Position numbers and translations under genes: made by a program. Positions 1 through 37,425 of a stretch of DNA of 37,425 bases are shown piece after piece. The stretch comes from Thermanaerothrix sp. (GTDB lineage: Bacteria; Synergistota; Synergistia; Synergistales; Synergistaceae): contig JAOACP010000017.1 in the NCBI GenBank assembly GCA_026417795.1, positions 3,307 to 40,731 on the forward strand. Direction: 5' to 3'. The notes beneath the pieces are model-generated. The model saw only the letters and a list, made by a program, of their open reading frames with translations. It was not told where the DNA came from and did not search any database. Positions within the stretch are counted from its first letter, which is position 1, and each line of letters begins with the position of its first letter.

Positions 1-250
1 CGCCTCGGGGGGCGGCCCAGATGAGAACCGCCAGATCTTGCTGGACATATTCAGCGGCATGAGGGGCCCCATGAGAGACGTGGTGGTTCTCAACGCCGCC
101 GCAGCCCTCTACGTGGACGGACTGGCCGCCGGGATATTCGAAGGAGCCCGCATGGCAGAACAGATCATAGACCGCGGCCTTGCCATGAAAAAGCTTGAAG
201 AGGTGGCTCGATTCTCCAGGTCAATAACAGGAAAGGAGGAGGCAGTGTGA
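1..250 (+). CDS. trpD: Anthranilate phosphoribosyltransferase, C-terminal part
   Basis: This is the end of TrpD, which joins anthranilate to PRPP in tryptophan synthesis; the gene begins before the window. Read in frame from base 2, the protein shows GGGPDEN followed by a helix ending LNAAAALYV. This matches the C-terminal half of TrpD, where the consensus is GG(D/x)P-x-x-N and an NaaaaL helix. The identity is supported by the directly following trpC, trpF, trpB and trpA. The stop codon overlaps the trpC start by four bases (GTGA at 247-250), which is typical of translational coupling. A strong Shine-Dalgarno, AAAGGAGGA (232-240), lies inside the end of this gene and serves trpC. Confidence 0.9.
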   Translation, partial: ASGGGPDENRQILLDIFSGMRGPMRDVVVLNAAAALYVDGLAAGIFEGARMAEQIIDRGLAMKKLEEVARFSRSITGKEEAV

Positions 251-996
251 TACTGGATCGCATAGTGGCTGAGAAAAACCGCCATGTTCGAGAGCTAAAA
301 AGTCCCAAGCTGTCGCTGAAGGCCCGTCTGGCCGCGCCGGGGATCTCCATAATAGGGGAGATAAAGAAGGCCAGCCCCAGCAAGGGCATCTTGGCGGACA
401 CATTTGAACCGGATAAACTGCTTGAAGCCTACATCAAAGGCGGGGCTGACTGCGTCTCAATAGTTACCGACCAGCCCTTCTTTCAAGGAAGCCCGGACCT
501 GATGAGGCAGCTCCGCCCTAAGGCAGATATACCTTTTCTTAGGAAGGACTTCCTCGTGGACCCGGTACAGGTTTATGAAAGCCTCTTCCTTGGGGCCGAC
601 GCGGTGCTTCTAATAGCCGCCATACTACCTGGCAAGAGGCTACAGAGCATGTTGAAAACCGCAAGGTCCATCGGCCTGGAGGCGGTGGTGGAGGTGCACG
701 ACCCAGAGGACCTCCGAAGAGCCTTGGCGTCTGAAGCGGACATCATGGGCATCAACAACCGAAACCTGCGGGACTTCTCCGTAAACCTTAACACCACGTG
801 CCGGATCATGGAGGAACTAAGACGCCTTGAGCCCTCAAGCCGCCGGTATGTGATAGCCGAAAGCGGGATTTCCTGCCGGGAAGACGTGGTCCTCCTCGAG
901 AAGGCGGGGGTTCACGGGATCCTTGTGGGGGAAAGCCTCATGGTCTCCAAGGACCCCTCCGCCCACATAAAAAGGCTTAAGGGGTTGATACGGTGA
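247..996 (+). CDS. trpC: Indole-3-glycerol-phosphate synthase
   Basis: TrpC closes the indole ring from CdRP with loss of CO2 and water. The 249-residue length is normal for a monofunctional enzyme. Family motifs are visible in (beta/alpha)8-barrel order: GEIKKASPSKG (37-47, with Lys40), LRKDFLVDP (98-106, with the catalytic-type Lys100), VEVHD (Glu149), GINNRNL and IAESGI, then GILVGESLM near the phosphate site. The start is GTG at 247, chosen because AAAGGAGGA lies six bases upstream and because it overlaps the trpD stop. It overlaps trpF by GTGA at 993-996. It is not fused to TrpF, unlike the enterobacterial protein. Confidence 0.97.
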   Translation: MILDRIVAEKNRHVRELKSPKLSLKARLAAPGISIIGEIKKASPSKGILADTFEPDKLLEAYIKGGADCVSIVTDQPFFQGSPDLMRQLRPKADIPFLRKDFLVDPVQVYESLFLGADAVLLIAAILPGKRLQSMLKTARSIGLEAVVEVHDPEDLRRALASEADIMGINNRNLRDFSVNLNTTCRIMEELRRLEPSSRRYVIAESGISCREDVVLLEKAGVHGILVGESLMVSKDPSAHIKRLKGLIR

Positions 997-1604
997 TCCG
1001 GGTAAAGGTTTGCGGGATCACCAATGAGGCAGATGCCTTGGAGGCCGCTAAGCTTGGCGCCGACGCGGTGGGCTTCATCCTTACTCAAAGCCCCCGAAGG
1101 GTCAGCCTTGAGCGGGCAGCTTCCATAATCCAACGGCTTCCACCGTTCCTCTCCGTGGTGGGGGTGATGGCGGACCCCACCGAAGAGGAGCTGCGGGAAG
1201 CCGTCGAAAGCCGCCTGTTCGACTACCTCCAGTTCCACGGAAGCGAACCCCCTTCGCTTCTTGCGAATCTTCCCATCAAAACCATAAAGGCCCTAGGGGT
1301 CTCCCGCAGGGAAGACCTTGAAGCCCTGGAAAGATACAAGGAAGCGGCTCACTTCTTCCTATTGGACACGAAGGTAAGGGGCTTTTCCGGGGGCACGGGG
1401 CAGCCCTTCGACTGGTCGCTGCTGCAGGGGGTCCGTTTTACCCGCCCCTTCATCCTGGCCGGCGGGTTGGGGCCCCAAAACATAACCAAGGCCATAGGGC
1501 AAGCAAGCCCCCATGGGGTGGACATAAACAGCGCCATCGAAACATCCTCGGGAATAAAAGACCACCGCCTCATGGGGATGACGATCATGGCGGCCAAAGG
1601 CTGA
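993..1604 (+). CDS. trpF: Phosphoribosylanthranilate isomerase
   Basis: TrpF carries out the Amadori isomerisation of PRA to CdRP, the step before TrpC. The 203-residue protein starts KVCGIT with the catalytic-type Cys7. The general-acid Asp is Asp125 in LLDTKVRG, followed by the GFSGGTGQPFDW loop. The end shows ILAGGLGPQN and GVDINSAIE, the phosphate-binding part of the barrel. The GTG start overlaps the trpC stop by four bases. A 27-bp gap containing a Shine-Dalgarno (GAGAGGTGAT, just before 1627) separates it from trpB. Confidence 0.96.
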   Translation: MIRVKVCGITNEADALEAAKLGADAVGFILTQSPRRVSLERAASIIQRLPPFLSVVGVMADPTEEELREAVESRLFDYLQFHGSEPPSLLANLPIKTIKALGVSRREDLEALERYKEAAHFFLLDTKVRGFSGGTGQPFDWSLLQGVRFTRPFILAGGLGPQNITKAIGQASPHGVDINSAIETSSGIKDHRLMGMTIMAAKG

Positions 1605-1631
1605 ACCAAAAAACAAGAGAGGTGATCATCC

Positions 1632-2816
1632 ATGATACGAAGTGGATACTTCGGCCCTTTCGGCGGGAGGTTCGTACCGGAAACCCTGATCCCCGCTTTG
1701 GATGAACTGGAAAGGGCCTACAATGAGATAAAGGAGGATCGGGCCTTTCAAGAGGAGCTGAAGGAACTGCTCCACCGGTACGGAGGACGGCCTACACCCT
1801 TGACCTTTGCGGAGAGGCTGACACGCCACGCCGGAGGGGCAAAGATATATCTAAAGAGAGAGGACCTCAACCATACGGGGGCGCACAAGATAAACAACGC
1901 CCTGGGGCAAGCGCTCTTGGCCCGCCGCCTAGGAAAGCGCAGGGTCATCGCGGAGACCGGCGCGGGGCAGCATGGGGTTGCGGTGGCCAGCGCGGCAGCC
2001 CAGCTGGGACTTGAATGCCACGTGTTCATGGGGGCTGAGGACATGAAACGGCAGTCCCTTAACGTGGAAAGGATCTGCATCCTGGGAGCTAAGGTCATCC
2101 CCGTCTCATCGGGGAGCATGACGCTGAAGGACGCCACAAACGAGGCCATCCGGCACTGGGTGGCTAACGTGGAGGACACCCACTACATAATCGGCTCCGC
2201 CGTAGGGCCGCACCCATATCCATCGCTGGTAAGGGGTTTTCAGCGAGTCATAGGGGATGAGACCCGCCAGCAGATCCTGCAATACGAGGGACGCCTTCCC
2301 GACGCCCTCATAGCCTGCGTTGGGGGCGGAAGCAACGCCATAGGCCTGTTCTACCCATTCATCCCGGACAAATCCGTCCGCCTAATCGGCGTTGAGGCCG
2401 CAGGCAAGGGGCTTCAAACGGGGCTTCACGCCGCATCCTTAACCGGGGGGCGCCCCGGCGTGTTCCACGGCTGCCGCTCCTACCTTCTTCAGGACCAGGA
2501 CGGCCAGATAATAGAGGCCTATTCCATCTCCGCCGGCCTAGATTACCCCGGCGTGGGTCCCGAACACAGCTTCCTCATGGAAACTCAAAGGGCTGAATAC
2601 ACATCCGTAACAGACCAGGACGCCCTTGAAGCTTTCTTCACCCTATCCCGCCTTGAGGGGATCATACCGGCCCTGGAAAGCGCCCATGCGGTGGCCCATG
2701 GAATCCGTCATGCCTCTGCTCTCCAGAAGGACCAGGTGGTAGTCGTAAACCTCTCCGGGAGGGGAGATAAGGACTTGCATACAGTGAAATTCATCATCGG
2801 AGGCGATAACATATGA
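1632..2816 (+). CDS. trpB: Tryptophan synthase beta chain
   Basis: TrpB condenses indole with serine through PLP. The protein has 394 residues, the usual length for a TrpB1-type enzyme. The PLP Schiff-base lysine is Lys86 in GAHKINNA, preceded by KREDLNHT. The phosphate-binding loop GGGSNAIG and the C-terminal NLSGRGDKD are present. It begins [13 protein letters not shown], the standard TrpB N-terminus. The ATG start at 1632 has GAGAGGTGAT upstream. The stop overlaps the trpA start as ATGA (2813-2816), as expected for two subunits made in equal amounts for the alpha2-beta2 complex. Confidence 0.98.
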
Positions 2817-3598
2817 ACCGCCTTAAGGAAATATTCGAAAGCCGCAAGGCCCTCATCGCCTTCGTGATGGCCGGGGACCCGGACATCAACACATCCGCGG
2901 ATATCTGCTCCACACTGGAAAGTTCTGGAGCCGACATACTGGAGCTGGGGATACCGTTCTCTGACCCGCTGGCTGACGGGCCGATCATACAGGCCTCGGG
3001 ACAGCGATCCCTGAGGACGGGAACCACCCTATCATCGGTGCTGGATTTGGCTGAAACCCTAAGGAACACCGTTAAGGTGCCGCTGCTTCTCATGGGATAC
3101 CTGAACCCCATCCTGCAATGCGGGGAGGAGCGGTTTGCCCGCCGGGCCGCGGAAGCCGGGATCGACGGGGTCATCGTGGCAGACCTCCCGTTCGACGAAG
3201 GGGAAAGCCTACGGGCTGCCCTGGATCGCGAGGGGCTCATAAACATCCCCATGGTATCCCCCAATTCGCCGGAGAAACGCCTCCAAGAGATGGGAAGAGA
3301 GGCCAGGGGGTTCGTGTATTGCGTCTCAATGCTGGGGACCACCGGATCCCGCAAGGACCTTCACGGGGACATGGAGGGCTACCTTCGGCGGGTCAGGAGG
3401 CATTTCAGCATACCTACGGTGGTGGGCTTCGGCATCAGCACCCCCGAACGAGCCAAGAGGGCGGGGGCGTTGGCGGACGGAGTTGTGGTTGGAAGCGCCA
3501 TAATGGACCTGGTGGGGAAGCACCTGGAGGACAAGGAGCGACTACTTGATGGAATACGGGATCTTACTATCAAACTCAGGTCAGTCCTAGGGCCTTGA
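2813..3598 (+). CDS. trpA: Tryptophan synthase alpha chain
   Basis: TrpA cleaves indole-3-glycerol phosphate and passes indole through the tunnel to TrpB. The 261-residue barrel shows [17 protein letters not shown] (44-60), which holds both catalytic residues, Glu44 and Asp55. It is followed by [19 protein letters not shown] and VGFGIS. The phosphate-site segment ends VVVGSAIM. It is the last gene of the operon and is followed by a strong two-way terminator at 3663-3700. No leader peptide, T-box or TRAP-like site can be seen because the start of the operon is outside the window. Confidence 0.97.
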
Positions 3599-3662
3599 GG
3601 ACCTAAAGCCCTGAGCAAACCCATGGCTTTTGCAACTTTGTCCACGACAAACCTCAAAAAGC

Positions 3663-3700
3663 AAGAAGGGGGTCATCCCAAGGGATGCCCCCCTTCTTTT
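3663..3700. terminator. Bidirectional terminator between trpA and the DUF4198 gene
   Basis: The arms are 3663-3679 (AAGAAGGGGGTCATCCC) and 3682-3698, which pair with one mismatch around a two-base centre. The right arm runs into TTCTTTT on the + strand, and the left arm is A-rich, giving a U-rich tail on the - strand. It overlaps the last bases of the convergent gene (stop at 3699-3701). Confidence 0.85.
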
Positions 3701-4442
3701 AGTCCTCGTCCTTTTGTAGATTAAAAACCAAAGTAGCGAAGTAGTTTATCTTCTCCCCGTCCCTGTCGGATTTATCCGGGTTTTCCACGTTCACCTTTGA
3801 GCCTATCACGTTTAGCCCCGCGGATGGAACTCTTATGATGGCGTAACCATCATCGTCGGTCTTAACCGACATATCCACATCTCCGATAAAATCCGGGTAC
3901 AGGGAGGCACCCTTAACCGGCTTCCCATGGAGCAGGACTCTTACTTTGAGGCTGTCCCCCTTTTTGAGGGACAGCGGGTTTACCGACGGAACCACCTGCA
4001 GGTCAAGGTCAGGCATGACGGCGGGGGATGCGGAAGGGTCGACGTAGGATGTGGAGAACTTAAGGGCCTTCATGCCAGATCCTACGGGGTTGTTGATTTG
4101 TGACTTGGGTTTGTTGTGCCACTTGCCGGAACTGTCCTGGGACCAGTATCCGTGGTCGAAGGCCAGGGTGATTATCTGAGCTCCAGGGGCTTTAGTTATT
4201 ACCACGTGGTCCTGGAGCCTCTGAATTTCCACAGGTACTTGGCCTGCACCGTCTCCATACGCCCTGACCCATTTGACCTTTGACGGATCGTAAGCGTCGT
4301 TTGCAGCGCCCTCCCCAAGGATTATGGTCATCTTCGACTGCTGCTCCCCTATCCAAACACCGTGGGCGCTGGCAATGGATGGGACCGTCATGGCGACGGT
4401 TATGGCCAATAGTCCGCATAAGCGGCGTGCGGTACGGAACAT
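3699..4442 (-). CDS. Exported DUF4198 / NikM-like protein
   Basis: This is a 247-residue protein with a clear signal peptide (Arg-rich start, hydrophobic 9-22, cut near SIASA|HGVWI). The mature protein therefore begins with His, a common feature of the DUF4198/NikM-like family, where an N-terminal His can bind a metal. The rest is beta-rich with a VRVLLHGKPVKGASLY segment typical of an Ig-like carboxypeptidase-regulatory fold. The start ATG has AGGAGGTG eight bases upstream. It stands alone, convergent with trpA, behind an 18-bp palindrome. A role in periplasmic metal (nickel or cobalt) handling is inferred from the family only; no transporter gene is adjacent. Confidence 0.7.
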   Translation of the reverse strand: MFRTARRLCGLLAITVAMTVPSIASAHGVWIGEQQSKMTIILGEGAANDAYDPSKVKWVRAYGDGAGQVPVEIQRLQDHVVITKAPGAQIITLAFDHGYWSQDSSGKWHNKPKSQINNPVGSGMKALKFSTSYVDPSASPAVMPDLDLQVVPSVNPLSLKKGDSLKVRVLLHGKPVKGASLYPDFIGDVDMSVKTDDDGYAIIRVPSAGLNVIGSKVNVENPDKSDRDGEKINYFATLVFNLQKDED

Positions 4443-4476
4443 CTATTGAACACCTCCTTGATCTTGGGACAGCATA

Positions 4477-4494
4477 TGTTTGAGGCCTCAAACA
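4477..4494. promoter_or_regulatory. Perfect 18-bp palindrome upstream of DUF4198 gene
   Basis: TGTTTGAGGCCTCAAACA is a perfect inverted repeat, 35-52 bases upstream of the DUF4198 start. On the - strand a weak promoter-like pair (TTGCAG at 4526-4531, 17 bases, TAAGTT) would place the palindrome at or just after the transcription start, a usual operator position. The regulator is not known; it does not look like a NikR site. Confidence 0.5.
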
Positions 4495-4631
4495 ATGGTT
4501 AACTTAGCATAAAAGTATCATCCCTGCAACGCTCCCATGAAGGTCTGTATTTTTTAATCATCTAATCAAATCTTCCACGCCGATGCGGTGTCGCTTTAAT
4601 CACCATGGGAGGCCCATAGCCAAGAAATAAA

Positions 4632-4676
4632 AAGCAAGCGTCCCACCCCGATCCCGGCGGGGTGGGACGCTTGCTT
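4632..4676 (-). terminator. Terminator of the ylxM-ffh-rplS operon
   Basis: A 19-bp perfect stem (4632-4650 with 4658-4676) encloses a seven-base loop. On the - strand it is followed by TTTATTTCTTG. It lies 36 bases past the rplS stop codon. Confidence 0.92.
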
Positions 4677-4711
4677 CGAACCGCCAAAAGCCCTTGGCAA
4701 TCGGCAAAAGG

Positions 4712-5068
4712 CTAGAACTCCCGGCGCTCCTTTATCCTGGCCGCCTTGCCGGACAGCTTCCGCAGGTAGTAGAGCTTCGCCCTGCGCACCCGGCCGCGGC
4801 GCACCACCTCAACCTTGTCGATGGTGGGACAGTGGATAGGGAATATCCTCTCCACACCCACGCCGTTGGAGACCTTCCTCACCACGAAGTTCTCCCTTAT
4901 GCCTCCGTGCTGCCGGGCTATCACCACGCCCTCAAACACCTGAATCCTCTCCCGGTTGCCCTCCTTAACCTTCACGTGCACCTTCACGGTGTCGCCGGGC
5001 CTGAAAGGGGGCACGGGATCGGCCTTGGAATACCTCTTCTCCACCAAGGCGATGCGCGGATCTATCAT
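4712..5068 (-). CDS. rplS: 50S ribosomal protein L19
   Basis: L19 sits at the 30S-50S interface. The protein of about 118 residues begins [10 protein letters not shown] and shows [23 protein letters not shown] and [10 protein letters not shown], ending in the basic segment [28 protein letters not shown] 25-residue longer reading frame exists (GTG at 5143). The ATG at 5068 is preferred because GAGGAGGG lies about eight bases upstream and the length matches the family. It is the last gene of the ylxM-ffh-rpsP-khpA-rimM-trmD-rplS cluster, and the 129 bp between trmD and rplS contain nothing I recognise. Confidence 0.95.
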
Positions 5069-5197
5069 CTTCTTTCCCTCCTCGCTGACATTTGTCTCTT
5101 CTGTTATGAGCCCAAGGGGCTCCCATAAGACCGGATAAACCACCGATCTTCCGGATCAGATGCCCACACACTGAACCTGTAATCCCCCTGGAAGGTC

Positions 5198-6313
5198 TCA
5201 GCCCTCCTGGGATCTAGGATCATCCACCTGGAAGAACCGGGTGAGCCAGTGGCACAAGGTCTCACCCAAACTCGCCGGCCCCCGCGGGGACCTCAGCGAC
5301 CCGAGCAGCACGTCTCCTTCAAACCGCCCTCCCAGGGCCATCACCGAGGGGCCTTGATACTCAAGAACCCTCCTCTTGGCGGAAAGCCACCGGAAGTCCC
5401 CGTCCTCCGAGACGGCCAACACAAGGGGCTTGGTCTTCTCCCTGGAGGTTATCCACCTCAAGGCGGCCCCGAAGGAGGGGAAGAACTTTACCCCCTCTCC
5501 GCCCAGGTCCCCCTTAAGGGACCGGTGGGCCAGAAGCCGCAAGCCGCCGAAGGCGCCGCAAAGCGGAAGCAGCTTGAAGGGGTCGCACCCATCCTCCCCA
5601 ACGTACACGTAGAAGCCCCCGTTGAGGTGTCCGTTAAGACCGGTCCTAGCCAACAGGTCCGGCCTCCTCTCAAGGGTCCTTCGAACCCTCTCCCCACGGC
5701 GGAACTCCTCGATGACCCCATGGTCTCCCCCAAGCAGCTCCTCCGGGGCTTTAATACCCCGCCAGGCCGCGGGCCTCGTGTAGTGGGGATGGTCCAGGAA
5801 GCCCCTGTAGAACGAGTCCTCCCTAACCGCCTCCATGCGGCCCACCACGCCGGGTACCAATCGGGCCACCGCGTCCAACACCGCCATGGCTGGCAGCTCC
5901 CCGCCGGTTAGCACGAAGTCCCCAAGGGATACCTCCAGGTCCACGTGCTCCCCCACAAACCGCTCGTCCACCCCTTCGTAGTGGCCGCAAACAAGCAAGA
6001 GATGCTCCTTGCGGGCCAGCTCCTCCACCAGCTCCTGGTGAAGGTGAACCCCCTGGGGGCTTGGGTATACCACGAAGGGCTCGCAACCGGCGCTCACGGA
6101 CTCAACCGCCCGGGAAAGGGGCTCCGCCATGAGCACCATTCCCCCGCCGCCGAAGCTGTAATCGTCCACCTGGCGGTAACTTCCGTCGGCAAAGTCCCTA
6201 AGATCCAGCACCTGAACGTCCAAAACCCCGGAGGACACCGCCCGACCGATGACGCTGAAGCTCAGGTAACCCCTTATGAGATCCGGAAAGGCGGTAACGA
6301 CGGTTATCCTCAT
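5198..6313 (-). CDS. trmD: tRNA (guanine37-N1)-methyltransferase with extra C-terminal domain
   Basis: TrmD methylates G37 of tRNAs beside the anticodon with SAM, which prevents frameshifting. Residues 1 to about 226 are a complete TrmD: DDYSFGGGGMV (50-60), VCGHYEGVDERF (108-119), the knotted SAM-binding loop LTGGELPAMAVLDAVARLVPG, catalytic-type Asp166 in REDSF, then HPHYTRP and RRPDLL. The total of 371 residues is about 130 more than usual. Residues 228-371 form a separate domain ending GPASLGETLCHWLTRFF. This may be a worn version of the SPOUT-like RNA methyltransferase domain (PF09936) that is encoded next to trmD in some bacteria; that assignment is a guess. The start ATG has TGAGGGG just upstream. 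Confidence 0.93.
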   Translation of the reverse strand: MRITVVTAFPDLIRGYLSFSVIGRAVSSGVLDVQVLDLRDFADGSYRQVDDYSFGGGGMVLMAEPLSRAVESVSAGCEPFVVYPSPQGVHLHQELVEELARKEHLLLVCGHYEGVDERFVGEHVDLEVSLGDFVLTGGELPAMAVLDAVARLVPGVVGRMEAVREDSFYRGFLDHPHYTRPAAWRGIKAPEELLGGDHGVIEEFRRGERVRRTLERRPDLLARTGLNGHLNGGFYVYVGEDGCDPFKLLPLCGAFGGLRLLAHRSLKGDLGGEGVKFFPSFGAALRWITSREKTKPLVLAVSEDGDFRWLSAKRRVLEYQGPSVMALGGRFEGDVLLGSLRSPRGPASLGETLCHWLTRFFQVDDPRSQEG

Positions 6314-6325
6314 CCCCTCAAAGCC

Positions 6326-6874
6326 TCAATCCCAGAGGCCCTCCAGCAGATGGACCCTCATAACCCGAGCCTCAAGGTCCACCTGGATCACCACGTCCTT
6401 GATGGCGGGGATCATCTTGAGGGCCCCGTCGGGGGTGCGGACCTCGTAGACGTCGTTGCTGCCGGTGGGAAGAACCCCTTCCACCAGACCCAGCACTTCG
6501 CCGCTGTCATTGTCAACCACCTGAAGGCCCAGGATGTCGTCTATCCAGTAGACCCCCTCCTCCAGGGGCACCCGCTCCTCGGGGGCCACGGTGACCATAG
6601 CTCCCTTGAGCTCCTCCGCCTCCTCCATGCTGTCCACCCCCTCAAGGGTGACTATGAAGAGGTCCCTCCCGTCCTGGAAGCGAATATCCAGCACCGGCAG
6701 CTCCCTGGGAGGGCGCCTGCGGCCCCGGATCTCCGGCAGCTCAAGGTAGAGGCTATCCATGTCCAGGAACCGGTCCGGGTAGTCCGTGAGGGGCTTGAGT
6801 TTCAAGGCCCCCTTCACACCGTGGGTACCCACTATCCGTCCCACTATCACCCGGGACCTAGAGCTCTTCTCCAT
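6326..6874 (-). CDS. rimM: 16S rRNA processing protein RimM
   Basis: RimM helps mature the 30S head and binds S19. The protein shows the N-terminal VIVGRIVGTHGVKGALKLKPLTDYPDRF, a beta-barrel domain, then the PRC-barrel part YWIDDILGLQVVD and GLVEGVLPTGSNDVYEV, ending IPAIKDVVIQVDLE. The ATG at 6874 is preferred over a start ten codons further out: it puts the GTHGVKG motif at the normal distance and has GAGGAGGAAGG upstream. With this start the gene overlaps khpA by 17 bases. Only 12 bases separate its stop from trmD. Confidence 0.94.
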   Translation of the reverse strand: MEKSSRSRVIVGRIVGTHGVKGALKLKPLTDYPDRFLDMDSLYLELPEIRGRRRPPRELPVLDIRFQDGRDLFIVTLEGVDSMEEAEELKGAMVTVAPEERVPLEEGVYWIDDILGLQVVDNDSGEVLGLVEGVLPTGSNDVYEVRTPDGALKMIPAIKDVVIQVDLEARVMRVHLLEGLWD

Positions 6875-7130
6875 CGACAGGGCCTTCCTCCTCGTCCACC
6901 TCAACGTCCACCCGTTCCTTGGCCTTCACCGCCGCCGCCTTGGCTATCAGCCTTATGGCGTTTATGGTGGACCCACGTCTTCCTATCACCCGCCCCATGT
7001 CCTGATCCGCCACCTTTATGGTCACCAGGACCGAACCGGAGCCGTTCCTGACCTCGGACACCCGCACCTGATCGGGCAAGTCCACCAGCCCCTTCACTAT
7101 GCCTTCCACCAGAGCGGCGTAGTCGGGCAT
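6858..7130 (-). CDS. khpA: KH-domain RNA-binding protein KhpA (YlqC)
   Basis: This is a 90-residue single KH domain, with SVLVTIKVADQDMGRVIGRRGSTINAIR holding the GxxG loop (GRRG) and a following helix rich in Ala and Lys. KhpA proteins bind RNA, often with KhpB/EloR, and affect cell wall growth and division in Firmicutes. Its place between rpsP and rimM is the standard one. The acidic C-terminal tail (EVDEEEGPVDGEEL) is a little longer than usual. The ATG start at 7130 has GAGGG about ten bases upstream. Confidence 0.93.
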   Translation of the reverse strand: MPDYAALVEGIVKGLVDLPDQVRVSEVRNGSGSVLVTIKVADQDMGRVIGRRGSTINAIRLIAKAAAVKAKERVDVEVDEEEGPVDGEEL

Positions 7131-7146
7131 GGCAGTCCAAACCCTC

Positions 7147-7413
7147 TTACGCCTTCTCGGCGGTGAACTTGTCCCAGACGCCGGTCTTCTTGAGAACCGC
7201 CCTGGCGGTGTCGGAAGGGGTAGCCCCCTGCTTAAGCCAGTACAGGGCCCTCTCCTCGTTCACCTTGAGATCCGCAGGATCCGTCATGGGGTTGTAGGTG
7301 CCGATTAGCTCGATGAACTTACCATCCCTGGGGGAGCGGGAATCCGCCACCACCAAACGATAAAAGGGACTCTTCTTCCTCCCCTGACGGGTAAAACGTA
7401 TGCGAACCGCCAT
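7147..7413 (-). CDS. rpsP: 30S ribosomal protein S16
   Basis: S16 is a small assembly protein of the 30S body. The sequence [32 protein letters not shown] is the family N-terminus, followed by [11 protein letters not shown] and a C-terminal [21 protein letters not shown]. The start is the ATG at 7413 (88 residues). A GTG four codons upstream lies only one base after the AGGAGG and cannot use it. It is followed by khpA after 16 bases. Confidence 0.96.
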
Positions 7414-7466
7414 GGATTTACACACCTCCTGTTTAAATGGGTCTGCGCCCCCGGTGGGGACGAACC

Positions 7467-8810
7467 TTATCTGAAAAGACCCTTAAGGCCCTGGGGGATC
7501 CTAAATCCCTTCTTAGGACCCTTGCCGAAGGCCTTCATCAGGTCCTTCATCTGCTCGTACTGATGCAAAAGCTGGTTCACCATCTGAACCGACGTGCCGG
7601 AGCCCTGGGCTATGCGGCGCCGCCTGGAACCCTTTATTATCTCCGGCCTGCGCCTCTCCGCGGGGGTCATGGAGAGGATTATGGCCTCCATGTGCTTTAT
7701 CCTCTTAGGATCCACCTGGGCGTCCTTGAGGGCCTTCGACGCCCCCGGCACGGGGAGCATCTCGATCACCTTCTCCAAGGGCCCCATCTTCTGAACCTGC
7801 CGAAGCTGAATCAGCATGTCCTCCAGGGTGAACCGGTTCTTCTTTAGGCTCTCGGAAAGGCGCTCCACGTCCTCCTCGGAGGCGGCCTGCTGGACCCGCT
7901 CCAGAAGACCCATCACGTCCCCCATGCCAAGTATCCGCTGGGCCATGCGGCTGGGGTCGAAGGCCTCCAGGTCCTCCACCCGCTCGCCAACCCCCGCGAG
8001 CCTCACGGGAGTGCCGGTGACCGCCTTTATGGTGAGCGCCGCGCCGCCCCTGGCGTCGCCGTCCAGCTTCGTGAGCACCACGCCGGTAAGTCCAAGGCGA
8101 TCGTTAAAAACCTGGGCCACGGACACCGCTTCCTGACCGGTCATGGAGTCCACCACCAAAAGCACCTCGTGGGGGTTCACCGACTCCTTGAGGACCCGAA
8201 CCTCCTCCATGAGCTCCTCGTCTATCTGGAACCTTCCGGCGGTGTCGACGATCACCAGGTCCACCAGGCTCTCGGAACACCTCTCCATGGCCCTCCTGGC
8301 CACCTTAACCGGGTCGGTCTCCCCCTCCTCGGGCCCAACGAAGGGAACCCCTATGGAAGAAGCCAACACCCTCAACTGCTCCACCGCGGCAGGACGCCGA
8401 AGGTCGCAGGCCACCAGCATGGGCCTGTGGGACCGCTTCATCTTGAGGGCTATCTTGGCGGCGGTGGTGGTCTTACCGGATCCCTGAAGCCCCACCATCA
8501 TGTACACCGTGGGGGGCTTGGAAGCTATGGACAGGGGCTTCACGTCCCGGCCCATGAGGTCCAGCAGCTCCTCAAAGACGATGGCGTAAACCTGCTGGGC
8601 GGGGGTTATGGAGGAAAGCACCTCCTGACCGGTGGCCCGAACCCTTACTCGGTCCACGAAGTCCTTTACCACCTTGTAGTTCACGTCCGCCTCAAGAAGC
8701 GCAAGCCTGACCTCCCGAAGCGCCAGGTTCACGTCCTCCTCGGTCAGCTTTCCCTTGCCCCTAAGGGAGGTGAAGACCTTCTCAAACCTATCCTTCAGGG
8801 AGTCGAACAT
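7467..8810 (-). CDS. ffh: Signal recognition particle protein Ffh (SRP54)
   Basis: Ffh is the GTPase that, with 4.5S RNA, brings membrane-protein ribosomes to FtsY and SecYEG. Domain order over 447 residues is an N-terminal four-helix bundle (about 1-90), a G domain with GLQGSGKTT (107-115), DTAGRFQ (189-195) and [10 protein letters not shown] (247-256), then a methionine-containing M domain (about 310-430) with the RNA-binding [19 protein letters not shown]. The ATG at 8810 follows GGAGGGACAGGTAG and overlaps the end of ylxM by 23 bases, so the pair is translationally coupled. 4.5S RNA was not found in this window. Confidence 0.97.
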
Positions 8811-9156
8811 CTACCTGTCCCTCCTTGCGCCCCAAGATACCCAACAGCTCATCCGCAAAGCCGGAAGGCAGATCCCGCCGGTAACGATCCAGCAGTTTCT
8901 CGATCTCCTCCCGCAGGCGCTCCCTCTCCGCAAGAAGCCCCATGGACTCCTCGGCGGACAAAAGGTGCTCCCTGGAACGCTGCACCAGATCGTGCGCCCC
9001 CTGACGGCTCACGTTGAGCTCCGCCGCCGCCTCGGAAAGGGAGCAGTCCTCCAGGACCACCAGCTCAAAGGCCCGCCTCTGCTTAGGCGTCAAAAGCCCC
9101 CCGTAGAGGTCGTAAAGGTCGCAAAGCCTCAACCGCTGGTCCAAAAGGTCGTCCAT
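8788..9156 (-). CDS. ylxM: YlxM/UPF0122-type helix-turn-helix protein
   Basis: This 122-residue protein has an N-terminal sigma-70-region-4-like helix-turn-helix: LTPKQRRAFELVVLEDCSLSEAAAELNVSRQGAHDLVQRS. It is followed by a charged coiled coil (SAEESMGLLAERERLREEIEKLL). YlxM stimulates the SRP cycle in Firmicutes and is almost always directly upstream of ffh, as here. The ATG at 9156 is chosen because GGGGAGG lies eight bases upstream. A 50-residue longer reading frame would run through the promoter and is rejected. Confidence 0.9.
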   Translation of the reverse strand: MDDLLDQRLRLCDLYDLYGGLLTPKQRRAFELVVLEDCSLSEAAAELNVSRQGAHDLVQRSREHLLSAEESMGLLAERERLREEIEKLLDRYRRDLPSGFADELLGILGRKEGQVDVRLPEG

Positions 9157-9190
9157 GAAGAGAACCTCCCCGCCACAAAGCAGCCAGTGT

Positions 9191-9219
9191 ACTCTAACAC
9201 CCACCGCAACATCCGTCAA
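9191..9219 (-). promoter_or_regulatory. Sigma-70-type promoter of the ylxM-ffh-rplS operon
   Basis: On the - strand, TTGACG (9214-9219) is followed by 17 bases and TAGAGT (9191-9196). The predicted transcript starts near 9184, about 28 bases before the ylxM start codon. It would cover seven genes to the terminator at 4632-4676. Confidence 0.75.
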
Positions 9220-9272
9220 GACATTTACCTTGACAGGCTCCGGATGCTTGTAAAAAGACCAAAAAACGAAAC

Positions 9273-9295
9273 GGGCCGGGGCAAAACCCCGGCCC
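9273..9295 (-). terminator. Terminator after the 86-residue Cys-containing protein gene
   Basis: GGGCCGGGG (9273-9281) pairs perfectly with CCCCGGCCC (9287-9295) around CAAAA. On the - strand it is followed by GTTTCGTTTTTTGG, a good U tract. It separates the small genes upstream from the ylxM promoter. Confidence 0.88.
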
Positions 9296-9378
9296 TTGCA
9301 TATCAAACCACGCCGCAGAACTCCCCCAAAAGCGCGGGAATACGCCGCCCCTCAAGGGGCTGCAGCTGCCAGAGGGCC

Positions 9379-9639
9379 TTAAAGCCTTCCGCAGTCGCAC
9401 TCCCCGCAGCCGGAGAATATGCCCTCGTCCATCTCCTGCAAGGCGGTCCAGAGCTCGAACAGGGCCTGCCTCTTGCAGGCCAGCGCATGGGCTATGGCAA
9501 ACCTCACCCCCGGCTCCCTGGAGGAGGCCATGCTCCTCAAAAGGCCGTCAATGGACATGAGCTCCTCCGCCACCGCCTTGCGAAGCACCGACGATTCCTC
9601 TACCAAATCCGGCAAATCACGACCTTCCGGCAAGGCCAT
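9379..9639 (-). CDS. Small helical protein with Cys cluster, unknown function
   Basis: I do not recognise this 86-residue protein. It is predicted to be nearly all helix (LVEESSVLRKAVAEELMSIDGLLRSM, then AIAHALACKRQALFELWTALQEM), with a C-terminal CGECDCGRL tail. That gives four Cys with the one in ALACK, possibly a metal or disulfide site. The ATG start overlaps the upstream gene's stop by one base (TGATG), with AGGAGG four bases before. The upstream gene also carries Cys clusters, so the two products may act together. The codon pattern matches the neighbours. Confidence 0.7.
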   Translation of the reverse strand: MALPEGRDLPDLVEESSVLRKAVAEELMSIDGLLRSMASSREPGVRFAIAHALACKRQALFELWTALQEMDEGIFSGCGECDCGRL

Positions 9640-10073
9640 CAGCCCTCCTGGCCATCACAGTGGCACTGGCTCTCGATGTAGTCCTTCAGCTCGTCCATGA
9701 GGAACTCCCTTAGGATCTCGCAGGCCTCCTTGCGGACCTCATGGCCCCTCTCCTTGATGAACTTCTCCCGGACCTCCTCAGGCGCCACGTCGATGCCCTC
9801 CCAGTCGATCTCCTCCATGAGACCCTCCACGAAGGACTCGTTCACGTCCGGCACCTGCACACCCCAGTCCTGCACCTTGCCCTTAATCTCCTCCCTCCCC
9901 ACGAGGACCGAAGGAACCACCACCACGGTGGGGCAACAGGATGAGCAGGAGCACACCCCCTCGCCGCCCAGCCTCTCGTTGGCGTAGTGCTCCGCATCGC
10001 TCCGGCTGGTGAAGACGTGGGCGTCGTACCTGTCCCCGTCAACCTCTATGACAACCCATACCTTGTCGCTCAT
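9639..10073 (-). CDS. Protein with CxCxxCC motif, unknown function
   Basis: This 144-residue protein is not recognised. It begins with a beta-hairpin-like WVVIEVDGDRYDAHVFTSRSDAEHYANERL, followed by VCSCSSCCPTVVVVP (a CxCxxCC cluster), then an acidic helical part and a second pair, CHC, near the C-terminus. The ATG at 10073 is preferred to one two codons upstream because AGGGGGG then lies six bases away. It has its own promoter (10167-10195) and is coupled to the 86-residue protein. Metal binding is inferred from the cysteines only. Confidence 0.7.
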   Translation of the reverse strand: MSDKVWVVIEVDGDRYDAHVFTSRSDAEHYANERLGGEGVCSCSSCCPTVVVVPSVLVGREEIKGKVQDWGVQVPDVNESFVEGLMEEIDWEGIDVAPEEVREKFIKERGHEVRKEACEILREFLMDELKDYIESQCHCDGQEG

Positions 10074-10166
10074 GCCCATCCCCCCTGGAGAAAAGGTTGA
10101 ATTTGACGGAAACCAAAAGGATAAAGGGAAATAAGGTAGATCCCCAAAACCGCCAAACCCGGTTAG

Positions 10167-10195
10167 ATATTACCCCCTAAGGGGCCCCAGTTCAA
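10167..10195 (-). promoter_or_regulatory. Promoter of the small Cys-protein pair, with spacer motif
   Basis: On the - strand, TTGAAC (10190-10195), 17 bases, TAATAT (10167-10172). The spacer ends CCCTTAGGGGG and runs into TAA. The same 14 bases, CCCTTAGGGGGTAA, occupy the same place in the promoter at 18643-18671. The start codon served is about 90 bases downstream. Confidence 0.7.
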
Positions 10196-10207
10196 CGGCC
10201 AAAGGCA

Positions 10208-11008
10208 TCAGCAACCCTCACAGTAGTTAACAAGACATCCTATGCCCTCCACGGACACCTCCACCCGGTCGCCGGGCCTTAAGGGGCCCACCCCAGCGGG
10301 AGTGCCGGTGGCTATCACGTCCCCGGGCATAAGGGTGGCAAAGCGGCTTATGTGGGATATTATCCTGCCCACCGAGAAGACCATGTCCGCCAAACGCCCC
10401 CGCTGCACCTCCACCCCGTTCACCCTGGTCACAAGATCTCCAAGGCCCTCCATGGAGGACCCAAGAAGCAGCCAGGGGCCCAAGGGGGCAAAGGTGTCAA
10501 AGCCCTTGGCCCTGGTCCACTGCCCGTCCTTCCGCTGCAGGTCCCTGGCGGTAACGTCGTTGAAACAGGTGTAACCCAACACCGCATCCAAAGCCTCATC
10601 CTCCGACAGGTTCCTGCAGCTTCTTCGGATCACCACCGCAAGCTCCCCCTCGTAGTCGATCCTACCAGCCCAGGACGGCAGCCCTATGGCGTCCCCATGG
10701 CCTATCAGGGCGGTGACGGGTTTGAGAAAGACCAGCGGCTCCAATGGAACCTGGTTCCCCAGCTCCGAAGCGTGCTCCACGTAGTTGCGCCCAACGCAGT
10801 ATATGGACCCAGGCTTAACGGGGGGAAGAAGCCGCACCTCTCCAAGGCCGAAACTCGATCCGGTCCTCTCGAAAGGCCCAAAGGGCCCGGCGGACACCTC
10901 CTCCAGAAGCATCCGCTCCTTTCCACCATAGCCCTTGAGCACCCCGAAACGCTCCCCGCCATCACCGGGGAGACAAAACCTGCAGAACCGCTCTAATTCC
11001 ATCCGCAA
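10208..11008 (-). CDS. Fumarylacetoacetate hydrolase (FAH) family protein
   Basis: This 266-residue protein belongs to the FAH superfamily, metal-dependent hydrolases, decarboxylases or isomerases acting on 2-oxo acids. Visible motifs are IYCVGRNYVEHASELG, the metal ligands Glu120 and Glu122 in DYEGELAVVI, and Asp151 in CFNDVTARDLQ, with the conserved RAKGFDTFAPLGPW and ISRFATLMPGDVIATGTPAGVG. These are typical of the 5-carboxymethyl-2-hydroxymuconate isomerase/acylpyruvase type, but the substrate cannot be read from sequence. A TTG start at 11008 is taken, seven bases after AGGAGGTG; an ATG two codons inside is possible. It follows the MalY-like gene by 66 bp and may be co-transcribed. No clear terminator follows it. 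Confidence 0.88.
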   Translation of the reverse strand: MRMELERFCRFCLPGDGGERFGVLKGYGGKERMLLEEVSAGPFGPFERTGSSFGLGEVRLLPPVKPGSIYCVGRNYVEHASELGNQVPLEPLVFLKPVTALIGHGDAIGLPSWAGRIDYEGELAVVIRRSCRNLSEDEALDAVLGYTCFNDVTARDLQRKDGQWTRAKGFDTFAPLGPWLLLGSSMEGLGDLVTRVNGVEVQRGRLADMVFSVGRIISHISRFATLMPGDVIATGTPAGVGPLRPGDRVEVSVEGIGCLVNYCEGC

Positions 11009-11074
11009 GACCCAACACCTCCTCCAAAGGGGTGACGCCGAAGGCCGGATATTTTAGTTCTTGCCGTAACAAGA

Positions 11075-12283
11075 TCAAAGGAGCCCAAGCTCTTCCGCCC
11101 TGCCGCGGATCCGCATGAGCCCCTCTACCAGCATGGACCTGGAACAGCCGAAGTTCAGCCTGCCGTAAAGCTCAAATCCCTCCCCAAAGGACTCACCCTT
11201 GTTCAACGCCACCCCAGCGCCCTTCAGGAACTCACCGGCGGTGAGATCCGTATCCCTCAGCATGGAGCTGAAATCTATCCACATGAGGAAAGTCCCCTCC
11301 GGGACTGTCACCCGCACCCCCTTCATGGCGCCCAACGCATCCGCGGCAAACCTCCGATTGCCGTCAAGGTACCTTACAAGATCCTCCAGCCAGCCCTCCC
11401 CCTTAAGGTAGGCGGCCTTCATGGCCACCTGCCCCAGCTCGTTGCCCTGGTCCATGAAAAGACGGTTCAACTCGCTCTCATAGGCCTTCCTCATGGCGCC
11501 GTTTGGGATTATGGCGTAGGCGGTGTAGAACCCCGCCAGGTTGAAGGACTTGCTCGGGGACCCGAAGACCAGGGAGTTTTCAAGACACCACTTGGAAACC
11601 GATGGGAAGGGGGTGTGTGAATTGGAACTAGGATAAACAAGATCCGAATGGATCTCGTCGGATACGACCAAAACCCGGTAACGCTCCGCAAGCTCCGCCA
11701 GGGCCCATAGCTCGTCCCTGGTCCAAACCCTTCCCACCGGGTTGTGGGGGCTGCAAAGGAGCATGGCCTTGGCTCCACCCTTAAAGGCCCTCTCGAGCCC
11801 CTCAAGGTCCATCCGGTACACCCCGTCCTCTTCCCTCAAGGGGTTCTCCACCAGCCGCCGGTGGTTGGTCTCCACCACCCACCTGAAAGGAGGGTAGATA
11901 GGGGTCTGCACCACCACCGGGTCCCCTGGGGAGGTGAAAACCCTAAGGGCCACCGCTATACCCCCCATGACCCCGTGGCTGTGGCATACCCAGCGGGGAG
12001 CCACGTCGAAACGGTGCCGCCTGCTCCACCAGGCCGCCACCGCCTCGGGAACTGATGGATCCCTCATGGGATAGCCGAACACGGCGTGCTCAACCCGCTC
12101 CTTAAGCGCCCCTACGACCCCCTGGTAAGACCTGAACTCCGTGTCGGCTATCCAGAACGGCAGCATGCCAAGGGGATGTTCCCCGAATATCTTGTCCAGC
12201 AGGTCCCACTTCTTGCACCCCGTACCCCTTCTCTCCACCGGGCGGTGGAAATCGTACGGGGACCAATCATCCAAGCTCTCCAT
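11075..12283 (-). CDS. MalY/PatB-type PLP enzyme (C-S lyase / aminotransferase)
   Basis: This fold-type I PLP enzyme of 402 residues most resembles MalY/PatB cystathionine beta-lyases. It shows RRGTGCKKWD near the N-terminus, the substrate loop PFWIADTEF, FGYPMRD, SPHNPVGRVW (Asn181), VSDEIHSDLVYP (Asp209) and the Schiff-base Lys245 in GSPSKSFNLAG. The likely reaction is beta-elimination of cysteine-S-conjugates or cystathionine, but related enzymes transaminate. The ATG at 12283 is chosen because AGGGGGTG lies seven bases upstream and the RRGT-KWD motif is then at its usual place. A longer frame to 12373 would cross the divergent control region. Confidence 0.88.
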   Translation of the reverse strand: MESLDDWSPYDFHRPVERRGTGCKKWDLLDKIFGEHPLGMLPFWIADTEFRSYQGVVGALKERVEHAVFGYPMRDPSVPEAVAAWWSRRHRFDVAPRWVCHSHGVMGGIAVALRVFTSPGDPVVVQTPIYPPFRWVVETNHRRLVENPLREEDGVYRMDLEGLERAFKGGAKAMLLCSPHNPVGRVWTRDELWALAELAERYRVLVVSDEIHSDLVYPSSNSHTPFPSVSKWCLENSLVFGSPSKSFNLAGFYTAYAIIPNGAMRKAYESELNRLFMDQGNELGQVAMKAAYLKGEGWLEDLVRYLDGNRRFAADALGAMKGVRVTVPEGTFLMWIDFSSMLRDTDLTAGEFLKGAGVALNKGESFGEGFELYGRLNFGCSRSMLVEGLMRIRGRAEELGLL

Positions 12284-12343
12284 TCGTCGCACCCCCTCTT
12301 CAATCCCATTATCCAATTGATCCAATATCCAGGTTACCCCAGG

Positions 12344-12373
12344 TTGCAAAGGCCCATGATATGAGAATATCAT
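12344..12373. promoter_or_regulatory. Divergent gpmA / malY-like control region with inverted repeat
   Basis: ATGATAT-GAGA-ATATCAT (12356-12373) is a perfect 7-bp inverted repeat. For gpmA (+), TTGCAA (12344-12349), 18 bases, TATCAT (12368-12373) makes a promoter whose -10 lies inside the repeat. The same self-complementary TTGCAA could serve as -35 for the - strand gene (16 bases, then TATTGG). The layout suggests one regulator acting on both directions; the protein is unknown. Confidence 0.5.
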
Positions 12374-12425
12374 TTACGGGAGTCCCAGAGACCAGGAATA
12401 CAACACCAAAGGACGGTGACATGGA

Positions 12426-13175
12426 TTGTACAAGATAGTTCTCGTAAGGCACGGTGAGAGCCAGTGGAACCAGGAAAACCGTTTCACCGGCTGGACCGAC
12501 GTGGACCTCTCCCCCAAGGGCATCGAGGAGGCCCGGCGGGCGGGCAGGACCCTTAAGGAGGAGGGGTTCACCTTCGACTTGGCTTACACGTCGGTGCTCA
12601 AGAGGGCCATAAGGACCCTCTGGCTCATCCAGGAGGAGATGGACCTAATGTGGATACCCGCCAAGCCCTGCTGGCGGCTCAACGCGCGCCACTACGGGAC
12701 CCTGCAGGGGCTGAACAAGGCGGAGACCGCCGCCAAGTACGGGGATGAGCAGGTGAAGATATGGAGGCGCAGCTACGACGTAAGGCCCCCCATGCTGGAC
12801 GAGGGGGACGAGAGGGACCCCATCCTGGATCCCCGCTACTCGGGTCTTCCAAGGGACCTAGTGCCCCTGGGCGAGTGTCTTAAGGACACGGTGGCCCGGG
12901 TGCTGCCCTGCTGGAACGACGAGATAGTGCCGTCCCTCAAGGAGGGAAAGAAGGTCATCCTGGTGGCCCACGGCAACAGCATACGGGCCCTGGTTAAGTA
13001 CCTGGACCAGGTCTCCGACCAGGACATACTGGAGCTCAACATACCTACCGGCATACCGCTACTCTACGAGCTAGACGAGAACTTCAAGCCCATATCCCAC
13101 CGTTACCTTGGAGACCCCGACGAGATCGCCAAGGCCCAGGAGGCGGTGGCCAACCAGGGCAAGGCTAAGAAGTAA
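12426..13175 (+). CDS. gpmA: 2,3-bisphosphoglycerate-dependent phosphoglycerate mutase
   Basis: GpmA converts 3- and 2-phosphoglycerate in glycolysis and gluconeogenesis through a phosphohistidine. The 249-residue protein has [10 protein letters not shown] (His9 the phospho-acceptor), [47 protein letters not shown] and the second catalytic His in [11 protein letters not shown]. The start is TTG at 12426, the only one giving the family N-terminus; an ATG five bases upstream is in another frame. AGGACGGTG lies seven bases before. It is the only + strand gene between 3.6 and 34.9 kb, and ends before a strong two-way terminator. Confidence 0.96.
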
Positions 13176-13194
13176 AGACCTTCAAGCCCCATCC

Positions 13195-13250
13195 AACGGG
13201 GGAAATGGGACGGGGGGTAAGCCTCATCCCCCCTTACCCATTCCCCCGTT
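13195..13250. terminator. Bidirectional terminator between gpmA and livF
   Basis: This is a long imperfect hairpin: AACGGGGGA at 13195 pairs with TTCCCCCGTT ending at 13250, with inner pairs TGGG/CCCA and GGGGGG/CCCCCC. It lies between convergent genes. U tracts are poor on both sides, so it may act mainly through stem strength. Confidence 0.7.
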
Positions 13251-13266
13251 AAGCCGCCATCCAGGG

Positions 13267-13971
13267 CTACGAGACCTCTCCGAGGTAGGCCCGCCGCACA
13301 TCCGGGTCTTCCATCATGCAGCCGGAGGGGCCTTCCTTTACCACCTTCCCACCCTCAAGCACGTAGGCCCTTTGGGTTACCTCAAGGGCCCTGGCCACGT
13401 TCTGCTCCACCAAAAGCACCGACACCCCCCGGCGGTTCACCTCCGCCACCGCCTCCATCACCCGGTCCGCCATAAGCGGAGACAAACCAAGGGTGGGCTC
13501 ATCCAGCAAGAGCAGCGCCGGATCGGACATGAGGGCCCTTCCTATGGCCACCATCTGCTGCTCCCCTCCGGACAGAGAGCCGGCCCTTACGGACAGCTTG
13601 TCCCATATGGGGGGGAAGAGCTCCAGCACCTCCTCCATGGAGGCCTTGGCCTGTTGACGGGTCCTGGCGTAGGCCCCCATTAGCAGGTTCTCCTGGACCG
13701 TGAGGTCCTGGAAGAGCCTTCGGCGCTCCGGAACCAGGGCTATGCCAAGGCGGGACACCAGGGACGCCTTGGGCGGTACCGGGCGGCGCCGGAACGACAC
13801 CTCCCCCTCCGAAGGGGACAGCACCCCCGCCAGGGTCCATATGAGGGTGGACTTGCCGGCCCCGTTTGAGCCCACCACCGCCACCGCCTCGCCGTCTCCA
13901 ACCGCCAGGGAGACCCCCCTTAGGGCCTGTATCTTGCCGTAGCTCACCCAAAGCCCTTTAACTTCAAGCAT
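13267..13971 (-). CDS. livF: Branched-chain amino-acid ABC transporter ATPase LivF
   Basis: This is one of two ATPases of the high-affinity leucine/isoleucine/valine-type importer. The 234-residue protein has Walker A GSNGAGKS (34-41), the signature LSGGEQQ (133-139), Walker B ALLLLDEP with TLGLSP, and the switch-His region. The ATG at 13971 is preferred to an upstream GTG because GGGGTG lies seven bases before and the length fits LivF. It overlaps livG by eight bases. It is the last gene of the livK-HMGF group and converges on gpmA. Confidence 0.95.
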   Translation of the reverse strand: MLEVKGLWVSYGKIQALRGVSLAVGDGEAVAVVGSNGAGKSTLIWTLAGVLSPSEGEVSFRRRPVPPKASLVSRLGIALVPERRRLFQDLTVQENLLMGAYARTRQQAKASMEEVLELFPPIWDKLSVRAGSLSGGEQQMVAIGRALMSDPALLLLDEPTLGLSPLMADRVMEAVAEVNRRGVSVLLVEQNVARALEVTQRAYVLEGGKVVKEGPSGCMMEDPDVRRAYLGEVS

Positions 13972-14719
13972 GGCAAAGCACCCCGGACTTCCCAAGGTAG
14001 GCCTCCATCACCAGCTCCGAACGGACCACCTCGGAAGGGGTTCCCTCGAAGAGGGTGGAGCCGAAGTTCATCACCGTTATACCGTCGCATATCCGCATGA
14101 CCACGTCCATGTGGTGTTCTATGAGCACCACCGTAAGCCCAAAGTCATCCCGCACCCGGGCGATGAAGTCTGCAAGGTTCCTGGACTCCTCGGGGTTCAT
14201 CCCCGCCGCGGGCTCGTCCAGGAGCAGCAGCTTGGGGGACGACGCCAGGGCCCTTGCTATCTCAAGCTTGCGCTGCAGACCGTAGGGCAAGGTCCCGGCG
14301 GGACGGTCCGCCAGGCTCCCAAGGCCAACCCTTTCAAGAAGCGCCATCCCCCGGCGGTCCCGGTCCCTATCGGCGGAGAACCCCCAAATGGACCTTAAGG
14401 GCCCTGCGTAAGGCAGCATGGGGATGCACACGTTCTCAAGGCAGGACAGGCGCTGGAAGAGCCGTATGTTCTGAAAGGTTCTGGACACCCCCAGGCGGAC
14501 TATCCGGTGTGGCATGAGGCCGGTTATGTCGCGGCCCTCGAAGGTTACCCTTCCGGAGTCCGGGCGCACCGCCCCGGTCACAACGTTGAACACCGTGGTC
14601 TTCCCAGCCCCGTTGGGGCCTATGAGCCCCCTTATGGAGCCCTTAGGGACCAAAAGGGACAGGTCGTTGAGGGCCTTGAGCCCCCCGAAGCTCTTGGAAA
14701 CTACCTTAAGCTCCAGCAC
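13964..14719 (-). CDS. livG: Branched-chain amino-acid ABC transporter ATPase LivG
   Basis: This is the second ATPase of the importer, 251 residues. Walker A is GPNGAGKT (34-41), the Q-loop region is SRTFQNIRLF, the signature LPYGLQRK (about 144-151) takes the LivG form without LSGGQ, and Walker B is KLLLLDEPAAGMNPEE. The sequence ends with IEHHMDVVMRICD, the LivG/BCA ATP C-terminal part. The start is GTG at 14719 with AAGGAGG ten bases upstream. It overlaps livM by 14 bases. Confidence 0.95.
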   Translation of the reverse strand: MLELKVVSKSFGGLKALNDLSLLVPKGSIRGLIGPNGAGKTTVFNVVTGAVRPDSGRVTFEGRDITGLMPHRIVRLGVSRTFQNIRLFQRLSCLENVCIPMLPYAGPLRSIWGFSADRDRDRRGMALLERVGLGSLADRPAGTLPYGLQRKLEIARALASSPKLLLLDEPAAGMNPEESRNLADFIARVRDDFGLTVVLIEHHMDVVMRICDGITVMNFGSTLFEGTPSEVVRSELVMEAYLGKSGVLCHA

Positions 14720-15578
14720 CGGGAATGCGCCTCCTTCCCTTAAAAGCCCCGGGCAGCAGGTCCCACAGCTCCCGGTAGCCCATAAGGCCCGAGGGCCTTA
14801 GCACCATCATCACCACCAGCACCAACCCGTAAGCCGCAAGGCGCCATATCTGGGCCACCCTCAAGGCCTCCGGCAGGGCCACGAAGACGAAGGACATTAT
14901 CATGGGGCCCGTGAGGCTTCCCATTCCCCCCGCTATGACCGCCGCCAGCAGCATGGTGGACTGGGTGAGGGTGAACATGGAGGGCTGCACGAAGGATAGG
15001 TAATGGGCCATGAGACCCCCGGAGAGGCCGCAAAGCAGGGCGCTCACCACAAGGGACCCAAGGCGCGCGCGGAAAAGGCTCACCCCCGCCATCTGGGCCG
15101 CCACCGGGTCCTCCCGCACCGCGGCACAGCATCGGCCCAGGGGGGAGCGGACGAAGTTCACCGCCAGGACAAGACACACCCCAAGGGAACCGAAGATCCA
15201 AAGGGGGGTGGACAGGGGGTCCAGGCCGGGGAGCCCCCTGGCGCCGTTGGTTATGTCCAGGTTCTCCACCGCCACCCGGAAGGCCTCCCCGAAGCCCAGT
15301 ATGGCTATGGCGAAGTAGTCGCTCCTAAGGTCGGCCCTCAGCGCCGGGGCCCCAACCAGACAGGCCACCAGCCCGGCGGAAAGGCTCCCCGCCAAAAGGG
15401 CCAGCGGGAAGGGGACGAACCAGTAGTAGGTGAGCACCGCGGACACGTAGGCCCCTATGCCCACGAAGGCGGAGTGCCCCAGGGAGAACATGCCGGTGAA
15501 GCCGGTGAATATGGAAAGCCCCAGCACCGCTATGGCGTTTATGGCCCCAAGGGACAGTACCGACAGCAGGTAGTCCAT
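14706..15578 (-). CDS. livM: Branched-chain amino-acid ABC transporter permease LivM
   Basis: This is an integral membrane permease of 290 residues with about eight hydrophobic segments. It carries the LivM signature GLSIFTGFTGMFSLGHSAFVGIGAYVSA near the N-terminus. The cytoplasmic coupling segment SPLGRCCAAVREDPVAAQMAGVSLFRARLGSLVVSA is characteristic of the family. It pairs with LivH to form the channel. The ATG lies three bases after the livH stop. Confidence 0.94.
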   Translation of the reverse strand: MDYLLSVLSLGAINAIAVLGLSIFTGFTGMFSLGHSAFVGIGAYVSAVLTYYWFVPFPLALLAGSLSAGLVACLVGAPALRADLRSDYFAIAILGFGEAFRVAVENLDITNGARGLPGLDPLSTPLWIFGSLGVCLVLAVNFVRSPLGRCCAAVREDPVAAQMAGVSLFRARLGSLVVSALLCGLSGGLMAHYLSFVQPSMFTLTQSTMLLAAVIAGGMGSLTGPMIMSFVFVALPEALRVAQIWRLAAYGLVLVVMMVLRPSGLMGYRELWDLLPGAFKGRRRIPGAGA

Positions 15579-15581
15579 GGC

Positions 15582-16454
15582 CTATATCCTCTCCGCGGAG
15601 CGGCGGCCCATAAGGCCGTTGGGCATCAAGAGGAGCAGCAAGACCAGAAGCCCGAAGCTGAATATGTCCCGCATCACGCTTGATACGTAGACGGACACCA
15701 GCGTCTCCAGCACCCCCAGGATAACCCCCCCTAGAAGGGCCCCCGGCAGGCTCCCAAGGCCGCCTATGACCGCCGCTATGTAGGCCTTGTTGGTTATCCA
15801 GCCCATGGTGGGGTAGACAAGATACCTCATGCCAAGGAAAACGCCGGACAGGCCGCCGAAGAGGCCCGCCATGAAGAAGACCAGGGATATCACCCGATCC
15901 ACGTCAACCCCCATTACGGAGCACATGGTCATGTCCTGCACCGCCGCCCTCACCGCCATGCCGGTCCTCGAACGGGTGAGGAAGAGGTGAAGGGCCACGA
16001 TGGCAAGGATTGAGAAGCCGAAGGCCCAAAGGTCCATGAGGCTAACCGAGGCTCCGAAAACCCTTACCACCCGGCGGACGAAGAACTCCGGGTACGAGTG
16101 AAACCTTGAGCCTATGAGGGCGTATACCAGGTTCTCAAGGAGCACCGCGCACCCCATGGCGGATATCATGAGGTACAGAGGCTGAGAGCCCTTGCGTCTT
16201 ATGGCGGAGTAGGCCAGCTTCTCGTTCGCCACCGCGATGAGCCCAGCGCCAAGGGCGCTGGCGCAGAGCATCATTCCAAGGCCGAAGTTGAGCCTCACCG
16301 CCGCCCCAAGGCCTATGTAGGCCCCAAGCATGATGACCGCCCCGTGGGCGAAGTTGCTGAAGTTAAGAACGCTGAAGACCAAAGAGTATCCAAGGGCCAT
16401 CAGGGCGTATACGCTCCCAACCGAAAGGCCCGTAATAAGCGTCTGAAGCAACAA
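15582..16454 (-). CDS. livH: Branched-chain amino-acid ABC transporter permease LivH
   Basis: This is the second permease, 290 residues and about eight membrane segments. It starts LLQTLITGLSVGSVYALMALGYSLV and has NFAHGAVIMLGAY, the LivH signature. The coupling loop is SRTGMAVRAAVQDMTMCSVMGVD, and the end has GGLGSLPGALLGGVILG. The start is TTG at 16454; an ATG eight bases upstream is out of frame. It lies downstream of the hairpin at 16527-16556, so it probably gets only part of the livK transcription. Confidence 0.94.
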   Translation of the reverse strand: MLLQTLITGLSVGSVYALMALGYSLVFSVLNFSNFAHGAVIMLGAYIGLGAAVRLNFGLGMMLCASALGAGLIAVANEKLAYSAIRRKGSQPLYLMISAMGCAVLLENLVYALIGSRFHSYPEFFVRRVVRVFGASVSLMDLWAFGFSILAIVALHLFLTRSRTGMAVRAAVQDMTMCSVMGVDVDRVISLVFFMAGLFGGLSGVFLGMRYLVYPTMGWITNKAYIAAVIGGLGSLPGALLGGVILGVLETLVSVYVSSVMRDIFSFGLLVLLLLLMPNGLMGRRSAERI

Positions 16455-16526
16455 GGATTCATCACTGCCTCTCGAGCTGCTAAATTAATGACTTTAAGTT
16501 TTAAAATCTCAAAAAAAGAACCAAGC

Positions 16527-16556
16527 CCTCCCCGGGAGTGGGTCCTCCCGGGGAGG
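16527..16556 (-). terminator. Terminator between livK and livHMGF
   Basis: CCTCCCCGGGAG (16527-16538) pairs perfectly with 16545-16556 around six bases. On the - strand it is followed by CTTGGTTCTTTTTTTGAG. Partial read-through would give more binding protein than membrane parts, a usual arrangement for ABC importers. Confidence 0.88.
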
Positions 16557-16589
16557 TTTAAGCGTTGCACGTACTTCCTTCGCCAAAGC

Positions 16590-17750
16590 TCAGCGCTGGC
16601 GCGGATCGAACTTCTTCACGAACACGAAGGCCTTTGCCTTGGCGTCCACCTTCTGGATAACCGCCGGCTTGTCCTGCGGGTCGTGGGTCTTGGGGTCGAT
16701 GGTCAAAACGCCGCTGGTGACCTTGAGGTTCCGGGTGGACTCCATGGCCCTTACGAGGGCCTCCCCGTCCAGGCTCTTGGAGGTCTTCATGGCGTTCACC
16801 AGCAAAAGCAGGGCGTCCTGGGCCATCACCGGGTTGGGGAGCACCGGATCCGCCCCGTAGGCCTTCCTGTACTCCTTGACGAAGCCCACTATGTCCGGGT
16901 CCGACAGGTCCGTCAGGTTGACGAAGTAGCTCCCGTGGACGGCGCTGCCCCCAAGGTCCATAAGGTCCGGGCTTCCCCAGTTGTCGGTGCCAAGGAGCCG
17001 GGCCTTTATGCCAAGGTCCCTGGCCTGCTTGGCCGCCATGGCGGCCTCCTTCTGGCTGGTGGGGATGAAGATCACGTCCGGGTTAAGCTGCTTTATCTTG
17101 CCGAGCTGGGCCCGGTAATCGAGCTCGTCGGTCCTGAAGGCCTCCTTGGCCACCACCTTTCCGCCCTCCTTGGCGAAGGCCTCCTCGAAGTACTTGGCAA
17201 GCCACTGGCCGTAATCGGAGCCCACGTCGTAAAGTACCGCCGCCCGCCGGGCCTTGAGGTCCCGGTAGGCGAAGCGGGCCGCCACGGTGCCCTGGAAGGG
17301 GTCTATGAAACAGGGGCGGAAGACGAACCTACGGGTCTTGCCGGTCCTCTTGTCCACCGTGACGTATGGGTTGGTGGCGGTGGTGACCACCATGGGCACC
17401 TTGCCCCTCTCCACCACCGGGGCGGCGGCGATGGCGTTGCCGCTCTGGGCGGGGCCTATTATGGCCACCACTCCCTCGTCCACAAGCCGTCGGGCCACGT
17501 TGACCGACTCCACCGGGTCGTTGCGGTTGTCATAGCTTATCAGCTTCAGCTTCTTGCCCATGACCCCACCCTGTGCGTTTATCTTCTTCACCAAAAGCTC
17601 AAGGGCCAGCTTCTCCGACTGCCCCCACATGGAGGCCCCGCCCGTGAGGGACACCGAGTGGCCTATCTTTATCTCCCCTCCCGCCATGGCACAGGAGGCC
17701 CCAATACCCAAAGCCAACAAAGCGGCGGCAACGCTCCTTAGAATCCTCAA
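16590..17750 (-). CDS. livK: Branched-chain amino-acid ABC transporter substrate-binding protein LivK
   Basis: This 386-residue periplasmic binding protein of the Leu/Ile/Val (ANF-receptor) fold has a signal peptide with hydrophobic residues 7-20 and a cut near CAMA|GGEIK. There is no proper lipobox, so it is probably soluble. Mature-region marks are IKIGHSVSLTGGASMWGQ, INAQGGVMGKKLKLISYDN, the serine/threonine ligand region AIIGPAQSGNAIA, and LYDVGSDYGQW. The ligand could be any hydrophobic amino acid. The TTG start at 17750 has AAGGAGGGG six bases upstream. The 85-bp gap to the upstream regulator holds a small inverted repeat, GGTAAATTACC (17781-17791), that could be a regulatory site. Confidence 0.94.
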   Translation of the reverse strand: MRILRSVAAALLALGIGASCAMAGGEIKIGHSVSLTGGASMWGQSEKLALELLVKKINAQGGVMGKKLKLISYDNRNDPVESVNVARRLVDEGVVAIIGPAQSGNAIAAAPVVERGKVPMVVTTATNPYVTVDKRTGKTRRFVFRPCFIDPFQGTVAARFAYRDLKARRAAVLYDVGSDYGQWLAKYFEEAFAKEGGKVVAKEAFRTDELDYRAQLGKIKQLNPDVIFIPTSQKEAAMAAKQARDLGIKARLLGTDNWGSPDLMDLGGSAVHGSYFVNLTDLSDPDIVGFVKEYRKAYGADPVLPNPVMAQDALLLLVNAMKTSKSLDGEALVRAMESTRNLKVTSGVLTIDPKTHDPQDKPAVIQKVDAKAKAFVFVKKFDPRQR

Positions 17751-17835
17751 CGAAATCCCCTCCTTATTTACGATTTTGCAGGTAAATTACCCCACATGGA
17801 CCCCGGCGCCTAAGGAAATCGATGTATCTATCCCG

Positions 17836-18570
17836 TCAGCTCCCCGACTCGGCGGTCTTGGTCCCTATAAGCGCCCTGCAGTCCGCCACCAGGTTGTCTA
17901 TGTGGCGGCGCATGGCCATCTCCGCTTCGTCGGGGTCGTGGTTTGACACCGCCTCCATTATGGACCGGTGGTCCGAGTTGGAGAGCCTCCCAGCCTTCCG
18001 GCGCACCATCTCAAGCTCCCTGGCCTCAAAGGGGTTCTGCCGAAGAAGCTCCACCACCGACACCAAAAGCCGGTTCCCCGACGCCATGGCCAGCATCCGG
18101 TGGAACCTGGAGTCCTCCTCCCACACGGGGTTTCCCATGCGGACCGCCTCCTCCATGCACTCCACCGAGGACCACAGGGCACTTATCTGGTCCGGAGTTC
18201 CCCTCAAGGCCGCAAGGCGGGCCACCTCCTGCTCCACCGCCCGCCGGGCCTCAAGGAGCTCCAAAATCCGCTCCCCCTCCCTGGACAGGATCGAATCCAC
18301 CAGGCCCATGGCCATGGCGCTGCTCAGGCTGTTTCTCTCCAGAAGCGCAAGACGGTTGAGCCCAAGCTCCGTCATGTGGCGGCCTTTGTTCCTGTCCTTC
18401 CGGAGCATCCCCCTCACCTCAAGGTCCGTAAGCAGCCGCCCCACCGTGGCCTCGGAAAGGAACATGCCCCTGCGCTCAAGCTCGCGCCTTATGGCCCCAG
18501 CCCCCATGGGAACCGGTGAGTCCCTTATGATCATCAAAACCTTGAGCTCCACGTCCAAAGCCCTGTCCAT
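17836..18570 (-). CDS. FCD-domain regulator with NrpR-like winged helix
   Basis: This 244-residue probable transcription factor lies directly upstream of livK. Residues 1-65 form a winged helix (IRDSPVPMGAGAIRREL, then LSEATVGRLLTDLEVRGML) that looks like the RNase R/NrpR winged-helix domain (HTH_12), not the usual GntR domain. Residues 100-230 are an FCD domain: LLEARRAVEQEVARLAA followed by the metal/effector ligands Asp153, His157, His201 and His223. FCD domains usually sense small carboxylates or amino acids. Control of the liv genes is inferred from position. The ATG start has AGGGG 11 bases upstream. Its promoter at 18643-18671 shares a spacer motif with another promoter. Confidence 0.8.
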   Translation of the reverse strand: MDRALDVELKVLMIIRDSPVPMGAGAIRRELERRGMFLSEATVGRLLTDLEVRGMLRKDRNKGRHMTELGLNRLALLERNSLSSAMAMGLVDSILSREGERILELLEARRAVEQEVARLAALRGTPDQISALWSSVECMEEAVRMGNPVWEEDSRFHRMLAMASGNRLLVSVVELLRQNPFEARELEMVRRKAGRLSNSDHRSIMEAVSNHDPDEAEMAMRRHIDNLVADCRALIGTKTAESGS

Positions 18571-18642
18571 CCAAAAACCAGCCCCTCGAACTTAATCTCA
18601 ATCGTGATGATTGATGAGTGATGAGTGACAAGAACTCCGAAG

Positions 18643-18671
18643 AAGTTACCCCCTAAGGGCCGGTATGTCAA
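18643..18671 (-). promoter_or_regulatory. Promoter of the FCD regulator and liv operon
   Basis: On the - strand, TTGACA (18666-18671), 17 bases, TAACTT (18643-18648). The spacer ends CCCTTAGGGGG and runs into TAA, the same 14 bases as in the promoter at 10167-10195. Between it and the start codon are tandem TGATGAG repeats (18612-18627), which could form a further binding site. Confidence 0.72.
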
Positions 18672-18843
18672 CCTTCCAAACCTAAGCTGTACCCGGCCAG
18701 TGATATTGTCACCCTATAAGGGGACGGGGAAAATGTCACCATGAGAAAGGATGGCGTTTTCTTGAGTGAGAAGGGATCCGGTGAGGATACGGCGGCCGGG
18801 GCAGCCGGATGCCGGGAGGGAAAGCGAAAGGCCGCAAAGTTTA

Positions 18844-18867
18844 AGGGCCCCTCTCAAGAAGGGCCCT
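18844..18867 (-). terminator. Probable terminator after the 58-residue membrane protein gene
   Basis: AGGGCCC (18844-18850) pairs with GGGCCCT (18861-18867) around ten bases. On the - strand TTAAACTTTGC follows, a weak U tract. It is 53 bases past the small gene's stop. Confidence 0.5.
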
Positions 18868-18919
18868 AGGAGTCCGCGGAAATCTGATTCAACCTTGTCA
18901 TCACCATCTCACATTTTAT

Positions 18920-19096
18920 TTACAGGGAAAGGGGCGCCATGACTATGAATGACACGCACAGACTTATGGCTCCGAAGAGGGCGTGGCGGATCCTGGGGGG
19001 CACCAGCATTGACAATCCCATCCCCCCAAGGTCCAGCAGCTCGAAAAGCCCGAACACCGAAAGGCAGAACACCAACACCGACAGGTAAGCCATCAT
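18920..19096 (-). CDS. 58-residue membrane protein, unknown function
   Basis: This small gene was found by reading the 757-bp gap between the chemoreceptor and the regulator. The product has 58 residues and two hydrophobic segments: about 3-21 (MAYLSVLVFCLSVFGLFELL) and about 39-57 (ALFGAISLCVSFIVMAPLSL). They are joined by a short loop with PPRIRH. The first of two adjacent ATGs (19094-19096) has AGAGGAGGT eight bases upstream, much better than chance. A hairpin follows the stop. I do not recognise the family. The gene lies between the chemoreceptor terminator and the liv regulator, both on the same strand, and is probably expressed alone. Confidence 0.62.
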   Translation of the reverse strand: MMAYLSVLVFCLSVFGLFELLDLGGMGLSMLVPPRIRHALFGAISLCVSFIVMAPLSL

Positions 19097-19261
19097 CCTA
19101 ATCTACCTCCTCTTCCCAAGCTCATCTTTTGCCAGATACTTTACAGCCTCCAACCTTGAGCGTATGTTACGCAAACCCCAACAAAAGAAAAAGATTTACA
19201 ACCATTTCTGACAATAAAAGCCATAAAAACCACCATAGGAGGTCAAATCCTAAAAAAATAA

Positions 19262-19300
19262 GCCTCCCGGTTCCCTTGCTGGGGGGTACGACCGGGAGGC
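19262..19300 (-). terminator. Terminator of the chemoreceptor gene
   Basis: GCCTCCCGGT (19262-19271) pairs with ACCGGGAGGC (19291-19300). On the - strand it is followed by TTATTTTTTTAGG. The chemoreceptor stop is 28 bases away. Confidence 0.88.
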
Positions 19301-19327
19301 GGACCTACGTTTTTAAATCAAAACACC

Positions 19328-21370
19328 TCAACCGGGGAGGGCCAGCGAGACCCCCGACGAACAGGTCCTGCTCAGCTGCGTAAGAAGCGATATAAGCCTT
19401 GAGCTCACGTCCTGAGCCCTCCTGTAGAGTTCCTGGACCAAGTGGGACTCCTTGGACTCCACGGCGTTCTGGATCTGATGGCCTATGCGGTGGAGCTCCT
19501 CATGAAGGCTCAAAACCTCGCCCCAGCGGCCCTTCACCGACCCCGGGGGCTCCGCCACGGACACGAAGACCCCAAAACGGCACCTGGTGGGGTCAACCTC
19601 TATGGAGAAGTCCCCTCTGTCGATGTACTTCTTAAGGTTCTCCATCCACATCCTGTGGCCCGCCACAGCGGCGTCGCACATGGAGGCGAAGTCTTCGCAG
19701 GTGGTGTACTTGAGCCTCGATAGGTCGTTCAACACGTTCTTCCCCATCTCCAACGCGTCGCCGAGTCCCGACACCACGGACCTCATGCCCTCCCCAAGAA
19801 GCACCGCCACCTGGTCCGTCTTAGCCACCAGGGACGTGAGCTCAGCCACGTACTGGGACACCCTCTCCGCCCCGGCGGCCATCTCCTGGGAAGAGGCGCT
19901 CAGCTCCTCCGCCCCGGCGGCCACGCTCTGGGAGGCATCGTTCACCGAGCTCATCCCGTCCAATATCTGGGACATGTAGGAGGCCACGCTAGATATGCCG
20001 CCCGCCACCCGGTCCATCTCCTCCGACATGACGGATATGTCCTTGGACGTATCCCCTATCCCTCCCACTATCTGGCCCAACCTCTCCTCTATCTTGGACG
20101 CCGCCCCCTTGCTCTCCTCCGCAAGCTTGCGGACCTCCTCCGCCACCACCGCGAAGCCCCGGCCCGCCTCTCCCGCCCGGGCGGCCTCTATGGCGGCGTT
20201 CAGCGCCAAAAGGTTGGTCTGCTCCGCTATGCCGGTGATCACCTGGACCACCGAGTTTATCACCTTTGCCTGCTCCGCCAGGGAAGAGGCCCTCTGGGAC
20301 ACGTTGGACACCCGGTCCTCCATGCCCTTTATCAAATCCACCGCATCCTTGAGCCTCTCCTCCCCGTCCCTGGCCCGGGAGACCACCATGGACACCGCCT
20401 CATTAAGCTGCTCCGCCGAGTGGGCCAAGGCCTGGGCAGTGGAGGCTATCTCCTCGGAGCTGGCGTACTGCTGCACCACCGCATGGTTTATGTTCTCCGC
20501 CGCCCGGGAACCTTCGGAGGCCTTAGTGCGCACGGCGTCAAGCTCCTTGGAAAAGGCGTCCAAAGACCGCTGCACTCCGTAAAAGGCCGCCATGAAGTCC
20601 TGGAAGGCCTTAGAAAAGGCGTAGAACTTGGAGCGGGCAAACTCGGCAAAGCGGTTGAGCCCCTCCGCAAGGGCGCCGGTCTCATCGATGGACTCCACCG
20701 GCACCCTTACTGTGAGGTCCCCGTCGGTGGATCCCATCTTGGAGGCCCTTTCCGCCATCCTTCTTATGGGGGACACCATCCGCCGGAAGTAAAGGATCCC
20801 CACCACCAGGGTAAGTAGGCTCAGGAGAAGGGAGATCTCCTGAATACGGATTACCCGACGAACCCTTGCCTCCGAGTCCTTTTGAAGAGCCCCGGTGGCC
20901 TGGTCCATCGCCTTAACAACTTGAGGGGTCATGTCCATGACCTCCTTAAGGGCCCCCTGGTCCCCTTGGGCCAACCTCCCCAGGGCCCCCTTCAGGGCAT
21001 CCCAAAGTCTTAGGCCCTCCTCAAGGTAGGACCGGACGTTGCCTGAAACAGGCGGGATCTCCACGGAGGAGGAGCCGTCCAGGGTCAAGGGGACCCTACC
21101 GCCCTTTAGCAGGGCATTAAGAGTGACCTCAAAGACCTCCCCGGTGCTCCGCGCTTGGTCCCAAAAGGAGGTATCCTGGGAGACGCTGTACATAGCCACT
21201 TCCTTGGCCATCTTCTGGGCCAACATCCTCTGACGTCCCGCGAGATTTATCAAAACCCCGTCCTCCGAGCTGTCCTGGGCAGATTTGAGGGTAAGCCAAA
21301 TGGAAAGTGCAAAGAGGGAAAAAACCGCCAACAAGGGCAACATCATGCGATAGATCATGCTCCTCTTCAA
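19328..21370 (-). CDS. Methyl-accepting chemotaxis protein with PilJ-like sensor and CZB domain
   Basis: This is a transmembrane chemoreceptor of about 680 residues. Order: first membrane helix (about 8-28), periplasmic PilJ/nitrate-sensor type four-helix domain starting [17 protein letters not shown], second membrane helix ([17 protein letters not shown]), HAMP, and the MCP signalling coiled coil with the hairpin tip [20 protein letters not shown]. At the C-terminus is a CZB zinc-binding domain with [15 protein letters not shown] and [10 protein letters not shown], which supplies the His, Cys, His and His ligands. It would signal to CheA/CheW, which are not in the window. The TTG at 21370 is preferred because AGGAGG lies eight bases before; a longer frame opens at 21412. 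A TATAAT is present on the - strand at 21435-21440 without a good -35. Confidence 0.93.
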
Positions 21371-21456
21371 AGTCCATTCCTCCTCCCCCATCTGAAAACC
21401 TGGAATCCCCACTTGCTAGAAAAAATCCCTTTAGATTATACACCAAAAACACAAAG

Positions 21457-21491
21457 AGCGGGACCTAAGGTATCCGCCTATGGGTCCCGCT
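21457..21491 (-). terminator. Terminator of the carboxyltransferase gene
   Basis: AGCGGGACC (21457-21465) pairs with GGTCCCGCT (21483-21491). On the - strand CTTTGTGTTTTTGG follows. It lies 20 bases past the stop codon and just upstream of the chemoreceptor's -10-like TATAAT. Confidence 0.78.
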
Positions 21492-21510
21492 GCTCCATCA
21501 AGCTGCTCCA

Positions 21511-23025
21511 TTAAACCGGGTAGGCCGCTTCCTCCTTGAGCTCCCCGAGCCCCACGTCCCTCAGGGTGACCCGGGCGTACTTGCGGGGCAGGAAGTCCTT
21601 GGCCACCTGGGGGAAAAGAACGTAGGACAACACGTCCTCCGGTTGAAGTATCCAGGGCTCCACCTCTTTCCTGGCCTTATCAAGCTCCGGTTCCAGGAGC
21701 TCCCCTGGGCGGCAGGTTATGGGTTCCTCGTCTCCCAGAACCTTCTTCAGTATCTCCGGGTCAACCGGGGCGGGAGTCCTGCCGTAGTAGCCCTGGAACA
21801 CCTGACGCACCTCCTTGGGAACCACCTTCCACCTCTCCCCCACAAGCACGTTGGCCGCCGCCTGACTTCCCACTATCTGGCTGGTAGGCGTCACCAGGGG
21901 AGGATACCCCATCTCCTTCCTCACCCTGGGAACCTCTTCAAGGACCTCCTTGAGCTTGTGAAGGGCCCCCTGTTCCTTGAGCTGGCTCTGCAGGTTGGAG
22001 TACATCCCCCCCGGGACCTGGTAGATGAGGATGTTTATGTCCACCCCTTGAACTCCCATTATGAGCTTGGAGTACTTCTCCCTAAGCTTTGAGAAGTGCT
22101 CCGCCACGGGAAGCAGCTTCTCCAGGGAAAGGCCCGTGTCATAGGGTCCTCCCGCAAGGGCCGCCACCATGGTCTCCGTGGCGGGCTGGCTGGTGCCCAT
22201 GGAGAAGGGGGATATGGCACAGTCCACCACGTCCGCCCCGGCCATTATGGAGGCAAGGTACGTCATGGCGGCAAAACCGCTGGTGTAGTGGCTGTGAACC
22301 TGCAGTGGCACCTTGCCTATCCGGGACTTTATGGCGTGCACGAGCCGCCCCGCCTCGGTGGGGGACAAAAGCCCCGCCATGTCCTTGATGCATATGGAGT
22401 CCGCCCCCATGGACACCATGTCCTCCGCCTGCTTGACGAAGGCCTCCAGGGTGTGGACCGGGGATATGGTGTAGGAGATGGCCATCTGAAGATGCGCTCC
22501 CTCTCGCTTCACCTGGTCCGCCGCCACCTCCATGTTCCTCAAGTCGTTCAGAGCGTCGAATACCCTTATGATGTCTATGCCGTTGCCTATGGCGCGCTTG
22601 ACGAACTCCCGAACCACGTCGTCCGCGTAGTGCCTGTAGCCCACCAGGTTCTGACCCCTAAGGAGCATCTGGAGCTTGGTGTTGGGCATCCGGCGGCGGA
22701 TCTCCCGGAGCCTCTCCCAGGGGTCCTCATCCAGGAACCTCATGCAGGCGTCAAAGGTGGCCCCTCCCCACACCTCCATGGAGTGGTAACCCACCTGGTC
22801 CATGGCCTCCGCTATGGGTATCATGTCCTCGGTCCTAAGACGGGTGGCCATTATGGACTGATGGGCGTCCCTGAAGGCGGTCTCGGTTATCCCGACGGTC
22901 CGTTTGGGCACGTCAAAGGGGTCCTTGAAGCTACCCACTTCCCTCTTGTCCTCCCGAGGGGCCTCCGCCACCTTCACATAGGCCCTACGCTGTCCGTTGC
23001 CGTTAATCCTGTTCTCATCCGACAA
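21511..23025 (-). CDS. Pyruvate/oxaloacetate carboxyltransferase subunit without biotin domain
   Basis: This 504-residue protein of the HMGL-like/PYC_OADA family includes oxaloacetate decarboxylase alpha, pyruvate carboxylase subunit B and transcarboxylase 5S. The barrel shows ITETAFRDAHQS (metal ligand Asp53), GGATFDACMRFL, the lysine that is carbamylated in this family (Lys214 in CIKDMAG) and metal ligands His244 and His246 in VHSHYTSG. The second half is the conserved carboxylase domain (GVDINILIYQVPGGMYSNL). It ends near residue 504 with no MKM biotin motif, so a separate biotin carrier is needed, as in 5S transcarboxylase. TTG start, seven bases after GGAGGTG. It lies downstream of nifJ, so a link between pyruvate and C4 acids is likely. 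Confidence 0.88.
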   Translation of the reverse strand: MSDENRINGNGQRRAYVKVAEAPREDKREVGSFKDPFDVPKRTVGITETAFRDAHQSIMATRLRTEDMIPIAEAMDQVGYHSMEVWGGATFDACMRFLDEDPWERLREIRRRMPNTKLQMLLRGQNLVGYRHYADDVVREFVKRAIGNGIDIIRVFDALNDLRNMEVAADQVKREGAHLQMAISYTISPVHTLEAFVKQAEDMVSMGADSICIKDMAGLLSPTEAGRLVHAIKSRIGKVPLQVHSHYTSGFAAMTYLASIMAGADVVDCAISPFSMGTSQPATETMVAALAGGPYDTGLSLEKLLPVAEHFSKLREKYSKLIMGVQGVDINILIYQVPGGMYSNLQSQLKEQGALHKLKEVLEEVPRVRKEMGYPPLVTPTSQIVGSQAAANVLVGERWKVVPKEVRQVFQGYYGRTPAPVDPEILKKVLGDEEPITCRPGELLEPELDKARKEVEPWILQPEDVLSYVLFPQVAKDFLPRKYARVTLRDVGLGELKEEAAYPV

Positions 23026-23089
23026 CTCAAAACACCTCCAGGGTGGTTAAGCTTCTTTGGATATCTTTTGAACTTTCCGCAAACTTAAA

Positions 23090-23115
23090 GGGCGGGGGGA
23101 ACCTTCCCCCCGCCC
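23090..23115 (-). terminator. Terminator of nifJ
   Basis: GGGCGGGGGG (23090-23099) pairs perfectly with CCCCCCGCCC (23106-23115) around AACCTT. On the - strand CTTTAAGTTTGCGG follows. The U tract is interrupted, so some read-through into the carboxyltransferase gene is possible. No clear separate promoter is seen for that gene. Confidence 0.75.
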
Positions 23116-23140
23116 GGCATACCATCAGGGCCTTTAAAAC

Positions 23141-26100
23141 CTAGCCCTCCACCGGCATCTCCGCCAGGTGCTTGTAGAGGCGCCAGCGCTGACGAAGCTC
23201 CCTCTCCTCCTCCGCCAAGAGGGCCTCCGCCACCTCGGGATGCATCTTCTTGAGCACGTTGTAACGGGTCTCGTTGTAAACGTACTCCTTGAGCGGCAGG
23301 GTGGGCTCCTTGCTGTCCAATATTAGTGGGTTCTTCCCCTCTTTGGCAAGCTCCGGGTTGTACCGCATCAAGATCCAGTGCCCGGACTCCACCGCCCGCT
23401 TCTGCTGCTCGAAACCGTACCTCAGGTCGAAGCCGTGGTTGATGCAGTGGCTGTAGGCGATGATTATGGAGGGTCCGTCGTAGGCCTCCGCCTCAAGGAA
23501 GGCCTTCACGCACTGGCTGTCGTTGGCCCCCATGGCCACCCGGGCCACGTAGACGTGGCCGTAGGTCATGGCCATGAGCGCCAGATCCTTCTTGCCGGTC
23601 CTCTTGCCGCCGGCGGTGAACTTGGCCACGGCGCCCCGCGGGGTAGCCTTGGACATCTGGCCTCCGGTGTTGGAGTAGACCTCCGTGTCCAGCACCAGGA
23701 TGTTGACGTTCTTGTCCATGGATATCACGTGGTCCAGCCCACCGTAGCCTATGTCGTAGGCCCAGCCGTCGCCGCCGACTATCCACACGCTCTTCTTCAC
23801 CAGCGCGTAGGCCACGGAGAGCAGCTCCACCGCCTCGGCGGTGCCTATCTCGCAGAGCTTGTCCTCCAGGATGGCCACCCTCTCCCGCTGGGCCTCTATC
23901 TCCTCCTCGGTCACCTGCCTAGCCTCCAGTATGGCGGTCACAAGGTCGTCCCCTATCTGGAGGGCCAGCTTCTTAAGCAGCACCTTTGCGTAGTCCGCCT
24001 TCTGATCCAGCGCCAACCTGAACCCAAGGCCGAACTCCGCGCAGTCCTCAAAGAGGGAGTTGCTCCAGGTGGGGCCCCTGCCGAAGTCGTTGTAGGTCCA
24101 GGGGGTGGTGGGCAGGTTGCCGCAGTATATGGAGGAGCAGCCCGTGGCGTTGGCCACCATCATCCTGTCTCCGAAGAGGGCGGAGGCCAGCTTCAGGTAC
24201 GGGGTCTCGCCGCAGCCGCCGCAGGCCCCGGAGAACTCGAAGAGGGGGCGCAGGAGCTGGATGTCCTTAACGGTGGACTTGTTCAGCTTGCTCCTGTCCA
24301 CGTCCGGAAGGGCCAGGAAGTAGTCCCAGTTCTCCGCCTCCTGGTCCCTCAAGGGCAGCTTGAACTCCATGTTTATGGCCTTCCACTCCGGGTTGGCCTT
24401 GTTCTTGGCGGGGCAGTTCTGTACGCAAAGCCCGCAGCCTATGCAGTCCTCCGGCGCCACCTGCACGGTGTACTTCATGCCCTGGAAGTCCTTCCACTTG
24501 GCGTCCGCGGACTTGAAGGTCTTAGGGGCCCCCTCCAGGAACTTGGGATCGTACACCTTGGCCCTTATGGCCGCGTGGGGGCACGCCAGGGAGCACTTGC
24601 CGCACTGGACGCACACCTCGGGGTCCCACACGGGAATGTCTATGGCTATGTTGCGCTTCTCGTACTGAGAAGTGCCGGTGGGGTAGGTCCCGTCGGGGGG
24701 CAGGGCGGAAACGGGGACCGAGTCCGCCTCGTCTATGAGCATGGGCCCCAGGACCTCCTTCACGAAGCAGGGGGCCCACTCGGACATGGGGGGCTTAAGG
24801 TCGAAGGTGCTGGTAACCTTGTCGGGCACCTTCACCTCGTGCAGGTGGGCAAGGGTGGCATCCACCGCCTCGATGTTCTTCTGTACCACCGCGTCGCCCT
24901 TCTTGCCGTAGGTCTTCTTGATGGACTTCTTTATCTGCTCTATGGCCTCGTCCTTGGGGAGCACCCCGCTTATGGCGAAGAAGCAGGTCTGCATGATGGT
25001 GTTGATGCGGCCTCCCATGCCGGTCTCCTTGGCGATGGAAACCGCATCTATCACGTAGAACTTGAGCTGCTTCTCTATGATCTCCCTCTGAATGGTCTTG
25101 GGCAGGTGGTCCCAGACCTCATCGGGCCCGTAGGGGCTGTTGAGCAGGAACACCCCACCCTTGGCGGCCCTCTTCAGCACGTTAAGCCGCTCTATGAAGG
25201 AGAACTGATGACACGCCACGAAGTTGGCGCTGCCCACCAGGTAGGAGCCCCTGATGGGCTTGGGTCCAAACCGGAGATGGCTTATGGTAAGGCCGCCGGA
25301 CTTCTTGGAGTCGTAGACGAAGTAGCCCTGGGCGTTGTAGTCGGTCTCCTCGCCTATGATCTTTATGGAGTTCTTGTTGGCCCCCACGGTCCCGTCGGAG
25401 CCAAGGCCGTAGAACAGGCACCTGACGGTCTTGGGATCCTCGGTGACGAAGGAGGGATCGTAGTCGATGGAGAGGTAGGTCACGTCGTCCTCTATGCCCA
25501 CGGTGAAGCCGTTCCGGGGCTCCAGACGATCCAGCTCGTCGAAGACCCCCTTCACCATGGCGGGGGTGAAGTCCTTGGAGGACAGCCCGTAACGGCCGCC
25601 CACCACCATTATCTCCGGCCGGTTGGCGAGGGCCTCCACCACGTCCTTGTACAGGGGCTCGCCGCCGGCGCCGGGCTCCTTGCAGCGGTCCAAAACCGCC
25701 ACAGACCTCACGGTGGCGGGCAGAGCCCTAAGCAGGTGCTCCACGCTGAAGGGCCTGAAGAGGCGGACCTTGATGAGCCCAACCTTCTCGCCCCTCTCCA
25801 CCAGGTACTCCACGCACTCGTGGGCCACCTCGGCGCCGGAGCCCATCATGATTATGACCTTCTCGGCGTCCCTAGCCCCCACGTAATCGAACAGATGATA
25901 TCGACGCCCCACTATCTTGGCGAACTTGTCCATGGCCCGCTGCACCGCGTCGGGCATGGCCATGTAGTAGGGGTTCCTGGACTCCATGGACTGGAAGAAG
26001 GTGTCCGGGTTCTGGGCGGTGCCGCGGATTATGGGGTCGTCGGGGTTAAGAGCCCTCTCCCGGTGGGCGCGCACCAGGTCCTCGTCTATCATGGCCCTCA

Positions 26101-26668
26101 TGTCGTCGTAGGTGACCTGCTCAACCTTTGACACCTCGTGGCTGATCCTGAAACCGTCGAAGAAGTGGAGGATGGGAATCCTACCCTCCAGGGTGGCCGC
26201 CTGGGCTATGAGGGCAAGGTCCATGACCTCCTGGACGGAGCCGGAGCACAGAAGGGCCCACCCGGTGGAACGGGCGGCCATAACGTCCGCGTGGTCGCCG
26301 AATATGGAAAGGGCGTGGGCCGCCACGGACCGGGCGGACACGTGCATAACCGTGCTGGTGAGCTCACCGGCTATCTTGTACATGTTGGGGATCATGAGCA
26401 GAAGCCCCTGGGAAGCGGTGAAGGTGGTGCCCAAAGCTCCCGCCTGAAGGGCCCCGTGATAGGCGCCGCTGGCCCCCGCCTCGCTCTGCATCTCCACTAC
26501 CGTGGGAACCGCACCCCATATGTTGGTCCTTCCCTCGGCGCTCCACTGATCCGCCCACTCCCCCATGTTGGAAGATGGGGTTATTGGGTAGATGGCGATG
26601 ACCTCGCTGGTCGCATGGGCCACGTAGGCCGCCGCTTCGTTGCCATCCAACGTAACCTTCGGTCGCAT
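23141..26668 (-). CDS. nifJ: Pyruvate:ferredoxin (flavodoxin) oxidoreductase
   Basis: This single-chain PFOR converts pyruvate and CoA to acetyl-CoA, CO2 and reduced ferredoxin in the cytoplasm. At 1175 residues it has the full homodimeric length. Visible parts in order: pyrimidine-binding domain YPITPSSNMGEWAD (about 28-41), two [4Fe-4S] motifs CVQCGKCSLACP (about 685) and CIGCGLCVQNCP (about 740), a further cluster/TPP region GACGGCGETPYLKL, ANATGCSSIYCGNLP, and the TPP-Mg motif GGDGWAYDIGYGG (about 964) with YSNTGGQMSKATPRG. The ATG start follows AAGGAGGTAGGATAGG. A TATAAT on the - strand (26761-26766) marks a likely promoter about 95 bases upstream. It supports strictly anaerobic fermentation. 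Confidence 0.97.
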   Translation of the reverse strand: MRPKVTLDGNEAAAYVAHATSEVIAIYPITPSSNMGEWADQWSAEGRTNIWGAVPTVVEMQSEAGASGAYHGALQAGALGTTFTASQGLLLMIPNMYKIAGELTSTVMHVSARSVAAHALSIFGDHADVMAARSTGWALLCSGSVQEVMDLALIAQAATLEGRIPILHFFDGFRISHEVSKVEQVTYDDMRAMIDEDLVRAHRERALNPDDPIIRGTAQNPDTFFQSMESRNPYYMAMPDAVQRAMDKFAKIVGRRYHLFDYVGARDAEKVIIMMGSGAEVAHECVEYLVERGEKVGLIKVRLFRPFSVEHLLRALPATVRSVAVLDRCKEPGAGGEPLYKDVVEALANRPEIMVVGGRYGLSSKDFTPAMVKGVFDELDRLEPRNGFTVGIEDDVTYLSIDYDPSFVTEDPKTVRCLFYGLGSDGTVGANKNSIKIIGEETDYNAQGYFVYDSKKSGGLTISHLRFGPKPIRGSYLVGSANFVACHQFSFIERLNVLKRAAKGGVFLLNSPYGPDEVWDHLPKTIQREIIEKQLKFYVIDAVSIAKETGMGGRINTIMQTCFFAISGVLPKDEAIEQIKKSIKKTYGKKGDAVVQKNIEAVDATLAHLHEVKVPDKVTSTFDLKPPMSEWAPCFVKEVLGPMLIDEADSVPVSALPPDGTYPTGTSQYEKRNIAIDIPVWDPEVCVQCGKCSLACPHAAIRAKVYDPKFLEGAPKTFKSADAKWKDFQGMKYTVQVAPEDCIGCGLCVQNCPAKNKANPEWKAINMEFKLPLRDQEAENWDYFLALPDVDRSKLNKSTVKDIQLLRPLFEFSGACGGCGETPYLKLASALFGDRMMVANATGCSSIYCGNLPTTPWTYNDFGRGPTWSNSLFEDCAEFGLGFRLALDQKADYAKVLLKKLALQIGDDLVTAILEARQVTEEEIEAQRERVAILEDKLCEIGTAEAVELLSVAYALVKKSVWIVGGDGWAYDIGYGGLDHVISMDKNVNILVLDTEVYSNTGGQMSKATPRGAVAKFTAGGKRTGKKDLALMAMTYGHVYVARVAMGANDSQCVKAFLEAEAYDGPSIIIAYSHCINHGFDLRYGFEQQKRAVESGHWILMRYNPELAKEGKNPLILDSKEPTLPLKEYVYNETRYNVLKKMHPEVAEALLAEEERELRQRWRLYKHLAEMPVEG

Positions 26669-26928
26669 CCTATCCTACCTCCTTAATTTCCTCCGTCCCA
26701 AGGGGCCAGGGACGAGGTTAACGTCTCTCCCCCGCCTCCGCATCCTGCCCCATTGGGATTATTATAACAAACTCACAAAAAAAAGTACCACCCGGAGGAG
26801 CTCCCTAAACCGCCGGTTCATGTTGCATTTGCAAGTCAAAAAACCTCAAAACTCGCATAAAAAGTCGGCAAAAAAGGGAATTGCCCCTTACCGGCGCACC
26901 GATACAAGATAGCACATATTCGAAAAAA
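26669..26928 (-). promoter_or_regulatory. Upstream region of nifJ
   Basis: This stretch holds no gene. On the - strand it carries a perfect TATAAT -10 (26761-26766) preceded by a T-run and no good -35, so it may need an activator. A small inverted repeat, TTGCATTTGCAA (26823-26834), lies about 60 bases upstream of the -10 and is a candidate activator site. The rest is A/T-rich leader up to the hypD terminator. Confidence 0.45.
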
Positions 26929-26948
26929 GGGGGAGCCCCGGCTCCCCC
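26929..26948 (-). terminator. Terminator of the gntR-activase-hypD operon
   Basis: GGGGGAGC (26929-26936) pairs with GCTCCCCC (26941-26948) around four bases. On the - strand TTTTTTCG follows. It lies 43 bases past the hypD stop. Confidence 0.88.
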
Positions 26949-26990
26949 AAGAAAATTATCAGATTCACTATGCTGCCGCCCCAAGGGGCC

Positions 26991-29351
26991 CTAGATCTCC
27001 TCCTGGGCGGTCCTGGCTATTATCTCCTCCTGATGGTAACGGTCCAGGTCCACGAAGTAGTCGCTGTACCCCGCCACCCGCACCAGCAGCCCCCGGTAGT
27101 TCTCCGGGTTCTCCTGGGCGTCCCTAAGGGTCTTGGAATCCACCACGTTGAACTGTATGTGGTGGCCGCCGAGCCTGAAGTAGGTCCTTATGAGGCGGCA
27201 AAGCTTCTCAAGCCCCTCCTCGCCGGCCAACACCGAGGGAAGGAACCGCTGGTTGAGCAGGGTGCCCCCGGACTTCACCTGGTCCATCTTGGACAGGGAC
27301 TTTATGACCGCCGTGGGCCCGTTCCTGTCCGCCCCGTGGGAAGGAGACGTGCCGTCGGACTCAGGCATGTGGGCGAAACGGCCATTGGGGGTGGCCCCTA
27401 GCTTCTTGCCGAAGTACACATGACACGTGGTGGACAGCATGTTTATGTGATACGTGGGCCCCTTGGGGGAGTTCTTGCCCTCTATGGCCCCCACCAGGGA
27501 CTCGTAGACCCGCCTCATTATCTGGTCCGCGTAATCGTCGTCGTTGCCGAAGAAGGGGGTGCGGTTCCACAGGTACTGGCGCATCTCATCGTACCCCATC
27601 CAGTTGCTGTTGCAGGCGGAAACCATCTCCTCCAGGCTGTAGCGGCCATCGTCGAACACGTGCTTCTTGATGGACGATAGGCTGTCGGTGACGGTGCCTA
27701 TGCCGCAGCACTGGATGTAGTCGGTGTTGTACTTGGCCCCCCCGTCGTAGTAGTCCCTTCCGCTCTCTATGCAGCCCTCTATGAGCACCGACAGGAACGG
27801 TGCTGGGGCATATTCGGCGAACATGGCGCTCAGGTAGTTGTCCACCCGGATCTTCACGTCCACCACGTACCGAAGCTGCCTCTCGAAGGCCTCGTAGAGC
27901 TCGTCGAAGCTCCTGAAGGCCGAAGGACCGCCGGTGGGGATGCCTATCCTCTTGCCCGTTAAGGGGTCTACCCCGTCGTTAAGGGTTATCTCCAATATCT
28001 TTGGCACGTTGAGGTAGCCGTGCAGTATGTAGGCCTCCCTGCCGAAGCACCCGGTCTCTATGCACCCGCTGGTGCCCCCCTCCCGGGCGTCCTCCACGGA
28101 CTTGCCCATCCGCACCTGCTGCTGCACCACAAGATCCGAGTTGAACACCGACGGATAGCCGGAGCCTCGGCGGATGACCCTGGCGGCGGCCTTCAAGAAC
28201 CTGTCGGGGGTCCTCTGGGATACGTGGACGCTCACCTGCGGCTGCAGGAGCTGCAGCTCGTCCAGCACCTCCAGTATAAGGTAGGAAGCCTCGCTGGTCC
28301 CGTCGGAACCGTCCCGCCTCACCCCCCCCAGGTTTATCTGGGTGAAGTCGTTGTAGGTGCCACTCTCCTGGGCGGTCACGCCGACCTTAGGCGGCGCCGG
28401 GGTGTTGTTCACTTTTATCCAGAAACAGGACAGGAGCTCCTTGGCGGCCTCCCGGGTAAGGGTCCCCTCCTCAAGCCCCTTGCGGTAGAAGGGCTCAAGG
28501 TGCTGGTCCAGGTGCCCCGGGGACATGGCGTCCCAGCCGTTTAGCTCCGTTATGGTGCCCAAGTGGCAGAACCAGTACATCTGAAGGGCCTCCCAGAAGT
28601 CCCTGGGGCTCTTGGCGGGAACCCTCCTGCACACCTCCGCTATCCTCAAAAGCTCCCGCCGCCTTTGGGGGTCCTCCTCTGCGGAGGCCATCCGTTCCGC
28701 CTCCTCCGCGTGCCTTAGGGCGAAGATGATGGCCCCGTCGCAGGCTATCTCCATGGCCTTGAGCTCCTCGTCCTTGGCCATGGCGTGGGGGTCGTTGAGC
28801 CAATCTATGGAGCTCCTGGCGGACCTTATCCTCTCCTTGAAGTCCTCAAGCCCCATCTGGTAGATGTTGCCCCCAAGGGCGGTGTGCCCCGGGGCCCGCT
28901 GCTCCATGAACTCGGTGAAGCAGCCCGCCTCGTACAGGTCCAGCCACTCCCTGGGCATCCGCTCAAAGGCCTTGTCCCGCAGGGACCTTCCCCTCCAGTA
29001 GGGGATCACCCGCTCCTCGTAAACTTTTATGTCCTCCTCGGACACGGAGTAGCTGGTCATGGGGCGGGAGTTGAGTATGCGCAGGTCCTCCGCGGAGTGG
29101 CAGTTGAGCTCCGGGAAGGTGGACACCGCCTTGGGCCTTGGCCCCCTCTCCCCCACTATGAGCTCAAGGGGGCCTATGTAGATGGTCTTCTTCTCGCACA
29201 GGTTCTTGAAGTTCATGGCCCTCATGACCGGGGTGGAGTACTTGCCGTAGTTCTCCCGGTAGAAGTCCGTCACGATGAGCGCCCGCTCAATGGAGACGCT
29301 GGGCTTCGTGGAAAAACTCTCCTCCCTCAACCTTGCTATCCGCTCGTTCAT
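26991..29351 (-). CDS. hypD: Glycyl radical enzyme, probable trans-4-hydroxy-L-proline dehydratase
   Basis: HypD removes water from trans-4-hydroxy-L-proline to give pyrroline-5-carboxylate, using a glycyl radical and a thiyl radical. In the 786-residue reading, the radical Gly is 761 (RVAGYSDYF) and the thiyl Cys and base Glu are 430 and 432 (SGCIETGCFGREAY). Residues I remember as lining the Clostridioides difficile HypD site (His160, Asp278, Ser334, Phe340, Cys434, Glu436, Tyr450, Thr645, Gly765) are all present here with one constant offset of four (156, 274, 330, 336, 430, 432, 446, 641, 761). This argues against PFL, choline lyase or glycerol dehydratase. The ATG at 29351 has GGGAGG nine bases upstream; ATG at 29357 or GTG at 29360 are possible. 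No proC, the usual partner, is adjacent. Confidence 0.82.
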   Translation of the reverse strand: MNERIARLREESFSTKPSVSIERALIVTDFYRENYGKYSTPVMRAMNFKNLCEKKTIYIGPLELIVGERGPRPKAVSTFPELNCHSAEDLRILNSRPMTSYSVSEEDIKVYEERVIPYWRGRSLRDKAFERMPREWLDLYEAGCFTEFMEQRAPGHTALGGNIYQMGLEDFKERIRSARSSIDWLNDPHAMAKDEELKAMEIACDGAIIFALRHAEEAERMASAEEDPQRRRELLRIAEVCRRVPAKSPRDFWEALQMYWFCHLGTITELNGWDAMSPGHLDQHLEPFYRKGLEEGTLTREAAKELLSCFWIKVNNTPAPPKVGVTAQESGTYNDFTQINLGGVRRDGSDGTSEASYLILEVLDELQLLQPQVSVHVSQRTPDRFLKAAARVIRRGSGYPSVFNSDLVVQQQVRMGKSVEDAREGGTSGCIETGCFGREAYILHGYLNVPKILEITLNDGVDPLTGKRIGIPTGGPSAFRSFDELYEAFERQLRYVVDVKIRVDNYLSAMFAEYAPAPFLSVLIEGCIESGRDYYDGGAKYNTDYIQCCGIGTVTDSLSSIKKHVFDDGRYSLEEMVSACNSNWMGYDEMRQYLWNRTPFFGNDDDYADQIMRRVYESLVGAIEGKNSPKGPTYHINMLSTTCHVYFGKKLGATPNGRFAHMPESDGTSPSHGADRNGPTAVIKSLSKMDQVKSGGTLLNQRFLPSVLAGEEGLEKLCRLIRTYFRLGGHHIQFNVVDSKTLRDAQENPENYRGLLVRVAGYSDYFVDLDRYHQEEIIARTAQEEI

Positions 29352-29356
29352 CCTCA

Positions 29357-30277
29357 TCACCCTCCCACCTTGACTTCCAAGCCCATCTCTTCAAGGATCC
29401 CCGCCACCTCCCACATCAAATCGGCGGACGGGGGGGCCACCTCCGGCATTTCCGCAAGCCCATACTCCAGCCCACAGCGGCGGTACTTCTGCATCCCCGC
29501 GGAGTGATACGGAAGCACGTGAATCCTTTTAAGCCCAAGCTCCAACATGGTCTTCCCCATGAGGCTTACGTTGGAAGGTTGATCGTTCAGCGATGGTATG
29601 AGGGGGAACCTTATCCATATCTTCCCGCCGCAGCCCCCTTCAACGAGGGCCCTAAGGTTCTCCAGCACCGGGCCGTTGCCAACGCCTGTGAGGCGCCGGT
29701 GCTGCTCGTCGTCCATGTGTTTAAGGTCGTAGAGGATTAGGTCCGATGCCCTGCCGGCCGCAAGGGCCCCCTCAAGGGGGGCGTAGCCGCTGGTGTCCAA
29801 GGCCACGTGGACCCCCGCGTCTTTGAGAAGCCCCATGCAGGCCAGGAGGAACTCCATCTGCGAGAGGGGCTCCCCGCCGGAGAAGGTGACCCCTCCGCCG
29901 GACTCGTCGAAGAAGATCTCGTCATCAAGGGCCTTGCGCAGCACCTCCTCGGGGGTCATCTGAAACCCCACTTTCTTGAGGGCCTCGGTTGGGCATTGAT
30001 CGGCGCACGTGCCGCAAAGATCGCAGACAGCGCGGTCTATCAGCAATCTCTCCGCGATCTTAAGGGCCCCCTTAGGGCAGGCCCCTACGCACCGCCCGCA
30101 GGCCACGCACCTCTCCACGGAGTAGGAGAGGGAGGGGCCGAACTCCCAGCTCTCCGGGTTGTGGCACCAAAGGCATCTCAAGGGACACCCCTTGAGGTGG
30201 AACGTGGTCCTTATGCCGGGACCGTCGTGGATGGAGTAGCGCTTTACGTCGTAAACTAAACCCTTCACGCGGCACAC
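29357..30277 (-). CDS. Glycyl radical enzyme activating enzyme (radical SAM)
   Basis: This is the activase that uses SAM and a [4Fe-4S] cluster to make the glycyl radical on the neighbouring HypD. It has 306 residues with the radical-SAM CxxxCxxC at Cys31, Cys35 and Cys38 (GCPLRCLWCHNPE). Two added ferredoxin-type [4Fe-4S] motifs follow (Cys57/60/63/67 and Cys85/88/91/95), then the SAM-binding TFSGGEPLSQ. The two-cluster insert is usual for activases of the dehydratase/lyase classes and absent from PFL activase. The start is uncertain: GTG at 30277 is only two bases from AAGGGGGG, and GTG at 30268 is 11 bases from it. A hairpin (30276-30294) covers this site. The stop overlaps a hypD ATG (TGATG). 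Confidence 0.92.
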   Translation of the reverse strand: MCRVKGLVYDVKRYSIHDGPGIRTTFHLKGCPLRCLWCHNPESWEFGPSLSYSVERCVACGRCVGACPKGALKIAERLLIDRAVCDLCGTCADQCPTEALKKVGFQMTPEEVLRKALDDEIFFDESGGGVTFSGGEPLSQMEFLLACMGLLKDAGVHVALDTSGYAPLEGALAAGRASDLILYDLKHMDDEQHRRLTGVGNGPVLENLRALVEGGCGGKIWIRFPLIPSLNDQPSNVSLMGKTMLELGLKRIHVLPYHSAGMQKYRRCGLEYGLAEMPEVAPPSADLMWEVAGILEEMGLEVKVGG

Positions 30278-30294
30278 CGCCCCCCTTGGGCGGT
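30276..30294 (-). promoter_or_regulatory. Hairpin over the ribosome-binding site of the activase
   Basis: ACCGCCC (30276-30282) pairs with GGGCGGT (30288-30294), enclosing the G-run that serves as Shine-Dalgarno. The GGGCGG (30288-30293) can instead pair with CCGCCC (30304-30309) just upstream in the transcript. The two folds exclude each other, which could tune activase translation. This is only a base-pairing observation. Confidence 0.35.
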
Positions 30295-30313
30295 CGCCAA
30301 GGGCCGCCCGTCG

Positions 30314-31021
30314 TTACATGGAACCTTCTTCCTTGGTCTCCTTTATAGGGTCCAGCTCCCATTGACTTGCGAAGTAGTACTTTCTTATGAACCGCTCCTG
30401 CACCTCAAAGGACCAGTGCACGTCCCGTATGTACTCCGCGGCTCCGTTGAAGTCCTTCCTCCCAAGGAGGTTCACTATCTCCTGGTGCTCCTTAACTGAG
30501 TTGAGCTCCCATTCCTTCACGAACCCCTTGCTCCTTGGGAAGTCATAGAGCCGTTCCTTGAGTATCCTCACCGTGTGGAGCAGGTCCTGGTTCTCCGAGA
30601 GCCCAAGGTAGGTGTTGTGGAAGTCCAGGTTCAACCGGTAGAAACGATTGAAGTCGTCGTCCCCAAGGGCCTCCTCCATCTCAAGGTTCAAGGCCTCCAT
30701 GCGCTTTACATGCTGATCCGTGATCTTGAGGGCCTCGTTGACCACCACCGCCCCCTCCAGGGCTCCCAGGATCTCGTAGATGTTCTTTATCTTCTTGAGA
30801 TCCAGAGGGTTCACCATGATGCCCCGCCTTGGGTATATGGTCACGAAACCCTCCGCCTCCAGCTGGAAAAGGGCGTCCCGCAAAGGGGTCTTGCTCATGC
30901 CAAGGTTCCTGCTTATCTCGTTGAGGTCGAGAAACGAGCCCTGTTTAAGCCGCCCCTCGTTCATCTCCCTTTTCAAGTACTCGTACACCTGCTCGCGGAG
31001 CGACTTGAGGTTAAGCTCCAA
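30314..31021 (-). CDS. GntR-family (FadR/FCD) transcriptional regulator
   Basis: This 235-residue regulator is first in the hypD operon. Residues 5-72 form the GntR winged helix (LREQVYEYLKREMNEGRLKQG, SRNLGMSKTPLRDAL, LEAEGFVTIYPRRGIMV). Residues 80-215 are an FCD effector domain with Asp133, His135, His179 and His202 as metal/ligand residues. It probably senses hydroxyproline or the TRAP substrate. It is the best candidate to bind the CTGATATATCAG-type sites at 31050, 31181, 34701 and 34743. TTG start at 31021, six bases after AAGGGGGGC. The activase follows 36 bases downstream. Confidence 0.93.
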   Translation of the reverse strand: MELNLKSLREQVYEYLKREMNEGRLKQGSFLDLNEISRNLGMSKTPLRDALFQLEAEGFVTIYPRRGIMVNPLDLKKIKNIYEILGALEGAVVVNEALKITDQHVKRMEALNLEMEEALGDDDFNRFYRLNLDFHNTYLGLSENQDLLHTVRILKERLYDFPRSKGFVKEWELNSVKEHQEIVNLLGRKDFNGAAEYIRDVHWSFEVQERFIRKYYFASQWELDPIKETKEEGSM

Positions 31022-31040
31022 TGGAAAGCCCCCCTTGTGT

Positions 31041-31068
31041 ATTCTAACACAGATATATCAGATATCAA
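31041..31068 (-). promoter_or_regulatory. Proximal promoter of gntR-activase-hypD
   Basis: On the - strand, TTGATA (31063-31068), 16 bases, TAGAAT (31041-31046). The spacer holds operator copy A (31050-31061). The predicted start is about 13 bases before the gntR start codon, so the leader is very short. Confidence 0.68.
31050..31061. promoter_or_regulatory. Operator-like site A
   Basis: CAGATATATCAG, one mismatch to the palindrome CTGATATATCAG, inside the spacer of the proximal gntR promoter. The surrounding 15 bases (31052-31066) match those at 34703-34717 in 13 of 15 positions. Confidence 0.65.
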
Positions 31069-31180
31069 GCACCATGGGATCCACAAAAGGCGGGGCCCCC
31101 TCCATGGCCGGCACGCCAGCGTGGAAACCCAAGTTATCCCGCTAAAACCGGGGCTCCAACGGGGAAAGCCGAGGGGTCTG

Positions 31181-31192
31181 CTGATACATCAG
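31181..31192. promoter_or_regulatory. Operator-like site C
   Basis: CTGATACATCAG, one mismatch to CTGATATATCAG. It lies about 35-46 bases downstream of the start predicted for the distal promoter (31234-31262). TGCTGATAC-(A/G)-TCA is shared with site D. Confidence 0.6.
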
Positions 31193-31233
31193 TAGCCACA
31201 AGATCAAGCCCCCTCCCGCCTTAGGATTATAGG

Positions 31234-31262
31234 ATTATAAATTTAGCGGTCAGGGGCTTCAA
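31234..31262 (-). promoter_or_regulatory. Distal promoter upstream of gntR-activase-hypD
   Basis: On the - strand, TTGAAG (31257-31262), 17 bases, TATAAT (31234-31239). A second TATAAT follows at 31226-31231 because AGGATTAT is repeated. It is placed after the end of the TRAP operon and before operator copy C. Confidence 0.65.
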
Positions 31263-31295
31263 GTTTGAGTTAGCTCGCTCCGGGGGAGCAAAAGA

Positions 31296-31448
31296 TCAAA
31301 GCCCTCTCTTCTTAAGAACCCTCGACAGGGCCCCCGCCCCGGCGGACAGGGCGTAGAACCCCGGAAGGTCCGTGAGCGCCGCCGCTCCCAGGAGGATAAG
31401 GCAGGCAAGCCCCACCAAGGTGGAGGCGGAGGGCCTCACGGCGGTCAT
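31296..31448 (-). CDS. 50-residue membrane protein at the end of the TRAP operon
   Basis: This is a small gene whose ATG overlaps the dctM stop by one base (TGATG), with GGGGGTG eight bases upstream inside dctM. The product has 50 residues: hydrophobic 9-25 (STLVGLACLILLGAAAL), the turn TDLPG, hydrophobic 31-42, and a basic end, LSRVLKKRGL. It looks like one helix or a tight helical hairpin in the membrane. The family is not recognised. Tight coupling to dctM suggests a role in assembly or control of this TRAP transporter, which is inference. The next - strand sequence is the distal hypD promoter. Confidence 0.62.
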   Translation of the reverse strand: MTAVRPSASTLVGLACLILLGAAALTDLPGFYALSAGAGALSRVLKKRGL

Positions 31449-32764
31449 CACCAGGGCACCCCCAGCAGGACGTGGGGTAGGAAAAGCACAAGCTTGGGCA
31501 CGTAGGCGGTGAAGAGCAGGACTGGCACCCAGCACAGGAGCATGAACTTAAGGGCCGGCCCCATCATCTCGTTTATTGGGGCCCTGGCAAGACGCCCTCC
31601 AAGGTAGAGGACCGGCGCCGCCGGAGGGGTTATGCACCCAAGGGCGGTGTTGACCCCCACCACCGCCGCGTAGTGTATGGGGTTGAAGCCAAGCTTGGCT
31701 ATTATGGGCATCATTATTGGGGTGGTGAGCACCACCACGCTTATGTCGTCCATGAGCATGCCCATTATGACCAGGAAGACGTTTATCATCCCCATTATGA
31801 CCCACCGGTTGGTGGATATGGACTCGAAGAAGTAAAGCATCTTGCTGGGCAGGTCCTCCAGGACGTAGAGGCGGGACAACATGGACACCGAGTAAAGCAT
31901 GGCCATTATGACGCCGGTGGTTATGGCGGACTCCACGACGACCCCCGCAAGCCCCCTCCAGTCGGTGCCCCGGTAAACCCAAAGGGCCACCGGTATGGAG
32001 TACAGCACCGCCACGGCGGAGGCCTCGGTGGTGGTCATTATGCCCCCGTAGACCCCGCCAAGCACTATAACGGGCAACAGCAGCGCCGGGATAGCCCCCT
32101 TGGAGCGGAGCTTAAGGAGCTTCAACCTCTCGGGCAGGCTCCTGCGCTGGGACACCAGGACCGACGGGTCGTCCTTAAGTATGTACAGGTTGACAAGACA
32201 TATCAGGGTCGTGGCAAGCAACCCGGGCACCACGGTGGCGAGGAAACAGGCCAATATGGACTGCCCGCTTATCCAGGCGAAGATTATGAGCGTGGCGTTT
32301 GGGGGTATCAGAAGCCCCAGGAGGGAGGCGTTGGACATAAGCGCCGCCGCGTGCCCCTTGGGATACCCTCCCGCCTCGAAGCGGGGGAACATTATGCTTC
32401 CTATGCAGGACAGGGTGGCGCAAGCGGCGCCGGATATGGAGCCGAAGACCGCGCAGGATATGGTGCCCACTATGCCGAGGCCTCCCTTGAGGTGTCCCAC
32501 GAAGACGTCCACCAGGTCTATGAGCCTCTCCCCTATTCGGCCCCTCTCCATTATGCCACCAGCCATTATGAACATGGCGATGGCTATGAGGGACACGGAG
32601 TTCATCTGGGCAAAGCCGTAGGGCAGCAGCTGGCTTGGGTCGTACCCCAGGCCGTCGGGGCCTCCGAAGAAGATGAGCCAGGCGGCGGAGGCCATGAAGC
32701 TCACCGGCACCGGGACGCCGATGAGAAGGCAGAACATGAGCACCACAAGGGCAACGTATATCAT
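31448..32764 (-). CDS. dctM: TRAP transporter large permease, DctM type
   Basis: This is the ion-coupled transport subunit of a tripartite ATP-independent periplasmic transporter. It has 438 residues and about 12 hydrophobic segments, with family marks LLIGVPVPVSFM near the start, GGIMERGRIGERLIDLVDVFVGHLKGGLG, SGAACATLSCIGSIMFP, SLLGLLIPPNATLIIFA and the end PPAAPVLYLGGRLA. The ATG at 32764 overlaps the dctQ stop as ATGA, with GGAGGGG upstream; an ORF opening at 32878 is too long for the family. Confidence 0.94.
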   Translation of the reverse strand: MIYVALVVLMFCLLIGVPVPVSFMASAAWLIFFGGPDGLGYDPSQLLPYGFAQMNSVSLIAIAMFIMAGGIMERGRIGERLIDLVDVFVGHLKGGLGIVGTISCAVFGSISGAACATLSCIGSIMFPRFEAGGYPKGHAAALMSNASLLGLLIPPNATLIIFAWISGQSILACFLATVVPGLLATTLICLVNLYILKDDPSVLVSQRRSLPERLKLLKLRSKGAIPALLLPVIVLGGVYGGIMTTTEASAVAVLYSIPVALWVYRGTDWRGLAGVVVESAITTGVIMAMLYSVSMLSRLYVLEDLPSKMLYFFESISTNRWVIMGMINVFLVIMGMLMDDISVVVLTTPIMMPIIAKLGFNPIHYAAVVGVNTALGCITPPAAPVLYLGGRLARAPINEMMGPALKFMLLCWVPVLLFTAYVPKLVLFLPHVLLGVPW

Positions 32765-33357
32765 CTCTTCACCCCTCCAAGCGATTCCAGCAGGAGGACG
32801 AAGCTCACCCAGAGGTCCCTCACAAAGTAAAGGACCATGAAGGCCAACCCGCCGAATATGGCGCCGTAAGAGGTCCAAAGGGGTATCCGCCAGACGGTGG
32901 TCATGGGAACGGCGATCCCGTTGCCCAAAGGACCCTTGAAGCCGAACATGAAGAAGTCGTAACCGTAGTAGAGGAACAGGGAAGACACCCCCACGGTTAT
33001 GAGGTTCTTAAGGAGCACCAGCGCACGCTTGAAAACCCCCTCGGGCACGTAGGAGTTCACTATGTCGGCGGACACGTGGGTGCCGTTGAGGGCCCCGTAG
33101 GCGGCGCCGGAGAAGTAGAGCCAGAAGGCGAAGAGCTTAACCCACTCCTCGTAGCCGTAAAGGTCGGTCTTGAATACGTACCTCATAAGGGTGGCGGCCC
33201 CTATCATGAGGGCCAAAAGGATCGACATGGCCATGCATATGGCGCCAAAAAACCGCTGCCCCACAAGCTCAAGGACAGGCCACCCCTTGGACCTCCTCTC
33301 GGAGGCCTCGCAAGGGGTGGGGGAGGAATCGAGAACTGCCTGGGTCAAATCCTCCAA
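32761..33357 (-). CDS. dctQ: TRAP transporter small permease, DctQ type
   Basis: This is the four-helix membrane partner of DctM, about 198 residues. After a polar N-terminus come four hydrophobic segments; the second is preceded by TLMRYVFKTDLYGYEEWVKLFAFWLYFSGAAYG, the DctQ signature with the conserved Glu-Glu-Trp-type segment and THVSADIV. The start is uncertain. TTG at 33357 is taken because AAAGGAGA lies about ten bases before; a frame opening at 33507 would run through the dctP-dctQ hairpin. The N-terminal stretch is longer than usual for the family. Confidence 0.88.
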   Translation of the reverse strand: MEDLTQAVLDSSPTPCEASERRSKGWPVLELVGQRFFGAICMAMSILLALMIGAATLMRYVFKTDLYGYEEWVKLFAFWLYFSGAAYGALNGTHVSADIVNSYVPEGVFKRALVLLKNLITVGVSSLFLYYGYDFFMFGFKGPLGNGIAVPMTTVWRIPLWTSYGAIFGGLAFMVLYFVRDLWVSFVLLLESLGGVKR

Positions 33358-33447
33358 ATCCGGCACTCTCCTTTCTTCGACAATCCATCGGTCCTGGAAG
33401 AGGGCCTTCGAAGGGGCCCTGCATGAAGGGAACCCATAAGAAGGCCT

Positions 33448-33494
33448 CGCCGGGCGGGGGACAGGGCCATGGGGGATGACGGCGCCGCCCGGCG
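33448..33494 (-). other. Stem-loop between dctP and dctQ
   Basis: CGCCGGGCGG (33448-33457) pairs perfectly with CCGCCCGGCG (33485-33494) around 27 bases. There is no U tract, so it is more likely an RNA-stability or partial-stop element that raises DctP over DctQM than a full terminator. Confidence 0.55.
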
Positions 33495-33511
33495 GGGAAC
33501 TTAGCACTTAC

Positions 33512-34501
33512 CTACTTCGGAGCCAGGTTCTTCCTGAACTCGACCATGAGCTCCCGGGTCATCTTCTTCTCCAGCTTGGGCCAGCTCTCCGCTATGGCCT
33601 TGGATATGGGCAGCAGCTGGGCCTCGCTGTAGCGAAAGACCTTGATGCCCTTCTTCTCCATGGCCTTCATGGAGGCCTCGTCCAGGGCCTTGGCCTCGTC
33701 GATGCTCTTTATGGTGGCCTTAGTCATCACGTCCGCTATGACCTTCCGGTCCTCGGGCTTGAGCTTGTCCCACACCTTCTTGCTCATGAAGAAGTTGATG
33801 CACTCCATGGAGTAGTTGGTGGCGTACCAGTACTTGATCACGTCGCCCAGGGCGGTGAGGGCCGCGGTGGTGGCAAAGCCGTTGACCCCGTCGCAGACCC
33901 CGGTCTGCATGGCCTGGTAGACGTCCGCGTAGGGTATGGTTATGGTCCTGTAGCCCATGGCCTCAGCCCCGAGCTTGTACACGTCCATGTTGGGGACCCG
34001 GCAGAGGATGCCCTTGTCCACCTTGGGGTTCAAGGGGTCCTTGGCGGGCTTGGTGGTGCCGGTTCCTATCATGCCCTCCACGTAGAAGCCCAGCAGCTTG
34101 ACCCCGAGCCTTCCGTTGAGCTCGTCCATCTTCTTGAAGAGCCACCCGTCGGGGGAGAATATCTTCTTGGCGGAGTCGTAGCCCCGGACGTAGCCGTTCA
34201 CGTACATGAGCTCCAGGCGGGGATCGAACTGGCTGGGTACCGATATGAGGGCCATGTCTATGGTGCCCTTTATGAGCTCCTCGTAAACCAGCGTGTAGTC
34301 CCCCAGCTGGTTCCCCGGGTACACCCTCACGGCAATCCTTCCGTTGGTGCGCTTGAGTATCTCCGACGCTATGTCCCTCATGAGCCGGCTTCCAGGGTGG
34401 TCCGCCGGGTACTGCCCCGCGAACTTGAGGGTGACCTCCGCGCCGAACGCGGCGGGCACGAACGCCAAGACCAGCAAAAGCCCCGCAAGCAACCTTCTCA
34501 T
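33512..34501 (-). CDS. dctP: TRAP transporter substrate-binding protein, DctP type
   Basis: This is the periplasmic receptor of the TRAP system, 329 residues. It has a signal peptide (MRRLLAGLLLVLAFVPAAFG|AEV). The mature part shows FAGQYPADHPGSRL, the ligand-binding Arg in GILCRVPNMDVYKLGAEAMG (Arg pairs with a carboxylate in this family) and YADVYQAMQTGVCDGVNG. So the substrate has a carboxylate; hydroxyproline is suggested only by the coregulated hypD. The ATG at 34501 follows GGGAGGGG by eight bases and gives a proper signal peptide; a frame to 34672 is rejected. First gene of dctPQM plus the small membrane protein. Confidence 0.94.
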   Translation of the reverse strand: MRRLLAGLLLVLAFVPAAFGAEVTLKFAGQYPADHPGSRLMRDIASEILKRTNGRIAVRVYPGNQLGDYTLVYEELIKGTIDMALISVPSQFDPRLELMYVNGYVRGYDSAKKIFSPDGWLFKKMDELNGRLGVKLLGFYVEGMIGTGTTKPAKDPLNPKVDKGILCRVPNMDVYKLGAEAMGYRTITIPYADVYQAMQTGVCDGVNGFATTAALTALGDVIKYWYATNYSMECINFFMSKKVWDKLKPEDRKVIADVMTKATIKSIDEAKALDEASMKAMEKKGIKVFRYSEAQLLPISKAIAESWPKLEKKMTRELMVEFRKNLAPK

Positions 34502-34700
34502 AGCAGCAACCCCTCCCAAGTTGAAATGTAAAATATCAAACTCCACAGCGATCAACCCAACGCCCCGGCACACCACCTCCAATCTCAAGAAAAGGCCAAC
34601 AAAACCGACGGACATCACCGTAATTTGGGAATAAAACCCCCGACCTCCCCCCCATAAAACGGTGGAAAGCAAACTAAATCGAATTTATTTTAAATAACTA

Positions 34701-34712
34701 TTGATATTTCAG
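34701..34712. promoter_or_regulatory. Operator-like site B
   Basis: TTGATATTTCAG, two mismatches to CTGATATATCAG, just downstream of the start (about 34719) predicted for the dctPQM promoter. The 15 bases 34703-34717 match site A's surroundings in 13 positions. Confidence 0.6.
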
Positions 34713-34725
34713 ATATTACTGGAAA

Positions 34726-34754
34726 ACCATACATGGGCTTTGCTGATACGTCAA
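34726..34754 (-). promoter_or_regulatory. Promoter of the dctPQM operon
   Basis: On the - strand, TTGACG (34749-34754), 17 bases, TATGGT (34726-34731). Operator copy D covers the -35 and copy B follows the start site. The leader to dctP would be about 218 bases, which I cannot otherwise explain. The rest of the 473-bp gap (34502-34974) shows no gene and no clear + strand promoter for pncA. Confidence 0.65.
34743..34754. promoter_or_regulatory. Operator-like site D
   Basis: CTGATACGTCAA, three mismatches to CTGATATATCAG, covering the -35 of the dctPQM promoter. It shares TGCTGATAC-(A/G)-TCA with site C. Confidence 0.5.
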
Positions 34755-34974
34755 GCGCCCACGCCACTCTTCCATCGATGAAGCCAAAGCCGCAAAATCA
34801 TGAAGGCCGCACCTTAAGGCTCCAAAGGCAAAGCCGCCAAAGGGGACCAACACAAATAAGACGCAAGGGAATGCAATTCCAGGCCTTTTGTGATAGTTTC
34901 TCCTTAAGTCATACGAGGAGCCGCCGACGGGCAAGGACAAAATCAAATTCAAAAATTCAAAAAGGGGTGGTTCC

Positions 34975-35586
34975 ATGAGAGCCCTTCTGGTGGTGGACGT
35001 GCAGTACGACTTCCTGCCCGGCGGAGCGCTGCCGGTGCCCGAAGGAGATCAGGTCATACCGGTCATAAACCGCATGATGGACCGCTTCCCCCTGGTGGTG
35101 GCCACCCAGGACTGGCACCCCAGGGAGCACCTGAGCTTCGCATCAAACCACCGGGACACCCGACCCTTTGAGGTGATACAGCTCGACCAAGCACCCCAGA
35201 CCCTATGGCCGGACCACTGCGTTCGGGGGACCCACGGGGCCATGCTCTCAAGGGACCTAAGGCAGGAACCGGTGGAACTCATAATCCGCAAGGGCACCGA
35301 CCCCTCCGTGGACAGCTACAGCGCCTTCTTCGATAACCTCAAAAGGCGCTCCACGGGACTTGCAGGGTACCTCAGGGAACGGGGGGTTTCCGAGCTGTGG
35401 GTCGCGGGCCTGGCGGGGGACTACTGCGCCTTCTACTCCGCCATGGACGGAGCGGAGGCGGGGTTCTCGGTGTTCTTCGTGGAGGACGCGGTAAGACCCA
35501 TAAGCGCCGAGGGGTTCGCCAAGGCCAAGGAGGCCATGGGCTCAAGGGGCATAAAGATCGTCACATCAAACCATCTGGTCCCATAA
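34975..35586 (+). CDS. pncA: Nicotinamidase / isochorismatase-family hydrolase
   Basis: This cysteine hydrolase of 203 residues most likely turns nicotinamide into nicotinate for NAD salvage. The triad is Asp8 (LLVVDVQYDF), Lys106 (IIRKGTDPSVDSYSAF) and Cys151 (LAGDYCAFYSA). The metal ligands of PncA are present: Asp46 and His48 in TQDWHP, and His81 in QTLWPDHCVRGT. The segment EHLSFASNH also fits PncA better than other isochorismatases. The ATG follows AAGGGGTGG by four bases. It is divergent from dctP and shares that intergenic region, so an effect of the operator sites on it cannot be excluded. Confidence 0.92.
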   Translation: MRALLVVDVQYDFLPGGALPVPEGDQVIPVINRMMDRFPLVVATQDWHPREHLSFASNHRDTRPFEVIQLDQAPQTLWPDHCVRGTHGAMLSRDLRQEPVELIIRKGTDPSVDSYSAFFDNLKRRSTGLAGYLRERGVSELWVAGLAGDYCAFYSAMDGAEAGFSVFFVEDAVRPISAEGFAKAKEAMGSRGIKIVTSNHLVP

Positions 35587-35685
35587 CCGGACGCAGATCG
35601 CCCCAAAACCCAAAGGACAAGGGACCGGTGAAGCCATCAAAGGCTGGATATGAAATGTAAAACAAAAACCAATTAGCACCGAGGA

Positions 35686-36558
35686 GTGAGGACACTGAAT
35701 AAGAAGCCGGAGATCAAAAGAACCAACCACGGGCAAGGAAGCAGGGCGGTGGACAGAAACCCTAAAGCCCGGCGGCCATTCGCCGACTGGAATCGCTTGC
35801 GCCTGGTGGCAGCCGTTGTCCTCATGCTGGCGGCATCGGCGGGGCTCTCATGGGCTCCCCAAAAGGCCCTTGGGGAGGAGAAGACGTTGTCCGGGGACTT
35901 CACCCCCGCCTCGGAGGGGGAGGCGCTGGTGAAGGACCTGGTCAAATCCCTTAGCCCTGAGAAGATGCTGGTGGTGCTGGACCAGGAACCCCAGGGTGGG
36001 GAGGTAAGGCACATGTACATATCAGCCCAAGGGGCAAGGGCGGCGGGAGTCCGGGTGGACCAGGTGGCCATGGAGGCCTTCTTCGTGAAGATCAACCACC
36101 AGGCCCCGGGCGGATACCCCTTCAGCGCCATAGAGGGGCTCTTCCAGTGCTCCGTGAAGGACCAGGACGTGAACCGGTTCCTCAAGGACGCGGTGATGGA
36201 CTCCGGCGATGAATCCTGGAAGGGGCTCAGCGTGGAGTTCCAGGACGGCAGGCTCAAGGCCTCGGGTACGTTCCTCTCAAAGGGCCTGTCGGCGGTGGTG
36301 CGCCTTGAGGGGGAGCTCTCCATAAAGGACCAGTCGGCGGTGGAGCTCAAGGACTACACCGTGAAGGTGAACGGCTCGAATACCCAGATGGGGGAGATCC
36401 GAAGGGCCATCGACGACGCCCAGCCCCTGCTGGACCTATCGGGCATGCCCTTCCCGGTGAAGCTCAAACGGCTTTCCGCACACCAGGGGGCCCTTACGCT
36501 CAGCACCGAGAAGGCCCCGGAGGAGTTCCAGGGCATAAGATACGTCTACCAAGAATAG
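35686..36558 (+). CDS. Exported LmeA/DUF2993-like protein
   Basis: This is a 290-residue protein with a polar, basic N-terminus (about 1-37) and one hydrophobic segment (LRLVAAVVLMLAASAGLSWA), a signal peptide or anchor. The rest looks like an LmeA-type lipid-binding fold (DUF2993): VAMEAFFVKINH, then SVEFQDGRLKASGTFLSKG and the end LDLSGMPFPVKLKRLSAHQGALTLS. These proteins bind membrane lipid in the envelope. The start is unclear: GTG at 35686 lies within GAGGAGTG and has no site upstream, while CTG at 35695 is eight bases after GAGGAG and would be unusual. It follows pncA by 99 bp. Confidence 0.6.
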   Translation: MRTLNKKPEIKRTNHGQGSRAVDRNPKARRPFADWNRLRLVAAVVLMLAASAGLSWAPQKALGEEKTLSGDFTPASEGEALVKDLVKSLSPEKMLVVLDQEPQGGEVRHMYISAQGARAAGVRVDQVAMEAFFVKINHQAPGGYPFSAIEGLFQCSVKDQDVNRFLKDAVMDSGDESWKGLSVEFQDGRLKASGTFLSKGLSAVVRLEGELSIKDQSAVELKDYTVKVNGSNTQMGEIRRAIDDAQPLLDLSGMPFPVKLKRLSAHQGALTLSTEKAPEEFQGIRYVYQE

Positions 36559-36615
36559 CGGCACCGGACGGCGCAATATTGAAAAAAGGATGAAGGCCAA
36601 AAACCGCAAGGACGA

Positions 36616-36657
36616 GAGAAACCCCGGCTTTGGGTTGCGCCAAAGCCAGGGTTTCTC
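36616..36657. terminator. Long hairpin between convergent genes
   Basis: GAGAAACCC-C-GGCTTTGG (36616-36633) pairs with CCAAAGCC-A-GGGTTTCTC (36640-36657), with one mismatch and a six-base loop. It has no U tract on either side but stands between two converging genes, so a terminator or 3'-end protecting role is likely. Confidence 0.6.
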
Positions 36658-36751
36658 AACGAAGTCCGCGCAGGACAAGCGCGAAGGCAAGGGATGAAAC
36701 CACAAAGGATGATAAAACCCCACGTCCGCCCCATGGGCACTTTTGTCTTTT

Positions 36752-37425
36752 TTACTTAAGAAGGATCTTTATCTCCTTCACGTCCGCGAAAACCCCAGGC
36801 TGCACGTCCGAGGCCTCGGGAAGCTCCTGCCAGTCCGGGTTGTCCCCCATCTTGCACAGCACCCTGCCCACATCCTCCCCGGAGCTCCTGTCGAAGGGCC
36901 TTATGAGGCCATAGAACAGCGGATAAGCCCCCTCCAGCCGTTCAAAGGACAGCCCCCTTACGATCATCCACTGCCCCATGTTGCGCACCTTCTGCATCTC
37001 CCGGTCGTACACGTGGCCTATGGGGACTATCTGAAATCCCCCTATCTCCCCCAGGGGGCTGGTGCTCACGCATATCACCCCCGGGTGGTTGGCCCTCACC
37101 CCTCCCGGAACCTGGTACAGGGTGCCCAGGAACCGCCCGGAGCTGTCAAAGGGCTTCTCCACCACCGCCACGGGGCGCTCCTCACCGTTAACCGCCAGGT
37201 AAACCTGCCCCCCCTGCCAGTTCTCAAACCTCAGGTAGGACGCCTCATCCGGCGGGGCCTCCACGTCTATCTCCAGGGAAACCCCGTGCTTTAGCAGGTC
37301 CTTGGATCTAAAAGGTATCCGGTACCCCAAGCGGTTCACCACGTAGACCTTGGAGCCCACCGTGGGTGAGTAGCGGCCGAATAGCCCTATGCCCCCCACC
37401 CCCCCAACCACCAGGCTTGAGCCGG
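36752..37425 (-). CDS. Unrecognised protein, N-terminal end outside window
   Basis: The open frame runs without a stop to the window edge (at least 224 residues), so the true start may lie beyond 37425. The first visible residues, SSLVVGGVGGIGLFG, are hydrophobic and Gly-rich, like the end of a signal peptide or anchor. Then comes beta-rich sequence (KVYVVNRLGYRIPFRSKDLL, VYLAVNGEERPVAVVEKPFD) and a C-terminal part with RVLCKMGDNPDWQELPE. I do not recognise the family. A Gly-rich internal GTG at 37411 has no good ribosome site. The gene converges on the LmeA-like gene. Confidence 0.7.
   Translation of the reverse strand, partial: GSSLVVGGVGGIGLFGRYSPTVGSKVYVVNRLGYRIPFRSKDLLKHGVSLEIDVEAPPDEASYLRFENWQGGQVYLAVNGEERPVAVVEKPFDSSGRFLGTLYQVPGGVRANHPGVICVSTSPLGEIGGFQIVPIGHVYDREMQKVRNMGQWMIVRGLSFERLEGAYPLFYGLIRPFDRSSGEDVGRVLCKMGDNPDWQELPEASDVQPGVFADVKEIKILLK

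Follow-up and report, generated by a model that had tools for sequence, protein, structure and literature searches.

TRAP transporters are described as consisting of P, Q and M components, with an extra helix in the fused forms (PMC5812351). The fixed scaffold of SiaQM is reported to consist of Q together with a portion of M, and the fusion helix of the fused protein enlarges it and perhaps makes it more rigid (PMC10942642). The solved relatives of the DctM studied here are SiaQM/SiaT-type chains and the isethionate DctMQ 9pym. Small partners are known from other large membrane complexes, KdpF being one of them, and KdpF, CydX and AcrZ are single-helix proteins. The family presented here resembles these three in that a tiny membrane protein would serve a large membrane complex, but it differs in its predicted hairpin, basic end and W-x-x-P motif. 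Among the open-licence PMC papers listed in the searches, none was seen to describe a small membrane protein as a fourth TRAP component.

The window, meaning the whole stretch of DNA analysed (37,425 nucleotides from a Thermanaerothrix sp. contig), encodes ordinary DctP, DctQ and DctM proteins, all three found above profile cut-offs. It differs from the described TRAP systems in having a conserved gene for a small membrane protein behind dctM:

31296..31448, minus strand: gene for a small, predicted hairpin membrane protein; 50 codons; its ATG shares one base with the dctM stop (TGATG); based on the family profile and AlphaFold (low confidence)
31448..32764, minus strand: dctM, TRAP large permease, 438 aa; PF06808 289 bits and TIGR00786 308.8 bits, both above cut-offs
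32761..33507, minus strand: dctQ, TRAP small permease (coordinates of the ORF, whose true start is probably internal); PF04290 58.6 bits, cut-off 28.3
33512..34672, minus strand: dctP, TRAP substrate-binding protein (coordinates of the ORF, whose true start is probably internal); NF037995 130.9 bits, cut-off 50

On the minus strand dctM ends with TGG TGA, its stop codon being at 31450-31448, and the small ORF extends from an ATG at 31448-31446 to a TGA at 31298-31296, with a one-base overlap. The 50-residue ORF that the initial annotation saw beginning in the dctM stop codon is therefore real. Inspection by eye revealed a GGGGGTG sequence 8 nt 5' of the ATG that may base-pair with the 16S tail, one of the pairs being a G-U wobble; it falls inside the dctM codons for the conserved LGVPW.

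In 60 genomes, comprising that of the window and those of relatives, 44 orthologous dctM loci with 72-100% identity were found. A homologous small gene was found at most 1.4 kb downstream of dctM in 36 of them (the window counted), using a profile seeded with 8 of those small genes. The gene order DctP-Q-M-small was found repeatedly across loci. The short ORF sought at the same place in related genomes is indeed conserved behind dctM, and no broken frames were seen among relatives. The family alignment comprises 34 rows, namely 33 members from outside the window's genus and the window protein, and yields the consensus FYRNLFAxLCFIFF..AL.T.SP..Y.GAM.CGALSRTAxKKxWxxP. Residues F2, F7, A8, F12, A40, W45 and P48 (first-row numbering) are present in at least 33 of the 34 rows, and the motif positions were counted as F in 33, Y in 32, R or K in 33, W in 33 and P in 33 rows.

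With starts picked by hand, the 33 members are 66-90 aa long; in 19 of them the start lies in the interval from 4 nt before to 31 nt after the dctM stop, and in the other 14 it is 92-391 nt beyond the stop, indicating that overlap and coupling with dctM are not general. The Desulfobulbia-type members have about 50 aa and keep the motif, and the window protein is thus shorter only relative to the Synergistota members (66-90 aa). Some genomes contain extra copies of the small gene. At L186 (G066:C1), and also at L105, a copy lies behind a stretch, possibly a relic of dctM, in which only the end of DctM is matched (45% identity).

Eight of the 44 loci had no small gene within 1.4 kb. In L041 the contig ends 111 nt past dctM, and in L062 the small gene is located ~1.9 kb away on the opposite strand. 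Four others (L054, L055, L059 and L064) are second dctM copies in four Synergistaceae-type genomes. The small gene was absent at the remaining two, L038 and L065, as well as in genome G083. These absences, together with the second copies, indicate that some TRAP transporters of the same type manage without the small gene. It was also looked for behind DctM proteins of 54-58% identity, and none was found at the 6 loci inspected, which are part of many weaker DctM matches.

Co-occurrence was analysed in 185 Synergistota genomes, of which 61 matched the small-gene profile and 57 contained the DctM (at least 68% identity; list drawn up by hand and cut at this value, excluding G051, G178 and G179 with 57-59%). 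The small gene was present in 55 of these 57 genomes (Fisher 1.6e-37, a guide only, as kinship is ignored), the exceptions being G007 and G083. Six genomes had the small gene and no listed DctM. In G028 and G148 a DctM adjoins the small gene, as a fragment at a contig start and with 64% identity, respectively; in G015, G065 and G161 the small gene is located at contig starts; and the match in G112 is weak, has six stops and is probably spurious.

The association was also found in the class of Desulfosediminicola (Desulfobulbia in NCBI), where the small-gene profile and DctM (E up to 1e-120) each matched 13 of 257 genomes, and these were the identical 13 genomes. The two genes are adjacent in 12 of the 13; in the other, G332, the contig with DctM stops 5 bases beyond the gene, and the small frame is on another contig, 13 bases from its end. 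Homologues of the small gene are hence located behind orthologous dctM across Synergistota and in 13 Desulfobulbia-type genomes, which bears out the proposal of a conserved small fourth gene in the TRAP operon. A sample of 395 genomes from the Desulfosediminicola phylum contained a single match, the centre genome itself. A degenerate-pattern scan of genome contigs, the one scan reaching beyond both phyla, gave 27 loci, 24 of Synergistota type and 3 of Desulfobulbia type.

The distribution of absences was mapped on a DctM tree of 67 of 81 rows, the 14 rows shorter than 425 aa having been dropped. The label for small-gene presence changed 7 times, compared with 8.6 in shuffles (29 of 500 as low); this weak clustering indicates that the absences are scattered and do not form one clade. 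Changes in DctM coupled to absence of the small gene were considered and not used, since the seven gene-lacking DctM rows represent too few independent events: the F428A shared by the four second copies may stem from a single event, and the DctM of L065 (G007) ends in VEW, not PW. No claim is made from branch length either, because the gene-lacking rows L065, L038 and L181 are long, yet the gene-bearing L049, L161 and L182 are about equal.

Database comparisons assigned no known family to the small protein. The window protein and five members were below every Pfam and NCBIfam cut-off, PHROGs yielded no match above cut-off or with a convincing E-value for the window protein and two members, and PDB sequences compared with the family profile gave a best E of 0.19. 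One of the five members scanned matched DUF6116 (PF19611) at E 7.3e-4, with 19.9 bits against a cut-off of 27, and the other four and the window protein had no match to it. A match of one member to ASTER was also sub-threshold (E 0.0069). Derivation from a piece of DctQ, DctM or DctP was rejected, as profile comparisons gave probabilities below 1%. A tblastn search with one member as query found no plasmid-borne match in 72,556 records. The selenium small protein DUF3343 (PMC5322559) is unrelated to the small TRAP-linked protein.

The initial annotation proposed dN/dS as a check of the ORF, and the outcome differs between the family and the window's genus. Among 13 pairs from outside the genus, 12 were usable and gave dN/dS of 0.04-0.33, although 4 of these 12 have dS above 2; in the 13th pair dS was saturated. 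From these alignments the family is taken to be under purifying selection outside the window's genus. Within the genus, the three pairs of small ORFs gave 0.35 (G000 and G002), 0.88 (G000 and G001) and 0.48, with p values of 0.0035, 0.71 and 0.04, respectively, against no difference between synonymous and nonsynonymous proportions, and dctM gave 0.04-0.08. The signature of constraint thus holds in the family elsewhere, and the window's copy is fast-evolving.

The window protein and both congeners lack the FY[RK] before helix 1 and the W and P after the basic patch, and the window protein is a divergent relative, assigned to the family through synteny and profile only. The leave-genus-out profile, built from the 33 members with none from the window's genus, ranked the frame holding the ORF first among 804 window frames (18.5 bits, E 5e-5; next 8.2 bits). 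The two congener ORFs scored 17.3 and 16.6 bits, directly below true members among 11,471 background frames (next 12.2). These scores are modest by profile alone; taken together with the identical place directly behind the orthologous dctM, they make it likely that the window ORF is homologous to the family.

For the window's genus only, the ORF could be a decaying, functionless remnant of a family that is functional elsewhere. We regard this as a possibility to be taken seriously, albeit not the favoured one. It agrees with the fact that FYR, W and P have disappeared from each of the three congeners, and with the dN/dS of the G000 and G001 pair, which does not differ from 1, but the value for G000 and G002 argues against it. 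The three congeneric ORFs are also open, with 50, 47 and 48 codons, differ in length by whole codons, and overlap the dctM stop each time (TGATG twice, GTGA once). This openness is modest evidence, since an unconstrained frame of such composition stays open in 38-59% of simulations per comparison (substitutions only, without indels). The lost residues and fast evolution suggest that the role of the small protein in the window's genus may be reduced or gone.

The TRAP genes are followed in the window by genes of hydroxyproline metabolism and share with them several operator-like sites:

31181..31192, minus strand: palindrome CTGATGTATCAG, in the interval from the small gene to gntR; sites of this type also precede gntR in both congeners
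31052..31067, minus strand: operator-like site TGATATCTGATATATC before gntR-activase-hypD; identical in two congeners
30314..31021, minus strand: GntR/FCD-type regulator; PF07729 and PF00392 above cut-off
29357..30277, minus strand: glycyl-radical enzyme activase; TIGR02494 above cut-off, best match the HypD activase NF043069, below its cut-off
26991..29360, minus strand: HypD, trans-4-hydroxy-L-proline dehydratase; NF043068 1179.5 bits, cut-off 1100; top PDB match 6vxc
34703..34718, minus strand: related operator-like site TAATATCTGAAATATC before dctP, 2 mismatches; 2 and 3 mismatches in the congeners

Two TGATATCTGATATATC-type matches are found in the window, where 0.06 would be expected (at most 3 mismatches). 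The presence of such sites before gntR and dctP in three congeners suggests that the TRAP and gntR-activase-hypD operons are probably co-regulated, and the sites are perhaps bound by the GntR/FCD regulator. A CTGATGTATCAG-type site is also located before dctP, at 34743-34754, and this copy recurs in one congener only. By eye, a sigma-70-like promoter (TTGAAG, 17 nt, TATAAT) was seen at 31234-31262 (minus strand), in the interval from the small gene to gntR; one congener has it too.

Across Synergistota, a HypD match (E up to 1e-250) was detected in 47 of the 57 DctM-positive genomes, compared with 30 of the 128 others. The ten DctM-positive genomes without a match at this threshold are G007, G083 and eight bearing the small gene; G053 and G082, among the ten, have a HypD that is truncated by a contig end or split in two. 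The two parts in G082 (L146, 3834-6198) are adjacent, perhaps owing to a frameshift or an assembly error. Of the 20 wide Synergistota loci (L129-L148), only 9 had HypD inside the flanks that were fetched. In the Desulfobulbia-type loci, HypD or proline dehydrogenase was within the fetched flanks of 7 of 11, and not of L116, L117, L195 and L196; proline dehydrogenase was tested with PF01619 in L115 and, in the other loci, by tblastn to that of L115. Behind the small gene of L115 (Desulfosediminicola), an aldehyde ferredoxin oxidoreductase and a 72-aa protein without Pfam match are encoded (5298-7213), and a similar pair is found in L192.

The amino acid hydroxyproline occurs in collagen. Given HypD downstream, the matching sites in three congeners, and HypD or proline dehydrogenase near relatives, the substrate is most likely hydroxyproline or proline, which the TRAP transporter would bring in for the HypD or proline-dehydrogenase route. 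L188 (G018:C25) contains a DctM ortholog (75%) without a small gene. Next to it come genes for another glycyl-radical enzyme, with 34% identity to HypD, and for an activase, and this TRAP is perhaps used for another substrate.

Structure prediction with AlphaFold and the family alignment gave, for a typical member, a hairpin plus a short helix (helices 2-21, 24-43 and 49-58), with modest scores (pLDDT 70.7, pTM 0.46). For the window protein two helices (8-25 and 29-47) were predicted at low confidence (pLDDT 63.8, pTM 0.32). Lysine and arginine residues average 1.8 per protein before helix 1, 0.2 in the loop and 3.4 after helix 2. Positive charges at both ends and hardly any in the loop point to a hairpin with N and C ends in the cytoplasm and a basic C-terminal patch.

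The gene family, its position, its co-occurrence with DctM, the purifying selection outside the window's genus and the shared operator-like sites are sequence-based; for the small protein and its TRAP transporter we infer expression, topology, physical association, role and substrate. We consider it fairly probable that a dedicated two-helix hairpin is encoded by the fourth gene of one TRAP type and is a subunit of the permease scaffold of a (hydroxy)proline importer. By analogy with the SiaQM fusion helix, the hairpin would most likely dock onto the DctQM permease at its fixed scaffold side and stabilise it, as the extra helix may do in fused SiaQM. Both would supply the permease with additional membrane helix material; the difference is that here a separate protein is encoded after M, not a Q-M linker, and that no sequence relation to DctQ or DctM was found for it. 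No PDB chain matches the small-protein profile better than E 0.19, so the docking place is not visible in any solved TRAP structure. A wider reading, in which DctP, DctQ, DctM and a hairpin completing the scaffold would form a four-part TRAP class of (hydroxy)proline importers in Synergistota and Desulfobulbia that is inherited as a unit in these two phyla and whose hairpin a few lineages have lost or are losing, appears to us evenly balanced between true and false. The idea of a fourth TRAP component in the initial annotation thus survives as a conserved fourth gene that co-occurs near-perfectly with one DctM type, and is amended to a two-helix hairpin whose window copy is fast-evolving and lacks the residues most conserved in the family.

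An assembly factor or a regulator would leave an identical genomic trace. As an assembly or insertion factor, the hairpin would aid the insertion and pairing of DctM or DctQ and then depart, remaining outside the working pump; the same genetic linkage, small size and basic end would be expected of it. Sequence evidence does not separate such a factor from a subunit, but the near-strict pairing with one DctM type and the absence at the 6 lower-identity loci suggest a specific, lasting contact, and we consider this role unlikely. More unlikely still is a regulatory role, in which the peptide would adjust or inhibit transport in the manner of some small membrane proteins that act on other transporters. 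A precedent is AcrZ, which binds the pump AcrB and alters its activity (PMC7267776), but starts no more than 31 nt from the dctM stop, as in 19 of the 33 members, fit a constant and not a conditional supply. That the window ORF is a chance open frame and not a gene is very improbable: G+C-rich DNA does keep many frames open, but the first rank with the leave-genus-out profile and syntenic homologues throughout the phylum speak against it, and for the family as a whole chance is ruled out by synteny, co-occurrence and that same profile.

If a permease-scaffold hairpin is indeed a dedicated, conserved fourth membrane protein, the parts list of one TRAP type changes, and structural groups gain a concrete complex to solve. 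Since no tested member reached a Pfam or NCBIfam cut-off, it would also be an added protein family. The absence of the small gene in some lineages offers a natural experiment, and the likely substrate ties this TRAP type to anaerobic hydroxyproline breakdown.
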